A stretch of 64,000 bases of DNA. It comes from an uncultured Gemmiger sp. (GTDB lineage Bacteria; Bacillota; Clostridia; Oscillospirales; Ruminococcaceae). Under the pieces are notes generated by a model that saw only the letters and a program-made list of their open reading frames with translations, did no database searches and was not told where the DNA came from. Both the position numbers and the translations under genes were made by a program. This document shows, in pieces, positions 1 through 64,000 of the stretch; position 1 is the first letter of the stretch; each line of letters begins with the position of its first letter. Where the stretch lies: positions 1 to 64,000 of the forward strand of contig CALXBE010000007.1 in NCBI GenBank assembly GCA_944386495.1, written 5' to 3'.

Positions 1-666
1 GGTGGGGATGAAGGGGCGGATGGCCATGGCCACATTCATAATGGGCATGGTCTGGAGCCAGATTTTTCCCGGTCCGGTAAGTACGGTGTTGAACAGTCCC
101 TCACCGCCGAAGAAGGCGTTTTTCAGCCCGGGCACCTGACGAATCTCCATGGAGACAGTGGTCTCAAAGCCGGCCACATTGCCGGTATCCACCACCATCT
201 GCTGGCCCGGTGCCAAGTTGTAAATTACCAGGTCCCCATCGATTTCCGCAAAGGCGGTTCCCTGGCCGGACAGCCGCTGCATAATGAAGCCCTCACCGCC
301 GAACAGGCCGGTGCCCAGCTTTTTATTGAAGTGGATGGACAGGTCCACCCCACGCTCCGCTGCCAGGAAGGCTTTCTTCTGGAGGATCATCTCCCGGCCA
401 GGTCCGATCTCCAAAGGAATGATTTTGCCGGGGAAACTGGAGCCAAAGGCGATCATTCCCTGACCCCGGGCGGTGTAGATGTTCTGGAACAGGTTTTCTC
501 CGGAGAACGCCCGGGAGAACATCTTTCCCAGTCCTCCGCCTGTGGTCTCCATCTCCATGTTGGGAGACATCCAGACCATAGACCCGCTCTCAGTGATCAT
601 GGACTCCCCGTTCTGCAAATTGCAGGTGACTACCGGGAAAGACCCGCCGATAATTTCATATTGCAT
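1..666 (-). CDS. AIM24 / TIGR00266 family protein (C-terminal part beyond window edge)
   Basis: A reading frame of 222 codons runs without a stop from the ATG at 666 to the window edge, so the C-terminus is missing. The start follows a clear AAAGGAGGG ribosome site. The glycine-rich beta-strand repeats (MQYEIIGGSFP, ESGSMVWMSP, GLFGGEGFIMQRLSG, MVVDTGNVAGFE) are typical of the AIM24/TIGR00266 family, which forms beta-sandwich proteins usually annotated as biogenesis AIM24 proteins. The bacterial function is unknown. No signal peptide or membrane segment is visible, so it is probably cytoplasmic. It is divergent from the GtrA-like gene. Confidence 0.85.
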   Translation of the reverse strand, partial: MQYEIIGGSFPVVTCNLQNGESMITESGSMVWMSPNMEMETTGGGLGKMFSRAFSGENLFQNIYTARGQGMIAFGSSFPGKIIPLEIGPGREMILQKKAFLAAERGVDLSIHFNKKLGTGLFGGEGFIMQRLSGQGTAFAEIDGDLVIYNLAPGQQMVVDTGNVAGFETTVSMEIRQVPGLKNAFFGGEGLFNTVLTGPGKIWLQTMPIMNVAMAIRPFIPT

Positions 667-818
667 AACGACCCTCCTTTTAGGTTTTCCTATGTCTCCA
701 TCATAAAGGACAGCTGTTTTTCCGTCAAGGTCAAAGCTTGCAATTTAAGAAAAAAAGATGATATAGTTGATTTGATGGGAATTTCCGTGAAATTCCCGGT
801 CAGAAAGGAGTCTTTTTC

Positions 819-1220
819 GTGAACCAAACTACCCCGGCCCGCTCTTTTGGCCGGTTTGCACTTTCCTCCGTTCTTTCTGCCGGTGTGGACCTGGCAGCCT
901 TTGAAGTGTTCTGCCGGATCCTGGAAAACTTCATCGCCTCCGACCCGGCCATTCTGGCTGCCACCTGTCTGGCCCGGGGGCTGTCCGGGCTTATCAATTA
1001 CCTTATCAACTATTTTCTGGTCTTTCACAGTGGGTCCTCCCACGGGAAGTCCATGGGCCTGTACACCCTCATCACGGTGGGGAAAACCCTTCTCAGCGGC
1101 CTGCTGGTGGCCCGCCTGACCCTTTTCCTTCCCGCTCTGCCCCGGGTGGGGCTGAAAGCCGGGGTGGACACCCTGCTGTTCTTTGTAAATTATATTCTGC
1201 AGAAAGCCTTTGTATATTGA
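819..1220 (+). CDS. GtrA-like family membrane protein
   Basis: A 133-residue protein with about four hydrophobic segments, the size and layout of the GtrA/DPMS-associated family, whose members are thought to help move lipid-linked sugars across the membrane. Family-like features are the charged N-terminus and the LARGLSGLINYLINYFLVF stretch in the middle. The start is GTG at 819, with AGAAAGGAG eight bases upstream. It stands alone, with no glycosyltransferase beside it, so its partner cannot be named from context. The shared terminator at 1234-1269 lies directly behind it. Confidence 0.82.
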   Translation: MNQTTPARSFGRFALSSVLSAGVDLAAFEVFCRILENFIASDPAILAATCLARGLSGLINYLINYFLVFHSGSSHGKSMGLYTLITVGKTLLSGLLVARLTLFLPALPRVGLKAGVDTLLFFVNYILQKAFVY

Positions 1221-1233
1221 ATCCCATAAAAAT

Positions 1234-1269
1234 ATCCCCGGAACGGAGAAGAGACTCCGCACCGGGGAT
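1234..1269. terminator. Bidirectional terminator between GtrA-like gene and agcS-like gene
   Basis: Arms ATCCCCGG and CCGGGGAT enclose an inner CGGAG/CTCCG stem. The hairpin is followed by a T-rich stretch on the plus strand and preceded by A residues, so it can serve both converging genes. Confidence 0.8.
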
Positions 1270-1278
1270 GTTTTCTTT

Positions 1279-2673
1279 TTATTCCTTTGCCTTCCGCTCT
1301 TTCATTCCCGCCTCATAGTCCCGCAGGGCATCCAGCGCCTTGGGGGCCAGGGGAAAGAGAGCAATCATATTGAAGATGGTCATTAGGCCGATTCCCACAT
1401 CCCCCAGGTCCCAGACGAACTGGTAGGCAGCCAGGCCGCCCACAAAGAGCATGACCAGGGCCAGCACCTTGTACAGGGTCTGGGAAAGCCAGTTATCCCC
1501 GAACAGGTAAGCCACATTGGACCGGGCGTAGAAGAGGATGCCCAGGAAGGTGGAGAAGCTGAAAAGCCAGAGGATCACCGCAATGAACACCACCCCGAAC
1601 TGGCCCAGGTGGTAGCCCATGGCGGTCTGGAGCAGGTCCATCCCTTCCAGGCCACTGGTAAGGGATGCAGGGGTGAGAAGCATGATCATGGCAGAGCAGC
1701 TGCAGATGACCACGGTGTCAATGAACACCCCCAGGGCCTGGAGCAGGCCGGCCTTGGCAGGGTGGCTGATATGGGCAGCCGCGGCGGCACAGGGGGCGGA
1801 ACCGCTGCCGGCCTCGTTGGAGAAAAGTCCCCGCTTGGCGCCGTTCATAATCACTGCGCCCAGACCGCCCGCCGCCGCCTGGCGCAGGCCGAAGGCCTGG
1901 GAGAAGATTTCCCCGAACACCTGGGGAAGAAGTGCAAAATTCTTGAGAATCAGGAAGATGGTGATAAAGAAGTAGCAGGCCGCCATCACAGGGACCACCA
2001 CATCCAGCACCCGGACGGTGGCGTTCTTCCGCAGGACAATGAGGGCGGAGATGGCCACCAGGGCAATGGTGGACCAGAGGGGCGGGACCCCGAAGGCGTT
2101 CTCAAAGGAGGAGGAGATGGAGTTGCCGATGACCTGGCTGATACCGCACCAGCAGATAAGCCCGGACAGGGCGAACAGGCAGGCAATCACCGACTTTCCC
2201 CCCTTATCTCCCCGGAAAAGGGCATGAAGGTAGTAGGCCGGGCCGCCCCGGCAGCCCCCATAGAGAGGGTCCTTTTCCTTATAAATCTGGGCCAGGGTGG
2301 ATTCCACAAAGGCAGTGGAGGAACCGATAATGGCCATCAGCCACATCCAGAACACCGCTCCGGGGCCGCCGGCCGAGATGGCGGCCACCACACCCACCAG
2401 GTTGCCCATGCCTACCCGGCAGGCAGTGGAGACGATCAGGGCCTGGATGCCGGAAATACCGTCCTTGCCGGTACCATGGCGCTTTTCCCCGGTGACCCGG
2501 ACCATTTCCGGGAAAAGCCGGAAAGGCAGAAACCGGGTCCGGATGGTGAAATACAGTCCGGTGGGAATGAGAAGAATGACCAGCAGGGAGAGCCCCAGGC
2601 TGCTCCCTCCCGGCAAGGGGATGGTGACCAGGTCACCCCACAAAAGATTATAAACCGCCCGAAACAGGGCCAT
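1279..2673 (-). CDS. Sodium:alanine/glycine symporter (AgcS/AlsT family)
   Basis: A 464-residue polytopic membrane protein of about eleven hydrophobic segments. The family signature SNEAGSGSAP followed by an alanine run is present at residues 285-294, and the GMGNLVGVVAAISAGGPGAVFWMW block near residues 88-111 is also typical. The family imports alanine, glycine or glutamine with sodium. Length is normal. The start ATG follows GAGGG. It is transcribed away from a LysR gene whose product may control it through the palindrome at 2726-2739. The exact amino acid cannot be decided from sequence. Confidence 0.93.
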   Translation of the reverse strand: MALFRAVYNLLWGDLVTIPLPGGSSLGLSLLVILLIPTGLYFTIRTRFLPFRLFPEMVRVTGEKRHGTGKDGISGIQALIVSTACRVGMGNLVGVVAAISAGGPGAVFWMWLMAIIGSSTAFVESTLAQIYKEKDPLYGGCRGGPAYYLHALFRGDKGGKSVIACLFALSGLICWCGISQVIGNSISSSFENAFGVPPLWSTIALVAISALIVLRKNATVRVLDVVVPVMAACYFFITIFLILKNFALLPQVFGEIFSQAFGLRQAAAGGLGAVIMNGAKRGLFSNEAGSGSAPCAAAAAHISHPAKAGLLQALGVFIDTVVICSCSAMIMLLTPASLTSGLEGMDLLQTAMGYHLGQFGVVFIAVILWLFSFSTFLGILFYARSNVAYLFGDNWLSQTLYKVLALVMLFVGGLAAYQFVWDLGDVGIGLMTIFNMIALFPLAPKALDALRDYEAGMKERKAKE

Positions 2674-2712
2674 AAATCAATCCCTCAGTTCTCTTGATTT
2701 TTTCCTTCAATC

Positions 2713-2741
2713 AGTATACCATTGAAACAAATATTTGTTAA
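2713..2741 (-). promoter_or_regulatory. Promoter of the symporter gene with embedded palindrome
   Basis: On the minus strand TTAACA (2736-2741) and TATACT (2713-2718) are separated by 17 bases. A perfect 14-base palindrome, AACAAATATTTGTT, covers 2726-2739 within the spacer and -35. It is a likely binding site for the LysR protein encoded next door. Confidence 0.65.
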
Positions 2742-2791
2742 GTTAATGATTTTTATTTGGTTCATAAAGTTTTTTAATGATTGGAGTTTTC

Positions 2792-3685
2792 ATGGAAGTA
2801 CGGACCGCCGCCACCTTCCTCCGGGTGGCTGAATTGCAGAGCATTACCAAAGCTGCCCGGGAATTGGGGTATTCCCAGGGGGCGGTGACCATTCAGATCC
2901 AGCAGCTGGAACAGGAGTTGGGAATTCCCCTTTTTGAGAGAATCGGGCGGAAAATTCGCCTGACCCGGGAGGGTACCGCCTTCCTGCCCCTGGCCATGGA
3001 GCTGGTCCGGGCTGCCCGTCAGGCCGCCGCCTTTCCCCACACCGGGGATGACCTCCCGGTAGGACAGCTGCGAATCGGGACGGCAGAGTCCCTTTTCATG
3101 AGCGTTCTCTCCCCCATCCTTCCCCAGTTCCACCGCCGCTGTCCTCAGGTGGAGACCATTATCCACACCGGGAGGATTGCCCAGCTCTTTGAGATGATTC
3201 AGCAGAACGATGTGGACCTTCTCTTTTTCCTGGACAAAAAGACCCACTCCCCCCAGTGGGTCAAGGTGTTTGAGCGTCCAGAGCCCATCCTGTTTGTGGC
3301 CCCTGCCGGTCATCCTCTGGCGGGGAAAAAGAAAATCCCTCTGGAGCGGGCTTTGGAGGAGCCTTTTCTTCTCACCGAGAGAGGGGTCAGCTACCGGTAC
3401 GACCTGGAACAGCTGGTGGCCAGCCGGGGGCTGGAGCTGCGGCCTTTTCTGGAGACCGGAAACACGGACATGATCGTCCGTATTCTGCTGGAGGAGGGCG
3501 GGATTTCCTTCCTGCCCCGGTATGTGGTACAGCCTGCCATCCGGGCGGGACGGCTGGCAGCTCTGGACCTGGACTGCCCCTCTATGGAGATGTGGAGCCA
3601 GCTGGTCTACCACAAAAACAAGTGGATCACTCCCCAGATGGAAATTTTCATCCGGATGCTGAAGGAGCTGCTGGACAAAAAATAA
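2792..3685 (+). CDS. LysR-family transcriptional regulator
   Basis: About 297 residues, normal for LysR. The N-terminal winged helix (MEVRTAATFLRVAELQSITKA, then GYSQGAVTIQIQQLEQELG) is followed by a periplasmic-binding-like effector domain. An in-frame ATG exists at 2777, but the ATG at 2792 is preceded by GGAG at the right distance and gives the canonical LysR N-terminus, so it is preferred. Divergence from the symporter gene suggests it controls that gene and itself. The effector is unknown. Confidence 0.9.
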   Translation: MEVRTAATFLRVAELQSITKAARELGYSQGAVTIQIQQLEQELGIPLFERIGRKIRLTREGTAFLPLAMELVRAARQAAAFPHTGDDLPVGQLRIGTAESLFMSVLSPILPQFHRRCPQVETIIHTGRIAQLFEMIQQNDVDLLFFLDKKTHSPQWVKVFERPEPILFVAPAGHPLAGKKKIPLERALEEPFLLTERGVSYRYDLEQLVASRGLELRPFLETGNTDMIVRILLEEGGISFLPRYVVQPAIRAGRLAALDLDCPSMEMWSQLVYHKNKWITPQMEIFIRMLKELLDKK

Positions 3686-3691
3686 AGAAAT

Positions 3692-3720
3692 CCGGCCCGG
3701 TGCGTACTGCATCGGGCCGG
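3692..3720. terminator. Terminator between LysR gene and FAD oxidoreductase gene
   Basis: Arms CCGGCCCG and CGGGCCGG are extended by an inner GTGC/GCAT pairing region. GTTTCTTTTA follows on the plus strand. The genes converge here. Confidence 0.8.
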
Positions 3721-3761
3721 GTTTCTTTTATAAGGGGAATAAACAACACGAAAAAAGCTGG

Positions 3762-5711
3762 TTAATAAATCATTTCATTTTTACGGAATTCCCGCCACAC
3801 ATTCTCGAAGAAGTCGTCCTCCTCAGGGATAGGCCGGGGGCTCCGCCACTCAATATGGCAGTCCTCTCCCTCATACCACAGTTCCTGAATGAGACTTCCC
3901 TTCCCCTCCGCCAAAGCGAAGGTGAACGCATCGGGGAGCTGGGAGTAGGGTTTCCGGCCCTGAGGGTCGGTGTAAAGGGCGCTGCCCCGGCTTTTGCCGC
4001 CCTGGGTCACATAGTCCTCCATGGCGGTCAGGTAAGCGCCCTGGCTGATAAGCATGTCCCGCAGCCGGTAGACCTGGGACAGTTCCACCTGGCTGGCTGC
4101 CTTGACCTTTTGGGCAAACTCCTTTTGCAGTTCCCCCACCTGGGCAGCGTAGTTCCGAATCTGCTCCGGGTCACGGATGGCGGCGCCCCACTGGCTCATA
4201 CTCCGGGCGGCATCCTGCCACAGTTCCTTCACATTACCCTTTTCCCCCATAGCGGCATCTGCCAGGGCTCCCATCCGGTTCAATGCATCGGCAGCCAGTT
4301 CCCGGAAATCTCCTTCCGGTTCTCCCTGGCGGCGGGCGGCAATATACTGGGCGGCACGGGTGCTGCCCACCTGCCCCGCATTGAGGGCGGTGCCGCCGGG
4401 ACGGTAGACCCCATGGCTGGCAGCTACCTCGCCCACGGCGAAGAAGCCTTCCAGGTTGGTCTGCCACCAGCAGTCGATGGCAAGGCCTCCGTTATTATGC
4501 TGGGCGCAGAGGGCGATTTCCAAAGGCTGGGTATACAGGTCCACCCCTTTGTCCCTGTAGAAGTCAATGGCAGGCTGGTTCATCTGGGCCAGCCGCTGGA
4601 TGGGAGTGCCGAAACAGGCTCCCGCCCGCCGGAGATATTCCAGCGCCTCGGCGGGGAGGTCCTCATACTTGAAGTTTCCTCCCACCGGGTTGGTGCGGTA
4701 GTCCAGGTAGACCTTCCGGCCCTTGCAGGTTTCCAGGTAGACCAGAATATCCAGGATGGAGCTGCCTCCCTCCACCTTCCGCACATCAAAGGGCCACTGG
4801 TAGCCTTTCAGGAAAAGCTTACCCAGCATATCCTCCGGCCGGGTGAAGAAGTCCATAAGGAACTCCCGCTCGTTGCTTCCGTCCGGCAGAGCGGAATAGA
4901 CCCGGGGCAGCACCTGCATATAGGTGCCGGACACATTCCAACGGGGTTGTACCGAGGCCAGGCCATACTGCCATTCGGTCAGGTTCTTTCCCCGGACTCC
5001 TGCTTCCAGGGCCAGTCCGGTGGCTCCGTACTGGCTGAAGGGATAGACACTGTCGGCGTACATGCCTGCCGGGCCGCCCGTGGCATAAACCACATTTTTG
5101 CACCGGACCAGCACAAACCGGTCTTCGTCCTTCTGGGCGGTCACATTCAGGCAGAGCAGGCCCCTGACCTGACTGCCGTCACTGATGATTTTAATGACCT
5201 GGGTCTTGTCCAAAAGGGGAATTCCCAGGTCCTGAACTGCCTGTTCCAGCCGTTCAGTCATCTGTTTGCTGGTGTAGGGTCCCACGCTGGTGGCACGGCG
5301 GCGGGGGTCATGGTCGGTCTTATACCCCACATACTCCCCATACCGGTTCCGGGGGAAGGGTACCCCCAGTTCCACCAGTTTCAGGAAACACTGTGCGGAA
5401 AGAGCCGCCTCGCACAGGGCGATATCTCCATCCACACACTGGCCCTCGAACAGGGTCCGGGCCATCTCCCCCACGCTGTCCGGCTCCCCTCCGGACAAGG
5501 TGAGCTTGTAGTAGGTCTGCTTGTCGCTGCCGGTATTCCGGCTGGTGCCTCCTACCCGGTTTTCGGTAAGGATGAGAATGTCCCTCTGGCCCAGCTGCCA
5601 GAGCCGGTGGGCAGCGTTATACCCGGCTGCCCCCGTGCCTACCACGGCAGTATTGCAGGTGTATACCCGGGCGGTATAGTTACCGGCGGAAAAAATTTCC
5701 GGTTCTCTCAC
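3762..5711 (-). CDS. FAD-dependent oxidoreductase (fumarate reductase / aspartate oxidase superfamily)
   Basis: A 649-residue flavoprotein. The N-terminal dinucleotide fold has GTGAAG at residues 25-30 and GGTSRNTG near 54-61. ATGG occurs at 210-213, HNNGG at 405-409, and GEVA with GGTALNAGQVGS at 427-450 form the FAD-binding C-terminal part. The layout matches the succinate dehydrogenase/fumarate reductase flavoprotein superfamily. The substrate is unknown; family members reduce activated double bonds or oxidise the reverse. No heme or Tat signal is seen, so it is probably cytoplasmic. It is the last gene of the long catabolic locus, 15 bases after the SDR gene. Confidence 0.82.
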   Translation of the reverse strand: MREPEIFSAGNYTARVYTCNTAVVGTGAAGYNAAHRLWQLGQRDILILTENRVGGTSRNTGSDKQTYYKLTLSGGEPDSVGEMARTLFEGQCVDGDIALCEAALSAQCFLKLVELGVPFPRNRYGEYVGYKTDHDPRRRATSVGPYTSKQMTERLEQAVQDLGIPLLDKTQVIKIISDGSQVRGLLCLNVTAQKDEDRFVLVRCKNVVYATGGPAGMYADSVYPFSQYGATGLALEAGVRGKNLTEWQYGLASVQPRWNVSGTYMQVLPRVYSALPDGSNEREFLMDFFTRPEDMLGKLFLKGYQWPFDVRKVEGGSSILDILVYLETCKGRKVYLDYRTNPVGGNFKYEDLPAEALEYLRRAGACFGTPIQRLAQMNQPAIDFYRDKGVDLYTQPLEIALCAQHNNGGLAIDCWWQTNLEGFFAVGEVAASHGVYRPGGTALNAGQVGSTRAAQYIAARRQGEPEGDFRELAADALNRMGALADAAMGEKGNVKELWQDAARSMSQWGAAIRDPEQIRNYAAQVGELQKEFAQKVKAASQVELSQVYRLRDMLISQGAYLTAMEDYVTQGGKSRGSALYTDPQGRKPYSQLPDAFTFALAEGKGSLIQELWYEGEDCHIEWRSPRPIPEEDDFFENVWREFRKNEMIY

Positions 5712-5726
5712 GGCAGTCCGCCTCCT

Positions 5727-6494
5727 TTACAGTCTCTGAATATGGAATCCTCCATCCACATCAATATAGTTGCCGGTGGTGTAGGCGAACTTGTCACTGC
5801 ACAGGGCGCTGACAGCCCCGGCCACATCCTCGGGAGTGCCCCACCGGGCGATGGGGAAGGTTCCCTTGGCGATCAGGTCGTCATACTTGGCCTGAACGGT
5901 GCTGGTCATATCGGTGGCAATGACACCGGGACGCACCTCATTGACCAGGATCCCCTCGGAAGCCAGACGGTCCGCATACAGGGTGGTGAGCATGGAAACC
6001 CCCGCCTTGGAGACACAGTACTCGCCCCGGCTGGTGGAGGAAACCACGGCGCTGCAGCTGGACACATTGACGATAACGCCCTTCCGCCCGTCCAGAGGTT
6101 CCTGGCGAATCATCTGGTTGGCGACCAGCTGGGTGAGGAACATATTTCCCTTGGTGTTGATCTCCACCACATAGTCAAAGCTTTCCTCGGTCATTTCCAG
6201 CAGGTCGGCCCGGACTTTGGGGGCTACCCCGGCATTGTTGACCAGGGCATCCACCCGGCCAAAGGCGGCCAGAGCGCCTTCCAGAATCTTTTTCCGGTCC
6301 TCACTGCTGCCGATATTGGCCTGGACATAGGCGCAGTCGATTCCCAGTTCCTTAAGGGAATCCAGGGCTGCCTGGTTTTTCTCCTGGGGGCCGGTGGCTA
6401 CCATGACAATGTTGTATCCGTCCAGGCCCAGCTGTTTGGCAATGGCAAAGCCAATTCCCCGGCTGGAGCCGGTTACAATGGCAGTTTTTTTCAT
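5727..6494 (-). CDS. Short-chain dehydrogenase/reductase (annotated type: 3-ketoacyl-ACP reductase-like)
   Basis: A 255-residue SDR with TGSSRGIG at residues 8-15, NNAG near 86-89, catalytic Ser at 145-146, Tyr159 and Lys163 (YCVSK), and the usual C-terminal DVDGG. It should oxidise or reduce a secondary alcohol/ketone with NAD(P). Although the fold resembles FabG, the true fabG is in the fatty acid operon at 21.5-22.3 kb, so this copy most likely acts in the catabolic pathway of its neighbours. It sits 15 bases after the OYE-type gene. Confidence 0.88.
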   Translation of the reverse strand: MKKTAIVTGSSRGIGFAIAKQLGLDGYNIVMVATGPQEKNQAALDSLKELGIDCAYVQANIGSSEDRKKILEGALAAFGRVDALVNNAGVAPKVRADLLEMTEESFDYVVEINTKGNMFLTQLVANQMIRQEPLDGRKGVIVNVSSCSAVVSSTSRGEYCVSKAGVSMLTTLYADRLASEGILVNEVRPGVIATDMTSTVQAKYDDLIAKGTFPIARWGTPEDVAGAVSALCSDKFAYTTGNYIDVDGGFHIQRL

Positions 6495-6509
6495 AGAATA
6501 CTCTCCTCC

Positions 6510-7865
6510 TCAGCCCCGGAAGTTGGCGGGCTGTGTCTTTTTGATTTCCAAAAATTCTTTATAGAAGGGCATGAAGGTGGCGTTGTCCCGGATGACACAG
6601 CCGGTAGGCTTGTGGGCCCGGATCAGGTCCCCGCATTTGCCGCAGGTCAGGCAGACCCGGCTCGGGTCGATCCGTCCCTGACGAATGATCTCATTGGCAA
6701 AGTCCGGGTCTGCAAAGGCCATCCGCCCAAACAGCATTCCGTCGCAGAGCCCCTGTTCCACCGCTCCCGCAGTGAACAGGTCGGCATACTGACGCAGGTA
6801 GGTGGGGGCGGAAGCCCAGATCACCATTTCCGGCACTGCCTTTTTCACCGTTCCGATTCCCTGGATCATCCGGTCCAGTCCCACAAAGGGGTGTTCATCC
6901 GGCTGATATTTGCCCATGTCATAGGGCCGGGTCACATGGGTGGTGGCGTAGGGATTGCCCATGGTCAGGTCTATCATGGACAGGCCCAGCTCCTCATGGA
7001 GTTCCCTGACCAGCCGGACAGGCTCGGTCAAATCGGGGGTCAGGCCGCTGTCCGGGCTGACTCCGAATCCGTAAGGGTAAGCATACCCGTCATAGATTCC
7101 CAGACGGCTGGTGACCATGAAATGGTCATCCTCATACACCTTGGCGGCCCGGATTCCGTTTTTCAGCAGCCGGGTCCGGTTCTCGTAGCTTCCTCCGTAC
7201 ATTCCCTGCCGGTTATAAGCGGAGGAGAGTTCCGCCAGCAAATACCCATGGCAGGACTTGATGTCCACGGCGTCAAATCCGGCTTCCTTGGCCAGCCGGG
7301 CGGCTTCCCCGAACTTTTCTTCCAGCCCTTTCAGGTAATCGTCCGAGACGATGCAGGAATCATCTGCTGCCCGGTACTGTTCCAGTTCCGGATGCCGGTA
7401 GGCAATCATGGGAGCAGGCTTATTGTCCGGGTTGGAGTACCGTCCGCTGTGGTTGGCCTGCATGATCAGGTAGGGTGCGTAGCCGTTGGCCTTCAGCCCT
7501 GCTTCCTTCACGGCGGCGGTAAGCTTTTTATAGCTTTCCAGGGTGTCCCGGGTAAGGAGCAGCTGGGTGCGGGAGGAACGGCCCTCCTCCACAATGGAGA
7601 TGGCCTCGAACCAGATGACGGCGCTGCCGCCCTCTGCCTCCCGGATATACCGGCGGTAGGTGTACTCGGAGGGGGAACCATCCGGCAGGGAGTCCGCGCC
7701 CTCCATGGGGGCAATGCCCAGACGGTTGGGGAAGGTGACCTTTCCCGCAGTGAGAGGCGTTTTCAGGATACCTGTTTCCTTTGCAAAGGGAAGGTTCAGC
7801 CCCAATTCCTCCGCTTTAGCCTTTACCTCATCCAGGGATTGATAATGGAATTTTTCGTGTGCCAT
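6510..7865 (-). CDS. NADH:flavin oxidoreductase / old yellow enzyme family protein
   Basis: 451 residues forming an FMN TIM barrel of the OYE/2,4-dienoyl-CoA reductase type (FPNRLGIAPMEG near residues 46-57; YLLAELSSAYNRQGMYGGSYENRTRL in the middle). A cysteine cluster at residues 405, 408, 411 and 423 resembles the iron-sulfur site of dienoyl-CoA-reductase-type members. The C-terminal FAD/NADH domain of those enzymes is absent. Such single-domain proteins reduce enoates or rearrange unsaturated ketones. It lies between the zinc dehydrogenase and SDR genes, which suggests a pathway with an unsaturated carbonyl intermediate. Confidence 0.85.
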   Translation of the reverse strand: MAHEKFHYQSLDEVKAKAEELGLNLPFAKETGILKTPLTAGKVTFPNRLGIAPMEGADSLPDGSPSEYTYRRYIREAEGGSAVIWFEAISIVEEGRSSRTQLLLTRDTLESYKKLTAAVKEAGLKANGYAPYLIMQANHSGRYSNPDNKPAPMIAYRHPELEQYRAADDSCIVSDDYLKGLEEKFGEAARLAKEAGFDAVDIKSCHGYLLAELSSAYNRQGMYGGSYENRTRLLKNGIRAAKVYEDDHFMVTSRLGIYDGYAYPYGFGVSPDSGLTPDLTEPVRLVRELHEELGLSMIDLTMGNPYATTHVTRPYDMGKYQPDEHPFVGLDRMIQGIGTVKKAVPEMVIWASAPTYLRQYADLFTAGAVEQGLCDGMLFGRMAFADPDFANEIIRQGRIDPSRVCLTCGKCGDLIRAHKPTGCVIRDNATFMPFYKEFLEIKKTQPANFRG

Positions 7866-7886
7866 ATTTTTTCCTTTCTCGTCCGG

Positions 7887-8912
7887 TCAGGGCTTTACAA
7901 CTACCTTGACGCTGCCGCTCTTACCATCCAGGGCAGTGTCCAGGGCTTCCTGGAGCCGGTCCAGGGGGAAGGTGTGGGTAACGAATTTTTCCAGAGGAAT
8001 GTCCCGGGCGGCGGCAATGGCAATGGGGAAATCCCAGCAATAGCCCTGTGCGCCCTGAATTTTGATCTCGTGGGTGACCAGACGGCTGGCGGGGAATTCC
8101 ACCTGAGGCTTCTCGTAGATGCCCACCACGGTGGCGGTGCCGTTCCGTTTCAGGGTCATAATAGCCTGGATAAAGCAGCTTTCCCGGCCTACGCACTCGA
8201 AGCTCTTATCTACGCCCTTGCCCCCGGTGATACGGGCCACGGCTTCCTCCAGGTCCTCTTTGCCGCTGTTGACCGCATGGGTGGCGCCCACCTGCAACGC
8301 CAGTTCCAGACGGCTGTCCGAGAAATCGGCGATAATGATCTGGGCTGCACCGCTCCGGCGGCACATGGCAGCCACCATCATTCCGATGGCGCCTGCTCCG
8401 ATGATAAGAACGGTCTCGCCCAGCCGGATATCTGCACGGCGGACGGCGTGGGTAGCCACAGACAAGGGCTCAATGAGGGAACCGGTCTCGTAGGTCAGGT
8501 AGTCGGGCAGCTCATATACATAAGGCTCCTTGACCACCACATAGTCTGCCATGGCCCCGTCCCCGTTCCGGTAGGTAAAGCTGATATGCTCACAGTAGCC
8601 ATACTGGCCGTGGCGGCAGGCATCACACTTGCCGCAGACGATACAGGGCTCTACCGTGACCCGCTGGCCCACCTGGACCTTGGTCACACCGCTGCCCACG
8701 GCAGCCACATCTCCTGAGAACTCGTGGCCGATGGTCACCGGCAGAGGGGCGGAGGGGTGCAGACCCCGGGCAATATGCAGGTCGCTGCCGCAGATGGCAC
8801 TGGCCTTTACCTTTACCAGCACCTCGTCCTCCTTAAGCTCAGGAACCGGCCGCTCCAGAAAATGTACTTTAAAAGGTTCGTATACTTCTCCAATGCGATT
8901 CATCAGCTGCAT
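7887..8912 (-). CDS. Zinc-dependent alcohol/polyol dehydrogenase (MDR superfamily)
   Basis: 341 residues from the ATG at 8912, which follows GGAAGGAGG. An upstream in-frame extension to 9053 overlaps the epimerase gene and is rejected. Catalytic zinc ligands are seen as Cys41 (CGSD) and His63-Glu64. The structural zinc site is Cys93, 96, 99 and 107. The nucleotide fold GAGAIG lies near residue 175. The family includes threonine, sorbitol, galactitol-phosphate and gulonate dehydrogenases; the substrate here is not determinable. The neighbouring epimerase and dehydratase favour a sugar or sugar acid. Confidence 0.9.
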   Translation of the reverse strand: MQLMNRIGEVYEPFKVHFLERPVPELKEDEVLVKVKASAICGSDLHIARGLHPSAPLPVTIGHEFSGDVAAVGSGVTKVQVGQRVTVEPCIVCGKCDACRHGQYGYCEHISFTYRNGDGAMADYVVVKEPYVYELPDYLTYETGSLIEPLSVATHAVRRADIRLGETVLIIGAGAIGMMVAAMCRRSGAAQIIIADFSDSRLELALQVGATHAVNSGKEDLEEAVARITGGKGVDKSFECVGRESCFIQAIMTLKRNGTATVVGIYEKPQVEFPASRLVTHEIKIQGAQGYCWDFPIAIAAARDIPLEKFVTHTFPLDRLQEALDTALDGKSGSVKVVVKP

Positions 8913-8955
8913 GGAAAAAACCTCCTTCCATAGGTGAGAGGAAAAGAAATATTGT

Positions 8956-9786
8956 TCAGAAATAACGGCGCAGGAAATCAATTCCCCGCCGGGCCACCTC
9001 ATCGGGCTGAGGATGGACATGAGTCCAGCTGGCATCCAGTCCGCCGGGTGCAAACGTTTCCATAGTCACATGACCGGGGTAATTTTTCTCTTTCAGGAGG
9101 GGGAGTACCCTGTTCCAGGGCAAAATTCCCTCTCCGGGACCGCCCCGGTTATTGGCACAGGCATGGAAATGGTACACCTTTCCCGAATCCAGGGCCTTTT
9201 CCAGGGAGGCAATCAGGTCTGCCTCCTCCAGGCAGGCGTGGAAGGTGTCGTAGTGAAGTCCCAGATTGGGGCTGTCCACATCCCGAACCATGGCCAGGCC
9301 CTGGTCCACCGTATTGACCACACTGGTCCGGTACCGGCAAAGGGGTTCAATGGCCAGTTTGATTCCCCGCTCCCCTGCCCTGCGGGAGAGTTCCTGCAAT
9401 CCGGTGACGGCCAGTTCCCATTCCCGCTCCTTCTCCCCCGGGGGAAGGGCATGGCGCTTTCCCCCTCCCGCATAGAGAGGGCCGGCCAGCACCGAAGCCT
9501 CTATCCGGGCTCCGGTTTCCAGGCATTGGGTCAGATACTCCATGGTATAGGCCCGCACCTGGGGGTCAAAGCTGGACAGGTCCTTCCCCGGTCCCAGGGC
9601 AGCGCAGAGGGTGACTCCCAGGCCCAGGTCCCGAATCTCCTGTTCCAGTTCCGGGATAGGCTGGGTGGTGGTCATGGGCAGTTCCACAGCGGTAAAGCCC
9701 ATCTCTGCCGCCCGGGTGGGCAGGCCCACACAATCCCGGGACAAGGCCGGGACCCAGTTCCAAAGGTTGATTCCCAAATAGTTCAT
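8956..9786 (-). CDS. Sugar isomerase/epimerase (D-tagatose/D-allulose 3-epimerase-like TIM barrel)
   Basis: 276 residues with the metal-site pattern of ketose 3-epimerases: Glu147 (IEPLCRY), Asp180 (YDTFH), His206/208 (YHFHACANNRGGPGEG) and Glu243 (METF). Most family members have a Glu/Ser-Asn-His/Asp-Arg-Gly block where this protein has CANNRG. The reaction expected is inversion at C3 of a ketose or a related keto compound. Related folds also include 2-keto-inositol dehydratase and 3-dehydroshikimate dehydratase, so the exact reaction is open. It lies downstream of the LacI gene. Confidence 0.82.
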   Translation of the reverse strand: MNYLGINLWNWVPALSRDCVGLPTRAAEMGFTAVELPMTTTQPIPELEQEIRDLGLGVTLCAALGPGKDLSSFDPQVRAYTMEYLTQCLETGARIEASVLAGPLYAGGGKRHALPPGEKEREWELAVTGLQELSRRAGERGIKLAIEPLCRYRTSVVNTVDQGLAMVRDVDSPNLGLHYDTFHACLEEADLIASLEKALDSGKVYHFHACANNRGGPGEGILPWNRVLPLLKEKNYPGHVTMETFAPGGLDASWTHVHPQPDEVARRGIDFLRRYF

Positions 9787-9822
9787 AGGCGCACTCTCCC
9801 AGGGGGTGTGCCCGGATGCCGG

Positions 9823-10833
9823 TCAGCCGGCGGAACGGCGGAGAATCAGGTCCGTATTCAGGATGATCCGTTCCGGTTTGGGCAGTACCCCATTCTTTTC
9901 TTTGTATTCAATTTGTCGGATCAGGCTGTTGGCGGCGGCCACTCCCATCTCGTACAGGTGCTGGGAAATGGTGGTAAGGGGCGGCTCCACCATGGAAGCC
10001 ATGCTTACATCGTCCACTCCGATGACCGCTACATCCTCCGGGATGCGCAGTCCCAAATCGTGGAGGGCGTGCATGACCACAAAAGCCTTGGGGTCGCTGG
10101 CGCAGAAGATGGCATCGGGCGGGTCCTGACGGCTCATAAGGTCCTTGGTCTGATAGTAGAGACTGTTGTTCCCTCCGATATCGTGGATGATCCGGTCCTC
10201 CCGGCATTCAAACCCGTTATCTTCCAAAGCCTGACGATAACCCCGGCCCCGTTCCCGGTAGAGAAGCAGGTCTTCGGTGCCCTGGGCCAGGGCGATCCGC
10301 TTCCGCCCGGTCCGGATAAGGTACCGGGTAGCATTGTACCCTACCTGGAAGTTGTCGGTGGCTACCGTATCAATGGTTCCTATATCCCGTTCCTCAAAAC
10401 GGTTGACCAGAACCAGAGGATACCCTTCCTCCCGGAGGCCCCGGATATGAGCTGCCTCCCCGGCGATGGAGCAGACGATAAATCCGTCGATCCACCGCAT
10501 TTTCATGGTCTCTATGTAAGCCTTTTCCACTGCTGCATCCTCGTCGGTGTTGCAGAGGAAAACCGTAAGGCCATTCCGGCGGAGGGTATCCTCGATTCCC
10601 CTGGTCAGTTTGGGGAACATCATATTCTCAATGGAGGGGATCATCAGGCAAACCGTATTGCTCCGGCCCATTTTCAGGCTCTGGGCCAGGGCATTGGGCT
10701 GGTAGTTGGTCTGGCGTATGGCTTTGAGCACGATTTCTCTTGTCTCTGCATTCACATAGGACTTCCCGTTGAGCACACGGGAAACGGTGCTTACCGAAAC
10801 GCCGGCCAATGCGGCTACCTGTTTAAGATTCAT
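9823..10833 (-). CDS. LacI-family transcriptional regulator
   Basis: 336 residues. The N-terminal helix-turn-helix (LKQVAALAGVSVSTVSRVLNG) and hinge helix (NALAQSLK) are followed by a sugar-binding-protein-like effector domain ending with the family VGVDD and PPLTT blocks. It lies inside the catabolic locus, between the dehydratase and epimerase genes. It probably represses the locus through the CG-centred inverted repeat at 17636-17655 upstream of livK. LacI effectors are usually sugars or sugar derivatives, which supports a carbohydrate-type substrate for the locus. Confidence 0.93.
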   Translation of the reverse strand: MNLKQVAALAGVSVSTVSRVLNGKSYVNAETREIVLKAIRQTNYQPNALAQSLKMGRSNTVCLMIPSIENMMFPKLTRGIEDTLRRNGLTVFLCNTDEDAAVEKAYIETMKMRWIDGFIVCSIAGEAAHIRGLREEGYPLVLVNRFEERDIGTIDTVATDNFQVGYNATRYLIRTGRKRIALAQGTEDLLLYRERGRGYRQALEDNGFECREDRIIHDIGGNNSLYYQTKDLMSRQDPPDAIFCASDPKAFVVMHALHDLGLRIPEDVAVIGVDDVSMASMVEPPLTTISQHLYEMGVAAANSLIRQIEYKEKNGVLPKPERIILNTDLILRRSAG

Positions 10834-10893
10834 GGCGACCCCCTGGTTTTACTATTTTTTCCTTAGAACCCTTTCACAGGCGTCTGCCGGGAA

Positions 10894-12561
10894 TCAGTCC
10901 TGATCCCAGTAGACGGTAGCGCCCCGGTGAGCAGAGGTGCAGTTCTTCCGGTAGAGCTGGAGCCAGCCGGTGGCGGGCTTGATCACAGGCTTCCACTGAG
11001 CCTTCCGGGCAGCCAGTTCTTCCTCCCTTACATCCACATTGAGGGTTCTGTTTTCAATATCAATATACACCATATCGCCATTTTGAATCAACGCCAAATT
11101 TCCGCCCTCATAGGCTTCGGGGGCCACATGGCCGATGGCAAGGCCGCCAGTGGCACCGCTGAACCGGCCATCGGAGACCAGTGCGATTTGGGTGCCCAGG
11201 CCCTTGCCCAGCACCGCAGCCATAAAGGTTTCCATGTGGGGCATTCCGGGGCTTCCCTTGGGACCCTCGTACCGGATGATGACCACATCCCCGGCCACGA
11301 TCTCGTCCTTCAGGATGGCATGCCAGGCGTCGTCCTGGGAGTCATAGCACTTGGCGGGGCCGCTGAACTTCCAGGCGGCAGGGTCCACGGCGCTGAACTT
11401 GACAATGGCGCTGTCGGTGCCAATATTGCCATGGAGCACAGCCAGACCGCCCTGCTCATGGATGGGGTCACTGACAGGATGGATGACATCCGGGTTCTTG
11501 TTCTCGGCCCGTGCGGCCTTCTCGCCCAGGGTGCCGAACATACCCTTGGCCTGGGTGTCCACCTTTCCGGCGGCGGCCAGTTCCTTGATGACGGCGCCCA
11601 GGCCGCCTGCTGCCTCAAACTCCTCCATGGTGTAGGTGGGATGGTTGGGATAGATGGTGCTGAGGACCGGCACTTCCCGGCTGATGGCATCGAAGGTCTC
11701 GGGGGTGATGTCAAAGTGAGCCTGACGGGCCAGGGCGGGAATATGGAGCATACTGTTGGTGCTGCCGCCGGTAGCCATCATGTACCGGACCACATTCTCA
11801 AAGCTGGACTGGGTCAGAATATCCCGGGGCCGCAGTTCAGCCTTCCAGGCTTCCATTACCTGACGGGCTGCCTGGCGGGCCAGGTCATGCCACTTTTCGG
11901 TCTGGCTCCGGCAGCTGGCGTTGTCGTGGGGGGTAAAGCCCAGCACCTCGGCCATGGCGCACATGGTGTTGGCGGTGCCCATGAAGGGGCAGGCGCCGGG
12001 GGTGGGGCAGGCGTTCCGGACCACATCCTTGTATTCCTCCCGGGTGATGCTGCCCTCAATGTAGGCGGCATAGGCCTGTTTGGTGTGGGTCAGGGTGATC
12101 ATCCGTCCGTCAGAGCGGTGACCGGCAGCCATATATCCGCCGGTGAACATGACGGTGGGAATATTTACCCGGAGCGCGCCCATGAGCATGCCGGGAACCA
12201 CCTTGTCGCAGGTAGCCATAATGACCATGCCTTCCAGCATATTCAGCTCGGCCACAGTCTCCACCTCGCTGGAGACCAGGTCACGGGTGGGCAGGGTGTA
12301 CCGGTCACCGGGGGTGTTGCTGCAGATACCGTCACAAATGCCGGTAATGGGCAGCTCCAGGGCCAGGCCGCCGGCCTTGTAGATTTCCTCCTTCATCTCG
12401 GCAATGAGATTCTTGTCAAAGGGGAAATGGCCGGGATTCATCTCGTTCCAGGTGTTCACCAGGCCGATGATGGGCCGCTTGGCGTCCTCCTCCGAGATTC
12501 CCATGGCGTAAAGCAATGTATTGCGATGGTCCAGGGATTCTTCGTTCCACTCACGGATCAT
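10894..12561 (-). CDS. IlvD/Edd family dehydratase (dihydroxy-acid or sugar-acid dehydratase)
   Basis: 555 residues from the ATG at 12561, which follows GCGAGGAAA. The alternative start at 12606 runs into the VOC gene. Iron-sulfur and active-site blocks are visible: [10 protein letters not shown] (37-46), CDGIC (76-80), TCDKVVPGM around Cys118, and [13 protein letters not shown] around Cys191. Enzymes of this family remove water from 2,3-dihydroxy or aldonic acids to give 2-keto (3-deoxy) acids. No other isoleucine/valine gene is nearby. The VOC, epimerase, dehydrogenase and LacI neighbours favour a sugar acid, but IlvD activity is not excluded. Confidence 0.85.
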
Positions 12562-12580
12562 ATAATTTCCTCGCTTTCTG

Positions 12581-12943
12581 TTACTTCTGCATAAGATGGA
12601 TGGCAAAGCCGCCGATCTCCTCCCGGCTGTAAATTACCAGGGGCCGGCCATCCGGCAGCCATTTGATGGAGGAATCGTCAAAGGCAAAGCCTTTTTCCTC
12701 CAGGTACTGACGGGCGGCGGGCAGGTCGGAGGTTGCCAGGGCAATGTGTCCGTGGGTCCCCCGGCCGGAAGATTTCAGCCATTCTATCTGGGTTCCGGTA
12801 AACCGGGCATCGGCGCTTTCCTTGGCCGGATTCACCTCCAGGCCGAAGAGGGCGGAAAACAGGCCGGCACAGGCCATTGCCTGAGCCTCGTCCCCGCAGT
12901 TCACCCCCAGGTGGGCAATCTGAAAATCAGGGGTAAAGGCCAT
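12581..12943 (-). CDS. Small VOC (glyoxalase-fold) family protein
   Basis: 120 residues from the ATG at 12943; the longer frame to 13039 overlaps livF and is unlikely. The sequence ([55 protein letters not shown]) has the paired beta-alpha-beta-beta-beta modules of the VOC superfamily. From memory, very similar small proteins or domains accompany 2-keto-3-deoxygluconate/KDPG aldolases in Clostridia. This would suit a sugar-acid dehydratase product, but that is recollection and not shown here. It is located between livF and the dehydratase gene. Confidence 0.75.
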
Positions 12944-12947
12944 GGTT

Positions 12948-13655
12948 TTAACCTCCCAGGTAAGCCTTCCGGACCGCATCGGAGCGGAGCAGTTCCTCTC
13001 CGGAGCCGGACAGGTTGATCTTGCCGTTTTCCAGCACATAGGCGTAATCGCAGATGCCCAGGGCCTTCCGGGCGTTCTGTTCTACCAGAAGGACGGTAAT
13101 GCCGGAGTCCCGTATCTCCCGGATCAGGTCGTAGATCTGGTTGACAATAATGGGAGCCAGACCCATGGAGGGCTCATCCAGCAGCAGAATTTTTGGCCGG
13201 GACATCAGGCCCCGGGCTACTGCCAGCATCTGCTGCTCGCCACCGGAGAGGGTTCCGGCAAACTGGTCTTTCCGGCTTTCCAGAATGGGGAACCGTTTAT
13301 ACTGGTCCTGAAGGTCCTTTTCCAGGTCGGCGCCCTTGAACAGGTAACCGCCTACCAGCAGATTGTCCCGGATGGTCAGGCCGGAGAAGCATTTACGGCC
13401 TTCCGGTACATGGACCACGCCGGCGCCCACGATTTTACTGGGCTTTCTGGGAAGGGGCTGGCCCTCGAATTCAATGGCCCCCGCCTTGGGCTTTACCAGG
13501 CCCGAGATGGTACGCAGGAGGGTGGTTTTCCCGGCGCCGTTGGCCCCGATGATGGAGACGATCTGACCTTTCTCCACCTGGATGTCAATGCCCCGCAGGG
13601 CATCCACATGACCGTAGCTTACAGCCAGGTCTTTCACTTTCAGCATGGGTTCCAT
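12948..13655 (-). CDS. livF: Branched-chain-amino-acid-type ABC transporter ATP-binding protein LivF
   Basis: 235 residues. Walker A GANGAGKTT, signature LSGGEQQMLAVARGL and Walker B ILLLDEPSMGL are present, with the LivF-type opening LKVKDLAVSYGHVDALRGID. It powers import together with LivG. The stop of livG and start of livF are three bases apart, so translation is probably coupled. Liv-type importers carry branched-chain amino acids but also amides, urea, aromatic acids and other small acids. Here the linked genes suggest the cargo may not be an amino acid. Confidence 0.93.
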   Translation of the reverse strand: MEPMLKVKDLAVSYGHVDALRGIDIQVEKGQIVSIIGANGAGKTTLLRTISGLVKPKAGAIEFEGQPLPRKPSKIVGAGVVHVPEGRKCFSGLTIRDNLLVGGYLFKGADLEKDLQDQYKRFPILESRKDQFAGTLSGGEQQMLAVARGLMSRPKILLLDEPSMGLAPIIVNQIYDLIREIRDSGITVLLVEQNARKALGICDYAYVLENGKINLSGSGEELLRSDAVRKAYLGG

Positions 13656-13657
13656 CC

Positions 13658-14422
13658 TTATTCCTCCTTGCCCAGATAGGCCTCGATGACCTGGGGATTA
13701 TGCTGCACCTCTTCGGGAGTGCCCACGGCAATGGTCTCACCAAAGTTCTGTACATGGATCTTGTGGGAAATGCTCATGACCAGCTCCAGCCGGTGCTCAA
13801 TGAGCAGGATTCCGAAGCCGATTTCCCGGGAAATGCGTTGGATCAGCTCGGTCAGCTCGCCCACCTCGGTAGGGTTCAGACCGGCGGCAGGCTCGTCCAG
13901 CAGCAGGATCTTGGGCTCGCACATAAGAGCCCGGGCAATCTCGATCCGGCGCTGCATACCGTAGGACAGGTTTTCGGGCCGTTCCCGCAGATAATCCTTC
14001 ATCCCCACGATCTCCAGGTATTTCTCACACAGTTCCCGGCCCCGCTTTTCCTCGGCCCGGCGCTTGGGAGTGGGCAGCAGCCCGCCGATAATGCCATACT
14101 GGCTCTGAGGGTCGAAGGCGCACATGACATTTTCCTCCACCGTCAATCCCTTGAACAGACGGATGTTCTGGAAGGTACGCCCCATGCCCAGCCGGGTGAT
14201 TTTGTGCTGTTCCAGTTTGGTGATGTCCTGGCCGTCCAGGATAACAGTGCCCTGGTCGGGGGTGTATACACCGGAAATGGTATTGAAAATAGTGGTTTTG
14301 CCGGCGCCGTTGGGGCCGATGATTCCGTGAATTTCTCCGGCGTTGGCCTCAATGGAGAAGTCCTGGATGGCCTTGACGCCGCCGAAACTTTTATAAATAT
14401 GTTTTACTTCCAGCAATGCCAT
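13658..14422 (-). CDS. livG: Branched-chain-amino-acid-type ABC transporter ATP-binding protein LivG
   Basis: 254 residues with Walker A GPNGAGKTT, signature LSYGMQRRIEIARAL (variant LSYG in place of LSGG, common in LivG) and Walker B ILLLDEPAAGLNP. The C-terminal VQHNPQVIEAYLG block is typical of LivG. It forms the ATPase pair with LivF at the LivH/LivM permease. It starts four bases after livM ends. Confidence 0.93.
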   Translation of the reverse strand: MALLEVKHIYKSFGGVKAIQDFSIEANAGEIHGIIGPNGAGKTTIFNTISGVYTPDQGTVILDGQDITKLEQHKITRLGMGRTFQNIRLFKGLTVEENVMCAFDPQSQYGIIGGLLPTPKRRAEEKRGRELCEKYLEIVGMKDYLRERPENLSYGMQRRIEIARALMCEPKILLLDEPAAGLNPTEVGELTELIQRISREIGFGILLIEHRLELVMSISHKIHVQNFGETIAVGTPEEVQHNPQVIEAYLGKEE

Positions 14423-14425
14423 GGC

Positions 14426-15307
14426 TCAGCCCTCCTTTTTGGCGCCGAATTTGTTGCGGACCCGGGCCACGGTCTCCCGGATATGGCGGGGGGTCAGCTC
14501 CCATTCACCCAACAGGCCGGAAGGCTTGAAGTTGAGGATGATGAGGACCAGGATCGCATAGATAACATAACGATAGTTCTGCATGCTCCGGAGCACCTGG
14601 GGCAGAGCGCTGAGGATGAAGGCGCCCAGGGTGGAACCAGTCAGGCTGTTTACGCCGCCGAAGAAGACCATGATGACCCAGTCGGCGCTCTTTTTCCAGC
14701 CGAAGCCGGTGGGGTCCACATAGGACATATAGAAGGCGTAGAGAACGCCGGAGTAGCTGGTGAGGGCCACGCTGAGGAGGAATGCCACCATCTTGATCCG
14801 GGTGACATGGATGCCCATGGCCTTGGCTGCCAGCTCGTCCCCCTTGAGGGCGATGCACTGACGGCCGTATTTGCTGGTTTTGAAGAAAGCTGCCAGGGCG
14901 ATGGCGATAATGGCGGAGACCAGCGCCATGGTCAGGGTAACTTTCCGGGGAATGCCGGTGAGACCGGAAGCGCCGCCGGTGAGGGTGGTCATCCGGTTGA
15001 GCAGAGCCGCAATGGCTTCACCGAAGCCCAAGGTGACCAGTGATATGTAGTCCCGGCGCAGGCGAACCACCGGATAGCCGATCAGATAACCGATTCCGGT
15101 TGCCATGACCACTGCAATGAGAGCCGCCAGGAAGAAAGGAATGTGGGTACGGATGACCAGAATTCCCGAGGCATAGGCCCCGATGGCCATGAAGGCCGCC
15201 TGGCCCAAGCTGAACATTCCGGTAAGACCGGTGAGTACATAGATCCCAGCCACTGCAATGAGGGTAATGCAGACCTGGGTAAGAACATTCGAGATAAGTG
15301 CGTTCAT
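14426..15307 (-). CDS. livM: Branched-chain-amino-acid-type ABC transporter permease LivM
   Basis: 293 residues from the ATG at 15307; the extension to 15427 would overlap livH and is rejected. It is a polytopic permease with the LivM block LTGMFSLGQAAFMAIGAYASGIL near residues 28-50 and the EAA-like cytoplasmic loop (ALKGDELAAKAMGIHVTRIKMVAF). It is encoded between livH and livG, 16 bases after livH. The C-terminus ends with a basic tail. Confidence 0.92.
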   Translation of the reverse strand: MNALISNVLTQVCITLIAVAGIYVLTGLTGMFSLGQAAFMAIGAYASGILVIRTHIPFFLAALIAVVMATGIGYLIGYPVVRLRRDYISLVTLGFGEAIAALLNRMTTLTGGASGLTGIPRKVTLTMALVSAIIAIALAAFFKTSKYGRQCIALKGDELAAKAMGIHVTRIKMVAFLLSVALTSYSGVLYAFYMSYVDPTGFGWKKSADWVIMVFFGGVNSLTGSTLGAFILSALPQVLRSMQNYRYVIYAILVLIILNFKPSGLLGEWELTPRHIRETVARVRNKFGAKKEG

Positions 15308-15323
15308 AAAAAGTGGTCCCTCC

Positions 15324-16196
15324 TTATGCCTTTTCCTGTACGTTGCTGCCCGCAATGCCCTGGGGACGGATGAGCAGGAACACCAGCATGACGCCAAACA
15401 CAGCGATGGTGGAATAGCCGGAGCCAAGCACAGCCAGCAGAATGGTTTCCAGAATGCCCAGGAGCAGAGCGCCTACCACAGCGCCGGTCAGGCTGCCCAG
15501 ACCGCCGATAACGGAAGCAATGAAGCCCTTTACCACCAGGCTGCCCAGGGTGGGATAGAGGGTGTACTTGATACCCAGGAAAACACCGGCGAATCCGGCC
15601 AGAATGCCGGATACTACGAAGGCAACCTGGATGATACGGGTGGAATCGATACCCATAAGCTGTGCGGTATCCCGGTCAAAGGAGACAGCCCGCAGAGCCC
15701 GGCCGATCCGGGTCTTCTGGATGATGAAGGCCAGCACCAGCAGGGCCACGGCACTGATGGCGAACATGACCAGGTCGCTGGTAGAGATGACCAGAGAACC
15801 TACCCCTACGGTGGGTTCTGCAAAGAAGGAGGGGAAGTTGAAGAAGTTGGAACCTGCTTTTATGGTAACAAGGCCCTCATACAAAGTTCCCAGGGTGATG
15901 GAAGAAACAAAGAAGTAAGTGGGGGCCGAGTGATTTTTCAAAATTCGGCGGAATCCGACAAACTCACCGAACAATGCGATGAGGGCACCTGCCAAACCGG
16001 CCACTGCCAGGGTGGGTACCAGGCCCATCCCTTTGCTGGAAACCAGGAAATACGCAACGAACGCAGCTGCCGTCATGGTGGCACCGTGCGAGAAGTTTGA
16101 AAATTTCAGAATATTGAAGATAAGCGCAAACCCGGTGGCAATCAGGGCATAGATGGAGCCGGTGGCGATGCCGTTGATGATGACTTGCAGCGACAT
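15324..16196 (-). CDS. livH: Branched-chain-amino-acid-type ABC transporter permease LivH
   Basis: 290 residues from the ATG at 16196, preceded by TTAGGAGG; the ATG-like extension to 16220 lacks a ribosome site. Typical LivH opening (LQVIINGIATGSIYALIATGFALIFNILKFSNFSHG) and cytoplasmic loop (VSFDRDTAQLMGIDSTRII). It is separated from livK by a strong hairpin at 16220-16265, so its expression is probably lower than that of the binding protein. Confidence 0.92.
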   Translation of the reverse strand: MSLQVIINGIATGSIYALIATGFALIFNILKFSNFSHGATMTAAAFVAYFLVSSKGMGLVPTLAVAGLAGALIALFGEFVGFRRILKNHSAPTYFFVSSITLGTLYEGLVTIKAGSNFFNFPSFFAEPTVGVGSLVISTSDLVMFAISAVALLVLAFIIQKTRIGRALRAVSFDRDTAQLMGIDSTRIIQVAFVVSGILAGFAGVFLGIKYTLYPTLGSLVVKGFIASVIGGLGSLTGAVVGALLLGILETILLAVLGSGYSTIAVFGVMLVFLLIRPQGIAGSNVQEKA

Positions 16197-16219
16197 AAGA
16201 TTTTGCCTCCTAAAAAGCA

Positions 16220-16265
16220 CAGGCGGCCCCCGCCTTGTGCGAAGGATCGGTGCGGGGGCCGCCTG
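16220..16265 (-). terminator. Intercistronic hairpin (partial terminator) between livK and livH
   Basis: Perfect 14-base arms CAGGCGGCCCCCGC and its complement surround an 18-base loop. On the minus strand TTTTT follows four bases after the stem. It lies within the operon, before the livH ribosome site, so it can set binding protein above permease level or protect livK mRNA from 3' decay. Confidence 0.8.
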
Positions 16266-16287
16266 GTTTATTGCATTTATGCGGGGA

Positions 16288-17487
16288 TCAACCTGCGAAC
16301 TCTTCCAGCATTACGGGAGTCTGGTTGTCGTAGGTGTACATGAACATGCCCATTCCGTCGGGCATATGAGTCTCGGGGCTCATGGTCAGGGTGCCGGTGA
16401 GGCCCTTGAAGTCCTTAACATTGGCAATGGCATCGGTGAGGGCGGCGGGATCTTCCAGGCCTACCTCTTCAATGCACTGCTTGGCTACCATAACTGCATC
16501 GTAGCCCAGGAAGTACTTGTTGGGAGCGCTGACGGTATCCTCGATCTCTGCAATACGGGAAGCAGTCTCGGGGTCCTCAGTGTTGATGTTGTTGATGTAG
16601 TATACATTGGAGCAGTCGCCGCCGTAAATGGTGTTGAAGTTGGGAGCTGCGTCCAGACCGTTGATGATCTTGCCTTCATAGCCCAGTTCGTTGGCTGCGG
16701 TAACGATGGCAACCAGCTGCTGAGTGTAGTTGGGGCAGTAGATAGCGTCTACATTGGCCTTTACCAGAGGCTGGAGCAGGGTCTTGTAGTCGGTATCGGC
16801 AGCGCCGAAGGGGATGATCATGTCGTCGGCCACGGTGATGCCGTCCTCAGCCAGACGATCCAGGAAGGGGTCCAGCAGAGACACGGAGTAGGAGTTCTCC
16901 TGGTTGTACAGAACACCGAAGGTCTTGAGACCGTTCTTCAGTGCGAAGGAAGCCATAATGTCACCCTGGGTGGTGGCGCTGGGCTGGAGGCAGAACATAT
17001 TCTTGTAGGGGGTTCCGTCTTCCTTCAGCTGGCAGGCAGGGTCAAGAGCGAATCCCATAACGGGAACATCGTAGCCCTCGCTGGTCTCCTTGATGGCGTT
17101 GGCAATGTTGGCAACGGGAGGTCCAATGATGAGAGATACATTATCTACGGTAACGGCGGTGATGTAGGCGTTAACAGCCTCGGTCACATCGCCCTTGGTG
17201 TCATAGGTCTTCATGACAACGGTCTTGCCGTCAATGCCGCCGTTGGCATTGATTTCTTCCACCGCTGCCTTGGCACCGGCTTCAACGGACATGCCCAGAG
17301 AAGAGGTGCTGCCGGTGATGTCCTGCAGGCAGCCGATGAGGATCTCGCCGCCCTCTTCGCCGCCGGTCTCTCCGGCAGGAGCAGCAGTCTCGCCGCCCTG
17401 AGGTTCAGTGGTATCGGTTGTGTTACCGCAAGCCACCAGGCTGAGTGCCAGAACGATGGCCAGCGCAAGCGCTAAAAGTCGTTTCAT
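16288..17487 (-). CDS. livK: Liv-type ABC transporter substrate-binding lipoprotein
   Basis: 399 residues. The lipoprotein signal is MKRLLALALAIVLALSLVAC with the lipobox LVAC and Cys20, followed by a Gly/Thr/Glu-rich linker to residue 48. The mature domain begins with ILIGCLQDITGSTSSLGMSVEAGAKAAVEEINANGGIDG, characteristic of the LivJ/LivK type I binding fold. It captures the substrate outside the membrane for LivHMGF. It is the promoter-proximal gene of the locus. Ligand specificity cannot be read from the sequence, and the catabolic neighbours argue against assuming leucine. Confidence 0.92.
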   Translation of the reverse strand: MKRLLALALAIVLALSLVACGNTTDTTEPQGGETAAPAGETGGEEGGEILIGCLQDITGSTSSLGMSVEAGAKAAVEEINANGGIDGKTVVMKTYDTKGDVTEAVNAYITAVTVDNVSLIIGPPVANIANAIKETSEGYDVPVMGFALDPACQLKEDGTPYKNMFCLQPSATTQGDIMASFALKNGLKTFGVLYNQENSYSVSLLDPFLDRLAEDGITVADDMIIPFGAADTDYKTLLQPLVKANVDAIYCPNYTQQLVAIVTAANELGYEGKIINGLDAAPNFNTIYGGDCSNVYYINNINTEDPETASRIAEIEDTVSAPNKYFLGYDAVMVAKQCIEEVGLEDPAALTDAIANVKDFKGLTGTLTMSPETHMPDGMGMFMYTYDNQTPVMLEEFAG

Positions 17488-17635
17488 GTGAATTCTCCTT
17501 CGTTTCTAATGTGTTTTTCAAAGGGGTATCTAATCCTTCTGTAGCTGAAAATATCCTCCTTTCTTCGTATTTTAACCGGTCCCTCCGGGGGGAAAGCGGT
17601 TGACCACAGAGGTTCCGGTTCAGCTGCTTCTTTTC

Positions 17636-17655
17636 TTTTGCAAACGATTGCAAAA
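17636..17655. promoter_or_regulatory. LacI-type operator upstream of livK
   Basis: The 20-base sequence has perfect 8-base arms TTTTGCAA and TTGCAAAA around ACGA, with a central CG as usual for LacI/CcpA-family operators. It lies about 65-80 bases downstream of the inferred transcription start, a roadblock position. The likely protein is the LacI regulator at 9823-10833; CcpA is an alternative. Confidence 0.75.
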
Positions 17656-17724
17656 GCGTTAAAAAATAAATTTCTGGCGTTTTGACTAATTTTCAAGAAA
17701 AACGGCAGAAATATTCTGGTTACA

Positions 17725-17753
17725 AGGATAAGACAGAATCCCAGGATTGTCAA
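17725..17753 (-). promoter_or_regulatory. Promoter of the livK-led catabolic locus
   Basis: Minus-strand TTGACA (17748-17753) and TATCCT (17725-17730) are separated by 17 bases. The leader to livK is about 230 bases and contains the LacI-type operator. Confidence 0.7.
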
Positions 17754-17905
17754 TATGAGCCTCCAAAATTCGACTTTTCCCACAAATTTTGATATGAAAA
17801 TATTTGCAAAACGACCAGTAACCCGGGATTTTCCCTTTTATAAATCGTACTTATCCGGCAAAAAAGGCAGACAGAAAACCCCTAAAACCGCTTTCGGGCC
17901 AGAAA

Positions 17906-17946
17906 AACAGACAAGACCGGCGGCTCTTTTCCGAGGCTTGTCTGTT
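17906..17946 (-). terminator. Second of two tandem terminator-like hairpins
   Basis: Arms AACAGACAAG and CTTGTCTGTT lie around a GC-rich centre. On the minus strand the hairpin is followed by TTTTT. It lies 20 bases beyond the hairpin at 17967-18003 and before the livK promoter, so it would insulate that promoter from upstream transcription. Confidence 0.65.
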
Positions 17947-17966
17947 CGCCAAAGCACACAAAACAA

Positions 17967-18003
17967 AAAGGACAAATCAAGCAAACCGCCTAATTTGTCC
18001 TTT
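17967..18003 (-). terminator. Terminator downstream of the lipoprotein gene
   Basis: Arms AAAGGACAAAT and ATTTGTCCTTT are 11 bases and perfect. On the minus strand a T-rich tract follows. It ends the MarR/lipoprotein transcript. Confidence 0.75.
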
Positions 18004-18078
18004 ATCGTTATTCTTTGATTACCATCGGGGAAGGAATTGCGCCCGGTCAGCGTTGCCTCCCCGGTCTTTTTCCTTGGG

Positions 18079-19161
18079 TTACCGGGATTCTATTTCAGCC
18101 GGGCCTATATAGACCCGCAGTCCGGTAAGATTTTCCACTTCCAGGGCAGAGAAGTGGTTGTAAAAATAGGCATTCATCCAGACCACTTCCCCGTTCCGGA
18201 GATAATAGTAGTACTGGGGTTTGTCCGGTTCGGCCGGGTTCAGGTCGTGGAAGTCATAGGATATCTCATACTCCGCACCGTCCGCCCCGGTAAAGGTGTA
18301 ATGCCACACATCCCCTTCCACCGGGATTCCCTCCCGGGAAAGGACCTGGTACAGGGTGCCGAAGCTGACCCCGTAAGCGTACCGGTTGGCGATCAGGTCC
18401 GTGTAAAGCCGGGGCATCTCACTGTCCTGGTCATAAATTCCCAGCCGATAGCCGCTGGCCGAAATCACCCGGTCCAGCTCCTCCTGAGTAAACTGTTCCA
18501 GCCCGCCCAGCTGATATTCCAGGCAGCAGTAGGCCATATTGGCCACCGCATCGTCCAGCACATAGGGATAGAGCCCGGTGACACTGCCCTGTGTATCTCC
18601 GTCGTCCACCGGGTAGCTGTACTCGCCCTCTCCCTCGGTCACGCTTCGGAGCGGGAATTCCATTTCCAGGCAGAAGGGCAGGTTATACTCTTCCCCATAT
18701 CCCACGGAAGTGACAAACTGCCCAAACTCCACCAGCCGGTCAAACTGTTCTTCCAGTTCCTCCCGGGTGGAAAAGCCGGCTTTGACGGTGGAATAAAGGG
18801 CGCCGTCCCACCAGTTTTCTTCCAGAACCAGCTCCGGTCCCAGGCCGTATTCTCCCGCCAGCCAGGAAAGGAGGGCCGCCTCATAATCATCCCGCAGGTA
18901 GTTGGCCATGCTCTCCATTCCCCAGTAGTAGTTATCCACCACCCGGAACTGCAGGCCGTTTTCCTTCAGGGTAACGGTCCACTGGAAGTCGGTATATCCG
19001 TCCTCCCCCTCCACTTCCTGAGGCCGGTCCGACACCCGGAAGTCGGTAAGGGCGTACTGTTCCACCAGATATTCCTCAATGTCCTCCCGGTCATGGTGCT
19101 CGGTACAGCCGGCCAGAAGGAGCGCTGCCAGACAGAGAAAGAGAACCGCCAGCTTTTTCAT
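18079..19161 (-). CDS. Predicted lipoprotein of unknown function
   Basis: 360 residues from the ATG at 19161, with GAGGTGG upstream; a GTG twelve bases earlier is possible. The signal peptide MKKLAVLFLCLAALLLAGC has lipobox LAGC. The mature part is acidic and rich in Tyr, Trp, Glu and Asp, with no family that I recognise and no transmembrane segment after the signal. It should be anchored outside the membrane. It follows the MarR gene closely (about 25 bases) and is the last gene before the tandem terminators, so it is co-transcribed with the regulator of fatty acid synthesis. A role linked to the cell envelope is only inference. Confidence 0.75.
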   Translation of the reverse strand: MKKLAVLFLCLAALLLAGCTEHHDREDIEEYLVEQYALTDFRVSDRPQEVEGEDGYTDFQWTVTLKENGLQFRVVDNYYWGMESMANYLRDDYEAALLSWLAGEYGLGPELVLEENWWDGALYSTVKAGFSTREELEEQFDRLVEFGQFVTSVGYGEEYNLPFCLEMEFPLRSVTEGEGEYSYPVDDGDTQGSVTGLYPYVLDDAVANMAYCCLEYQLGGLEQFTQEELDRVISASGYRLGIYDQDSEMPRLYTDLIANRYAYGVSFGTLYQVLSREGIPVEGDVWHYTFTGADGAEYEISYDFHDLNPAEPDKPQYYYYLRNGEVVWMNAYFYNHFSALEVENLTGLRVYIGPAEIESR

Positions 19162-19186
19162 CAGGACAGCCACCTCTTTTCAGAAG

Positions 19187-19696
19187 TCAGGAGGATTTTT
19201 CCTCCTCCGGTATGGGCAGAGGGATCTCGGGCATGAGTTCCCGGGAAATAATGTGAAGCATCTCCTCCAGGTGGGCCACCTCCTGGGGCGAAAACCGCTC
19301 CTGAATCCGTTCCATAACCGTGGAGAGATAGTTATAGCTGATGTTATAGTAATCCACATATTTCTGGGTCGCCACCAGGTGATACTCCCGCCGGTCGGTC
19401 TCGGACCGGACCTTTTTCAGGTAGCCTTTCTGAATCAGGCTGTTCACCTTGTAGGCCGCATTGGGGGAAGAGATTTGCACAAAGGAAGCGAACTCATTTA
19501 CAGTAGGGCTGCCCAATGCCTGGATAATTTCCATGCAGAAGGTCTCCACCGCCGAAAGGCTGGCCTCCCGGGTCTGGAACCGGCTGAACACCTTTTGGTA
19601 AAAGTGCAGTTTGAATTTGGAATACACCTCGGCAAACGCAGAGTCCAGCACATCCCACAACCCCTTTATCTCCAGAATTACGACTGTCCATACCAT
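19187..19696 (-). CDS. MarR-family regulator behind the fab operon (FabT-like role proposed)
   Basis: Winged-helix protein of 157-169 residues: LSAVETFCMEIIQAL, then PTVNEFASFVQISSPNAAYKVNSLIQKGYLKKV with wing SETDRREYHLV, the MarR recognition helix and wing. The start is uncertain: ATG at 19696 lies in the arm of a leader hairpin, while TTG at 19660 follows GGAGATAAAGGGG and gives a shorter N-terminus. Its own promoter overlaps the 3' end of fabZ. By position and fold it probably represses the fatty acid operon through the 13-2-13 repeat at 28951-28978. Confidence 0.85.
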   Translation of the reverse strand: MVWTVVILEIKGLWDVLDSAFAEVYSKFKLHFYQKVFSRFQTREASLSAVETFCMEIIQALGSPTVNEFASFVQISSPNAAYKVNSLIQKGYLKKVRSETDRREYHLVATQKYVDYYNISYNYLSTVMERIQERFSPQEVAHLEEMLHIISRELMPEIPLPIPEEEKSS

Positions 19697-19717
19697 AAGG
19701 CACCGCCTTATGGTATT
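19693..19717 (-). other. Hairpin in the leader of the MarR gene
   Basis: Perfect 11-base arms TACCATAAGGC and GCCTTATGGTA with a 3-base loop, overlapping the upstream ATG candidate. It could sequester the ribosome site of the upper start or act as a DNA operator. Confidence 0.6.
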
Positions 19718-19718
19718 T

Positions 19719-19827
19719 GTCATTTTTTTCGGTTGCCCCGCAAGGGGCGAGGAAAAAGACAATTAAATAAAACCTGTATAATAGCCGCTTTGCGGCTATT
19801 ATACCACACCTTATTGAAAAAAATCAA
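19719..19827 (-). promoter_or_regulatory. Promoter and structured leader of the MarR gene
   Basis: Minus-strand TTGATT (19822-19827), 18-base spacer, TATAAT (19798-19803). The -10 merges into a perfect palindrome with arms ATAATAGCCGC. Further downstream come a GCCCC/GGGGC hairpin and a flanking GTC/GAC stem. The same block order is found in front of pgk (32835-32914). Confidence 0.65.
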
Positions 19828-20249
19828 TCAATGGCGAAGGTCAGCTCTGCGCTGGCCGCCACCTTGCCGTCCACTCTGGCAACCGCTTTTCCGATTCCCA
19901 CCGGGCCCCGGCGGGCGGTCAGCTCACATTCCAGTTCCAGCACATCCCCGGGCACCACCTGGCGGCGGAACCGGGCATTTTTTACCCCGCCAAAGAGGAC
20001 CACCTTTCCCTTATTCTCCTCCTGGGTCAGGATAGCCACCGCTCCCACCTGGGCCATGGCTTCCAGGATAAGCACTCCGGGCATCACATGGCGCCGGGGA
20101 AAGTGTCCGCAGAAAAACTGCTCGTTGACGGTGACGCACTTCCGGCCCTTGGCGGATACCCCCGGCTCACATTCAGTGATCCGGTCCACCAGCTGAAAGG
20201 GAAAGCGGTGGGGCAGGATCTCCATGATTTCGTTGGAATTGAAGGTCAT
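19824..20249 (-). CDS. fabZ: 3-hydroxyacyl-[acyl-carrier-protein] dehydratase FabZ
   Basis: 141 residues, hot-dog fold. The catalytic pair is visible as His49 (GHFPRRHVMPGV) and Glu63 (LEAMAQVG). It dehydrates 3-hydroxyacyl-ACP to trans-2-enoyl-ACP in the elongation cycle. It starts one base after fabF ends, as the last enzyme gene of the fatty acid operon. No FabA- or FabM-type isomerase is seen in the window. Confidence 0.96.
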   Translation of the reverse strand: MTFNSNEIMEILPHRFPFQLVDRITECEPGVSAKGRKCVTVNEQFFCGHFPRRHVMPGVLILEAMAQVGAVAILTQEENKGKVVLFGGVKNARFRRQVVPGDVLELECELTARRGPVGIGKAVARVDGKVAASAELTFAID

Positions 20250-20250
20250 T

Positions 20251-21495
20251 TTATTCTTCCTCCCATTTCTTCAAAAGCAGGCTGGCGTTGTGTCCCCCAA
20301 AGCCCAGGGAATTGCTCATGGCATAGTGAATCTCCTGCTGGCGGCCCTCCCCCGGCACAATGTCCAGGTCGCAGGCAGGGTCGGGATTCTGATAATGGAT
20401 GGTGGCAGGGATGAACCCCTCCTCCAGAGCCTTGGCGGTGAAGATGGCCTCCACCGCACCGGAAGCTCCCAGCAGATGTCCGGTCATGGACTTGGTACTG
20501 CTCATGGCCAGCTTATGGGCATGGTCCCCGAAAGCCAGCTTGACGGCGGCAGTCTCTCCCGCATCGTTCATGGGGGTGGAAGTGCCGTGGGCGTTGATGT
20601 AGTCCACCTGGTCAGGGTTCACCCCTCCGTCCCGGAGGGCCTGGGTCATGGCGGCAGCCGCCCCCGACCCGTCGGGGCAGGGTGCGGTAATATGATGGGC
20701 GTCACAGCTGGCCCCGTAGCCCACTACCTCGGCCAGAATATGAGCGCCCCGGGCCTGAGCGTGGGACAGCTCCTCCAGCACCAGGGCTCCGGCGCCCTCC
20801 CCCATGACAAAGCCGCTCCGGTCCTTGTCAAAGGGGATGGATGCCCGGAGAGGGTCATTCCCTGTATGAAGGGCATGCATGGAGGTGAATCCTCCCATGG
20901 CCAGAGGGGTGATGGCGGCCTCGGAACCGCCGCAGAGGGCCACCTGGGCATAACCGTCCCGGATATGCCGGAAGGCGTCCCCCACCCCGTTGGCGCCGGA
21001 AGCACAGGCAGTGACAGGGCAGGTGCACATTCCCTTAAATCCGAACCGGATGGCAATGTTCCCCGCCGCCATGTTGGAGATAGTCATAGGGATAAAGAAG
21101 GGAGAGACCCGGTCATATCCCTTCTCGTTTCCCTTGAGGCATTCGCTCTGGGTAGTGGAGAATCCCCCAATGCCGCTGGCGAAAAAGACGGCGCACTGGC
21201 TGGGGTCCTCCTGCTCCATGACCAGACCGCTCTGGTCCATGGCCTCCTGGGCGGCGGTGAGGGCGAACTGGGCAAACCGGTCCAGGTGACGGGCTTCCCG
21301 CTTGTCAATGGTCCCGGTGGGGTCATATCCTTTTACCTCTCCGGCCAGGGTGACCTTCTGTCCGGTGGTGTCGTACTGGGTGATGGGGGCAATGCCGCAG
21401 CCACCCTGGCGCACCTGCTCCCAGCTGGAAGGCAGATCCAGGCCCAGAGGGGTGACTGCTCCCATGCCGGTAATGACAACTCGACGCTTTTCCAT
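20251..21495 (-). CDS. fabF: Beta-ketoacyl-ACP synthase II FabF
   Basis: 414 residues, the usual length. The catalytic triad is Cys164 (TACASGANG), His303 (NAHGTSTP) and His340 (SMTGHLLGASG). It condenses malonyl-ACP with the growing acyl-ACP. The operon has FabF and FabH but no separate FabB, as is usual in Gram-positive bacteria. Confidence 0.97.
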   Translation of the reverse strand: MEKRRVVITGMGAVTPLGLDLPSSWEQVRQGGCGIAPITQYDTTGQKVTLAGEVKGYDPTGTIDKREARHLDRFAQFALTAAQEAMDQSGLVMEQEDPSQCAVFFASGIGGFSTTQSECLKGNEKGYDRVSPFFIPMTISNMAAGNIAIRFGFKGMCTCPVTACASGANGVGDAFRHIRDGYAQVALCGGSEAAITPLAMGGFTSMHALHTGNDPLRASIPFDKDRSGFVMGEGAGALVLEELSHAQARGAHILAEVVGYGASCDAHHITAPCPDGSGAAAAMTQALRDGGVNPDQVDYINAHGTSTPMNDAGETAAVKLAFGDHAHKLAMSSTKSMTGHLLGASGAVEAIFTAKALEEGFIPATIHYQNPDPACDLDIVPGEGRQQEIHYAMSNSLGFGGHNASLLLKKWEEE

Positions 21496-21513
21496 CCTTC
21501 TCCTCCTCTTTCT

Positions 21514-22257
21514 TTACATGGCCATGCCGCCGTCCACGCAGAGGACCTGTCCGGTAATGTATCCGGCCTGGGGTCCTGCCAGGAAAGCCACTGCAGCAGC
21601 CACTTCCTGGGCGGCTCCCAGCCGTCCCAGAGGGATCTGGCTCAGCAGTTCCTCCCGGGCCGCCTGGGGCAGCACGGCGGTCATATCCGTATCAATGAAT
21701 CCGGGGGCCACACAGTTGACGGTAACTCCCCGGCTGGCCAGTTCCTTGGCCACGCTTTTGGACATTCCAATGAGCCCCGCCTTGCTGGCGGCGTAGTTGG
21801 CCTGGCCGGGGTTTCCCCGGAGCCCCACCACGCTGGAAATATTGACGATGCGGCCCATCCGCTGTTTCATCATGGGCCGGGCAGCCGCCTTCATGCAGTG
21901 GAAGGCACCTTTCAGGTTGGTGTCCAGCACAGCGGTCCAGTCCTCCTCCTTCATCCGGAGGAGCAGGCCGTCCCGGGTGATTCCCGCATTGTTCACCAGG
22001 ATTTCCAGACTGCCGAACTCTTCCAGGGCGGTCTCTACCAGCCGGGCCGCCTCCTGAGGGTCCGCCACATTCCCCTGGACCGGGATGGCTTTTACCCCCA
22101 GTTCCTGGCAGGCCTGGGCAGTCTCCTGGGCAGCGGTCACATTGCCGCTGTAGTTTATCATCACATCATATCCCTGAGCGGCCAGGGCCAGGCAGATGGC
22201 CCGGCCGATTCCCCGGCTTCCCCCGGTGACCAGGGCATGGAGTTTTCCGTCACTCAT
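21514..22257 (-). CDS. fabG: 3-oxoacyl-ACP reductase FabG
   Basis: 247 residues from the ATG at 22257. TGGSRGIG lies at residues 11-18, NNAG at 89-92, Ser141/142, Tyr155 and Lys159 (YAASK), and the C-terminal VDGGMAM. The start ATG overlaps the fabD stop by one base (TGATG), so translation is coupled. A much longer upstream frame is only the open frame of fabD and is rejected. It reduces 3-oxoacyl-ACP with NADPH. Confidence 0.96.
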   Translation of the reverse strand: MSDGKLHALVTGGSRGIGRAICLALAAQGYDVMINYSGNVTAAQETAQACQELGVKAIPVQGNVADPQEAARLVETALEEFGSLEILVNNAGITRDGLLLRMKEEDWTAVLDTNLKGAFHCMKAAARPMMKQRMGRIVNISSVVGLRGNPGQANYAASKAGLIGMSKSVAKELASRGVTVNCVAPGFIDTDMTAVLPQAAREELLSQIPLGRLGAAQEVAAAVAFLAGPQAGYITGQVLCVDGGMAM

Positions 22258-23192
22258 CAGGCTTCTCCTTTCACCCAGGCCAGGGCCTGGTTCAGCTCTT
22301 CCAGGGTCTCCACGCTCTTGACGGGAAGTCCCACTGTCTTTTTCACAAACCCAGAGAGGACCTTGCCGGGGCCGATTTCCAGAAAGGCTTCCACCCCGTC
22401 CTCTGCCATCCGGCGGAGGGTATCCTCCATATAAACGCTGCTCTGGACCTGCTTTTCCAGCAGGGCGGGGACGGTATCCCCGTCCCCCATGGGGGCCCCC
22501 AGGCAGTTGAAGTAGACAGGGAATTTCATCTCCCCCAAAGGTTCCCCTGCCAGCCGCCGGGCCAGTTCCTCCCCGGCAGGAGCCATCAGGGAGGTATGGA
22601 ACGGTCCCGACACCTTGAGGGGGACACACCGGCGGGCACCGGCTTCTTTGGCCAGGGCACAGGCCCGGTCCACGGCGGCGGAGGTGCCTGCAATGGACAT
22701 CTGACCAGGGCAGTTATAGTTGGCGATCTCCACCACTTCCCCCTGGGCGGCCTGAGCGCAGGCAGCGGCCAGCTTTTCCCGATCCAGGCCCAGAACGGCG
22801 GCCATGCCGCAGTCCAGACCCTGGGCGGCCCGGGTCATGGCCTGACCCCGGAAGGCAGCCAGCTTGACCGCCTGAGCGGGCGTGAACACTCCCGAAGCGC
22901 AGAGGGCAGAATATTCTCCCAGGCTGAGACCGGCGGCAGCCACCGGCTCCACCCCTTCCTCCAGAAGGACCTGGGAGAGGGCGGCGGCAAAGGCCACCAT
23001 ACAGGGCTGGGTGTAGGCGGTCTGGGAAAGCTGTTCCTCAGGTCCCTCAAAGCAGAGGGCCTTCAGGTCAAAGTCCACCTGGTCTGCCAGGCTGTCAAAC
23101 AGTTCCCGGAACCGGGGCAGAGCCTCATACAGGTCCTTTCCCATTCCGGCGTGCTGGGCTCCCTGGCCCGCAAAAAGCAATCCTACCTTCAT
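22257..23192 (-). CDS. fabD: Malonyl-CoA:ACP transacylase FabD
   Basis: 311 residues. The opening VGLLFAGQGAQHAGMG, nucleophile Ser90 and His199 (GPFHTSLM) are present. The nucleophile motif is GLSLGEY where many homologues have GHSLGEY; I recall the Leu form as common in Clostridia. It loads malonyl groups on ACP. It is one base from fabK and overlaps fabG. Confidence 0.96.
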   Translation of the reverse strand: MKVGLLFAGQGAQHAGMGKDLYEALPRFRELFDSLADQVDFDLKALCFEGPEEQLSQTAYTQPCMVAFAAALSQVLLEEGVEPVAAAGLSLGEYSALCASGVFTPAQAVKLAAFRGQAMTRAAQGLDCGMAAVLGLDREKLAAACAQAAQGEVVEIANYNCPGQMSIAGTSAAVDRACALAKEAGARRCVPLKVSGPFHTSLMAPAGEELARRLAGEPLGEMKFPVYFNCLGAPMGDGDTVPALLEKQVQSSVYMEDTLRRMAEDGVEAFLEIGPGKVLSGFVKKTVGLPVKSVETLEELNQALAWVKGEA

Positions 23193-23193
23193 C

Positions 23194-24150
23194 TTACTTC
23201 TCCTCGTTCCAGTCCCCGGCCATTCCTGCCAGGGTATCCCGGCAGCCCTGGGTCATATCCCGGAAAATCTCGGCCAGGGGACGAATCTCATGGACCATTC
23301 CTGCCACCTGACCGGCCATCAGGCTGCCGGTGTCGGTGTCTCCCTCAAAGACTGCACGGCGGAGGGAACCCAGGGTGAACTGTTCCAGTTCTTCCTTCCC
23401 GGCCCCTGCCTTTTCCCGGGAAAGGTATTCCCGGGCCATCTTGTTTTTCAGGATACGGACAGGGGTCCCTCCCATCCGTCCGGTGACGGTGGTGCCGGTG
23501 TCCTTGGCCTTGAGGATGGCCTGCTTATAGTTGGGATGGATGGGGCATTCCTCGCTGGCCAGCAGGCAGGTGCCCACCTGGGCCCCGCAGGCTCCCAGGG
23601 CAAAGGCGGCGGCCAGCTGACGGCCGTCTGCGATTCCGCCGGCGGCGATAACAGGAAGGCCATATTCCTTCATGGCATCCACTACCTGGGGAACCAGGGC
23701 CATGGTGGTCATCTCTCCCACATGTCCCCCCGACTCGGTGCCTTCTGCAATGACACCGTCGATTCCCAGAGGGGCCAGACGGCGGGCCAGCACCACGGCA
23801 GGGACTACGGGGAACACCTTACACCCGGCTTCCTTCCAGAGTTTCACAAAGGCGCCGGGGTTTCCGGCTCCGGTGGTGACCACTGCCACCTTCTCCTCAG
23901 CGGCGATCTGGGCCATCTCCTTGGCCTGGGGGTGCATGAGCATAATGTTCACCCCGAAAGGCTTATCGGTCAGGCTGCGGCAGAGGCGAATCTCCTGGCG
24001 GAACTGTTCGGCGCTCATGCCCCCTGCCCCGATGAGGCCCAGGGCCCCTGCGTTGGAGACGGCGGCGGCAAACCGGCCGGTGGCAATGTTGGCCATGCCC
24101 CCCTGGATGATGGGATACTGAATCCCCAGCAATTGGTTGAGATGTACCAT
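23194..24150 (-). CDS. fabK: Enoyl-ACP reductase II FabK (FMN-dependent)
   Basis: 318 residues from the ATG at 24150. The longer frame to 24213 overlaps fabH and is rejected. The opening YPIIQGGMANIATG and the block AEGTESGGHVGEMTTMALVPQV with His143 are diagnostic of FabK in the 2-nitropropane-dioxygenase-like FMN barrel family. It replaces FabI/FabL in the last step of each elongation cycle, which is known to confer insensitivity to triclosan. No FabI is seen in the operon. Confidence 0.95.
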   Translation of the reverse strand: MVHLNQLLGIQYPIIQGGMANIATGRFAAAVSNAGALGLIGAGGMSAEQFRQEIRLCRSLTDKPFGVNIMLMHPQAKEMAQIAAEEKVAVVTTGAGNPGAFVKLWKEAGCKVFPVVPAVVLARRLAPLGIDGVIAEGTESGGHVGEMTTMALVPQVVDAMKEYGLPVIAAGGIADGRQLAAAFALGACGAQVGTCLLASEECPIHPNYKQAILKAKDTGTTVTGRMGGTPVRILKNKMAREYLSREKAGAGKEELEQFTLGSLRRAVFEGDTDTGSLMAGQVAGMVHEIRPLAEIFRDMTQGCRDTLAGMAGDWNEEK

Positions 24151-24169
24151 TTTCTCTTCCTCCTTTTCT

Positions 24170-25117
24170 TTACCAGGTGAGCAGGGTGGCTCCCCAGGTA
24201 AGACCGGCTCCAAAGCCTACGCAGGCCACCTTCTGGCCGGGTTGGAGAAGGCCCTCCCGGGCCATCTCGTCCAGGGCCAGGATAATGCTGGCAGAACTGG
24301 TATTGGCGTACCGATGTATATTCTTATAAAACCTGGCGGGGTCGGCCCCCAGTTTCTTGATGACATGGTCGATGATGCGGCCGTTGGCCTGGTGGCAGAC
24401 CACCCAGTCCACCTGGTCCAGGGTGGTCCCGGCCTGGGCGGCCAGGTCCTCCAATGCCTGGGGCACGGTGGTGGTGGCAAACCGGAACACCGCCTTGCCG
24501 TCCATCCGGACCCAGTGGTCAGGGCTGGCCAGTCCTCCTACCCGGAGTATCTCTGCGCTGCCCCGGCAGCCCAGGCGGCAGGTGTAGGGGTGGTCCGGGG
24601 AAAGCCGGACCAGGGCGGCTCCCGCCCCGTCCCCGAAGAGAACGCAGGTGGACCGGTCCTCCATATTCAGCACCCGGCTTACCTGTTCCGCCCCAATGAC
24701 CAGGGCGATTTTCCCCTCCAGGCTGCTGCTTTCCAGAAAGCAGCGGGCGGTTTCCAGGGCGGTGAGGAATCCGGTGCAGGCGGCGTTCACATCAAAGGCC
24801 GGGGTGGTGGAATCCAGTCCCAGCTCCCCGTGGACCTCGCAGGCCAGGGAAGGACTGGCATGGTCGGGAGTGAAGGTCCCCGCCACCACCAGACCGATCT
24901 GGTCGGGGGTGACCCCGGCCCGTTCCATGGCCAAGCGGGCGGCCTGGGCGGCCTGCCCGGTGAGGGTTTCCTCCGGGGTGGACAGATACCGCTGCCGGAT
25001 GCCGGTGCGGGCGGCGATCCACTCGTCGCTGGTGTCCACCATCCGGGACAGTTCCTGGTTGGTAACGCACCGGCTGGGCAGGCACCGTCCGGTGCCCAGA
25101 ATGGCAAGTCCGCTCAT
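24170..25117 (-). CDS. fabH: Beta-ketoacyl-ACP synthase III FabH
   Basis: 315 residues. The catalytic triad is Cys114 (NAACTGFL), His242 (CHQANGRI) and Asn272 (ANTSSAS). It starts fatty acid synthesis by condensing acyl-CoA with malonyl-ACP and helps set the straight/branched primer choice. The start ATG overlaps the accA stop (ATGA), so translation is coupled. Confidence 0.96.
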
Positions 25118-25944
25118 AGGTTCTCCTTTCCCGGAGTCCGCAGCCAGCGGGCTCCCATCCCCCGGTATTTTCTGTACCGATGGGCGGCGGGGGCCCGAAT
25201 CCCATCGGTTTTGCTCAAGGCAGCGGTGAGGGCAGCATCCACTGCCCGGAACACCGCCTGAGGGTCGGTGTGGGCCCCTTCCTCCGGTTCCGGGATGACC
25301 TGGTCGGCCACCCCCAGTTCCAGCAGGTCGGCGGCGGTAAGCTTCATAACATCACAGGCTTCCTGGGCCCGGGAGGAATCCTTCCAGAGGATGGAGGCAA
25401 ACCCTTCCGGGGAGAGGACGGAATAGACGGCGTTTTCCAGCATGATCACCTGGTTGCCCATGGCCAGAGCCAGGGCGCCGCCGCTGCCTCCCTCCCCGAT
25501 CACCAGGGTGATGATAGGGACGGTCAGGCTACTCATGAGGGCCAGACACCGGGCAATGGCTTCCCCCTGGCCCCGGGCCTCCGCCTCCAGTCCGGGGTAG
25601 GCCCCCGCTGTGTCCACAAAGGTGATGATGGGCCGGTGGAATTTTTCCGCCGCCTTCATCAGCCGCTGGGCTTTCCGGTACCCTTCCGGGGTGGGCATCC
25701 CAAAATGGCAGGCCAGGTTCTGGTCCAGGGTACGGCCTTTCCGGTGGCCCATGACGGTAACGGGGCGGCCATGGAATAAGGCCACGCCCCCTAAAATGGC
25801 AGGGTCGTCGGCACAGAGCCGGTCCCCCCGCTGTTCAAAGAAATCGGTAAAGAGGGCTTCCAGAAATTCGGCGGTGCCGGGACGGCCCGGTTCCCGGGCC
25901 AGAGCCACCCGCCGGGCAGGGGTATGTTCAGCCACGACGGCCAC
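25114..25944 (-). CDS. accA: Acetyl-CoA carboxylase carboxyltransferase subunit alpha
   Basis: 276 residues, within the range of Gram-positive AccA. Blocks [50 protein letters not shown] and [16 protein letters not shown] are typical of the carboxyltransferase alpha subunit. It pairs with AccD to move the carboxyl group from carboxybiotin to acetyl-CoA. It overlaps accD by 17 bases and fabH by four. Confidence 0.96.
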
Positions 25945-26809
25945 CTCCTTTTCCGTGAAGTCGGAGAATCCTGCAAAGGGTCTCCTTCAGCTGGTCCCGG
26001 GGAATGACCCCGTCCAGGAATCCATGGTCCAGCAGGTATTCCGCCCGCTGGAATCCCTGGGGCAGTTTCTCCCCGATGGTCTGCTCAATGACCCGGGGGC
26101 CTGCAAATCCAATGAGTGCCCCCGGCTCGGCCAGGGTGATGTCTCCCAGGGAGGCAAAGCTGGCGGTGACCCCCCCGGTGGTGGGATGGGTGAGGACCGC
26201 AATGTAAAGGCCTCCTGCCTCCTGGAACCGCTGGATGGCCTGGGCCGTCTTGGCCATCTGCATGAGGGAGAGGATCCCCTCCTGCATCCGGGCTCCTCCC
26301 GAAGCGCAGAAAATCACCAGGGGAAGTTTTCCTCTCCGGGCGGTATCGGCGGCCCGGGCGATTTTTTCTCCCACGGCCACCCCCATGCTTCCCATAAAGA
26401 ACCGGCTGTCCATGACCGCCATGACCAGGGGAATTCCGCAGAGCTTTCCCTTGGCGGCTACCACCGCCTCCGCCTGGCCGGTGGTCCGGCGGGCGGCGGA
26501 AAGTTTCTGGTCATATCCCGGGAAATCCAGGGGATTTCCCGCGGTAAGCCCAACCTCCAGTTCCTGGAAGGTCCCCGGGTCCAGAAGAAGGGAGAGCCGG
26601 AGATACCCGCCCAGAGGCCGGTGATGGCCGCAGTGGGGGCAGACATACTGACTTTTCACCCACTGGACCTTGGGCACCGGCTGTCCGCAGCCGGGACACT
26701 GTTCAAAGACCTGCTTTCCCGAAAGCCGGGCCGGAGGAGGGACCTGGCCCTCCCGCCGCACCTTCAGTTCCAGAAGCCGCTGACGGCGCTGGGCAAAACG
26801 GTTTTCCAA
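25928..26809 (-). CDS. accD: Acetyl-CoA carboxylase carboxyltransferase subunit beta
   Basis: 293 residues. The N-terminal four-cysteine zinc ribbon is visible as Cys38, Cys41, Cys57 and Cys60. The crotonase-like domain contains [18 protein letters not shown] and [19 protein letters not shown]. It is adjacent to accC with no gap and overlaps accA, as expected for a stoichiometric complex. Confidence 0.96.
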
Positions 26810-28204
26810 TTACTCTTCCTCCTCCCTGGTTCCGGGAACTCCGGTCTGGGTCCATTCCAGCAGCCGGGACATGTTTTTCTCAATGAAGGAGGTGTCGTAA
26901 CTCCCCTTGAGAAAGTCGGGATGGTACAAAATCAGATGGGCGAAGTCCGCTCCGGTGGAATACCCTTCCAGCACAAATTCCTCCAGGGCCCGGCGCATAC
27001 GGCGGATAGCCATCAGCCGGGTGGGAGCCTGGACAATGATTTTGGCCACCATGGAGTCATAGAAGGGGCTCAGTTCCGCTCCGTTGTAAAGGGCGGAATC
27101 CACCCGCACCCCGCAGCCCCCGGGGAAGTGGACAAACTCGGTCATGCCGGGGCAGGGCTGGAAGTTCCGGGCCGGGTCCTCGGCGTTGATGCGGACCTCG
27201 ATGGCGTGGCCCTCCTGCCGGACCTGGTCCTGGGTGAAGGAGAGGGGAAGCCCCGCCGCCACCCGCAGCTGTTCCCGGACCAGGTCCAGCCCGGTGACCA
27301 TCTCGGTGACCGGGTGTTCCACCTGGATACGGGTATTCATCTCAATAAAGTAATAGTTGCCCTGGGGGTCCAGCACAAACTCCACGGTGCCGGCTCCCTC
27401 GTACCCGCAGGCACGGGCCGCCTCCACCGCCGCCCGGCCCATGACCTGGCGAAGGGCGGGGGTAAGGGCTTTGGAGGGGGATTCCTCCATCAGTTTCTGG
27501 TTTTTCCGCTGGATGGAGCAGTCCCGTTCCCCCAGGTGGACCACATTCCCCTGGGAATCGGCCATGATCTGAAACTCAATATGCCGGGGATTGAGCACCA
27601 GCTTTTCCAGGTACATCTCCCCGTTTCCGAAGCAGGCCACCGCTTCCGCCTGGGCGGCGGCAAAGGAGGCTTCCAGGTCGGCAGGGTCGTAGACCCGGCG
27701 CATTCCCCGGCCTCCTCCCCCGGCGCTGGCTTTGATGAGGACCGGGTACCCGATACGGTCTGCGGCCCGGGCGGCGGCTTTTCCGTCCGGGACAGGACCG
27801 TCGGAGCCGGGGACCACCGGGACCCCTGCCTGCTGCATCAAAGCCCGGGCGGCGGCCTTGTTCCCCATCTTCCGGATGACCGCCCCGGAAGGCCCGATGA
27901 ATTTCAGCCCCGCTTTCTGGCACAGGTCCGCAAAATCCGGGTTTTCGGAGAGAAATCCGTAGCCGGGGTGGATGGCCTCGCAGCCGCTTTCCACCGCTGC
28001 GGTCAGGATGGCCGCCTGGTTCAGGTAGCTCTGGCCCGCCGGGGCAGGTCCGATACAGACCGCCTGGGTGGCCAGCTGCACATGAAGGGCCTGGGCATCG
28101 GCCTGGGAGTAGACCGCTACTGTCTCTATCCCCAGTTCCAGGCAGGCACGGATGACCCGGACGGCAATTTCGCCCCGGTTGGCAATCAAAATCCGCTTGA
28201 ACAT
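26810..28204 (-). CDS. accC: Acetyl-CoA carboxylase biotin carboxylase subunit
   Basis: 464 residues from the ATG at 28204; the longer frame to 28288 overlaps accB and is rejected. The opening MFKRILIANRGEIAVRVIRA, ATP-grasp glycine loop SAGGGGRGMRRV, and the EMNTRIQVEHPVTE block with catalytic residues are all present. It carboxylates biotin on AccB using ATP and bicarbonate. Confidence 0.97.
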   Translation of the reverse strand: MFKRILIANRGEIAVRVIRACLELGIETVAVYSQADAQALHVQLATQAVCIGPAPAGQSYLNQAAILTAAVESGCEAIHPGYGFLSENPDFADLCQKAGLKFIGPSGAVIRKMGNKAAARALMQQAGVPVVPGSDGPVPDGKAAARAADRIGYPVLIKASAGGGGRGMRRVYDPADLEASFAAAQAEAVACFGNGEMYLEKLVLNPRHIEFQIMADSQGNVVHLGERDCSIQRKNQKLMEESPSKALTPALRQVMGRAAVEAARACGYEGAGTVEFVLDPQGNYYFIEMNTRIQVEHPVTEMVTGLDLVREQLRVAAGLPLSFTQDQVRQEGHAIEVRINAEDPARNFQPCPGMTEFVHFPGGCGVRVDSALYNGAELSPFYDSMVAKIIVQAPTRLMAIRRMRRALEEFVLEGYSTGADFAHLILYHPDFLKGSYDTSFIEKNMSRLLEWTQTGVPGTREEEE

Positions 28205-28208
28205 AGGC

Positions 28209-28637
28209 TTACAGCTCCCGGACCCGGAACATGGGGTCCCCAAAGCCCACCAGGGCCTGGTTCTGGACCAGAACCTCCTCAATGACACAGTCGCAGGGGG
28301 CCGGAATTTCGTTGATCATCTTCATGGCCTCCAGAATGCAGACGGTCTGGCCCTTTTTCACCCGGTCCCCCACCTGGACAAAGGGCTGGGCATCGGGAGA
28401 GCTGGCGGTATAGAAAGTTCCCACCAGGGGGGCGTCAATGGTGGCGCCCTTTTCCGGGGCGGGGGCAGGGGCGGGAGCGGCGGCAGGGACCGGCACAGCC
28501 GGAACCACTGCCGGGCCATTCCCAGGGGCTGCGGGTGCATCCAGCACCAGGCGGCTGTCCCCCTGGGCATATTCCAGATGGGCGATTCGCCCCTGGGCAA
28601 AGGCTTCCAAAAGACGGCTCAGGGTTTCCTGGGTCAT
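28209..28637 (-). CDS. accB: Biotin carboxyl carrier protein of acetyl-CoA carboxylase
   Basis: 142 residues. An N-terminal helical part is followed by a proline/alanine-rich linker (about residues 34-62) and a biotinyl domain with the modified lysine in EAMKM (Lys106). It starts 35 bases after acpP, with a purine-rich ribosome site, and is followed closely by accC. Confidence 0.96.
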   Translation of the reverse strand: MTQETLSRLLEAFAQGRIAHLEYAQGDSRLVLDAPAAPGNGPAVVPAVPVPAAAPAPAPAPEKGATIDAPLVGTFYTASSPDAQPFVQVGDRVKKGQTVCILEAMKMINEIPAPCDCVIEEVLVQNQALVGFGDPMFRVREL

Positions 28638-28672
28638 GGTGTTCCTCCTCCTTCTCTTAAAAAGACCGAGGC

Positions 28673-28906
28673 TTAAGCCTCGGCCCCGTTCTCTTCCAGG
28701 TAGTTTACAATGTCGCCCACAGTTTTGAACTCTGCCAGCTTTTCATCGGGAATGGCTACACCCAGCTCATCCTCAATGGCCATGTTCAGCTCTACGGCGT
28801 CCAGGCTGTCGGCTTCCAGGTCCTCGGCCAGGCGGGCCTCCATAGTGACCTTCTCGGCGTCACAGCTCAGGGTGTCCACAATGATCTCTTTCACTTTCTC
28901 AAACAT
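28673..28906 (-). CDS. acpP: Acyl carrier protein
   Basis: 77 residues, strongly acidic. The phosphopantetheine attachment serine is Ser34 in the ADSLDAVEL motif, and the flanking helices (MFEKVKEIIVDTL; FKTVGDIVNYLEEN) are typical. It is the first gene of the operon, directly downstream of a consensus promoter and the 13-2-13 operator, so it should be the most highly expressed member. Confidence 0.97.
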   Translation of the reverse strand: MFEKVKEIIVDTLSCDAEKVTMEARLAEDLEADSLDAVELNMAIEDELGVAIPDEKLAEFKTVGDIVNYLEENGAEA

Positions 28907-28950
28907 AATAAAATCCCTCTTTCTTAAGTGCAGGTCTGTTTCTCTCTACG

Positions 28951-28978
28951 ATTTTAGTTAAAATGTTTTAACTAAAAT
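28951..28978. promoter_or_regulatory. 13-2-13 operator in front of acpP
   Basis: Perfect inverted repeat with arms ATTTTAGTTAAAA and TTTTAACTAAAAT separated by TG. It begins only a few bases downstream of the inferred start of transcription, where bound protein would block RNA polymerase. The MarR protein at 19187-19696 is the natural candidate. Confidence 0.8.
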
Positions 28979-28988
28979 CACTGAGATT

Positions 28989-29016
28989 AGTATACCAACG
29001 ATTTCCGGGATGTCAA
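28989..29016 (-). promoter_or_regulatory. Promoter of the acpP-acc-fab operon
   Basis: Minus-strand TTGACA (29011-29016), 16-base spacer and TATACT (28989-28994), close to consensus. It is followed immediately by the operator at 28951-28978. Confidence 0.82.
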
Positions 29017-29074
29017 TAGAATCTCAAAAATTTTAATTAAATTTTTTGACTATTTTCAAAATGAGAATAAAAAA

Positions 29075-29101
29075 TCCCCGGAAGGAGATTCCTTCCGGGG
29101 A
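29075..29101 (-). terminator. Terminator of the pgk-tpiA-gpmI operon
   Basis: Arms TCCCCGGAAGG and CCTTCCGGGGA with a 5-base loop. On the minus strand a run of T follows. It separates gpmI from the fatty acid promoter. Confidence 0.87.
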
Positions 29102-29119
29102 AAATTGTTTGACGGGAAA

Positions 29120-30649
29120 TCAGTCCACGATCATGCTCTTGCCGGTCATTTCGGCAGGCTGGGGCAGGCCCATGATCTGGAGCATGGTGGGGCAGAGGTC
29201 GGCCAGAACGCCGTCCTTCCGCAGCTTCACATCCCCTGCGCCCATGACCACCAGGGGCACGGGGTTGGTGGTGTGAGCGGTGAAGGGGTCTTCGCCCTCG
29301 TCCACCAGCATCTTGTCGGCGTTGCCGTGGTCGGCGGTGAGGAGCACTGCGCCGCCGGCGGCCAGAACTGCATCCACTACCTTGCCTACAGCGGCATCCA
29401 CTGCTTCCACTGCCTTGACGGCGGCCTCGAACACACCGGTGTGGCCTACCATGTCGCAGTTGGCAAAGTTCAGGATGATGGCGTCATACTTGCCGCTCTC
29501 GATCCGCTTGACACATTCGTCAGCCACTTCGGGAGCGCTCATCTCAGGCTTCAGATCATAGGTAGCCACCTTGGGGCTGGGGATAACGCACCGGTCCTCG
29601 CCCTCGTAGGGGGCTTCCACGCCGCCGTTGAAGAAGAAGGTCACATGGGCATACTTCTCGGTCTCAGCGATCCGGAGCTGGGTCAGGCCCTTCTTGGCCA
29701 GGTACTCACCGAACACATTGGTCAGCTCCACGGGAGGATAAGCCACCTCCACATTGGGCATGGTGGCATCATACTGAGCCATGCAGACATAGTGAACGGG
29801 GAAACGGCCAAACCGGCGCTCAAAGCCCTTGAAGTCGTCGTCCACGAAGATACGGGTCATCTGACGGGCACGGTCGGGGCGGAAGTTCATGAAGATGACA
29901 GTGTCCCCTTCCTTTACCCGGCCACCCTCGCAGGTGACGGTGGGAACCACAAACTCGTCGGTCACATCGGCAGCATAGCTGGCCTCAATGCATTCCTTCC
30001 AGTTGGCGGCATGGTTGCCCTCGCCGTAAACAAAGGCGGCGTAGGCCTTTTCTTCCCGGTCCCAGTTGCTGTCCCGGTCCATGGCGTAGTAACGGCCGGT
30101 AACGGTGGCAATGGTGCCCAGGCCGATCTCGTCGATTTTCTTCTGCAGGTCGGCCAGGAAGCCCTCACCGTCGTGGGGGTCGGTGTCACGGCCGTCCATG
30201 ATACAGTGGAGGTAGAGCTCCTTCACACCCATGGCCTTGCACATATCCATAACGCCGAACCAGTGGTCGCAGTGGCTGTGAACACCGCCGGTGCCCACCA
30301 GGCCCATAAGGTGAACAGCGTTGCCGCTGTCAATGGCAGCCTGGATGTTCTTGACCAGAACAGGGTTCTTCAGCATCTCTCCGTCCTGGATGGACTTGGT
30401 GATGAGGGTGAGCTGCTGGTAGACGATCCGTCCGGCGCCCATGTTGGTGTGGCCCACTTCGCTGTTGCCCATCTGACCGTCGGGCAGGCCCACATCCATA
30501 CCGGAAGCCCCGATGGTGGTAGTGGGATACTCAGCCATGAACCGGTCAATGTTGGGTTTCTTGGCGGCGGCAATGGCGTTGCCCCGGACATGGTCCGGGA
30601 CCCAGCCAAAACCGTCCATAATGCAGAGCATTACAGGTTTCTTGCTCAT
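29120..30649 (-). CDS. gpmI: 2,3-bisphosphoglycerate-independent phosphoglycerate mutase
   Basis: 509 residues, the normal length. The metal-site opening MSKKPVMLCIMDGFG, phosphoserine Ser63 in GQMGNSEVGHTNMGAGR and the C-terminal LTADHGNADKM are present. It converts 3- to 2-phosphoglycerate with a manganese-dependent alkaline-phosphatase-type fold. It is the last gene of the glycolytic operon, 27 bases after tpiA. Confidence 0.97.
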   Translation of the reverse strand: MSKKPVMLCIMDGFGWVPDHVRGNAIAAAKKPNIDRFMAEYPTTTIGASGMDVGLPDGQMGNSEVGHTNMGAGRIVYQQLTLITKSIQDGEMLKNPVLVKNIQAAIDSGNAVHLMGLVGTGGVHSHCDHWFGVMDMCKAMGVKELYLHCIMDGRDTDPHDGEGFLADLQKKIDEIGLGTIATVTGRYYAMDRDSNWDREEKAYAAFVYGEGNHAANWKECIEASYAADVTDEFVVPTVTCEGGRVKEGDTVIFMNFRPDRARQMTRIFVDDDFKGFERRFGRFPVHYVCMAQYDATMPNVEVAYPPVELTNVFGEYLAKKGLTQLRIAETEKYAHVTFFFNGGVEAPYEGEDRCVIPSPKVATYDLKPEMSAPEVADECVKRIESGKYDAIILNFANCDMVGHTGVFEAAVKAVEAVDAAVGKVVDAVLAAGGAVLLTADHGNADKMLVDEGEDPFTAHTTNPVPLVVMGAGDVKLRKDGVLADLCPTMLQIMGLPQPAEMTGKSMIVD

Positions 30650-30676
30650 AAAAAGGTTCCTCTTTCTTTCCTTGGA

Positions 30677-31444
30677 TTACTTGGAGGCTGCGGCCACGAT
30701 GGTGGCAAAGTCTCCGGCCTTGAGGGCTGCGCCGCCGATGAGGCCGCCGTCCACATCAGGCTTGGATACCAGCTCCTCGCAGTTCTTGGCGTTCATGCTG
30801 CCGCCGTACTGGATGGTGGTGGCATCAGCAACAGCCTGGCCGTACAGCTCAGCCAGAACCTTCCGGATGGCTGCGCAGACTTCCTGAGCCTGGTCAGCGG
30901 TGGCGGTGCGGCCGGTGCCGATGGCCCATACAGGCTCGTAAGCGATGATCAGGTTAGCCATCTGCTCGGCGGTGACACCCTGGAGAGCGATCTTGGTCTG
31001 CATACGGACCAGCTCCTCGGTGACACCCTGCTCCCGCTGGGTCAGGTTCTCGCCCACGCAGACGATGACCTTCAGGCCGGCGTTCAGGGCAGCCAGGGTC
31101 CGCTTGTTGACGGTCTCGTCGGTCTCGGCAAAGTACTGACGGCGCTCGCTGTGGCCGGTGATAACATACTCAACGCCCAGGTCTACCAGCATATCGGCAG
31201 AAATTTCGCCGGTGTAAGCGCCGGAAGCCTCGAAGTGAACATTCTCAGCACCTACATGGATGTTGGTGCCCTTGGTCTTCTCCAGAGCGGTGACCAGGGA
31301 GGTGAAGGGGGTGCAGATAACTACCTCGCAGCCGGCATCCTTGACGGCGGGGATCAGCTCATCGATGAGCTGGGCGGCCTGGGTGGCGGTCTTGTTCATT
31401 TTCCAGTTGCCGGCAATGACGGCTTTACGCAAATTCTTATTCAT
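30677..31444 (-). CDS. tpiA: Triosephosphate isomerase
   Basis: 255 residues from the ATG at 31444, preceded by a GGAGA ribosome site; the longer frame to 31528 overlaps pgk. Catalytic blocks AGNWKMNKT, TGHSERR and AYEPVWAIGTG are visible. It interconverts dihydroxyacetone phosphate and glyceraldehyde 3-phosphate. A GC-rich GCGGCGG/CCGCCGC hairpin lies between pgk and tpiA (about 31473-31495) and may stabilise or process the mRNA. Confidence 0.97.
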   Translation of the reverse strand: MNKNLRKAVIAGNWKMNKTATQAAQLIDELIPAVKDAGCEVVICTPFTSLVTALEKTKGTNIHVGAENVHFEASGAYTGEISADMLVDLGVEYVITGHSERRQYFAETDETVNKRTLAALNAGLKVIVCVGENLTQREQGVTEELVRMQTKIALQGVTAEQMANLIIAYEPVWAIGTGRTATADQAQEVCAAIRKVLAELYGQAVADATTIQYGGSMNAKNCEELVSKPDVDGGLIGGAALKAGDFATIVAAASK

Positions 31445-31514
31445 AATGTATCTCTCCTTATCAAATAAAAAGGCGCGGCGGCCTTCACCGCCGCACCTTG
31501 GTTCTGCGGATGTC

Positions 31515-32723
31515 TTATGCCTTGGCAATAACAGCGATACCGGGCAGTTCCTTGCCTTCCAGGTACTCCAGGGAAGCGCCGCCGCCGGTGCTGATGTGGG
31601 TCATCTTGTCGCCCAGGCCCATCTGCTGTACAGCAGCTGCGCTGTCGCCGCCGCCGATAACGGTGGTAGCGTCGGACTCAGCCATAGCCTCGGCAACAGC
31701 CAGGGTGCCCTTGGCCAGGGTGGGGTTCTCGAATACGCCCATGGGTCCGTTCCATACAACGGTCTTGCTGGCCTTGACGGCATCAGCAAACAGCTTCTCG
31801 CTCTCGGGTCCGATATCCAGGCCCATGACGCCGGCAGGAATGGCATCAGCAGCCACTACCTGAACCTCGATGGGAGCATCGATGGGGTCGGGGAAGGAAG
31901 CAGCCACAGCGGTATCTACGGGCAGGAGCAGCTTTACGCCCTTCTCCTCGGCCTTCTTCATCATATCCTTGCAGTAGTCCAGCTTCTCGGTGTCAACCAG
32001 ACTGTTGCCTACTTCGTAGCCCTTGGCAGCCAGGAAGGTGTAAGCCATGCCGCCGCCGATGATGAGGGTGTCTACCTTCTCCAGCAGGTTGCTGATAACA
32101 TTCAGCTTGTCGGCAACCTTGGCGCCGCCCAGGATGGCGGTGAAGGGACGGACGGGATCGTTCACGGCATTGCCCAGGTACTTGATCTCCTTCTCCATCA
32201 GGTAGCCAACAGCGGTGTCCTTGATGTAATCGGTAACGCCGGCAGTGGAGCAGTGTGCCCGGTGGCAGCTGCCGAAAGCGTCGTCCACATAGGCATCGGC
32301 CAGGCTGGCCAGATCCTTGCTGAACTCCTCGCCGTTCTTGGTCTCTTCCTTCCGGAAGCGGGTGTTCTGGAGCAGAACCACATCGCCGTCAGCCATAGCG
32401 GCTACAGCGGCCTTGGCATTGGCGCCTACGACCTCGTCGTCATTGGCGAAGACAACGGTCTTGCCCAGGTACTCGCTCAGGCGGGCAGCTACAGGCTCCA
32501 GGCTGAACTTGGCCTCGGGTCCGTTCTTGGGCTTGCCCAGGTGGCTGCAGAGGATAACCTTTGCGCCGTCGTTTACCAGCTTCTTAATGGTAGGCAGAGC
32601 AGCCTGGATACGGTTGTCATTGGTGATGACTCCGTCCTTCATGGGAACATTGAAGTCGCACCGAACCAAAACCTTCTTGCCCTGGTAATTCTGATCGTCT
32701 ACTGTCTTTTTACCCAAACCCAT
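31515..32723 (-). CDS. pgk: Phosphoglycerate kinase
   Basis: 402 residues from the ATG at 32723 (GAAGGAGA upstream); the long extension to 32897 reads through the leader and is rejected. The [15 protein letters not shown] opening, [21 protein letters not shown] and GGGDSAAAV blocks are typical. It makes ATP from 1,3-bisphosphoglycerate. It heads an operon with tpiA and gpmI; gap lies 4 kb away under its own promoter. Confidence 0.97.
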
Positions 32724-32937
32724 ACTAAATTCTCCTTCCGAAAATATCCTGTGTCTTGGATCTATCTCTATGAGCCGCCAGGCAGCCCATAACGACCGCT
32801 TGCGTACACCGCAGGCATCTTGTCTGCGGCCGCTGCCATTTTTGGTTTTCTCCCCACAGCGGGAAAAATGGCAACTTAAATAAAAGGTGTATAACAACCT
32901 TTGAGGCTATTATACCCTCTTTACCCCCGGTCTGCAA
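32724..32937 (-). promoter_or_regulatory. pgk promoter and about 180-nt structured leader
   Basis: Minus-strand TTGCAG (32932-32937), 17-base spacer, TATAAT (32909-32914). The leader contains a perfect 9-base GCCATTTTT/AAAAATGGC stem enclosing a smaller hairpin, then a CCGCAG/CTGCGG hairpin, and has no long reading frame. Its first 80 bases resemble the leader of the MarR gene. Confidence 0.7.
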
Positions 32938-33010
32938 TCCCTCCGGGGGATTTTTTGATATTTATTTAACAGGAATTTTTCTCTTTTGGATTTTTTCCCG
33001 GGAAAAAGGG

Positions 33011-33066
33011 TTGACAATCTCCAAAACCGGAGTTATTATGAACACATGAACAGTTGTTCATATGTT
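33011..33066 (+). promoter_or_regulatory. Promoter and 12-2-12 operator of the metal efflux operon
   Basis: TTGACA (33011-33016), 17-base spacer, TATTAT (33034-33039). Immediately downstream, 33041-33066 is an inverted repeat with arms AACACATGAACA and TGTTCATATGTT (11 of 12 positions paired, 2-base spacer). This is the known 12-2-12 form bound by SmtB/CzrA/CadC-type ArsR proteins. Confidence 0.87.
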
Positions 33067-33079
33067 TGGAGGTTTCCCC

Positions 33080-33448
33080 ATGACACCTAAAATGAAAGCC
33101 ACCCCCTGCTGCGGCCAGCAGCACCATCATCAGGAGGCAGTGGACCAGGTCCTGGCCCATCTGCCCCAGGAAGATCTGCTCTATGACCTGGCAGAGCTGT
33201 TCAAGATTTTCGGGGACAGCACCCGCATCAAAATACTGTATGTACTGTTTGAGCGGGAGCTTTGTGTCTGCGACATTGCCCAGCTGCTGGGGATGACCCA
33301 GAGCGCCGTAAGCCACCAGCTGCGGATTCTCAAGGCCAACAGCCTGGTCAAGTTCCGCCGCCAGGGAAAGACCGTGTTTTACAGCCTGGATGACGACCAT
33401 GTCCGGAGCATTCTGGCTCTGGGGATGGAGCATATCCAGGAAGAATAA
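33080..33448 (+). CDS. ArsR/SmtB-family metal-sensing repressor
   Basis: 122 residues from the ATG at 33080, preceded by GGAGG; an earlier in-frame ATG at 33062 lies inside the operator. The metal-ligand-like N-terminus CCGQQHHH, the ELCVCDIAQLLG helix with the CxC metal box of CadC/ArsR type, and the winged-helix block MTQSAVSHQLRILKANSLVKFRRQGKTVFYSL are visible. It should leave its operator when zinc, cadmium or lead bind. It precedes an HMA protein and a P-type ATPase. Confidence 0.93.
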   Translation: MTPKMKATPCCGQQHHHQEAVDQVLAHLPQEDLLYDLAELFKIFGDSTRIKILYVLFERELCVCDIAQLLGMTQSAVSHQLRILKANSLVKFRRQGKTVFYSLDDDHVRSILALGMEHIQEE

Positions 33449-33471
33449 TCATCGCAAGGAGAGGACCTGTT

Positions 33472-33690
33472 ATGAAAAAGACCTACAAAATCGAAGTAGA
33501 CTGTGCCAACTGTGCTGCCAAAATGGAGCAGGCCGCCTGCCGGACCCCCGGAGTAGCCGCCGCCACCGTGGGCTTTATGGCCCAGAAGATGTCTGTGACC
33601 TTTGAGGAGGGCGCGGACCCTGCCGCCGTTATGGAGCAGGTGGTGAAAAACTGCAAGGTGGTAGAGGACGACTGCGTTATTTATATTTAA
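33472..33690 (+). CDS. Stand-alone heavy-metal-associated (HMA) domain protein
   Basis: 72 residues forming a single HMA ferredoxin-like fold. The metal site is CANC at residues 11-14 (DCANCAAKMEQAA). It has its own ribosome site (AAGGAGAGG). In most CadA/ZntA pumps this domain is the N-terminal part of the ATPase. Here it is a separate gene 23 bases after arsR and 69 before the pump, and likely delivers metal to it. Confidence 0.9.
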   Translation: MKKTYKIEVDCANCAAKMEQAACRTPGVAAATVGFMAQKMSVTFEEGADPAAVMEQVVKNCKVVEDDCVIYI

Positions 33691-33759
33691 AATAAGAAAT
33701 CAAAAGTTTTCAAGCGCCGGAAGAAGTCCTCCGGCCTTTCTTTCCGGGAGGAATGACCC

Positions 33760-35628
33760 ATGACCAAAAAACAGAAAAAAATGCGGCTGCGGATTTTTAT
33801 TTCCGCCCTGCTCCTGGCAGGAATGATGGCCGCTGACCGGCTGTTTCTGCTGCCCGCCGGGGTCCGGCTGGCAGGATATCTTATCCCCTACTTTGTCATT
33901 GGATATGACATTCTCCGCAAGGCGGTGCTGGGAATCCGGAACCGGCAGGTATTTGACGAAAACTTCCTCATGGCAGTGGCAACTGTAGGCGCCCTGGCCC
34001 TGGGCGAGTACAGCGAGGGCGTTTTTGTCATGCTCTTCTACCAGGTAGGCGAGCTGTTCCAGAGCTACGCCGTAGGGAAAAGCCGTCAGAGCATTGCCGC
34101 CCTCATGGACATCCGCCCCGACTATGCCAATCTGGAGCAGGATGGGCAGGTGGTCCAGGTGGACCCGGAGGAAATCGCTCCCGGCACCCTGATTTTAGTC
34201 CGGCCCGGAGAGAAAATCCCGCTGGACGGGGTGGTGGAGGAAGGCTCCGGCAGTCTGGACACCAGCGCCCTTACGGGGGAAAGCCTGCCCCGGTCGGTAA
34301 CGGTTGGGGAATCGGTCATCAGCGGCTGCATTGACCTGGACGGAGTGCTCCGCATCCGGACCACCAAGGAATTCGGGGAGAGCACCGTCTCCAAAATCCT
34401 GGACCTGGTGGAAAATTCCAGCATGAAGAAAGCCCGGACCGAGAACTTTATCACCCACTTTGCCCGGTACTACACCCCCATCGTCTGCTACTGCGCCCTG
34501 GCCCTGGCCCTTATCCCGCCCCTGTTCCTGGGGAACTGGGGAGACTGGGTCCAGCGGGCCCTTATCTTCCTGGTGGTGTCCTGCCCCTGCGCTCTGGTCA
34601 TCTCCATCCCCCTTACCTTCTTCGGGGGCATTGGGGGAGCCAGCCGGGCGGGAATCCTGGTCAAGGGGAGCAACTATCTGGAAGCCCTCTCCAAGGCGGA
34701 TACGGTGGTCTTTGACAAGACCGGCACCCTGACCAAGGGTTCCTTCCAGGTAGCCCAGATCGCGCCCGTTCCCAGGGTGGAGGAATCCCAGCTGCTGGAG
34801 TGGGCCGCCCTGGCCGAGAGCTTCAGCAATCATCCCATCAGCAAAAGCCTGAAAGCCGCCTGGGGCAAACAGCCGGACCAGAGCCGGGTCTCCCAGGTGG
34901 AGGAGCTGGCCGGACTGGGAGTCACCGCCCAGGTGGACGGCCGGAGCCTGGCCCTTGGCAACCTTCGGCTGATGGAAAAGGTGGGAGCGCAATGTCCCCC
35001 TGAACGGCAGGAGCCGGGCAGCCGGATTCATCTGGCCCTGGACGGGGTATACCAGGGGTCCATCCTCATTGCAGACACCCTGAAACCCACCGCCGTCGCC
35101 GCCATTTCCGCCCTGAAAAAGCTGGGAGTACGGCAGACCGTCATGCTCACCGGGGACAGCCCTGCCGCCGCAGCGGCCGTAGCCGGGGAGCTTGGTCTGG
35201 ACAGCTACCACGCCCAGCTGCTCCCCGCCCAGAAGGTGGAGCGGGTGGAGGAACTTCTGGCCCAAAAGCCCGCCGGGAAGACCCTGGCCTTTGTGGGGGA
35301 CGGCATCAACGATGCTCCGGTGCTGAGCCGGGCGGATGTGGGTATCGCCATGGGCGCCCTGGGCAGCGATGCTGCCATTGAAGCGGCGGATGTGGTCCTG
35401 ATGGACGATGATCCGGCCAAAATCGCCCTGGCCATCCGAATCTGCCGCAAGTGCATGGTCATTGTCTGGGAGAACATCATCTTCGCCCTGGGGGTGAAGG
35501 GGGTGGTCCTGGCCGCTGCCGCCCTGGGCCTGTCCAATATGTGGCTGGCCATCTTTGCGGATGTAGGGGTAATGGTGCTGGCCGTTCTCAACTCCACCCG
35601 TATGCTGCGGGTTGGGAAAAACAGATAA
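33760..35628 (+). CDS. Heavy-metal-translocating P-type ATPase (Zn/Cd/Pb export type)
   Basis: 622 residues. Motifs in order: TGES actuator loop near residue 172, SCPCAL metal-binding transmembrane motif near 275, phosphorylated Asp in DKTGTLT near 319, NHPIS in the nucleotide domain, and GDGINDAP hinge. No HMA domain is present at the N-terminus, which begins directly with basic residues and membrane helices; the domain is encoded by the preceding gene. CPC plus an ArsR with a CxC box favours Zn/Cd over Cu. The terminator follows two bases after the stop. Confidence 0.95.
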   Translation: MTKKQKKMRLRIFISALLLAGMMAADRLFLLPAGVRLAGYLIPYFVIGYDILRKAVLGIRNRQVFDENFLMAVATVGALALGEYSEGVFVMLFYQVGELFQSYAVGKSRQSIAALMDIRPDYANLEQDGQVVQVDPEEIAPGTLILVRPGEKIPLDGVVEEGSGSLDTSALTGESLPRSVTVGESVISGCIDLDGVLRIRTTKEFGESTVSKILDLVENSSMKKARTENFITHFARYYTPIVCYCALALALIPPLFLGNWGDWVQRALIFLVVSCPCALVISIPLTFFGGIGGASRAGILVKGSNYLEALSKADTVVFDKTGTLTKGSFQVAQIAPVPRVEESQLLEWAALAESFSNHPISKSLKAAWGKQPDQSRVSQVEELAGLGVTAQVDGRSLALGNLRLMEKVGAQCPPERQEPGSRIHLALDGVYQGSILIADTLKPTAVAAISALKKLGVRQTVMLTGDSPAAAAAVAGELGLDSYHAQLLPAQKVERVEELLAQKPAGKTLAFVGDGINDAPVLSRADVGIAMGALGSDAAIEAADVVLMDDDPAKIALAIRICRKCMVIVWENIIFALGVKGVVLAAAALGLSNMWLAIFADVGVMVLAVLNSTRMLRVGKNR

Positions 35629-35629
35629 G

Positions 35630-35668
35630 AAAATGCCCTCTGCATTTCAAAATTGCAGAGGGCATTTT
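35630..35668. terminator. Terminator between metal ATPase and DUF3021 genes
   Basis: Perfect 15-base arms AAAATGCCCTCTGCA and complement with a 9-base loop. A and T flanks make it functional for both converging transcripts. Confidence 0.9.
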
Positions 35669-35673
35669 GTCTT

Positions 35674-36141
35674 TTAAAAGTCCGTTTCCCGGCTCTGATT
35701 AAGTTTATCATTTATTTTTCTGACATTTCGCTTTGCAATTTCGTACTGTACCACCCAAATCACTCCAAAAATAAAAGCGAAAATCCCAAAGTAGATAAAA
35801 AAGCCTTTAACGCTGTGCTCCATCCAGTAGGTCAGATAGGCCACCGGCAGCATAAGCACAGCGGCAATGAAAAAATAGGTTCCCGTCTGGCGCAGGATTC
35901 CCCAGTTTTCAATCTCCCATACCACAGAACCTGCGGCAAATCCGAAGCCCAGTATTCCGAACAAAAGGGCCTGCACCATCACACCATTTATTTCACTTCC
36001 CATGGCCCGGGCCAGCTGCGGTACACAGGGCGCATAGTATCCGCCTGCATAAATTAGTGAGGTAAAAATACTAAGCAGGTATCCTCCTGCCAGGCCAAGC
36101 GGAATCCCCAGCAGCCCTCTTGCAATGATTTCTTTTTTCAT
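35674..36141 (-). CDS. DUF3021 family membrane protein
   Basis: 155 residues from the ATG at 36141; the extension to 36201 overlaps the LytTR gene. Four hydrophobic segments (about 8-28, 55-75, 85-105, 110-132) are followed by a basic tail. The layout and the LytTR gene directly upstream are the hallmark of DUF3021 proteins, which are usually encoded with a LytTR regulator and are thought to restrain it at the membrane. The function is otherwise unknown. Confidence 0.85.
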   Translation of the reverse strand: MKKEIIARGLLGIPLGLAGGYLLSIFTSLIYAGGYYAPCVPQLARAMGSEINGVMVQALLFGILGFGFAAGSVVWEIENWGILRQTGTYFFIAAVLMLPVAYLTYWMEHSVKGFFIYFGIFAFIFGVIWVVQYEIAKRNVRKINDKLNQSRETDF

Positions 36142-36151
36142 CACTTTCACC

Positions 36152-36598
36152 TCACATTCCCAATATGGTTTTGATTTTGGAGAGATACCGTCTTGAAACA
36201 TAGGTCACCGTTCCATTTTCCAGTTTGACACAAATGGTTCCGGCAAAGTTCATATCAAAGTTCTTTACTTTTTTCAGGTTGACGATTTCCGAGTTTGATA
36301 TCCTCACAAATTGTCTGGAATCCAGCTGGTTTTCCATTTCATACAGGCGGAACCGCAGGGCATACTCTCCCTCATCCGTAACACCAAAGACTTTACCGCC
36401 GCTTGCATAGACCCGAATCAAGTCCTTTTGCTCCAACACCTGCACCACGCCTTCCCTGCTGCCGAAAATCAGCCGGGGTGCCTGGGGGGACAGCTTCTCC
36501 AGAAGCGCTTTCACTTCCTCCGTCATCTCAGCTGCGCAGATAACGACCTTTGGCTCCTTGCAGGCAGTGTCGATCCTTATCTGAATTTCCACCGTCAT
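36152..36598 (-). CDS. LytTR-domain DNA-binding protein
   Basis: 148 residues with no receiver domain. The C-terminal LytTR domain (VYASGGKVFGVTDEGEYALRFRLYEMENQLDSRQFVRISNSEIVNLKKV) binds DNA through beta strands. The N-terminal 45 residues are mostly helical. It is encoded ten bases before the DUF3021 gene; such pairs are compact membrane-tethered regulators, commonly with a nearby ABC transporter or themselves as target. No such transporter is seen next to it. Confidence 0.88.
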   Translation of the reverse strand: MTVEIQIRIDTACKEPKVVICAAEMTEEVKALLEKLSPQAPRLIFGSREGVVQVLEQKDLIRVYASGGKVFGVTDEGEYALRFRLYEMENQLDSRQFVRISNSEIVNLKKVKNFDMNFAGTICVKLENGTVTYVSRRYLSKIKTILGM

Positions 36599-36752
36599 CC
36601 CCCCTTTGCCCCTTATTATAGAGAAAGCCTATCCGCCTTTCAACGGATTTCCTATAATCGGTCTTTCCGGACACACAGGCGGTAAAAATCCAGACCGAGA
36701 ACCGATTGAAACCGGATGTCAGTCTTTCTTTCCGCTGGCTAAAGAACGCAAA

Positions 36753-36783
36753 AAAGCCCGCCCGGGAAACCCGGGCGGGCTTT
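36753..36783. terminator. Terminator of gap
   Basis: Perfect 14-base arms AAAGCCCGCCCGGG and complement with a 3-base loop. It serves gap on the minus strand. Confidence 0.9.
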
Positions 36784-36819
36784 ATTATGGTCTTTGGAGT
36801 ACCCTCCGACAAAGAACTA

Positions 36820-37848
36820 TTACAGCTCAGCGAAGTACTTGATGGTACGGACCATCTGGCTGGTGTAGCTGTTCTCGTTGTCGTACCAGGACACGACCTG
36901 TACCTGATAGGTGTCGTCGTCGATCTTGGTGACCATGGTCTGGGTAGCATCGAACAGGGAGCCGTACTTCATGCCGATAACATCAGAAGAAACGATCTCT
37001 TCCTCGTTGTAGCCATAGCTCTCGGTAGCAGCAGCCTTCATAGCAGCGTTGATGGACTCCTTGGTGATGTCCTTGCCCTTAACAACGGCTACCAGGATGG
37101 TGGTAGAACCGGTGGGAACAGGAACACGCTGAGCAGAGCCGATCAGCTTGCCGTTCAGCTCGGGGATAACCAGGCCGATGGCCTTGGCAGCGCCGGTGCT
37201 GTTGGGAACGATGTTCTGAGCGCCTGCACGGGCACGACGCTTGTCACCCTTACGCTGGGGGCCGTCCAGGATCATCTGGTCGCCGGTGTAAGCGTGAACG
37301 GTGGTCATGATGCCGCTCTGGATGGGAGCGTAATCGTTCAGAGCCTTAGCCATGGGAGCCAGGCAGTTGGTGGTGCAGGAAGCGGCGCTGATAACAGTGT
37401 CGTCCTTGGTCAGAACATTGTGGTTTACATTGTAAACGATGGTGGGCAGGTCGTTGCCGGCGGGAGCGGAGATAACAACCTTCTTGGCGCCAGCCTTGAT
37501 GTGAGCCTCAGCCTTGGCCTTGCTGGTGTAGAAGCCGGTGCACTCCAGAACTACATCAACGCCCAGCTCGCCCCAGGGCAGCTCCTCAGCCTTGGGAACA
37601 GCGTAGATGGTGATCTTCTTGCCGTCCACGATGATGCAGCCTTCGCCAGCCTCAACAGTGTGCTTAGCCTCGCCGATCTTGCCCAGGAAGGAACCCTGTG
37701 CGGTGTCGTACTTCAGCAGGTGAGCCAGCATCTCGGGGCTGGTCAGGTCGTTGATAGCTACTACTTCGTAGCCTTCAGCTTCGAACATCTGGCGGAAAGC
37801 CAGGCGGCCAATGCGGCCGAAACCATTGATTGCAACTTTAACAGCCAT
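36820..37848 (-). CDS. gap: Glyceraldehyde-3-phosphate dehydrogenase, type I
   Basis: 342 residues from the ATG at 37848, after AAGGAGG; the longer frame to 37944 has no ribosome site. NAD fold [11 protein letters not shown] at residues 5-15, and catalytic Cys158 in [12 protein letters not shown]. It catalyses the NAD-linked phosphorylating step of glycolysis. It is monocistronic, apart from the pgk operon, with its own promoter and terminator. Confidence 0.97.
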
Positions 37849-38062
37849 GTTAAAATCCTCCTTAAAATCTCCATGTGTAATGCCGGGGAATCTCAGCGGG
37901 GCGAGGTGGATAACCCGGTCGGTCCAATATCGCTCCCGGGACAAAAAAGACTCCTGACCGCCCCATCGGACGAAACAGCGCTTTTCTTTCCCGGCAGCGT
38001 ATTAGCCCGGCAGGGGAAGCACCCTTTCCCACAGGCAACTCCTGGGCCTATGGACTGATTCT

Positions 38063-38091
38063 ATTCTACCGTATTGTTCAAAAATTGGCAA
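38063..38091 (-). promoter_or_regulatory. Promoter of gap
   Basis: Minus-strand TTGCCA (38086-38091), 17-base spacer, TAGAAT (38063-38068). The leader to gap is about 210 bases, GC-rich, and holds no recognisable gene. The rest of 37849-38238 shows nothing else that I can name. Confidence 0.6.
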
Positions 38092-38238
38092 GGGTCTTTG
38101 ATAATAAATTAACCTCTTTTTTCAGATTTTTTCTTTCTGGAAAAAAATTGCACTTCTTCTTTTCCTTTCCGGGAGGTATCAACGGCCTTTTTCCCGGCAC
38201 ACTAGAGGGGTATGAGTTCTCTCAAGGAGGAAGCGGTC

Positions 38239-38883
38239 ATGGACACATTGCGTTATCAGCTGGCGGAGGAATGCGCTCGCCAGCAGCTGGAGGGGAAGGC
38301 TCCCAGCGCCGCCACCCTCCGGCTGCTTCGCCGGGTGGCCAACTCGGAGCTGTGCTGCCGTCAAAGGCTGTTTTTTTCCACCGACCTCTCCCGGGCCCTG
38401 CCCTCAGTTTCCCGGGCTTTGGAGGAATCCCTCCTCCGCCGTCCCGGCTGGCTGACCCTGGAATCCACCCCCGGCTCCGCTCCGGTGGGGCTGGGGCCTT
38501 ATCCTGCCGCCGCGCTCCTCTTCAATGGAATCTGGTTTTTTCTCCAGGCCCATTCCCCGGCCCTGAAGCTCAGCCTTATCCCCTGGGCGGACGGTTTTTT
38601 TCTGCGGATGTCCGGGGCGGGAGCCTTATCCCCCGTCACCATCGCCCCCGGCTCGGATGCCTCCCTTACCCTGGGGACCCTGACCCATCTCACCGCTTTG
38701 GCCGGAGGGCGTTTTTTCACAGCCGCAGGCAGGCAGTCCCTTTCCCTGGCCTTTTTTCTTCCCGCCTGTTCCGGGAAGGACCCCTGCTTCTATCTCCCTG
38801 CCCAGCTGGTGGCAGACCGGTTCGGACCCCTCCACCTTTTCCTGGCCGGGTACACTGTCCCCCCTGACTGGGAGGAAAAATAA
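38239..38883 (+). CDS. Protein of unknown function with a faint histidine-kinase-ATPase-like pattern
   Basis: 214 residues from the ATG at 38239, preceded by a perfect AAGGAGG; a start at 38212 is less likely. The N-terminal third is helical and basic (MDTLRYQLAEECARQQLEG, then SAATLRLLRRVANSELCC). The middle AAALLFNGIWFFLQ and the late LTLGTLTHLTALAGGRFF loosely recall the N box and C-terminal helix of HATPase_c domains, but the ATP-binding glycine boxes are absent. I do not recognise a family. It is monocistronic, ends at a strong terminator and faces away from gap. Confidence 0.7.
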   Translation: MDTLRYQLAEECARQQLEGKAPSAATLRLLRRVANSELCCRQRLFFSTDLSRALPSVSRALEESLLRRPGWLTLESTPGSAPVGLGPYPAAALLFNGIWFFLQAHSPALKLSLIPWADGFFLRMSGAGALSPVTIAPGSDASLTLGTLTHLTALAGGRFFTAAGRQSLSLAFFLPACSGKDPCFYLPAQLVADRFGPLHLFLAGYTVPPDWEEK

Positions 38884-38914
38884 AAAAAGACGACGGAAAT
38901 TCCGTCGTCTTTTT
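38884..38914 (+). terminator. Terminator behind the unknown protein gene
   Basis: Arms AAAAGACGACGGA and TCCGTCGTCTTTT with a small loop, followed by T residues. It also faces the end of the tRNA transcript from the other strand. Confidence 0.87.
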
Positions 38915-38917
38915 TAT

Positions 38918-38994
38918 TGGCTGCCCCTCTCGGACTCGAACCGAGGACCCCCTGATTAACAGTCAGATGCTCTAACCGACTGAGCTAAGGGGCA
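38918..38994 (-). tRNA. tRNA-Asn (GTT)
   Basis: 77 bases including encoded CCA. Acceptor TGCCCCT pairs with AGGGGCA; discriminator G. The anticodon loop CTGTTAA gives anticodon GTT. The T arm contains GGTTCGAGTCC. It is the second gene of a two-tRNA transcript. Confidence 0.96.
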
Positions 38995-39000
38995 ATATAA

Positions 39001-39075
39001 TGGTGACCCGTGGGAGAATCGAACTCCCGTTTGCGGCGTGAGAGGCCGCCGTCTTGACCGCTTGACCAACGGGCC
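39001..39075 (-). tRNA. tRNA-Glu (CTC)
   Basis: 75 bases including encoded CCA. Acceptor GGCCCGT pairs with ACGGGTC. Anticodon stem GCGGC/GCCGC surrounds loop CCTCTCAC-type bases with anticodon CTC. The T arm contains AGTTCGATTCT. It is separated from tRNA-Asn by six bases. Confidence 0.94.
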
Positions 39076-39145
39076 ACAATGGGGTGCTTGCGCACCGTAT
39101 ATCAACACCCGCTTATCAGGTGGTGTTGCTCTCACAGCAAAAACG

Positions 39146-39174
39146 ATTATAGCAGGAGTCTATGGGGTTGTCAA
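39146..39174 (-). promoter_or_regulatory. Promoter of the tRNA-Glu/tRNA-Asn operon
   Basis: Minus-strand TTGACA (39169-39174), 17-base spacer, TATAAT (39146-39151): full consensus hexamers, as expected for stable RNA. Confidence 0.82.
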
Positions 39175-39309
39175 TAGTTCTTTTGAAAAAAATCAAAAAA
39201 TTTTTTTCTTCTTCCCCATCTTTCCCCATTGCTGGCAAAATGTACAAATAGAACCTGAAAATTTTAGAAGCCTCAAACCGGTTTTTTATGGGCAATCTAT
39301 TTGAAATTT

Positions 39310-39339
39310 TTGCTAAATGTGTTAAAGTGTTTGTATACT
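39310..39339 (+). promoter_or_regulatory. Promoter of the EF-G-like gene
   Basis: TTGCTA (39310-39315), 18-base spacer, TATACT (39334-39339), 55 bases before the start codon. The rest of 39076-39394 is AT-rich with the divergent tRNA promoter and no gene. Confidence 0.6.
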
Positions 39340-39394
39340 TTGTCGCCCTGGAACCTTTTTTCCGGGGGGAAACTAGAAAAGAGGTTTAGGCAAC

Positions 39395-41425
39395 ATGAGC
39401 TATTCAAGCAAAGACATTCGCAATATTCTGGTGGCCGGTCACTCCGGCTGCGGCAAGACCACTCTGGTTGACGGGCTGCTCTACCATACCGGCGCCACCG
39501 AACGGATGGGAAATGTTACTGACGGCACCTCTGCCAGCGACTTTGACCCGGAGGAGATCAAGCGGAAGGTCAGCCTGAATGCCGCCGTGGTCCCGGTGGA
39601 GTACCAGGACACCAAGCTGAACCTCATTGATGTGCCCGGTCTGTTTGACTTTGAGGCCGGCATGTACGAGGGCATCGGCGCTGCCGAGAGCGTTCTTATC
39701 TGTGTATCCGGCCGCAGCGGCGTTACCGTGGGCGCAGAGAAAGCCTACACCCTGGCCAAGAAGCAGAACAAGGCCGCCATGGTCTTTGTAACCAAGATGG
39801 ACCTGGAAAACGCCAACTTCTTCAAAATCCTGGAGGACATGAAGATCCGGTTCGGCACCTCCGTCTGCCCCTGTGTGGTCCCCGCCAAGCTGGATGACGG
39901 CACCACCGTTTACATCAACCTGTTCAGCCAGAAGGCTTTCAAATACGAGAGCGGGAAACCCGTCCAGGTGGAGGTTCCCGACATCGGCCACCGGTTTGCC
40001 GGTCTGATCGAAGCTATGAGCGAGGCCATCGCTGAGACCGATGACGAGCTGATGGAGAAATTCTTTGGCGGTGAAGACTTCACCACCGAGGAGATCGTGG
40101 AAGGCATGCGGAAGGGCGTGAACGCCGGAGCCATCACTCCCGTATTCTGCGGCAGCGCCGTCAACGGCCAGGCCCTGGATATGCTTCTTTATAACATGAA
40201 GGTACTTCTCCCCAGCGCCGCTCAGGCAGGCTGCGACGAGAATGCCCCCGTCAAGGCATATGTTTTCAAGACCCTGGCTGACCCCTTTGTGGGCAAGCTG
40301 AGCTATGTAAAGGTTCTGGGCGGTGCCCTTACCCCCGGCGCCTCCCTCATCAACGCCCGCACCGGCGACACCGAGAAGCTGGGTAAACTGATGGCTCTCT
40401 GCGGCAAGAAGCAGACCGAAGTAGAGCAGATCACCGCCGGTGACATTGGCGCCATTGCCAAGCTCACCGTTTCCCGCACCGGGGATACCCTGGGCGTGGC
40501 AGGGGTGGAGCCGGTGGAAGCTCCCCAGTTCCCCCAGCCCAGCTACCAGATGGCCATCCGTCTCCTTAAGAAGGGGGACGAGAGCAAGATCAGCGGCGCC
40601 CTGGCCCGCCTGATGGAGGAAGATCCCACCATCGGCTACCGGGTAGACAAAGAGCCTGTGCAGCAGGTCCTCTCCGGTCTGGGCGAGCAGCACCTGGATG
40701 TGGTCCTGGCCAAGCTGAAACAGAAATTCGGCGTGGACCTGGCTCTGGAAGCTCCCAGAGTTGCCTACCGTGAATCCATCCGGAAGAAGTGCAAGGCCCA
40801 GGGCCGGCACAAGAAGCAGACCGGCGGCCACGGCCAGTTCGGTGATGTGTGGATCGAGTTCGAGCCCTGCGACAGCGACGAGCTGGTATTCGAGGAGAAG
40901 GTGTTCGGCGGCAGCGTGCCCAAGAACTTCTTCCCCGCCGTGGAAAAGGGTCTGCGCCAGGCTTCCGAGCACGGCGTTCTGGCCGGATACCCCGTGGTGG
41001 GCCTGAAAGCCACCCTGCTGGACGGCAGCTACCATCCCGTAGACAGCTCCGAAATGGCCTTTATCATGGCCGCCAAGCTGGCCTACAAGGCAGCTCTGCC
41101 TGAGGCAAGCCCCGTTATTCTGGAGCCCGTGGGCACCCTCCAGGCCCATGTTCCCACCGAGAACACCGGCGACATTATGGGCGATGTGACCAAGCGCCGG
41201 GGCCGTGTGCTGGGCATGAACCCGGACGAGGACGGCCTGCAGGTGGTTGAGGCCGAGGTCCCCATGGCGGAAATGCAGACCTTCAACACCTTTATGCGGC
41301 AGCTGACTCAGGGCCGGGGCTGGTACACCTGCCAGTTCGTCCGGTACGAGCAGCTCCCCTCCAACCTGGAGGAGAAGGTCATCCAGGAATCCAAGAGCCT
41401 GGGCAATCTGGACACCGAGGAATAA
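39395..41425 (+). CDS. Elongation factor G-like translation GTPase (second EF-G type)
   Basis: 676 residues. The GTPase domain has P-loop GHSGCGKTT near residues 15-23, DVPG in the switch II position and TKMD (usual NKxD) near residue 135. The later EF-G domains II-V follow, including the GQFGDVWIEFEP block and the C-terminal EVPMAEMQTFNTFMRQLTQGRG. The Asn-to-Thr change and the unusual P-loop separate it from the housekeeping FusA and match the EF-G-like group common in Clostridia, whose exact role is not settled. No rpsL/rpsG/tuf neighbours are present. It is monocistronic. Confidence 0.88.
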   Translation: MSYSSKDIRNILVAGHSGCGKTTLVDGLLYHTGATERMGNVTDGTSASDFDPEEIKRKVSLNAAVVPVEYQDTKLNLIDVPGLFDFEAGMYEGIGAAESVLICVSGRSGVTVGAEKAYTLAKKQNKAAMVFVTKMDLENANFFKILEDMKIRFGTSVCPCVVPAKLDDGTTVYINLFSQKAFKYESGKPVQVEVPDIGHRFAGLIEAMSEAIAETDDELMEKFFGGEDFTTEEIVEGMRKGVNAGAITPVFCGSAVNGQALDMLLYNMKVLLPSAAQAGCDENAPVKAYVFKTLADPFVGKLSYVKVLGGALTPGASLINARTGDTEKLGKLMALCGKKQTEVEQITAGDIGAIAKLTVSRTGDTLGVAGVEPVEAPQFPQPSYQMAIRLLKKGDESKISGALARLMEEDPTIGYRVDKEPVQQVLSGLGEQHLDVVLAKLKQKFGVDLALEAPRVAYRESIRKKCKAQGRHKKQTGGHGQFGDVWIEFEPCDSDELVFEEKVFGGSVPKNFFPAVEKGLRQASEHGVLAGYPVVGLKATLLDGSYHPVDSSEMAFIMAAKLAYKAALPEASPVILEPVGTLQAHVPTENTGDIMGDVTKRRGRVLGMNPDEDGLQVVEAEVPMAEMQTFNTFMRQLTQGRGWYTCQFVRYEQLPSNLEEKVIQESKSLGNLDTEE

Positions 41426-41435
41426 AATGCGGCAG

Positions 41436-41479
41436 ACAGCCGGAATCCTTTCCCCTTTCGGGGCCGGGATTCCGGCTGT
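41436..41479 (+). terminator. Terminator of the EF-G-like gene
   Basis: Arms ACAGCCGGAATCC and GGATTCCGGCTGT with a partly paired 18-base interior, followed directly by TTTTTT. Confidence 0.9.
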
Positions 41480-41485
41480 TTTTTG

Positions 41486-41514
41486 TTGACAAACCCCTTT
41501 TTAACTTGTATAAT
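41486..41514 (+). promoter_or_regulatory. Promoter of greA
   Basis: TTGACA (41486-41491), 17-base spacer, TATAAT (41509-41514): perfect consensus, seven bases after the preceding terminator hairpin. Confidence 0.85.
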
Positions 41515-41575
41515 ATACGGGTTATTAGGCCCCCCCCTGGGGAACCATCATGTGATTAAGGAGATTTTTTCCATC

Positions 41576-42058
41576 ATGGCTAAAGAAATCGTAGTTACCC
41601 GGAAGGGTTTGCAGGATCTGCAGGAAGAACTGGATAACCTCAAGTCCGTGAAGCGGAAAGAGGTAGCCGATAAAATCAAGGTAGCCCGCGGCTACGGAGA
41701 CCTGAGCGAGAACGCCGAATATGATGCCGCCAAAGAGGAGCAGGCTTTTGTTGAGGCCCGGATCGCCGATCTGGAAGCCATGCTCAAAAGCGCCCGGGTC
41801 ATTGACGACAGCGAGCTGAATCTGGACACTGTTGCCGTAGGCATGCATGTGGTGATCCGGGAGCCCGGCTGCGACACCGAGGAATATGATATCACCGGCA
41901 GCACCGAGGCCGATGTGAACAAGGGCAAAATCAGCGATGAAAGCCCCATTGGCAAGGCTCTGCTGGGCCACCGCGTAGGCGACAGCGTGGAGGTCACCCT
42001 GCCCAATGGCGGCACCATTACCTTTGAGGTAGTGGAAATTCGCCGTTCTTCCCTGTAA
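41576..42058 (+). CDS. greA: Transcription elongation factor GreA
   Basis: 160 residues from the ATG at 41576 (AAGGAG upstream); the frame open from 41483 is only leader. The N-terminal coiled coil (LQDLQEELDNLKSVKRKEVADKIKVARGYGDLSENAEYDAAKEEQ) carries the acidic tip DLSENAEYDAAK that enters the RNA polymerase secondary channel. The C-terminal FKBP-like domain ends with SPIGKALLGHRVGDSVEVTLPNG. It rescues backtracked polymerase by stimulating transcript cleavage. Confidence 0.96.
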   Translation: MAKEIVVTRKGLQDLQEELDNLKSVKRKEVADKIKVARGYGDLSENAEYDAAKEEQAFVEARIADLEAMLKSARVIDDSELNLDTVAVGMHVVIREPGCDTEEYDITGSTEADVNKGKISDESPIGKALLGHRVGDSVEVTLPNGGTITFEVVEIRRSSL

Positions 42059-42087
42059 TCATCGGGAGAAAAGCGAATTTTCTTGAG

Positions 42088-42114
42088 AAAGGGGGGTGCA
42101 TGGCGCCTCCCTTT
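42088..42114 (+). terminator. Possible terminator between greA and lysS
   Basis: Nine-base arms AAAGGGGGG and CCTCCCTTT (one G-T pair) with a 9-base loop and a short T run. A -10-like TTATACT follows before lysS, so lysS may have its own promoter, but read-through is equally possible. Confidence 0.5.
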
Positions 42115-42185
42115 TATGTTATACTTAACCTATCATGGAGCATTATGGGCCAGAGGCCCAGTCAGAATAGAGAGGAGCGTACCTC

Positions 42186-44135
42186 ATGGAAGAAAACCGT
42201 ACCAATGCCCAGGCCCCCGCTCAGGACTACAACCAGCTGGTAGCTGTCCGCCGCCAGAAGCTGGCTGACCTGAAGGCTGCCGGCGCAGACCCCTTTACCA
42301 TTACCAAGTTCGACCAGAATGCCTACTCCGCCGACATCAAGGAGGAGTTTGCCCACCTGCCCGCTGAGGCTGAGACCGGTAAAATTGTCCGGCTGGCCGG
42401 CCGTATCATGAGCAAGCGGGTGATGGGCAAGGCCAGCTTTGCCCACCTGCGGGACAACAAGGGCGACATCCAGATCTTCGTCAAGCGGGATCTGCTGGGC
42501 GATGAAGCCTACGCCGCCTTCAAGAAGCTGGACATCGGCGACATCATCGGCGTACAGGGCGAAGTATTCCGGACCAAGATGGGCGAGCTGAGTGTCCGTA
42601 TCGACCAGCTCACCCTCCTGTCCAAGAGCCTGCTTCCCCTGCCCGAGAAGTTCCACGGCCTGACCGACCGGGAGACCCGGTATCGTCAGCGGTATGTGGA
42701 CCTGATCATGAACCCCGAGGTGAAGGACACCTTCATCAAGCGGAGCCTGATTCTCCGGGAGCTGCGCTCCTACCTGGACGGGAAGGGATTCCTGGAGGTA
42801 GACACCCCCATCCTGACCCCCTTTGAGATCGGCGCTTCCGCCCGTCCTTTCACCACCCACCACAACACCCTGGACATGGACATGGTCCTGCGCATTGAGA
42901 CCGAGCTGTACCTGAAGCGGCTTATCGTAGGCGGCATGGACCGGGTATACGAGGTAGGCCGTATCTTCCGGAACGAGGGTATGGACCCCAAGCACAACCC
43001 TGAGTTTACTTCCATCGAACTGTACCAGGCTTACACCGATTTCCACGGCATGATGGACCTGGTGGAAGAGATGATGAAGACCGTTGCCCAGAAGGTATGC
43101 GGCAGTCTGGTCATTCCCTACCAGGGCAAGGAGATCGACCTGGGCCACTGGGAGCGTCTGACCATGGTGGAAGCCGTCAAGAAGTATTCCGGCGTGGACT
43201 TCAACGACTGGGAGACCGACCAGGACGCCATCAACGCCGCCAAGGAGCACCATGTAGAGCTGCCTGAGGTTCCCACCAAGGGCGCCATTCTGGCCCAGTT
43301 CTTTGATGCCTTCGTGGAGGAGAACCTGATCCAGCCCACCTTCATCTACGACTATCCCGTGGAGATCAGCCCCCTGGCCAAGCGGAAGCCCGAGGACCCT
43401 GCCTTCACCGAGCGGTTTGAGTACTTCATCAATGCCACCGAGTTCGGCAACGCCTTCAGCGAGCTGAATGACCCCATCGACCAGAAGGGCCGGTTTGAGC
43501 GTCAGGTGGCCGAGCGGAAGGCTCTGGACCCCTCCAGCAAGGCTCAGGTGGACTACGACTATGTGACCGCTCTGGAGTACGGTATGGCTCCCACCGGCGG
43601 TCTGGGCTTTGGCGTGGACCGTCTGGTCATGCTCCTCACCGACTCCGCCTCCATCCGGGATGTGCTGCTCTTCCCCACCATGAAGCCCACCGACAAGAAG
43701 GAGACCCCCGTCAAGGAGGAAGCTCCCGCCGCCCCGGTGCAAAAGCCGGTGGAAAAGGTGGATTTCTCCAATGTGGTCATTGAGCCCCTCTTTGAGGAGA
43801 TGGTGGACTTTGAGACCTTTGCCAAGTCCGACTACCGGGCTGTAAAGATCGAGGCCTGCGAGGCTGTGCCCAAGAGCAAGAAGCTCCTGAAGTTCACCCT
43901 CAACGACGGCACCGACCGCCGCCGCACCATCCTCAGCGGCATCCACGAGTACTACGAGCCGGAAGAGCTGGTAGGCAAGACCGCCATTGCCATTGTGAAC
44001 CTGCCCACCCGGAAGATGATGGGCATTGATTCCGAAGGCATGCTGATTTCCGCCGTTCACCAGGAGAATGGCCGCGAGGGTCTCAACCTGCTCATGGTGG
44101 ATGACCGTATCCCTGCCGGCGCAAAGCTGTATTGA
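42186..44135 (+). CDS. lysS: Lysine-tRNA ligase, class II, with C-terminal tRNA-binding domain
   Basis: 649 residues, against about 500 in the usual enzyme. Residues 1-500 form the OB-fold anticodon domain and class II core: motif 1 near KRSLILRELRSYLDGKGFLEVDTPIL, motif 2 around RVYEVGRIFRNEGMDPKHNPEFT, motif 3 GLGFGVDRLVML. After a charged, proline/alanine-rich linker (about 500-535) comes a MetRS-C/EMAP-type tRNA-binding OB domain (FETFAKSDYRAVKIEACEAVPKSKKLLKFTL onward), as known in some clostridial LysRS. The extension should raise tRNA affinity. It likely shares the greA transcript in part. Confidence 0.95.
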   Translation: MEENRTNAQAPAQDYNQLVAVRRQKLADLKAAGADPFTITKFDQNAYSADIKEEFAHLPAEAETGKIVRLAGRIMSKRVMGKASFAHLRDNKGDIQIFVKRDLLGDEAYAAFKKLDIGDIIGVQGEVFRTKMGELSVRIDQLTLLSKSLLPLPEKFHGLTDRETRYRQRYVDLIMNPEVKDTFIKRSLILRELRSYLDGKGFLEVDTPILTPFEIGASARPFTTHHNTLDMDMVLRIETELYLKRLIVGGMDRVYEVGRIFRNEGMDPKHNPEFTSIELYQAYTDFHGMMDLVEEMMKTVAQKVCGSLVIPYQGKEIDLGHWERLTMVEAVKKYSGVDFNDWETDQDAINAAKEHHVELPEVPTKGAILAQFFDAFVEENLIQPTFIYDYPVEISPLAKRKPEDPAFTERFEYFINATEFGNAFSELNDPIDQKGRFERQVAERKALDPSSKAQVDYDYVTALEYGMAPTGGLGFGVDRLVMLLTDSASIRDVLLFPTMKPTDKKETPVKEEAPAAPVQKPVEKVDFSNVVIEPLFEEMVDFETFAKSDYRAVKIEACEAVPKSKKLLKFTLNDGTDRRRTILSGIHEYYEPEELVGKTAIAIVNLPTRKMMGIDSEGMLISAVHQENGREGLNLLMVDDRIPAGAKLY

Positions 44136-44161
44136 TCCGTTTCCATTCCGAGCCGCGGCAG

Positions 44162-44187
44162 AGACAGAGTTTTGCTTGATTCTGTCT
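44162..44187 (+). terminator. Weak terminator-like hairpin behind lysS
   Basis: Seven-base arms AGACAGA and TCTGTCT with a 12-base loop, followed by TTCCTTTG. The T tract is interrupted, so termination is probably partial. Confidence 0.45.
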
Positions 44188-44208
44188 TTCCTTTGTACTA
44201 AAAGTTAA

Positions 44209-44273
44209 ATCACTTCAAATAAGGTGGCGTGACCTGTGTTCTTTCCGGGGCACCCACCTTATTTTCAAGTGAT
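44209..44273 (+). other. Long imperfect hairpin upstream of the first GT-C-like gene
   Basis: An arm ATCACTTCAAATAAGGTGG pairs with CCACCTTATTTTCAAGTGAT except for one small bulge, around a 26-base loop. There is no T run. It ends eight bases before the AAGGAG of the gene at 44296. Confidence 0.65.
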
Positions 44274-44295
44274 GCCACTGAAAGGAGAATCCGAG

Positions 44296-46665
44296 ATGGA
44301 TTGTCTCAGATCGATCACATCCTTCCTGAGAAAAAAACCTCTTCTGATTTTTATTCTGGCGCTGGAGCTGCTGGTACTGCTCTGGGTGGGTTCCCTCTGT
44401 TTCCTGCCCCGGACCAGCCTGACCATTTCAGGTGCGGATATGCAGTCCACCGAAAACTTCCCGGTCACCTGGAACGAGGACGGTTCTGCCACCACCTTTG
44501 TGGAACTCCCGGTGGACGAGGCTCCCATGCTGGAAAAAGGGTTGGAGCTTGCCCCGGGAGCCTATGACATCCAGGTGGCCTACCAGTCCATTGCCACCCC
44601 GCAGGGTTCCACTCCGGACGAATACTGTTATGCCGGCTGGGTCTCGGTGGAATCCGATTCCAATCCCAACGGTATTCTGTCCAAACGGCTTTATCTCCGG
44701 GATCGAGCCACCCAGGCGGTGGAACGGTTCACCATCCGGCTGGGCGGCCAGAGCGACGACCTTACTCTGCGGGTCTATCAATACGGCTACGGGACCCTGA
44801 CCATCCAGCAGATTCAAATCCAGGAAAGCATGGCTTACCGTTTTGCCCGGGTCCTGGGCTTTTTGGGAATATTTGCAGCAGTGGACCTTCTTTACCTGGT
44901 TTTTGCGGATAATCCTATTTTAAAATTGAAAAAGACCCAGAAATATGTGGTGCTGGGAGTCCTCCTTATCACCGTCTTTGGGAGTATCGTTTTCTTTTCC
45001 GACTTCCTGCTCCAGGGCCACGATTTGAAATTCCATCTCTACCGAATCATGAATTTGGCCCAGTCTCTGCGCCAGGGACAGATTCCCCAGAGACTCCAGG
45101 CGGAAATGCTGAACGGATATGGCTATGCCGCCCCTCTTTTTTACGGAGAGCTTTTCCTTCTTTTCCCTGCCCTCCTGCTCCTGTTGGGAGTATCGGTCCA
45201 GATGGCCTACCAGATGTACGCCGTGGCTATCACCCTTCTTACCTGCTTCATCGCCTACTGGTGCTTCAATAAAATGACCGGAGACTGGAAAAAGTCCCTG
45301 TTTGGAGCAGCGCTCTACACCCTGTCCGCCTATCGGATCATCAATGTGATTCTCCGCTCCTCTGTGGGAGAATACACCGCCATCTCTTTCTTCCCCCTGG
45401 TTCTCTACGGCTTTTACCGGGTTTATACTGCCCCTGACCGGGAGAAAATCCCATTGGGCGGTTATCTTCCCATTGTGCTGGGGCTCACAGGAATTTTGCA
45501 GTCCCATTCTCTGAGCTGTGAAATTACAGCTTTCTTTATTGGGGCAGCTGTTTTGGTCTACATAAAGAAAACCATTCAGCCACAGCGGTTCCTGGCACTG
45601 GCCAAAGCCGCTCTCCTCACCCTTCTTCTGAACGCCTGGTATCTCATTCCCTTTATCCAGTCCATTCTCACCACCAAACTGAGTTTGTCCAATGCCAATG
45701 CAGAGACAAACGCGCCCTATCTGATGCAGATTTTTGCAGTTTTCCCCGATGTTCTGGGCGGCAGTTTTGGCCGAGGGACCCAGCAGGAGCTTCCCATGAT
45801 GATTGGACCTGCCCTTGCAGCCGCCCTGATCATCTGGTTCTTCTGGCGGATTCGCCAGAGCGGCAGCAGCAAAAAGGACTCGGATTTGGGCGCCGCCTCC
45901 GCCTTCTTCCTCTGGGGTGCCGCCGCCCTGGTACTTGCCACCAATTTCATCCCCTGGAATAATCTGGAAAGCATCAGTCCTCTTCTGTACAAGCTGGCCA
46001 TGATGATTCAATTCCCCATGCGTTATCTTGGTTTTGCCGGATGCTTCCTGGTCTTTGGAGCGGTTCTTCTGGCAGGTCAGATGGAACGGCAGGGTCTGAC
46101 TCAGTGGGCCAACATCTTCATCTGTGTCACTCTGGGACTGTCCATCCTGACCACCGGCAGCCTGTCCACCAAGGCTGCCAACGACCTGGAGGAAACCCAG
46201 ATGTTCAGCCCCGGAGCCATCGAAACCCTCCATGTCATGAGCGGGGAATATGTACTTTTCGGCACGGATATGGATGCTTTGAAAAGCAGGGAGCTGTTCG
46301 AGGGGGAGGGTGTTGCCGCTGAGAACTATACCCGTGAGGGGCTCCATTCCCAGGTATGGTGCGAAAACATCTCTGAAGAAGATTCCTATCTGGACCTTCC
46401 CGTTGCCGCCTACAGCAATTACCACGCCTGGCTGGAGGACGGACAGGAAACTGCCGTTTCCACCGGGGAGAACAACCGAATCCGCATCACCATCCCCACA
46501 GGTTATTCCGGAATGGTGGAACTGAATTATCAGGAACCGGTCCTCTGGCGGGTATGCGAGGGCATCTCGCTGGTCACCCTGGGCGGACTTCTGGTAGTGT
46601 TCTTTCGCAGAAAAAGCCTTAACGAAGCGCCGGCCCGGGTGAATCAGCTGCCGGACCAAGGTTAA
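44296..46665 (+). CDS. Polytopic membrane protein, PTPS-related / GT-C-like (paralogue 1)
   Basis: 789 residues from the ATG at 44296 (AAGGAG nine bases upstream). One N-terminal membrane helix is followed by an extracellular beta-rich domain (about residues 40-165), then some ten to twelve helices. The second half opens with GHDLKFHLYRIMNLAQSLRQGQIPQRLQAEMLNGYGY, an acidic motif in the first long loop as in GT-C glycosyltransferases and the 6-pyruvoyl-tetrahydropterin-synthase-related membrane family. A soluble C-terminal domain precedes the last helix. It probably transfers or modifies lipid-linked sugars, but this is inferred. It is paralogous to the gene at 49035. Confidence 0.8.
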   Translation: MDCLRSITSFLRKKPLLIFILALELLVLLWVGSLCFLPRTSLTISGADMQSTENFPVTWNEDGSATTFVELPVDEAPMLEKGLELAPGAYDIQVAYQSIATPQGSTPDEYCYAGWVSVESDSNPNGILSKRLYLRDRATQAVERFTIRLGGQSDDLTLRVYQYGYGTLTIQQIQIQESMAYRFARVLGFLGIFAAVDLLYLVFADNPILKLKKTQKYVVLGVLLITVFGSIVFFSDFLLQGHDLKFHLYRIMNLAQSLRQGQIPQRLQAEMLNGYGYAAPLFYGELFLLFPALLLLLGVSVQMAYQMYAVAITLLTCFIAYWCFNKMTGDWKKSLFGAALYTLSAYRIINVILRSSVGEYTAISFFPLVLYGFYRVYTAPDREKIPLGGYLPIVLGLTGILQSHSLSCEITAFFIGAAVLVYIKKTIQPQRFLALAKAALLTLLLNAWYLIPFIQSILTTKLSLSNANAETNAPYLMQIFAVFPDVLGGSFGRGTQQELPMMIGPALAAALIIWFFWRIRQSGSSKKDSDLGAASAFFLWGAAALVLATNFIPWNNLESISPLLYKLAMMIQFPMRYLGFAGCFLVFGAVLLAGQMERQGLTQWANIFICVTLGLSILTTGSLSTKAANDLEETQMFSPGAIETLHVMSGEYVLFGTDMDALKSRELFEGEGVAAENYTREGLHSQVWCENISEEDSYLDLPVAAYSNYHAWLEDGQETAVSTGENNRIRITIPTGYSGMVELNYQEPVLWRVCEGISLVTLGGLLVVFFRRKSLNEAPARVNQLPDQG

Positions 46666-46679
46666 GTCCATCTTATTTT

Positions 46680-46706
46680 GTCCCGGAGGGATTTTCCCTC
46701 CGGGAC
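46680..46706. terminator. Terminator between paralogue 1 and the deacetylase gene
   Basis: Arms GTCCCGGAGGG and CCCTCCGGGAC with a 5-base loop, then TTTTTT on the plus strand. The genes converge here. Confidence 0.88.
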
Positions 46707-46713
46707 TTTTTTC

Positions 46714-47454
46714 TTATGATTTTCCCTTCCAGGTGGAGGGAATAATAAGGGCTTCCTTCTCCTCCTGGGTCAGCCGGGCCGCCAGCTGGTCCAGGGTGAC
46801 CAGCTGATACCCCTTTTCCTTCAGGGTCAGGATAATGGATTCCAGCACCCGGGCAGTTTCGGGGCAGTCGTGGAGGACCACCACATCCCCGTCCTTGATA
46901 TGGTCCACCACATTGGAGTAGATTTTATCCTCCTGCCCCGGTTCACTGTCCCGGCTGTCCACCGTCCACATAGCCAGGGTGATTCCCGCCTCCTGCTCCA
47001 CCTTTTGGGTATAGCTGCCGTAGGGCGGGCGGAGATACCGGAACTTATGGCCGGGCAGGATTTTCTCCAGTTCTTCCTGGGCCAGAGCCACCTCCTGTCG
47101 AATTTCTTCCCCTGTAAGGGCGGAGAGATTTTGGTGGGAATAGGTATGGCACTCCACCTGATGCCCTACCGTCTTCATCTCCCGGATGAGAAGCCGTCCC
47201 CCCTCCATCCGCTCCCCCACCAGGAAAAAGGTGGCCGGGGTCTGGGTCTGGTAGAGGATATCCAGAATCTGGGGCGTATACCGGGGGCTGGGGCCATCGT
47301 CAAAGGTGAGGGCCACCATGGGCCGGTCCGGGTCCAGGGTCTGGGTGATAGGCGGCCGGGAAAGCCGGCTGTACACGCCCCAGACCAGCAGGGCGGTCAC
47401 GGTGGCGATGAGCCCCAGCACAAAAAGGGAAAAGCAGATATTTTTTCTTTTCAT
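46714..47454 (-). CDS. Membrane-anchored polysaccharide deacetylase (NodB/CE4 domain)
   Basis: 246 residues from the ATG at 47454, which overlaps the glycosyltransferase stop (ATGA); a GTG two codons earlier is possible. An N-terminal signal anchor (about residues 7-27) is followed by a CE4 domain: TFDDGP with Asp52-Asp53, HTYSHQNL with metal-binding His103 and His107, RPPYGS, and LHDCPETA. It should remove N-acetyl groups from an extracellular glycan such as poly-N-acetylglucosamine or peptidoglycan. Translational coupling to a GT2 synthase points to the product of that enzyme. Confidence 0.92.
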   Translation of the reverse strand: MKRKNICFSLFVLGLIATVTALLVWGVYSRLSRPPITQTLDPDRPMVALTFDDGPSPRYTPQILDILYQTQTPATFFLVGERMEGGRLLIREMKTVGHQVECHTYSHQNLSALTGEEIRQEVALAQEELEKILPGHKFRYLRPPYGSYTQKVEQEAGITLAMWTVDSRDSEPGQEDKIYSNVVDHIKDGDVVVLHDCPETARVLESIILTLKEKGYQLVTLDQLAARLTQEEKEALIIPSTWKGKS

Positions 47455-48719
47455 TTCCACTCCCCCTTTCTGTGAAAAAGATGGATCATATACCCATGAA
47501 GGGCCGCCGTGCTCTGAAGTCCCTGGAACACCAGCAGGAAAGCAATGAATCCCGGCAGGCTGTTATGGAAGGGAATTCCCAGCTTTTTCTGATAAAGGTA
47601 AACGGTGGCGGAGAGCAAGGCTCCCACTGCCACGGTGAAGATGGTCAGGGCTCCCACCAGGCAGAAGCAGCCCATACAGGCCAGAATCAGCCCCGGGATA
47701 AAGCCCAGAAGAAAGGCCAAATCCAGATAAATCACTCCCATATTGAGGCAGGTAAAATAGCGGGAATAGGAATTTCCCTGCTGCCAGGGCTTTACCTGGG
47801 AGAGCCCCTCCAGCATCCCGATGGCCCAGCGCTTCCGCTGGTTATACAGGCCGTTCCAGGTCTGAGGCACGGTGGTATATCCCACCGCCCGGGGCTCGTA
47901 GGTGGAGGGCAGCCCTTTTTCCAGAAGCTGATAGGTAAGAACAATATCCTCCCCCATCCGGTCCTGCCAGCCTCCGGCCTCCCGCACCGCCTGGGTGGAA
48001 TAGGCGCTGAAAGCCCCCTGAGCCACCAGAGTGGAACGGTAGCTGCCCTGATACCGTTTGATGGCCGCAATGCTCATAAGGTAGTCGTAAATCTGCATTT
48101 TGGCGCAGAGGGTCCGGGTGGGACAGTCCACAAAAAGATTCCCCGCCACGCAGGCGCTTTGCCGGGCATTGATATGGTCCATGATCCGCTGGACCGCACT
48201 TTTTTCCAGGTAGGTGTCTGCATCCACCGTAATAAAGTAAGAGGTCTCCACCTGGGCCAGCCCGGTATTCAGGGCATGGGCCTTCCCCTTTTGGGCACAA
48301 TACAGGTATTCCACCTGCCGGTTTTCTCGGGCTTGTTCCTTTACCCGGAAAATCTCGCTGCGGGTCCGGTCAGTGGAGGCGTTATCCACCACCAGCACCC
48401 GGATTTTTCCCGGATAGTCCTGGTCCAGGACCCCCTGGATGGTCCGGGCCACAGTCTCCTCCTCGTTGTGGGCGCAGAGAATGACGGTGGTATCCTGCCC
48501 CGTATGGGGATAGGTCCTGCATTTCCAGTGAAGCAGGTTGGAGAAGAACATCCCGCTCATCATAAATCCGGGCAGAAGCGCCAGGCCGATGATAGCCCAC
48601 CACACATAGGCCGCAGGCAGGTAGCAGGAAGCCTCCTGGGCCCAGCCTATGGCAAACCAGACGGAAAGGCCCAGCCAGACACTTGCAAAAATCATGGTTG
48701 CCGCAAATTTCCCTTTCAA
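47451..48719 (-). CDS. Processive-type family 2 glycosyltransferase (membrane)
   Basis: About 422 residues with a TTG start at 48719 preceded by AAAGGGGGTG; TTG at 48740 or GTG at 48728 are alternatives. Two N-terminal helices are followed by a GT-A domain with VVDNASTDRT, DAD, GED and QRKRW, the D,D,D,QxxRW set of cellulose/hyaluronan/PgaC-type synthases, and then three or four C-terminal helices. It likely polymerises a beta-linked glycan at the membrane. It forms an operon with the deacetylase, a layout like the icaA/icaB or pgaC/pgaB pairs, though the remaining ica/pga genes are absent. Confidence 0.9.
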   Translation of the reverse strand: MKGKFAATMIFASVWLGLSVWFAIGWAQEASCYLPAAYVWWAIIGLALLPGFMMSGMFFSNLLHWKCRTYPHTGQDTTVILCAHNEEETVARTIQGVLDQDYPGKIRVLVVDNASTDRTRSEIFRVKEQARENRQVEYLYCAQKGKAHALNTGLAQVETSYFITVDADTYLEKSAVQRIMDHINARQSACVAGNLFVDCPTRTLCAKMQIYDYLMSIAAIKRYQGSYRSTLVAQGAFSAYSTQAVREAGGWQDRMGEDIVLTYQLLEKGLPSTYEPRAVGYTTVPQTWNGLYNQRKRWAIGMLEGLSQVKPWQQGNSYSRYFTCLNMGVIYLDLAFLLGFIPGLILACMGCFCLVGALTIFTVAVGALLSATVYLYQKKLGIPFHNSLPGFIAFLLVFQGLQSTAALHGYMIHLFHRKGEWK

Positions 48720-49034
48720 TGGAATCACCCCCTTTCCCAACCTATGCCGGCCGGGAAAGAAGGGTTCCGGACATTTTCCTGCTAAAAAGCTTCTTTCCTT
48801 TCAAAAGCAAAAAAGGACTTTTTCAGATCCTCCCGACGGGAAAAATCTGTTCAAAGTCCATGATTTCATTTATTTATCTTCTCATCCCACGGAGAAAGGA
48901 ACTGTTCTATTTATTGCTTTTATGTCAGTTTTATATATAATAGTAATGTATCTGCAAAAAGCCAGAGAGACTTTTGCCGCTCTTTTTCGCCTGGTCAGGA
49001 AAAATCCGCAACTCAGGAAATGAGGTATCTTTTT
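48720..49034. other. Divergent intergenic region
   Basis: A plus-strand promoter for the following gene is plausible: TTGCTT (48914-48919), 16 bases, TATAAT (48936-48941). I found no clear promoter for the glycosyltransferase operon and no gene. Confidence 0.5.
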
Positions 49035-51377
49035 ATGTCTGCACTTTTAAAAACCGCAAAGGCCCACCGAGCCCTGACATTTCTTCTGATTCTGGAAGTT
49101 CTGTTTCTGGCCGGGCTGCTGGCCGTCTCCCTGATTCGGCCGCAAACGGTGGTAACCATTTCCTGGCAGGACATTCAGCCCACCTATGATTTTCCGGTGA
49201 CCGCCAGCGCAGAACAGGGAATCCAAGTATATTCCCCGGAACCGGTGGACCACGAAACTGTCTTTTCCCAGAAAGTTCCTCTGCCCAGCGGAGCCTACGA
49301 TGTCAATGTCCAATACCAGTCGGTGTCCAATCCCAAAGACCCCTCTTACAACATGTACAATTTTGCCGGTCATATTTCGTTCCGGCTGGACTCCAACCCC
49401 CAGGCCCTCCAGACAGAATTAATCAATTTGCCTGACAGCGACACTTCCACCAGCGGGCGAATCTGGCTCCGCCTGGGAGCCGGCGCCGATGATTTGACCA
49501 TGGATGTAGAGTACTACGGATATGGCTTGCTGGCCATCCAGCAGATAGAGTTCCGGGAGTGCATGCCCTACCGGGCTGCCCGAATCCTTGGCTTTCTGGC
49601 CTTCTTCGCCGTTATTGACCTGGTAATTCTTTTCTTCCTGAATGGTAAACTGCTGGGGCTCACAGAAAAAAAGCAGTATCTGGTTCTGGGGCTTGTGGCA
49701 ATCACTGTTTTTTCCAGCCTGCTGTTCTTCAACAGTTCTCTCCTCAATGACGGTGATTTGGAATTTCACCTTAACAGAATCGCTTCCCTCTCCCAAGCCT
49801 TTGCAGAGGGGCAGATTCCCCAGCGCATTCAAACACAGATGCTCAATGGATACGGATATACCACACCTCTGTTTTATGGCGATTTGTTCCTGGTCCTGCC
49901 CTCTCTGCTTTTGCTGTTGGACATTCCCCTCCAGACTGCGTATCAGGTATATGTTGTAGCCGTCAATCTGGCCACCACACTGATCACCTATTGGTGTCTG
50001 AAAAAGATGGTGCAGGATTCCTGGAAGGCTCTGGCAGGGACTACCCTTTATCTTCTCTCCAGCTACCGTCTTCTGAATCTGATTCTTCGCTCTGCCGTTG
50101 GGGAGTACACTGCCATGACCTTTCTCCCCCTGATCCTGTACGGTTTTTATCGGCTCTACACTGCCGGGGAGGACGAAAAACTGGGGCTGCGTCAGTGCGC
50201 GCCTTTGATCCTGGGTTTTTCCGGAATCATCGAGTGTCACATCCTCTCCTGTGAGATGGTTGCCTTTTTCTCCATTGCTTTGATCCTGATCCTCTGGCGA
50301 AAAACCTTCCAGCCCCATCGATTTATGACTCTGGTAAAAGCCGGGGTGGCTTGCCTTCTGCTCAACGCCTGGTTTATTCTGCCCTTCCTTCAGTCCTTTT
50401 TGACTATGAAGGTGAATGTAAATTCCGGCGTGAACAGCGGCATTTCCTCCACTGCCAATTTCTACCAGCTCTTTTCCCTCTTTCCTTCTCCCTCCAACAT
50501 TTCCGGAAGCTGTGCTCAAGAGGAGCTTTCCCTCTCCATTGGTCCCGCCTTTGTGATTCTTCTGGGGGCATATCTCTGTTATTTCATCCATCAACTCCAT
50601 CACCCGGCCAAGGCAGAGGAATTCCGGAAGCTCAACTTCTTTTTCCTCTTTGGCATTGCAGCCATTTTCCTGTCTTCCTCCCTTATTCCCTGGGGAAACC
50701 TGCATCATATCAGCAGACTGCTTTACAGTCTGGTATCAATGATCCAATTTGCCTGGCGGTATCTGGGAATTGCTCTGGTCTGTCTCACCTTTGGTGCTGT
50801 CCTTCTTTGGGTCCGGCTGGAGAAAGAGATTTCGCCCAGATGGAGCAATCTGCTCCTGGGGATCATGGTGGGTGTGACTGTTTTTTCCGCCGGATACTTC
50901 TACACTTCTGCAGCCGACCGGATGAAATCTGAACAGGTGTTCTATACCGCCGATACCGATACCATGGAGATCATGCTTAAGGAATATCTTCCTTTCGGCA
51001 CCGACTATGTGGCCCTGGAAGAGGATCTTCTCGGCACAGGTGATGGTGTGGAAACCGGAAACCTGGAACGGCAGGGTGTCCGGTCCAGTCTCTGGTGCCG
51101 AAACAGTTCCAAAACCGAATCCTGGGTAGATCTGCCCATTCTGGCCTATGACAATTATCATGCCTCCCTGGAGGATGGTTCTCCCGCCACCCTTTCAACG
51201 GGGGAGAACAACCGGATTCGGGTAACGCTCCCCGCCGGGTATGAGGGAGTCATTACCGTGGAGTACCGTCCCCCGGTTTACTGGAGGGTCTCCGAAGCGG
51301 TTTCCCTGGTGACCCTGGCCGGATTTACCACTGCTCTGATTCTGGAAAAAAAGAAAAAAGCATCTCTTTCCCAATAA
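49035..51377 (+). CDS. Polytopic membrane protein, PTPS-related / GT-C-like (paralogue 2)
   Basis: 780 residues from the ATG at 49035, preceded by GAGG; an in-frame ATG at 49020 is possible. It has the same architecture as the protein at 44296: signal-like first helix, beta-rich outer domain with SGAYDVNVQYQSVSNPKDPS, then the loop LNDGDLEFHLNRIASLSQAFAEGQIPQ and about a dozen helices, a soluble C-terminal part (LPAGYEGVITVEYRPPVYWRV) and a final helix. The two share long stretches such as QMLNGYGY, GEYTA and LLNAW, so they arose by duplication. The role is likely in the same glycan pathway as the GT2/deacetylase pair, by position only. Confidence 0.8.
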   Translation: MSALLKTAKAHRALTFLLILEVLFLAGLLAVSLIRPQTVVTISWQDIQPTYDFPVTASAEQGIQVYSPEPVDHETVFSQKVPLPSGAYDVNVQYQSVSNPKDPSYNMYNFAGHISFRLDSNPQALQTELINLPDSDTSTSGRIWLRLGAGADDLTMDVEYYGYGLLAIQQIEFRECMPYRAARILGFLAFFAVIDLVILFFLNGKLLGLTEKKQYLVLGLVAITVFSSLLFFNSSLLNDGDLEFHLNRIASLSQAFAEGQIPQRIQTQMLNGYGYTTPLFYGDLFLVLPSLLLLLDIPLQTAYQVYVVAVNLATTLITYWCLKKMVQDSWKALAGTTLYLLSSYRLLNLILRSAVGEYTAMTFLPLILYGFYRLYTAGEDEKLGLRQCAPLILGFSGIIECHILSCEMVAFFSIALILILWRKTFQPHRFMTLVKAGVACLLLNAWFILPFLQSFLTMKVNVNSGVNSGISSTANFYQLFSLFPSPSNISGSCAQEELSLSIGPAFVILLGAYLCYFIHQLHHPAKAEEFRKLNFFFLFGIAAIFLSSSLIPWGNLHHISRLLYSLVSMIQFAWRYLGIALVCLTFGAVLLWVRLEKEISPRWSNLLLGIMVGVTVFSAGYFYTSAADRMKSEQVFYTADTDTMEIMLKEYLPFGTDYVALEEDLLGTGDGVETGNLERQGVRSSLWCRNSSKTESWVDLPILAYDNYHASLEDGSPATLSTGENNRIRVTLPAGYEGVITVEYRPPVYWRVSEAVSLVTLAGFTTALILEKKKKASLSQ

Positions 51378-51381
51378 CACA

Positions 51382-51416
51382 AAAAAGCCCCGCAGGAAAC
51401 TCCTGCGGGGCTTTTT
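51382..51416. terminator. Terminator between paralogue 2 and pckA
   Basis: Perfect 16-base arms AAAAAGCCCCGCAGGA and complement with a 3-base loop, symmetric and usable from both strands. Confidence 0.92.
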
Positions 51417-51430
51417 ATTATGAAGATTGA

Positions 51431-53038
<1,608 letters not shown>

Positions 53039-53143
53039 TGTTTTGTCCTCCTAGAATGCAATTTGAAACAGCAGACAGCGGTAAAAACGCATCAGCATAT
53101 TCCTGAACTAAAGATGTTGACAGCTTGAAACCATCTTTCGCTG

Positions 53144-53171
53144 TTTATATTATAGCCTTCCCGCCTGTCAA
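53144..53171 (-). promoter_or_regulatory. Promoter of pckA
   Basis: Minus-strand TTGACA (53166-53171), 16-base spacer, TATAAA (53144-53149). A small AAAGATG/CATCTTT repeat follows within the leader (53110-53138) and could be an operator or hairpin. Confidence 0.68.
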
Positions 53172-53296
53172 GCGCAAGTGGTCAGATGGACTAATTCGGG
53201 TAAGCGCCACCCGCAATTTTGGATATCTTGACCAATTCCCACCTGCAATAGTGCAAAATGTTTTTCCCTTGCGGCCACCTATTCCGGCAGTTACAA

Positions 53297-53380
53297 AACA
53301 GAAGGAGCCGGGCATCTGCCCGGCTCCTTCTGTTCCCTTGGCGACTTCTCCACAAGCAGTGGAAAAAGTTCCTGTCCCTT
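53297..53380 (-). ncRNA. Candidate small RNA or attenuated leader upstream of pckA
   Basis: Starts about 53380 from the promoter at 53387-53415 and ends at a hairpin with perfect 17-base arms (53297-53313 and 53318-53334; AACAGAAGGAGCCGGGC, loop of 4) followed by TTTG on the minus strand. The body has one small CCAC/GTGG hairpin and no start codon with a usable frame. About 85-90 nt. It could be a free sRNA or a premature stop of a second pckA transcript. Confidence 0.55.
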
Positions 53381-53386
53381 AATTGT

Positions 53387-53454
53387 ATTATATGTCTTTT
53401 TCAGGGCAGAAGCAATCAGGGGATTTTTATAGTTGGCAGTTATAAAAGTTATAT
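53387..53454 (-). promoter_or_regulatory. Promoter and upstream block homologous to the tctC promoter
   Basis: Minus-strand TTGCTT (53410-53415), 17 bases, TATAAT (53387-53392). The 42 bases at 53413-53454 match 57994-58035 of the tctC promoter at about 33 positions, in the same register to the -35 box. This implies a shared activator site. Confidence 0.7.
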
Positions 53455-53609
53455 TCTAAGCCTCCTCGCCCCTAAAATCATCGTCTGCTTCCTGTAATTC
53501 TTTTGTTTTCCAGTGGAAATCAGGGCGGAAGCCTCATACAGCAAATGCATGAAAAACCGCCCGCCTTACATCGCTATTTAGAAAATCGGGTTATTGGCAG
53601 CTAAAAAAG

Positions 53610-53641
53610 CAGCGGCCCGGAAAAAGCCTTCCGGGCCGCTG
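53610..53641 (-). terminator. Terminator of the tctCBA-esterase operon
   Basis: Arms CAGCGGCCCGGAA and TTCCGGGCCGCTG with a short loop, followed on the minus strand by a T run. Confidence 0.88.
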
Positions 53642-53663
53642 TGCTGTATTTTCCGCCGATGTT

Positions 53664-54593
53664 TTATTTCAGGTACCGGTTGAAAAAATCCAGAATAACC
53701 TGTTTTGTGGAGGGCTGGAAAAACTCCCGTGTTCCATGGCCTCCGTTTTTCAGAATGTACAGCCAGGTCTGATCTTCCAGCCCCAGCTCAATCATTTTCC
53801 GGTAAAGTTCTTCACTGATCTCGCAGTCCACCAGCGGGTCCTGGTCCCCATGAAGAATGGCAAGAGGGGCCATATCCTCATGAAGATACCGGATAGAACT
53901 TGCCTTATCTGCCAGCTCCAGAATCTCCTCCCGGTTCATATCCCGGGTGATCCCCAGCAGGGCACCCTCGTGGGTCTCATCCATACTGTGCCAGCGGTAA
54001 GAAGGGTCCTGAATCAGTTCCATATTCTTTTTGGCACAGTAGCTTACATCCGCCGGGCCAAACATATCCACCGCAGCCTGGATCTTACTGGACTCCTGGC
54101 TGTACTCCCGGGACTCGCAGTCATCCTGGTTCAGCGCCATCCAGGTGGACAGATGTCCCCCCGCAGAGCGCCCTATGACTCCTATCTTATCCGGGTCCAG
54201 GTTATATTCCCGGGCATGGGCCCGGAGAAACCGCACGGCGGTTTTGCAGTCTATCAACTGGTCAGGGAAATGCCCCTGGGCGCTGCTGCGGTAATAAATG
54301 CAGGCTACGGCATACCCGGCTTCCGCCAGGAATTCCATCTCGGCTGCCATAAGGTTCTTATCGCAGCCCCTCCAGCCTGCCCCGTTGATCCAAACAATCA
54401 CAGGCTGTTTTCCGGTGGAGACCTCATCGTCCCTGCCGTCCGCCAGCCGCATTTCGCTGTTGCCGTTCTGAACCATAAGGGATAGGTACAAGTCCAGGGG
54501 GCCGCCCTCCAGGTCCGTCACATGGGAGTAGCAGATATTATCAATAAAATTTATGCTTCTTCGTTCTTTGCCGGGATCAATTACCCTACGCAT
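53664..54593 (-). CDS. Alpha/beta hydrolase (carboxylesterase, BD-FAE/Est-like)
   Basis: 309 residues from the ATG at 54593 with GAGGTG upstream; the extension to 54662 is not supported. Oxyanion-hole region WINGAGWRGCDK near residue 68, nucleophile Ser143 in GRSAGG, acid in HGDQDPLVD and a C-terminal GGHG histidine form the catalytic set. No signal peptide, so it acts in the cytoplasm. As the last gene of the tripartite transporter operon it probably hydrolyses an ester brought in by TctABC. The substrate is unknown. Confidence 0.85.
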   Translation of the reverse strand: MRRVIDPGKERRSINFIDNICYSHVTDLEGGPLDLYLSLMVQNGNSEMRLADGRDDEVSTGKQPVIVWINGAGWRGCDKNLMAAEMEFLAEAGYAVACIYYRSSAQGHFPDQLIDCKTAVRFLRAHAREYNLDPDKIGVIGRSAGGHLSTWMALNQDDCESREYSQESSKIQAAVDMFGPADVSYCAKKNMELIQDPSYRWHSMDETHEGALLGITRDMNREEILELADKASSIRYLHEDMAPLAILHGDQDPLVDCEISEELYRKMIELGLEDQTWLYILKNGGHGTREFFQPSTKQVILDFFNRYLK

Positions 54594-54678
54594 TTTGCAC
54601 CTCGTTCTCCTGGAACCGGCAGGCCGGACCTGAAAATTCCGGTCCGGCGCCGCTTTTTCCAAAATTATCTCAGGGAAA

Positions 54679-56178
54679 TCAGGCGTTCTTACCTGCTTTC
54701 CGGCTCTTGATCAGCTTCATGATCATGGGGCCAATCACAGACCAGACCGCAATGAGGATGAAGATGAGGGAGATGGGACGGGTCACGAAGGAGGTCAGGT
54801 CGCCGCGGGCGTAGGAGCAGCCCATCCGGAAGTAGCTTTCAATCTTGCCGCCCAGGATAAAGGCCAGCATAAGGGGAGTGGAAGGCATACCGAATACATC
54901 CAGCAGAATGCCCAGCATACCCAGCACCAGCACCAGGTAGACATTGAACATACTGGTGGTGGAGGAGAAAGCGCCCATGAAGCAGATGACCAGGATGGCG
55001 CTGAACAGGTAGTGGTAGGGAGCCTTCAGGAGCAGGGGGAACCACCGCTTGGTGAAAAGCTCAATAAACACGATGGCAATCGAGCTAATCATCATAATAA
55101 CATAGATATACGCAGCCAGAGTGGGATTGGTCTGGATGAACATGGGACCGGGCTGGAGGCCCTTGATGGTCATGGCAGACAGAAGCAGCACGGTGGTAGC
55201 ATCGCCGGGAATGCCCAGAGAGATCATGGGGATCATGGCGCCGCCCACGCCGGCATTGTTGGATACCTCAGTAGCCCAGATGCCGGGATCATAACCAGTG
55301 CCAAACTTTTCAGGATGCTTGTCCATCCGCTTGGCCTGACCGTAGGCAATCAGGTTGGAGATACCAGAGCCCATGCCGGGGAGGAAGCCGATGAACAGAC
55401 CGATGAGAAGGGAGACCACAATGGTCTTCATATTGTCGGTAAAGTCTTTCAGGGTCAGGCCGAAGCCGCTCAGGCTCTTGGCATCTACAGGAGGCATCTC
55501 CTGCTGGCCTTTGGCGTAGGCAGTGGCCACCTGCTGGAGGGCAAAGATGCCCATAAGGAGGACCACCACATTGATACCACCGTACAGGTTGGTATTGCCG
55601 AAGGTGAACCGGAGCTGGTTGGTGACCAGGTCGCCGCCGATGCAGCTGAGGAACAGGCCCAGGAAGGCGGAGAGCAGGCCCTTGAAAACAGAGCCGTTGG
55701 ACAGGCCTACCACCATGGTGATGGCCATCAGGCAGAGGGCAAAGTACTCCCAGGGCCCCAGCATCAGGGCCACATCAGCGATGGCGCCGGAACAGAGAAC
55801 TGCAACCACACAGGACACAAAGTTGCCGATAAAGGAGCCCATAATACCGATGGACAAGGCCTTGGCGGCCTTACCGTTCTTGGTCATGGGATAACCGTCA
55901 TAGCAGGTACCAATGGAGGCGGCAGAGCCGGGAATACCAATCAGCACGGCAGCGATGAAGGAGCCGGACACACCGCCCACATACATAGCCACCAGCATGG
56001 AGAAGCTCAGGTTGGTGTCCAGAGCAAAGGTCATGGGGAGGATCAGGGTAATACCCAGACCTCCGGAAAGGCCGGGGATCGCGCCCAGGATACATCCGAT
56101 GACACCACAAAGGATCATCATGATGAAGTTCATGGGCTGGAACATGATCCCCAATGCTTCAGGAATTGCTGCAATCAT
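54679..56178 (-). CDS. tctA: Tripartite tricarboxylate transporter, large permease TctA
   Basis: 499 residues, about 11-12 membrane helices. The two family signature regions are visible: GAIPGLSGGLGITLILPMTF near residues 33-52 with GIPGSAASIGTCYDGYP, and later GFLPGMGSGISNLIAYGQAKR. It couples substrate uptake to a sodium or proton gradient with TctB and the TctC binding protein. The family takes citrate, other carboxylates and aromatic acids. Confidence 0.94.
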   Translation of the reverse strand: MIAAIPEALGIMFQPMNFIMMILCGVIGCILGAIPGLSGGLGITLILPMTFALDTNLSFSMLVAMYVGGVSGSFIAAVLIGIPGSAASIGTCYDGYPMTKNGKAAKALSIGIMGSFIGNFVSCVVAVLCSGAIADVALMLGPWEYFALCLMAITMVVGLSNGSVFKGLLSAFLGLFLSCIGGDLVTNQLRFTFGNTNLYGGINVVVLLMGIFALQQVATAYAKGQQEMPPVDAKSLSGFGLTLKDFTDNMKTIVVSLLIGLFIGFLPGMGSGISNLIAYGQAKRMDKHPEKFGTGYDPGIWATEVSNNAGVGGAMIPMISLGIPGDATTVLLLSAMTIKGLQPGPMFIQTNPTLAAYIYVIMMISSIAIVFIELFTKRWFPLLLKAPYHYLFSAILVICFMGAFSSTTSMFNVYLVLVLGMLGILLDVFGMPSTPLMLAFILGGKIESYFRMGCSYARGDLTSFVTRPISLIFILIAVWSVIGPMIMKLIKSRKAGKNA

Positions 56179-56199
56179 ACTATGTCATATCCCCCTCTC

Positions 56200-56694
56200 T
56201 TACAGCATTTCAATGCCCAGCATGTCCCACAGGGAACCGGAGGGCAGCGGGATGAGGAAGCCCCGGGTAAATCCGAAGTAGCAGATGGTACCCAGGAGAA
56301 TGCTGAACACTACGGCAAAAATCACATTGATCTTTTTTTCGCCTTTCAGGGTCCAGGTAAAGACGAAGGTTCCCACCATGGAAGCGATCCAGAAGCCCAG
56401 GAACTGCATCATAATGCAGAACACCAGCGCTTCAGCCAGGATAATGGCCATCCGAATCCAGCCGGCCTTGTCCAGGTAAGGCTTGTTACCGGTTTTGACT
56501 TCCTTGGGGCCGTCAAATACCATGGAGAGAATCGCAAACAGGGCTATACCTGCCGCAGAAATGTAGGGGAAAAACTTGGGACCTGGTTCGTTGGACACCA
56601 GCCGCTCCGGGATATTGCCGGTCTCAATGACGATGAAGACCGCCAGCACCAGGAAGACGATGCCCATGATATAGGTGCGGTTGAGCTTTTTCAT
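56200..56694 (-). CDS. tctB: Tripartite tricarboxylate transporter, small permease TctB
   Basis: 164 residues with four hydrophobic segments and the TctB layout: helix 1 near residues 7-24, a short loop GPKFFPYISAAGIALFAI, then two pairs of helices. Located between tctC and tctA, 21 bases before tctA. Confidence 0.9.
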   Translation of the reverse strand: MKKLNRTYIMGIVFLVLAVFIVIETGNIPERLVSNEPGPKFFPYISAAGIALFAILSMVFDGPKEVKTGNKPYLDKAGWIRMAIILAEALVFCIMMQFLGFWIASMVGTFVFTWTLKGEKKINVIFAVVFSILLGTICYFGFTRGFLIPLPSGSLWDMLGIEML

Positions 56695-56803
56695 GCGCTA
56701 CCTCTTTTCTTTGTTGACTCATACATAGGGCTGCCAATTGCAGGCCCCTAAAGGAGGGGCCCGGCGGGGTTGCCCCGGCCGGGCCCGAAAAACGAAGTTT
56801 CAA

Positions 56804-57904
56804 TCAGCGGACCTTAATGCCCATCTGCTCGGCACGGGTCTCCATAATACCCCATTCCCGCTGGAAGGTCTCCTGAGCGGTGTCGTAGTCCACAGGCTCC
56901 ACGAAGGTTGCCATGGCCTTGTTGCCGTCAATGTAGCTCTGCACTTCGCAGGCAGCGCAGATAGCCTCGTTTACAGCGCGGCATACATTTTCGGGAGTGT
57001 CCTTGGGAGCCCAGATGTAGTAGCTGCACTCAAAGGTGGCATCGGGAATGCCCTGCTCGGGACCGGAAGCATAGTTCTCGGTCAGCTCAGTGCCCAGCAG
57101 TTCGCTCATGGATTCCAGGGTGGAAACCTCGGGGCCAACAGTGCCCAGAATGGTCAGACGGCCGTCGGCCTCATAGCCCTGTGCGTTGGGGATGGAGCAG
57201 TTTGCAATGTCGATGGAGCCGGAAGCGGTCTGGGTCAGCTTATCAGCCTCGGAAGAGCACTGTACCCAGTTGACCATCTCGCCGTAGCCTTCGCCCAGGC
57301 CTTCGATCACGCTGTAGATGGCAGCCTGAGAAGCACCGCCCAGGGAGCAGCCGATAACGACCTCGCCGGGATGCTCGGCAATATACTCACCCAGCTCTTC
57401 AAAGTTGCTGTAGGGAGCATCGGGACGGGCAATAATGGCCTGAGGGCCGCCCAGGTTGATAACGCCTACGGTGGCGTAATCTTCCATGGAGTTTACATTG
57501 GTGCTGCCGGACAGGTACTCCAGGCAGGCACCTGCATGGTGGACCAGGAAATGGGTGCCATCGGGATCAGCATTCTTTGCATTCTCACGGCCCACCTCAG
57601 TGGTATCGTAGTTGGTGACCACGAAGTTAACTCCCTCGTACAGCTCGCCCAGAGCCTGGGTCAGATAACGGGTGTACAGGTCGGTGCCGCCACCTGCCTT
57701 GGCAGGTACATCAATGTATACAGTGGTACCGGCGGGCCACACATCTTCGATGGTCAGAGGCTCATCGGAAGCGGTGGTGTCAGCAGCTGCATCGCTGGCA
57801 GAGCTGTCAGCGGCAGGCTCTTGAGCAGCATCGCTGCTGCCGGAGCAAGCTACCAGGGACAGGCTCATGGTCAGGGCCAGCAAAAGTGCCAGAAACTTTT
57901 TCAT
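56804..57904 (-). CDS. tctC: Tripartite tricarboxylate transporter substrate-binding lipoprotein TctC
   Basis: 366 residues. Signal MKKFLALLLALTMSLSLVAC with lipobox, an acidic Ser/Ala linker to about residue 50, then the Bug/TctC fold with AKAGGGTDLYTRYLTQAL and a later SNFEELGEYIAEHPGEVVIGCSLGGAS. It captures the carboxylate outside the membrane. First gene of the operon, under a promoter that shares its -35 region with the divergent LysR gene. Confidence 0.93.
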   Translation of the reverse strand: MKKFLALLLALTMSLSLVACSGSSDAAQEPAADSSASDAAADTTASDEPLTIEDVWPAGTTVYIDVPAKAGGGTDLYTRYLTQALGELYEGVNFVVTNYDTTEVGRENAKNADPDGTHFLVHHAGACLEYLSGSTNVNSMEDYATVGVINLGGPQAIIARPDAPYSNFEELGEYIAEHPGEVVIGCSLGGASQAAIYSVIEGLGEGYGEMVNWVQCSSEADKLTQTASGSIDIANCSIPNAQGYEADGRLTILGTVGPEVSTLESMSELLGTELTENYASGPEQGIPDATFECSYYIWAPKDTPENVCRAVNEAICAACEVQSYIDGNKAMATFVEPVDYDTAQETFQREWGIMETRAEQMGIKVR

Positions 57905-57967
57905 GGTAGTTCTTTCCTTTCATTTTGTGATTCGCTTTGGCTCACCAAGGAGTCTTCTGTTGTCTTA

Positions 57968-57996
57968 ATTTTAGCTGTCACAACCTTAATTGACAA
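57968..57996 (-). promoter_or_regulatory. Promoter of the tctC operon
   Basis: Minus-strand TTGTCA (57991-57996), 17 bases, TAAAAT (57968-57973). The upstream block to 58035 is repeated in front of the candidate small RNA. Confidence 0.68.
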
Positions 57997-58018
57997 TCTG
58001 GGGATTTTTATATATTCT
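57990..58018 (+). promoter_or_regulatory. Promoter of the first tct-linked LysR gene
   Basis: TTGACA (57990-57995), 17 bases, TATTCT (58013-58018). Its -35 box covers the same bases as the -35 box of tctC on the other strand, so only one polymerase can bind at a time. Confidence 0.68.
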
Positions 58019-58026
58019 ATTTATAA

Positions 58027-58040
58027 AAGTTATATAACTT
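58027..58040. promoter_or_regulatory. Palindrome AAGTTATATAACTT, probable LysR site
   Basis: Perfect 14-base palindrome about 30 bases upstream of the tctC -35 box (the usual recognition-site distance) and just downstream of the LysR gene's own -10, where it would give autorepression. Confidence 0.65.
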
Positions 58041-58085
58041 CGGTGATTGCGACAATTTTTTCTCCGCAGGAAAGGAGCCATCTCC

Positions 58086-59102
58086 ATGAATCTGCAGCAA
58101 CTTCCATACCTTTCTGCTATAGCGCAGCAGGGTAGTCTGTCTGGTGCCGCCCAGTCTTTGGGAATCACCCAGCCCGCTCTCAGCCGGTATCTCCACGATT
58201 TGGAGCACAATGTGGGAATGCCGCTCTTTTTTCGGGAGCGAAAAAAAATGTATCCCACGGATGCGGGAAAAATATACTTGCAGGCAGTGCAGGAGATGCA
58301 GGATGTGTGGGATAACACCCGCCGTTCCATCGCCCTTCTGGACTTTGAACCCACCGAGCAGCTTCGGGTGGGGCTTTCCCCTCACCGGGGTTCCCGACTG
58401 CTGGCAGCCATCTATCCGCATTTCAACCGGGAATATCCCCAGGTAAACCTGATCGCCTTGGACGGATATTTCCGGGAGGAGCGGGAACGGCTGATACAGG
58501 GAGAGGTGGATTTGGTGCTCAGCGGCGGTGATGCTTATGACGATTTGGAACATATCGACCTTACCCGGGAGGAAATGGTTCTGGCTGTTCCCGCTTTCCG
58601 CCGTCCTTCCGAAACCCCCATTGCCGACTTCCAGGAGCTTCCCCTTGCAGCGCTGGAGGATTTCAAGGACGAGGTATTCATTATGCCCAGAGGCTCCACC
58701 GCCCTCACCGACTTGATCCAGCCCCTGTTTGCAAAGGCCAATTTTCAGCCGCAGGTCGCCTTTTCCACCCCCAACATTGTCACGGAGGTCCGGTTGATCC
58801 AGGAAGGAATGGGAATCGGGGTGCTTCCCTCTTTCTATGCAACTCCGGACGACGGGATGCTCTATTATCGTTTTAAAGATCCCGTTTACTTTATGGCTCG
58901 GGTCTTTTACCGGCCCGGCTATCAGTTTTCCAAGGCGGAACGCTTTTTCCTTTATCTGATGGTCCTGTTCCTGTATCAGGACCAGGTAGGAAACGACCGG
59001 ATAACTTTCTGCTGGTGCGATTTTACCCGGGAGTTGGTGGAGGAATATGACCCCACCTGGGCACAGGAACTGAGAAGAGAGGACCCTGGTTATGGACACT
59101 AA
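58086..59102 (+). CDS. LysR-family regulator, first of a tandem pair
   Basis: 338 residues from the ATG at 58086 (AGGAAAGGAG upstream). Winged helix MNLQQLPYLSAIAQQGSLSGAAQSLGITQPALSRYLHDLEHNVG followed by the substrate-binding-like domain. It is about 30 residues longer at the C-terminus than usual. Divergent from tctC and overlapping the next LysR gene by 11 bases. Likely activates the transporter operon in response to its substrate. Confidence 0.92.
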   Translation: MNLQQLPYLSAIAQQGSLSGAAQSLGITQPALSRYLHDLEHNVGMPLFFRERKKMYPTDAGKIYLQAVQEMQDVWDNTRRSIALLDFEPTEQLRVGLSPHRGSRLLAAIYPHFNREYPQVNLIALDGYFREERERLIQGEVDLVLSGGDAYDDLEHIDLTREEMVLAVPAFRRPSETPIADFQELPLAALEDFKDEVFIMPRGSTALTDLIQPLFAKANFQPQVAFSTPNIVTEVRLIQEGMGIGVLPSFYATPDDGMLYYRFKDPVYFMARVFYRPGYQFSKAERFFLYLMVLFLYQDQVGNDRITFCWCDFTRELVEEYDPTWAQELRREDPGYGH

Positions 59103-60015
59103 AATTCTGGAATACATCATCGCCATTGCAGAGGAAAAATCCGTATCCCGGGCGGCAGACCGGTTCTACCTTTCCCAGTCGGTGGTCTCCCACCATCTGA
59201 AAAATCTGGAAGAAGAATTCGGAGAGCCCTTCTTTGTCCGGGACCCTAGGGGAATGCAGCTGACCCGCGCAGGCATTATTTTTGTAAATAACGCCCGCAC
59301 CATTCTCCATATGGAATCCCAGCTTGAAGCAAAAATGGAAGCCATGCGCCGCCAGCAGAACAAATCCATCCGTGTTATGGTTGACTCCACCAATCGGAAC
59401 TTTTTCATCCGCCGAATCCTCACCGCTTTCCGCGCGGAGTTCCCTTCTGTATCTCTGGAGCTGACTGACTGCAACTTTATTCAGGCTCACCGCACCCTTC
59501 TGACCGGAGGCACCGACCTGGCTGTCTGCTGTTCCAACCGTCAGGAATTTGAGGGATGCAGCACCCAGCTGCTGTTTCAGACCTGCCTTCATTTTCTTCT
59601 TCCCGCTGGCAAGGAGCATGATTTCTCTCTGGAGGAGTTCCGTTCTGCCCTTGAAAAGAATATGATGGTCAGTCTTCATCCTGTGGGCAGTTCCATGCGT
59701 CTGGTCGAAGAGGATCTTCTGGCCCAGGGCAAAGCCTTCCCTTCCGTCATCATGGAAAGCAGGGGCTTTTTGAATTCCCTTTCTCTGGTGCAGGATGGGC
59801 AGTGCGGTGTTTTCTATCCCCAGGCCATTACTTTCCGGGATGCCGCAAATCTCCGTGAGGTCCCCGATCTCCAGTCCCCGCTTTATACCCAGATGATCTG
59901 GCTGGAAGACACCAAGCATTCCAAAAGTTTTAACCGGCTTCTGGAGATCGTAAAGGAGGCCTATCTGGAATATCCACAGTACATTCAAAAACCCCCTGCT
60001 GTTTCCCCCACCTGA
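59092..60015 (+). CDS. LysR-family regulator, second of a tandem pair
   Basis: 307 residues. Winged helix MDTKILEYIIAIAEEKSVSRAADRFYLSQSVVSHHLKNLEEEFG, then effector domain. The start overlaps the end of the first LysR gene, so the two are co-translated. The two proteins are only distantly similar, so they probably answer different signals or form a two-step cascade. Confidence 0.92.
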   Translation: MDTKILEYIIAIAEEKSVSRAADRFYLSQSVVSHHLKNLEEEFGEPFFVRDPRGMQLTRAGIIFVNNARTILHMESQLEAKMEAMRRQQNKSIRVMVDSTNRNFFIRRILTAFRAEFPSVSLELTDCNFIQAHRTLLTGGTDLAVCCSNRQEFEGCSTQLLFQTCLHFLLPAGKEHDFSLEEFRSALEKNMMVSLHPVGSSMRLVEEDLLAQGKAFPSVIMESRGFLNSLSLVQDGQCGVFYPQAITFRDAANLREVPDLQSPLYTQMIWLEDTKHSKSFNRLLEIVKEAYLEYPQYIQKPPAVSPT

Positions 60016-60249
60016 TAACCTGTTTTTCTTTGCCACAAGTGCTGCGGTTTGCCCTATCTTGCTGAAAAAATAAAAACTTTTTGTTAAATTACTCTATTAT
60101 TTAAGTGTTTTCTTCAAAAAAACTTGCAATTCTAACCAATCCATCTTATACTAATCAAAGATGACACTGTTAAAATGGAGTTTTGGGCGCAGCACCAGGA
60201 AGCGGTTTTTCCCAAAAATCAAATCAAAATGAAAGGCAGGGGTGGCAAG

Positions 60250-60642
60250 GTGACGATCGCTTTAATGGCGGACGATTCCAAAAAAGAATTGATGGTTCAA
60301 TTTTGCACGGCATATTGCCGTATTCTCAGCCAGCACCGTCTGATCGCCACCGGAATCACCGGACGCATGATCTCCGAAGCTACCGGCCTTAAGGTGGAGC
60401 AGGTGCTGTCCGGCAGGCAGGGCGGCGACCAACAGCTGGAAAGCCGGATCGCCTGCAACGAAATCGACATGGTCCTGGCCTTCCGGGACCCCCTGAAAGA
60501 CAACTCCCAGGGGATTGTGGGTCTGCTCCGCATCTGCGATGTACATACCATCCCCATTGCCACCAATGTGGCCAGCGCCGAGGTTCTGGTACATGGTCTG
60601 GAGCGGGGCGATCTGGCCTGGCGGGAGCTGCTGCACGGCTGA
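60250..60642 (+). CDS. Methylglyoxal-synthase-fold protein lacking several catalytic residues
   Basis: 130 residues from the GTG at 60250, preceded by AGGGGTGG; the frame continues upstream to 60175 but homology to the family begins here. The family pattern is clear: VTIALMADDSKK, ATGITGR, SGRQGGDQQ with the catalytic Asp60, RDPL, and CDVHTIPIATNVASAEVLV. By eye against methylglyoxal synthases, the early His of VAHD is Asp8, the second Thr of ATGTTG is Ile36, and the PHxPD segment after DPL is missing (two residues shorter). It may not act on dihydroxyacetone phosphate. It has its own strong terminator. Confidence 0.8.
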   Translation: MTIALMADDSKKELMVQFCTAYCRILSQHRLIATGITGRMISEATGLKVEQVLSGRQGGDQQLESRIACNEIDMVLAFRDPLKDNSQGIVGLLRICDVHTIPIATNVASAEVLVHGLERGDLAWRELLHG

Positions 60643-60661
60643 ACCGATTTTCAAGCATAAT

Positions 60662-60694
60662 AAAAAGCAGGGAGCCCAAAGCTCCCTGCTTTTT
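60662..60694. terminator. Terminator between the MGS-like and PPOX genes
   Basis: Perfect 14-base arms AAAAAGCAGGGAGC and complement with a 5-base loop; A and T flanks serve both converging genes. Confidence 0.92.
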
Positions 60695-60715
60695 TCTTTT
60701 AAATGTAAGAAAGGC

Positions 60716-61111
60716 TCAAATCAGAACCTTCATGGCGCCGGACATGGAGAAGAGGCGGGCGCTGATATGGTCCAGGTAGACGATGGTAAATTCCCGGCCG
60801 GATTCCTCATTGTACAGGTCAGCCAGCTGAGGCATAGCCTTGAAGGCGGCAGCCTTGGCTTCGGGGCTGTCATCGAAATCGATGGTGCCCTGGATCCGGA
60901 CCCACTCGCCCCGGTCATTGGCCACACAAATTTCCAGGTTGGTGTTGTTGAGCAGCTGGTCATACATAGCCTTATCCCGGCCTACAGCCAGGCAGAAGTG
61001 GCCGTTATACACCATGCAGAAGCCCATGGGCCGCACCCGGGGCAGATACCCGTCGGTGGTTGCCATATAAAACACCGGGTTCTCTTTCAGGAATTTCATC
61101 AGTTCATCCAT
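60716..61111 (-). CDS. Pyridoxamine 5'-phosphate oxidase-like flavoprotein (PPOX class)
   Basis: 131 residues, split-barrel fold: MDELMKFLKENPVFYMATTDGYLPRVRPMGF, then LCLAVGRDK-type strand and CVANDRGEWVRIQGTIDF. The family binds FMN, F420 or heme; short single-domain members of gut Clostridia are mostly uncharacterised. It stands 34 bases downstream of dapL, so may be read from the same transcript. Confidence 0.85.
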   Translation of the reverse strand: MDELMKFLKENPVFYMATTDGYLPRVRPMGFCMVYNGHFCLAVGRDKAMYDQLLNNTNLEICVANDRGEWVRIQGTIDFDDSPEAKAAAFKAMPQLADLYNEESGREFTIVYLDHISARLFSMSGAMKVLI

Positions 61112-61145
61112 GGTTATACTCCTTCCTCCCCGAAGGGAAATGGAT

Positions 61146-62333
61146 TTACAGAGTTTTCAGGGCTTCCTTCAGCCGCTGGGCCGCCACCTTGGTCTTTTCC
61201 GCGTCTCCGAAGGCGGTGAGCCGGAAATAGCCTTCTCCGCAGCTGCCGAAGCCGCTGCCGGGAGTGCCCACCACGCCGGCCTTATCCAGCAGCCAGTCAA
61301 AGAACTCCCAGCTGGTCATTCCGCCGGGGCACTTGAGCCACAGGTAGGGGCTGTTCTTGCCGCCGCAGTACCAGATGCCGCACTCCTCCAGAGTCTGGGC
61401 AATGACCTGGGCATTCCGGCGGTAGTAGTTCAGGTTCTCCTGGATCTCGGCCATTCCTTCGGGGGTGAACACGGCGGCAGCGCCCTTCTGGACCACATAG
61501 GGAACACCGTTGAACTTGGTGGTCTGGCGGCGGAGCCACATCTTGTTCAGGCTCACTCCTTCCCGCTCCAGGGCCATGGGAACCACGGTATATCCACACC
61601 GGGTTCCGGTGAAGCCTGCGATCTTGGAGAAGCTGCAGAACTCAATGGCGCACTCCTTGGCGCCGGGGACTTCGAAAATGCTCCGGGCCAGTCCCTCCTC
61701 GGTGACAAAGCACTCATAGGCGGCATCAAACAGGATGATGGCGTTCTGAGCCTTGGCGTACTCCACCCACTGAGCCAGCTGCTCCCGGGTGTAGACGGCA
61801 CCGGTGGGGTTGTTGGGGCTGCACAGGTAGATGATGTCTGCCTTTACAGCGGGGTCAGGCATGGGCAAAAAGCCGTTCTCCTGGGTGGCGGGGGCGTACA
61901 AAATCTTCCGTCCGGCCATCACATTGGTATCCACATAGACGGGATAGACCGGGTCAGTGACCAGCACGGTGTTGTCCTTGTCAAACAGGTCCAGAATATT
62001 GCCCAGGTCGCTCTTGGCGCCGTCGCTGATGAAAATTTCATCTGCTGCCAGCTCTACCCCATGGCCTGCGTAGTAGTTCCGGATGGATTCCTTCAGGAAT
62101 TCATAGCCCTGCTCCGGGCCGTAGCCGTGGAATCCTTCCTTGGTGCTCATCTCGTCCACTGCATCATGCATGGCCTTGACCACTGCCCCGGCCAGGGGAA
62201 GGGTCACATCCCCAATGGAGAGCCGGATGATTTCCCGGTCAGGATGGGCAGCGGAGAACTCCCGCTGCTTTTTGGCTACGGTGCTGAACAGGTAGCTTTC
62301 GGAAATTTCACTGTAATGCTTATTGATTTTCAT
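61146..62333 (-). CDS. dapL: LL-diaminopimelate aminotransferase
   Basis: 395 residues, PLP fold type I. The opening NKHYSEISESYLFSTVAKKQREF, SIGDVTLPL, the PNNPTGAVYTREQL block and the Schiff-base lysine in SFSKIAGFTGTRCGYTV match DapL rather than DapC/ArgD. It makes LL-diaminopimelate from tetrahydrodipicolinate in one step, bypassing succinyl or acetyl intermediates. It follows dapF by 37 bases. Confidence 0.94.
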   Translation of the reverse strand: MKINKHYSEISESYLFSTVAKKQREFSAAHPDREIIRLSIGDVTLPLAGAVVKAMHDAVDEMSTKEGFHGYGPEQGYEFLKESIRNYYAGHGVELAADEIFISDGAKSDLGNILDLFDKDNTVLVTDPVYPVYVDTNVMAGRKILYAPATQENGFLPMPDPAVKADIIYLCSPNNPTGAVYTREQLAQWVEYAKAQNAIILFDAAYECFVTEEGLARSIFEVPGAKECAIEFCSFSKIAGFTGTRCGYTVVPMALEREGVSLNKMWLRRQTTKFNGVPYVVQKGAAAVFTPEGMAEIQENLNYYRRNAQVIAQTLEECGIWYCGGKNSPYLWLKCPGGMTSWEFFDWLLDKAGVVGTPGSGFGSCGEGYFRLTAFGDAEKTKVAAQRLKEALKTL

Positions 62334-62370
62334 ACTTTTCCCTCTTTATTTTTTAAGCCCCTCAGGCTGT

Positions 62371-63225
62371 TTACAAATATGCTGTGCCTCGATAAACGGT
62401 TTTGGCAGGCCCGGTCATGGTCAGTTCCCCATTCTGTCCTACCCGGATGACCAACTCCCCGCCCTTGAGCCGGACGGTAATATCGGTGTCCCGCTTGAAA
62501 ATTCCCAGCTCCACACAGGCGGCGGCAGTGGCGCAGGCTCCGGTGCCGCAGGCATAGGTCTCCCCGCTGCCCCGCTCCCACACCCGCATTTCCACCAGGT
62601 CGGGGCCCAGCACCCGGACAAACTCGGTATTGATCTGGTGGGGGAAGTTGGGATGGCGTTCAAAGTCCGGTCCGATTTTGGAAAGCTCCAGTTCTTCCAC
62701 CGGCTTATCCAGGAAGGTAACGCAGTGGGGGTTGCCCACGCTGACACAGGTGACGGTCCAGGTTTTTCCGCCCACTTCCAGGGGCATATTCACCAGGGAG
62801 CCCTGCCCCATATTGATGGCGGGAATATCCGCCGCCTGGGTACGGTACCGGCCCATATCCACCTGCCAGATCCCGTCCCCTACCCGGAACAGGGTCTTGG
62901 TGGGGGTGGAGGAGTCCAGGGGGGTATCGATCACCATCCGGTCCTCCTGCACTCCATGCTCATAGAGAAACTGGGCCACACAACGGATCCCGTTGCCGCA
63001 CATTCTTCCCTCGCTGCCGTCGGCGTTGAACATCCGCATGGTAGCGTGGCTGCCCTCATTCAAGGGCGGGCAGACGCAGATGATGCCATCCGCCCCCACA
63101 GAAGTGTGGCGGGGAGACAGTTCCACCGCCCAGCGGCTGACTTCCGGAGGCAGACCGGTAGTGCGGCAGTCCAGATAGATATAATCGTTGCCGCATCCCT
63201 GCATTTTTACAAATTCCAGCTCCAT
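62371..63225 (-). CDS. dapF: Diaminopimelate epimerase
   Basis: 284 residues from the ATG at 63225, which follows AAGGAGG; the frame to 63264 includes the ribosome site. The two catalytic cysteines are visible in MCGNGIRC and ACGTGACA. It turns LL- into meso-diaminopimelate for lysine and peptidoglycan. Operon dapF-dapL covers two consecutive steps. Confidence 0.95.
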   Translation of the reverse strand: MELEFVKMQGCGNDYIYLDCRTTGLPPEVSRWAVELSPRHTSVGADGIICVCPPLNEGSHATMRMFNADGSEGRMCGNGIRCVAQFLYEHGVQEDRMVIDTPLDSSTPTKTLFRVGDGIWQVDMGRYRTQAADIPAINMGQGSLVNMPLEVGGKTWTVTCVSVGNPHCVTFLDKPVEELELSKIGPDFERHPNFPHQINTEFVRVLGPDLVEMRVWERGSGETYACGTGACATAAACVELGIFKRDTDITVRLKGGELVIRVGQNGELTMTGPAKTVYRGTAYL

Positions 63226-63422
63226 GCCGGTCACCTCCTTGTTCATGGCATCCCCACAATTCACGCTTTAAAGTCCAGCGGCATATCCCGTCGAAATTTC
63301 CCATGACTCTTTACAAAACGCCGGTCAGGCCCGAAAGAACCGACTGCGCTTTTTGTTTTGTCTGGCGAAAAAATTTCAAGCAGGCTCCCCCGCCCGGAAC
63401 TGTGTGTTGCTGCCTTGGTTCT

Positions 63423-63451
63423 ATTATATGAATTTTGAAAGGATTCCACAA
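63423..63451 (-). promoter_or_regulatory. Promoter of dapF-dapL
   Basis: Minus-strand TTGTGG (63446-63451), 17 bases, TATAAT (63423-63428). The leader of about 190 bases was checked for a lysine riboswitch; no convincing match was seen. Confidence 0.6.
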
Positions 63452-63518
63452 GGGTCGGGGGAAAATTTTTACCTCATCGGGACTTTCCAAAGGCCGGGAA
63501 GAGATTGCGCCCGGACGG

Positions 63519-63547
63519 TTGATAAAGCCGCCGGGATGTCTTATAAT
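63519..63547 (+). promoter_or_regulatory. Promoter of the terminal membrane protein gene
   Basis: TTGATA (63519-63524), 17 bases, TATAAT (63542-63547), 36 bases before the start codon. Confidence 0.68.
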
Positions 63548-63582
63548 GGCACTGTATAACATTGTGCGGGGAGAGATGACGG

Positions 63583-64000
63583 ATGAACCATGAAAGCAGG
63601 CGCCTGACCCGGCCGGCCTGGTGGCAGCTGGGGGCTTTGGTCCATTTCATGGCCACCTTTTTCTGGGACAAGCTGATTTTCCGGACAGATACCTACGGCT
63701 TTGGTTTGGAGGTACTGGATGATACAGTCACCCTGGAAACAGAGCGGCTGATCCATCAGCTCTGCGCCCGGGGCCTTTCTTTGGTCCTGATTTTGGGCGT
63801 GTGGTACCTGGGCTATCGGCTGGTGCGGGGGGATTTCTCCAAAAAAGAGCTGCTGGCTTTCTGGGGCATCTTTCTTGGATTTTCCCTGCTCAACCTGTTC
63901 TTTTTCCCGGAGAGCTTTACCCTTATGGAGTGGGACAATGTGATCGCCTACTCCTATTCTATCCGGAATATTCCCTTCTACTGGCACAATGCGCTCACCA
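63583..64000 (+). CDS. Membrane protein, N-terminal part (runs off the window)
   Basis: An open frame of 139 codons from the ATG at 63583 (GGGGAGAG upstream) to the window end. It has a basic N-terminus, then hydrophobic segments near residues 15-26, 59-75, 87-105 and a Trp/Tyr-rich stretch ending FYWHNAL. No family is recognised from this part; the spacing of helices and polar loops would suit a polytopic enzyme or transporter. Divergent from dapF. Confidence 0.75.
   Translation, partial: MNHESRRLTRPAWWQLGALVHFMATFFWDKLIFRTDTYGFGLEVLDDTVTLETERLIHQLCARGLSLVLILGVWYLGYRLVRGDFSKKELLAFWGIFLGFSLLNLFFFPESFTLMEWDNVIAYSYSIRNIPFYWHNALT

Follow-up and report, generated by a model that had tools for sequence, protein, structure and literature searches.

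The 64,000-nucleotide stretch of DNA that was analysed (hereafter the window) carries on its minus strand an operon for a tripartite tricarboxylate transporter (TTT), here called tct1, in which tctC1, tctB1 and tctA1 are followed by a gene for an alpha/beta hydrolase. Two overlapping lysR genes stand divergently to tctC1, and pckA, encoding an ATP-type PEP carboxykinase, lies beyond the other end of the operon. The intergenic DNA between the hydrolase gene and pckA holds a copy (block 1) of the sequence block that precedes tctC1 (block 2), together with a predicted promoter, a predicted small RNA and a terminator hairpin (Table 1). The assembly containing the window (G000; 1.89 Mb, 81% complete) was compared with those of two further species of the genus, namely G110, an uncultured Clostridia MAG (contig CALXGR010000049.1), and G189, whose assembly is 77% complete and consists of 250 contigs. 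These three draft assemblies, with completeness between 77 and 84%, make up the genus sample.

Table 1. Positions of genes, predicted operators, promoters and RNA features in the window
Feature	Position	Strand	Basis or remark
pckA, ATP-type PEP carboxykinase	51431..53038	-	PF01293
pckA promoter-like TTGACA-16-TATAAA	53144-53171	-	read from sequence
Predicted small RNA, about 85-88 nt	53293..53380	-	no conserved reading frame
Terminator hairpin, 17 bp, then UUUG	53298..53333	-
Predicted pairing segment UAAGGGACAGGAACUUUUUC, 5' end of RNA	53362..53381	-	complementary to tctC2
Predicted small RNA promoter, TTGCTT (53410-53415), 17, TATAAT (53387-53392)	53387..53415	-
Block 1, predicted LysR-type operator before small RNA	53413..53454	-	repeat and conservation in G110
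Block 1 half-site TATAAAAATCCCC	53419-53431	-
Block 1 palindrome	53441-53453	-
Terminator-like hairpin between hydrolase and block 1	53610-53641
Alpha/beta hydrolase, last gene of operon	53664..54593	-	PF20434
tctA1	54679..56178	-	PF01970
tctB1	56200..56694	-	PF07331
tctC1, TTT substrate-binding lipoprotein	56804..57904	-	PF03401
tctC promoter, TTGTCA-17-TAAAAT	57968..57996	-	listed by consensus scan
Divergent lysR1 promoter, TTGACA (57990-57995), 17, TATTCT (58013-58018)	57990..58018	+
Block 2, predicted operator shared by the tctC promoter and, on the opposite strand, lysR1	57994..58035	-
Block 2 half-site	58000-58012	-
Block 2 palindrome	58022-58034	-
LysR1, likely regulator of both blocks	58086..59102	+	HTH_1, LysR_substrate
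LysR2, overlapping the end of lysR1	59092..60015	+	Pfam

The duplicated block and its promoters

A preliminary description of this DNA had reported that the 42 bases at 57994-58035 recur at 53413-53454. The repeat was found at these positions, with a start-to-start distance of 4581 bases, and a recount raised the number of matching positions from about 33 to 35 of 42 (83%). The identical runs of 15 and 13 bases proved exact, and both copies stand in the same register to their -35 and -10 boxes. The spacer between the runs has 8 bases, with differences at six of them, and the GATTG that had been said to lead into the -35 box comes after one further mismatch, its TTG already beginning that box. 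The duplicated block is real and far above chance. Elsewhere in the window no 42-base segment matches block 1 at more than 24 positions, order-1 simulations (30 for each of two compositions) reached a maximum of 26 of 42, and the 13-base core TATAACTTTTATA, if one mismatch is allowed, has two occurrences in the window where 0.01 would be expected. A 36-base block pattern allowing up to three mismatches finds only these two sites in the whole G000 assembly, while a looser 28-base operator pattern gives one additional three-mismatch match in each of the three genomes, not above the reversed control. When 396 genomes of the family were searched with the block pattern, two were positive, both of this genus; the tctC site of G189 is too altered for that pattern and was recovered by the looser one. 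Among the tct loci tested, duplication of the operator occurs in G000 and G110 only, being absent at 11 others (11 of 20 stretches, the rest having no placed tctC start).

Read on the minus strand, each block consists of TATAACTTTTATA, nine bases, the half-site TATAAAAATCCCC and three bases leading to the -35 box. TATAACTTTTATA is a perfect 5-3-5 palindrome of the form T-N11-A, and the half-site begins 22 bases after the start of the palindrome. Each of the five promoter copies examined has the palindrome centre at -68 relative to the predicted transcription start and the half-site at -46, with the first T replaced by C in G189. LysR-type sites are described as 50-60 bp long, T-N11-A frequently being found near -65 and an activation site at the -35 and -10 boxes (PMC8407307), and the blocks have the same layout, a T-N11-A dyad around -65 with a second site toward -35. 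The predicted operators in both blocks are likely bound by LysR1. Relatives of this protein at E <= 1e-40 were found in 7 of 396 genomes, the three of the genus at 76-100% identity and four others at 31-33%; those with at least 76% identity occur in this genus only, among the genomes searched. A scan of a genome collection with LysR1 returned the G110 and G189 contigs only, and seven protein clusters were obtained at E <= 1e-60.

At block 2, the -10 hexamer of the divergent lysR1 promoter fills six of the eight spacer bases and its -35 hexamer overlaps that of tctC by five bases, and the lysR1 hexamers at this place are identical in the three species. The spacer differs between the blocks because that of the tctC copy carries the divergent lysR1 -10. 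Hexamers of the lysR1 type are gone from block 1, where 2 and 1 of six positions match in G000 and 2 and 3 in G110. With the lysR1 promoter present in block 2 and lost from block 1, the former resembles a switch that works in both directions and the latter a copy that works in one. Block 2 resembles classical divergent promoters of LysR targets in being a shared operator with overlapping -35 boxes and T-N11-A near -65; these differ from the present case, in which a second, one-directional copy precedes a predicted non-coding RNA. The promoter of that RNA combines a perfect -10 box with a -35 box matching at three of six positions, and it was not listed by the consensus promoter scan in G000 or G110. 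Its weak -35 box appears to resemble those of activator-dependent promoters.

The predicted small RNA and its conservation

Block 1 had been proposed to drive an 85-90-nt transcript without a reading frame, ending at a 17-bp hairpin. The hairpin is as described, and the stretch from about 53380 to 53293 has no conserved ORF; the transcript itself stands as a prediction. A terminator scan lists the hairpin in G110, where the U-tail is good, but not in the window, where the tail is weak and short. Terminator-like stems of this kind, formed by GGAGCCGGGC with its complement, are shared by two or more further genera of the family (L030, L031), and a third genus (L032) has a more distant one, which makes conservation of the terminator less informative. 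A coding RNA was considered and rejected, as the RNA holds short GTG and TTG frames only, without a well-placed ribosome site, and the sole ATG with a good ribosome site in the G000 RNA is missing in G110. In Rfam, the RNA stayed below the gathering threshold, the matches around it being weak and far under threshold; the window's matches were two tRNAs only, and no GcvB.

The same description had offered, as another possibility, a conditional second transcript toward pckA. The sequence argues against this: pckA has a promoter-like region of its own, which together with the leader is 97-100% identical in G110 and is recognisable in G189, where pckA is not beside tct and no block lies nearby. 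Given this promoter, the RNA's own hairpin on the pckA side and the terminator-like hairpin between the hydrolase gene and block 1, the RNA is best read as its own transcription unit, separate from pckA. Upstream of the pckA promoter, 33 bases at 53228-53260 (minus CATTTTGCACTATTGCAGGTGGGAATTGGTCAA) show one difference in G110 and are possibly a further control site of pckA.

G110 has the whole arrangement, the RNA with its promoter and terminator as well as both blocks. Its block 1 (L015 7271-7312) differs at 2 of 42 positions, and identity by segment is 95% for block 1, 88% for the promoter, 92% for the RNA body and 95% for the terminator, with 63% for the upstream and 79% for the downstream intergenic flank. 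In G110, the stretch that runs from the block through the terminator has 11 differences in 158 positions, and the two flanks together have 73 in 242 (Fisher p = 4e-9). For the RNA (53297-53380) the corresponding count is 3 of 84 (p = 3e-8), and once the terminator is set aside, the RNA body has 1 difference in 46 positions (p = 6e-6). With only the downstream flank as reference, in which 20 of 97 positions differ, the p values become 0.0014 for block to terminator, 0.0004 for the RNA and 0.0018 for the body. In G189 the tctC promoter and an altered block 2 are retained; block 1 and the RNA were not found in its 77%-complete, 250-contig assembly. The expectation that relatives which keep the tct promoter also conserve block 1 is thus supported by G110 and not by G189. 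The RNA was found in two of the three assemblies of the genus and nowhere else among 392 family genomes. A search with an RNA model matched 35 of the 392, G000 and G110 at 114 bits and all others at 46 bits or less; three of these lower-scoring matches, when aligned, resembled the RNA in the terminator hairpin but hardly outside it.

The RNA body alone folds no better than shuffled sequences (z -0.72), and the G110 version favours a different fold. The body is therefore kept in sequence and not in fold, which suggests that it would act by pairing rather than through a structure. Nucleotides 1-13 are mostly unpaired (mean 0.71 in G000 and 0.62 in G110), and nucleotides 14-19 are mostly held in the RNA's own fold (unpaired 0.14 and 0.19). 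Features expected of a trans-acting small RNA are present, namely a promoter and a terminator of its own (both predicted), the lack of coding capacity, and conservation. The earlier suggestion of a transporter-linked small RNA, likely under the tct LysR regulator, agrees with the conserved unit, its lack of a conserved ORF and its LysR-operator geometry. Hfq (PF17209) was detected in none of the three genus assemblies (77-84% complete), whereas 5 of 14 control genomes have it. A CsrA sponge was considered, the RNA having several GGA motifs, but this was rejected, with CsrA (PF02599) detected in 0 of 3 genus assemblies versus 3 of 14 controls.

Complementarity to the second transporter operon

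G000 has a second TTT operon, tct2 (L078 4471-10684, contig C22), in which TctC, TctB and TctA were assigned by Pfam and which is flanked by genes for two metallo-beta-lactamase-fold proteins and a MarR-type regulator. At E <= 1e-80, two tctA genes were found in G000, one in tct1 and one in tct2 (three of four candidates scored). TctC1 and TctC2 share 28% identity, and both start MKKFL.

The complement of the predicted first 15 nt of the RNA was searched in the three genus genomes with at most two mismatches. Non-self matches numbered 6 in G000, 14 in G110 and 3 in G189, and the reversed control gave 9, 10 and 6; the number of matches is thus ordinary, and their positions are not. The sole non-self match with one mismatch lies at codons 3-7 of tctC2 in G110, one of the G000 matches lies at the same place, and the mismatches at the tctC2 sites are G-U pairs. 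One other G000 match, away from any start, also pairs throughout if G-U is allowed, and several other near-matches within 40 nt of the start of some open frame do not pair fully. Over its whole length, UAAGGGACAGGAACUUUUUC can pair with positions +3 to +22 of tctC2 (L078 6585-6604), within codons 1-8, at 20 of 20 positions in G000 (17 Watson-Crick, 3 G-U); in G110, 19 of 20 positions pair (18 Watson-Crick, 1 G-U). Conserved complementarity near the translation start of an unlinked gene, as is looked for in small RNAs, was accordingly found at tctC2.

To place this match among other potential targets, 401 gene starts in 483 kb of G000 and 369 in 427 kb of G110 were ranked, the sampled DNA amounting to roughly a quarter of the first genome and a fifth of the second. 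The starts came from a crude gene caller that missed the tctC2 of G110, which was therefore compared against 369 others. In G000, tctC2 leads both in energy (-27.7, followed by -26.2) and in length of contiguous run (20, followed by 14), and none of the 369 other starts in G110 reaches the -29.6 or the 16-nt run of tctC2. Shuffled segments never paired as well with tctC2 (0 of 3000 in each species). When 100 shuffles were free to choose their best start, runs as long were seen in 0 cases (G000) and 1 case (G110), and energies as good in 2 and 7. Counting the folding of both molecules lowers tctC2 to fifth of 401 in G000, and in G110 it is equalled or surpassed by 3 of the 369 other starts. Among the 24 orthologous starts present in both samples (tctC2 of G110 being added by hand), tctC2 comes first by both sums, with a lead that is narrow when folding is counted (-29.4 versus -27.6). 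The starts of tctC2 are nearly identical in G000 and G110, so that the two species are not independent evidence; in G189 no tctC2 start was recovered.

Outside tctC2, the next longest non-self run on both strands of the 483 kb of G000 is 16 nt. An 18-nt run in G110, longer than the 16 nt of tctC2, is located in the leader of another gene (L185, contig C4, minus), roughly 37 nt ahead of its start; the product resembles fructose-bisphosphate aldolase. This gene is a possible second target; a G000 counterpart of the site was not found in the sampled stretches. The linked tctC1 forms 13 contiguous pairs with the RNA in G000 and 9 in G110. Of the local starts (tctC1, tctB, tctA, the hydrolase gene, pckA, lysR1 and lysR2), tctC1 has the best z in G000, at -1.77, and the best z in G110, where the hydrolase gene was left out and the tctA start misplaced, is -0.22. 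Because the MKKFL start is shared, any RNA that is complementary to a signal-peptide start of this kind would partly pair with several genes. Lipoprotein-like starts picked by a rough filter gave runs of 20 for tctC2 and 8 for each of three others in G000, and of 6 to 11 for five in G110, tctC2 not included. Elsewhere in the RNA, the complement of the linker segment gave fewer matches than its control, several of them common to both species. In joint folds of both species, the linker GUCGC (53340-53345 minus) makes another short pairing, with GCGAC some 30 nt ahead of the start of tctC2.

A proposed RNA arm of the tct regulon

These observations lead us to favour, as somewhat more probable than its negation, a small RNA that is driven by a LysR regulator from a copied operator and represses the paralogous tctC2. 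LysR1 would sense a ligand and activate the tct1 operon from block 2 and the small RNA from block 1; the RNA would cover tctC2 from its start codon to codon 8 and block its translation, and the net effect would be that use of one transporter shuts off the paralogue. Presumably driven by the same regulator as tct1, and complementary to tctC2, the RNA would likely switch tct2 off when tct1 is on. LysR1 binding, substrate-dependent activation, synthesis of the RNA, pairing in the cell and repression are all steps that we infer from the DNA. The long pairing would fit an Hfq-free mechanism. For the full proposition, that the LysR regulator enforces mutual exclusion of the TTT paralogues through an Hfq-free RNA that silences tctC2 and spares its own tctC, our confidence is evenly balanced.

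The readings that compete with tctC2 repression differ in how much of the locus they explain. A LysR-controlled small RNA might have another main target or route, the tctC2 match being a by-product of lipoprotein signal-peptide sequence, and this we regard as unlikely, though it is the foremost of the alternatives. Conservation of the block, promoter and RNA is independent of the identity of the target, interactions elsewhere are equal or better once folding is counted, another G110 leader has the 18-nt run, and the ranking covered only part of each genome. Yet a full-length match at the start codon of the paralogue in both species is improbable as a chance event, given the 3000 shuffles, no non-self run above 16 nt occurs elsewhere in the sampled G000 DNA, and other lipoprotein-like starts pair poorly. 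It is quite improbable that the transcript from block 1 reads through a weak terminator and so adds LysR-controlled expression of pckA. The two do run in the same direction, and the U-tail in the window is too short for the terminator scan; however, the G110 hairpin has a good U-tail and is listed as a terminator, pckA has its own promoter-like region in all three species, in G189 without a nearby block, and the RNA (3 of 84 positions differing) is more conserved than the DNA between the terminator and the pckA promoter (20 of 97).

Block 1 might also serve as a decoy or an auxiliary operator, by which LysR1 is titrated or tethered, and be followed by a short transcript devoid of function. The operator is indeed the most clearly copied part, but the RNA body, with its single difference in 46 positions, is conserved as well as the operator, and the promoter hexamers keep their register; we give this reading very little credence. 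Least credible of all is a chance product or recent relic, a copied promoter before a decaying fragment. The restriction to one genus would suit it, but it is largely contradicted by conservation between species whose neighbouring intergenic DNA is at 63-79% identity.

Small RNAs of the well-studied kind that pair at the coding start mostly use Hfq, and the present case differs in that no Hfq was found in this genus. What is shared is the position, pairing with tctC2 being predicted across the coding start, and repressing small RNAs are described as usually targeting the first five codons (PMC7769764). In Bordetella pertussis, loss of hfq by mutation is reported to raise the levels of TTT proteins (PMC6627887), so that post-transcriptional control of this transporter class may have precedent; B. 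pertussis differs in having Hfq, and the available portion of that report names no small RNA for TTT proteins. In enterobacteria, the LysR-type regulator GcvA is described as controlling metabolic genes and a transporter-repressing small RNA, GcvB (PMC1557403; PMC9988348). On that account the likeness is a LysR regulator with an RNA arm directed against transporter subunits, including substrate-binding proteins. In contrast, gcvB is divergent from gcvA and has over 30 targets, whereas here the predicted RNA follows a copied operator at a distance of 4.6 kb from the regulator, has one predicted target, a paralogous TTT gene, and occurs where no Hfq was found. VtlR/LsrB of Alphaproteobacteria, as described, directly controls AbcR1, AbcR2 and VrsA, with AbcR1 acting mainly on ABC transporters (PMC7486931), again a LysR-type regulator directing small RNA against transporter genes; the phylum and the transporter class are different, and no Rfam family was matched here at threshold. 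The proposed system would differ from GcvA/GcvB and VtlR/AbcR in its copied operator, its paralogous target and its lineage. No open-licence literature title, among the matches listed, concerned a small RNA controlling a tripartite tricarboxylate transporter. If the proposal is true, sequence by itself will have been enough to name the target, the regulator and the signal context of a small RNA from an uncultured Clostridia lineage; the case would illustrate how the copying of an operator can extend a regulon by an RNA arm, and would allow repression by long pairing to be tested in a lineage where Hfq was not found.

Some further observations concern the history and the possible substrates of the two operons. 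TctC1 and TctA1 of G000 are 93% and 98% identical to those of G189, and 62% and 80% identical to those of G110; LysR1 of G000 is 95% identical to that of G110 and 76% to that of G189. It seems that tctCBA was exchanged between the conserved promoter and the conserved hydrolase gene, and that the block and the RNA stayed. Directly after the first hydrolase, G189 has a second frame of 304 aa (L068 2647-3561), presumably hydrolase-like as judged by eye; at that place G000 and G110 have no such frame. Block 1 was compared with this extra frame as its possible remnant, and no significant similarity was obtained. The metallo-beta-lactamase-fold proteins flanking tct2 and the esterase-like hydrolase of tct1 point to esters or lactones as compounds that both transporters may import.
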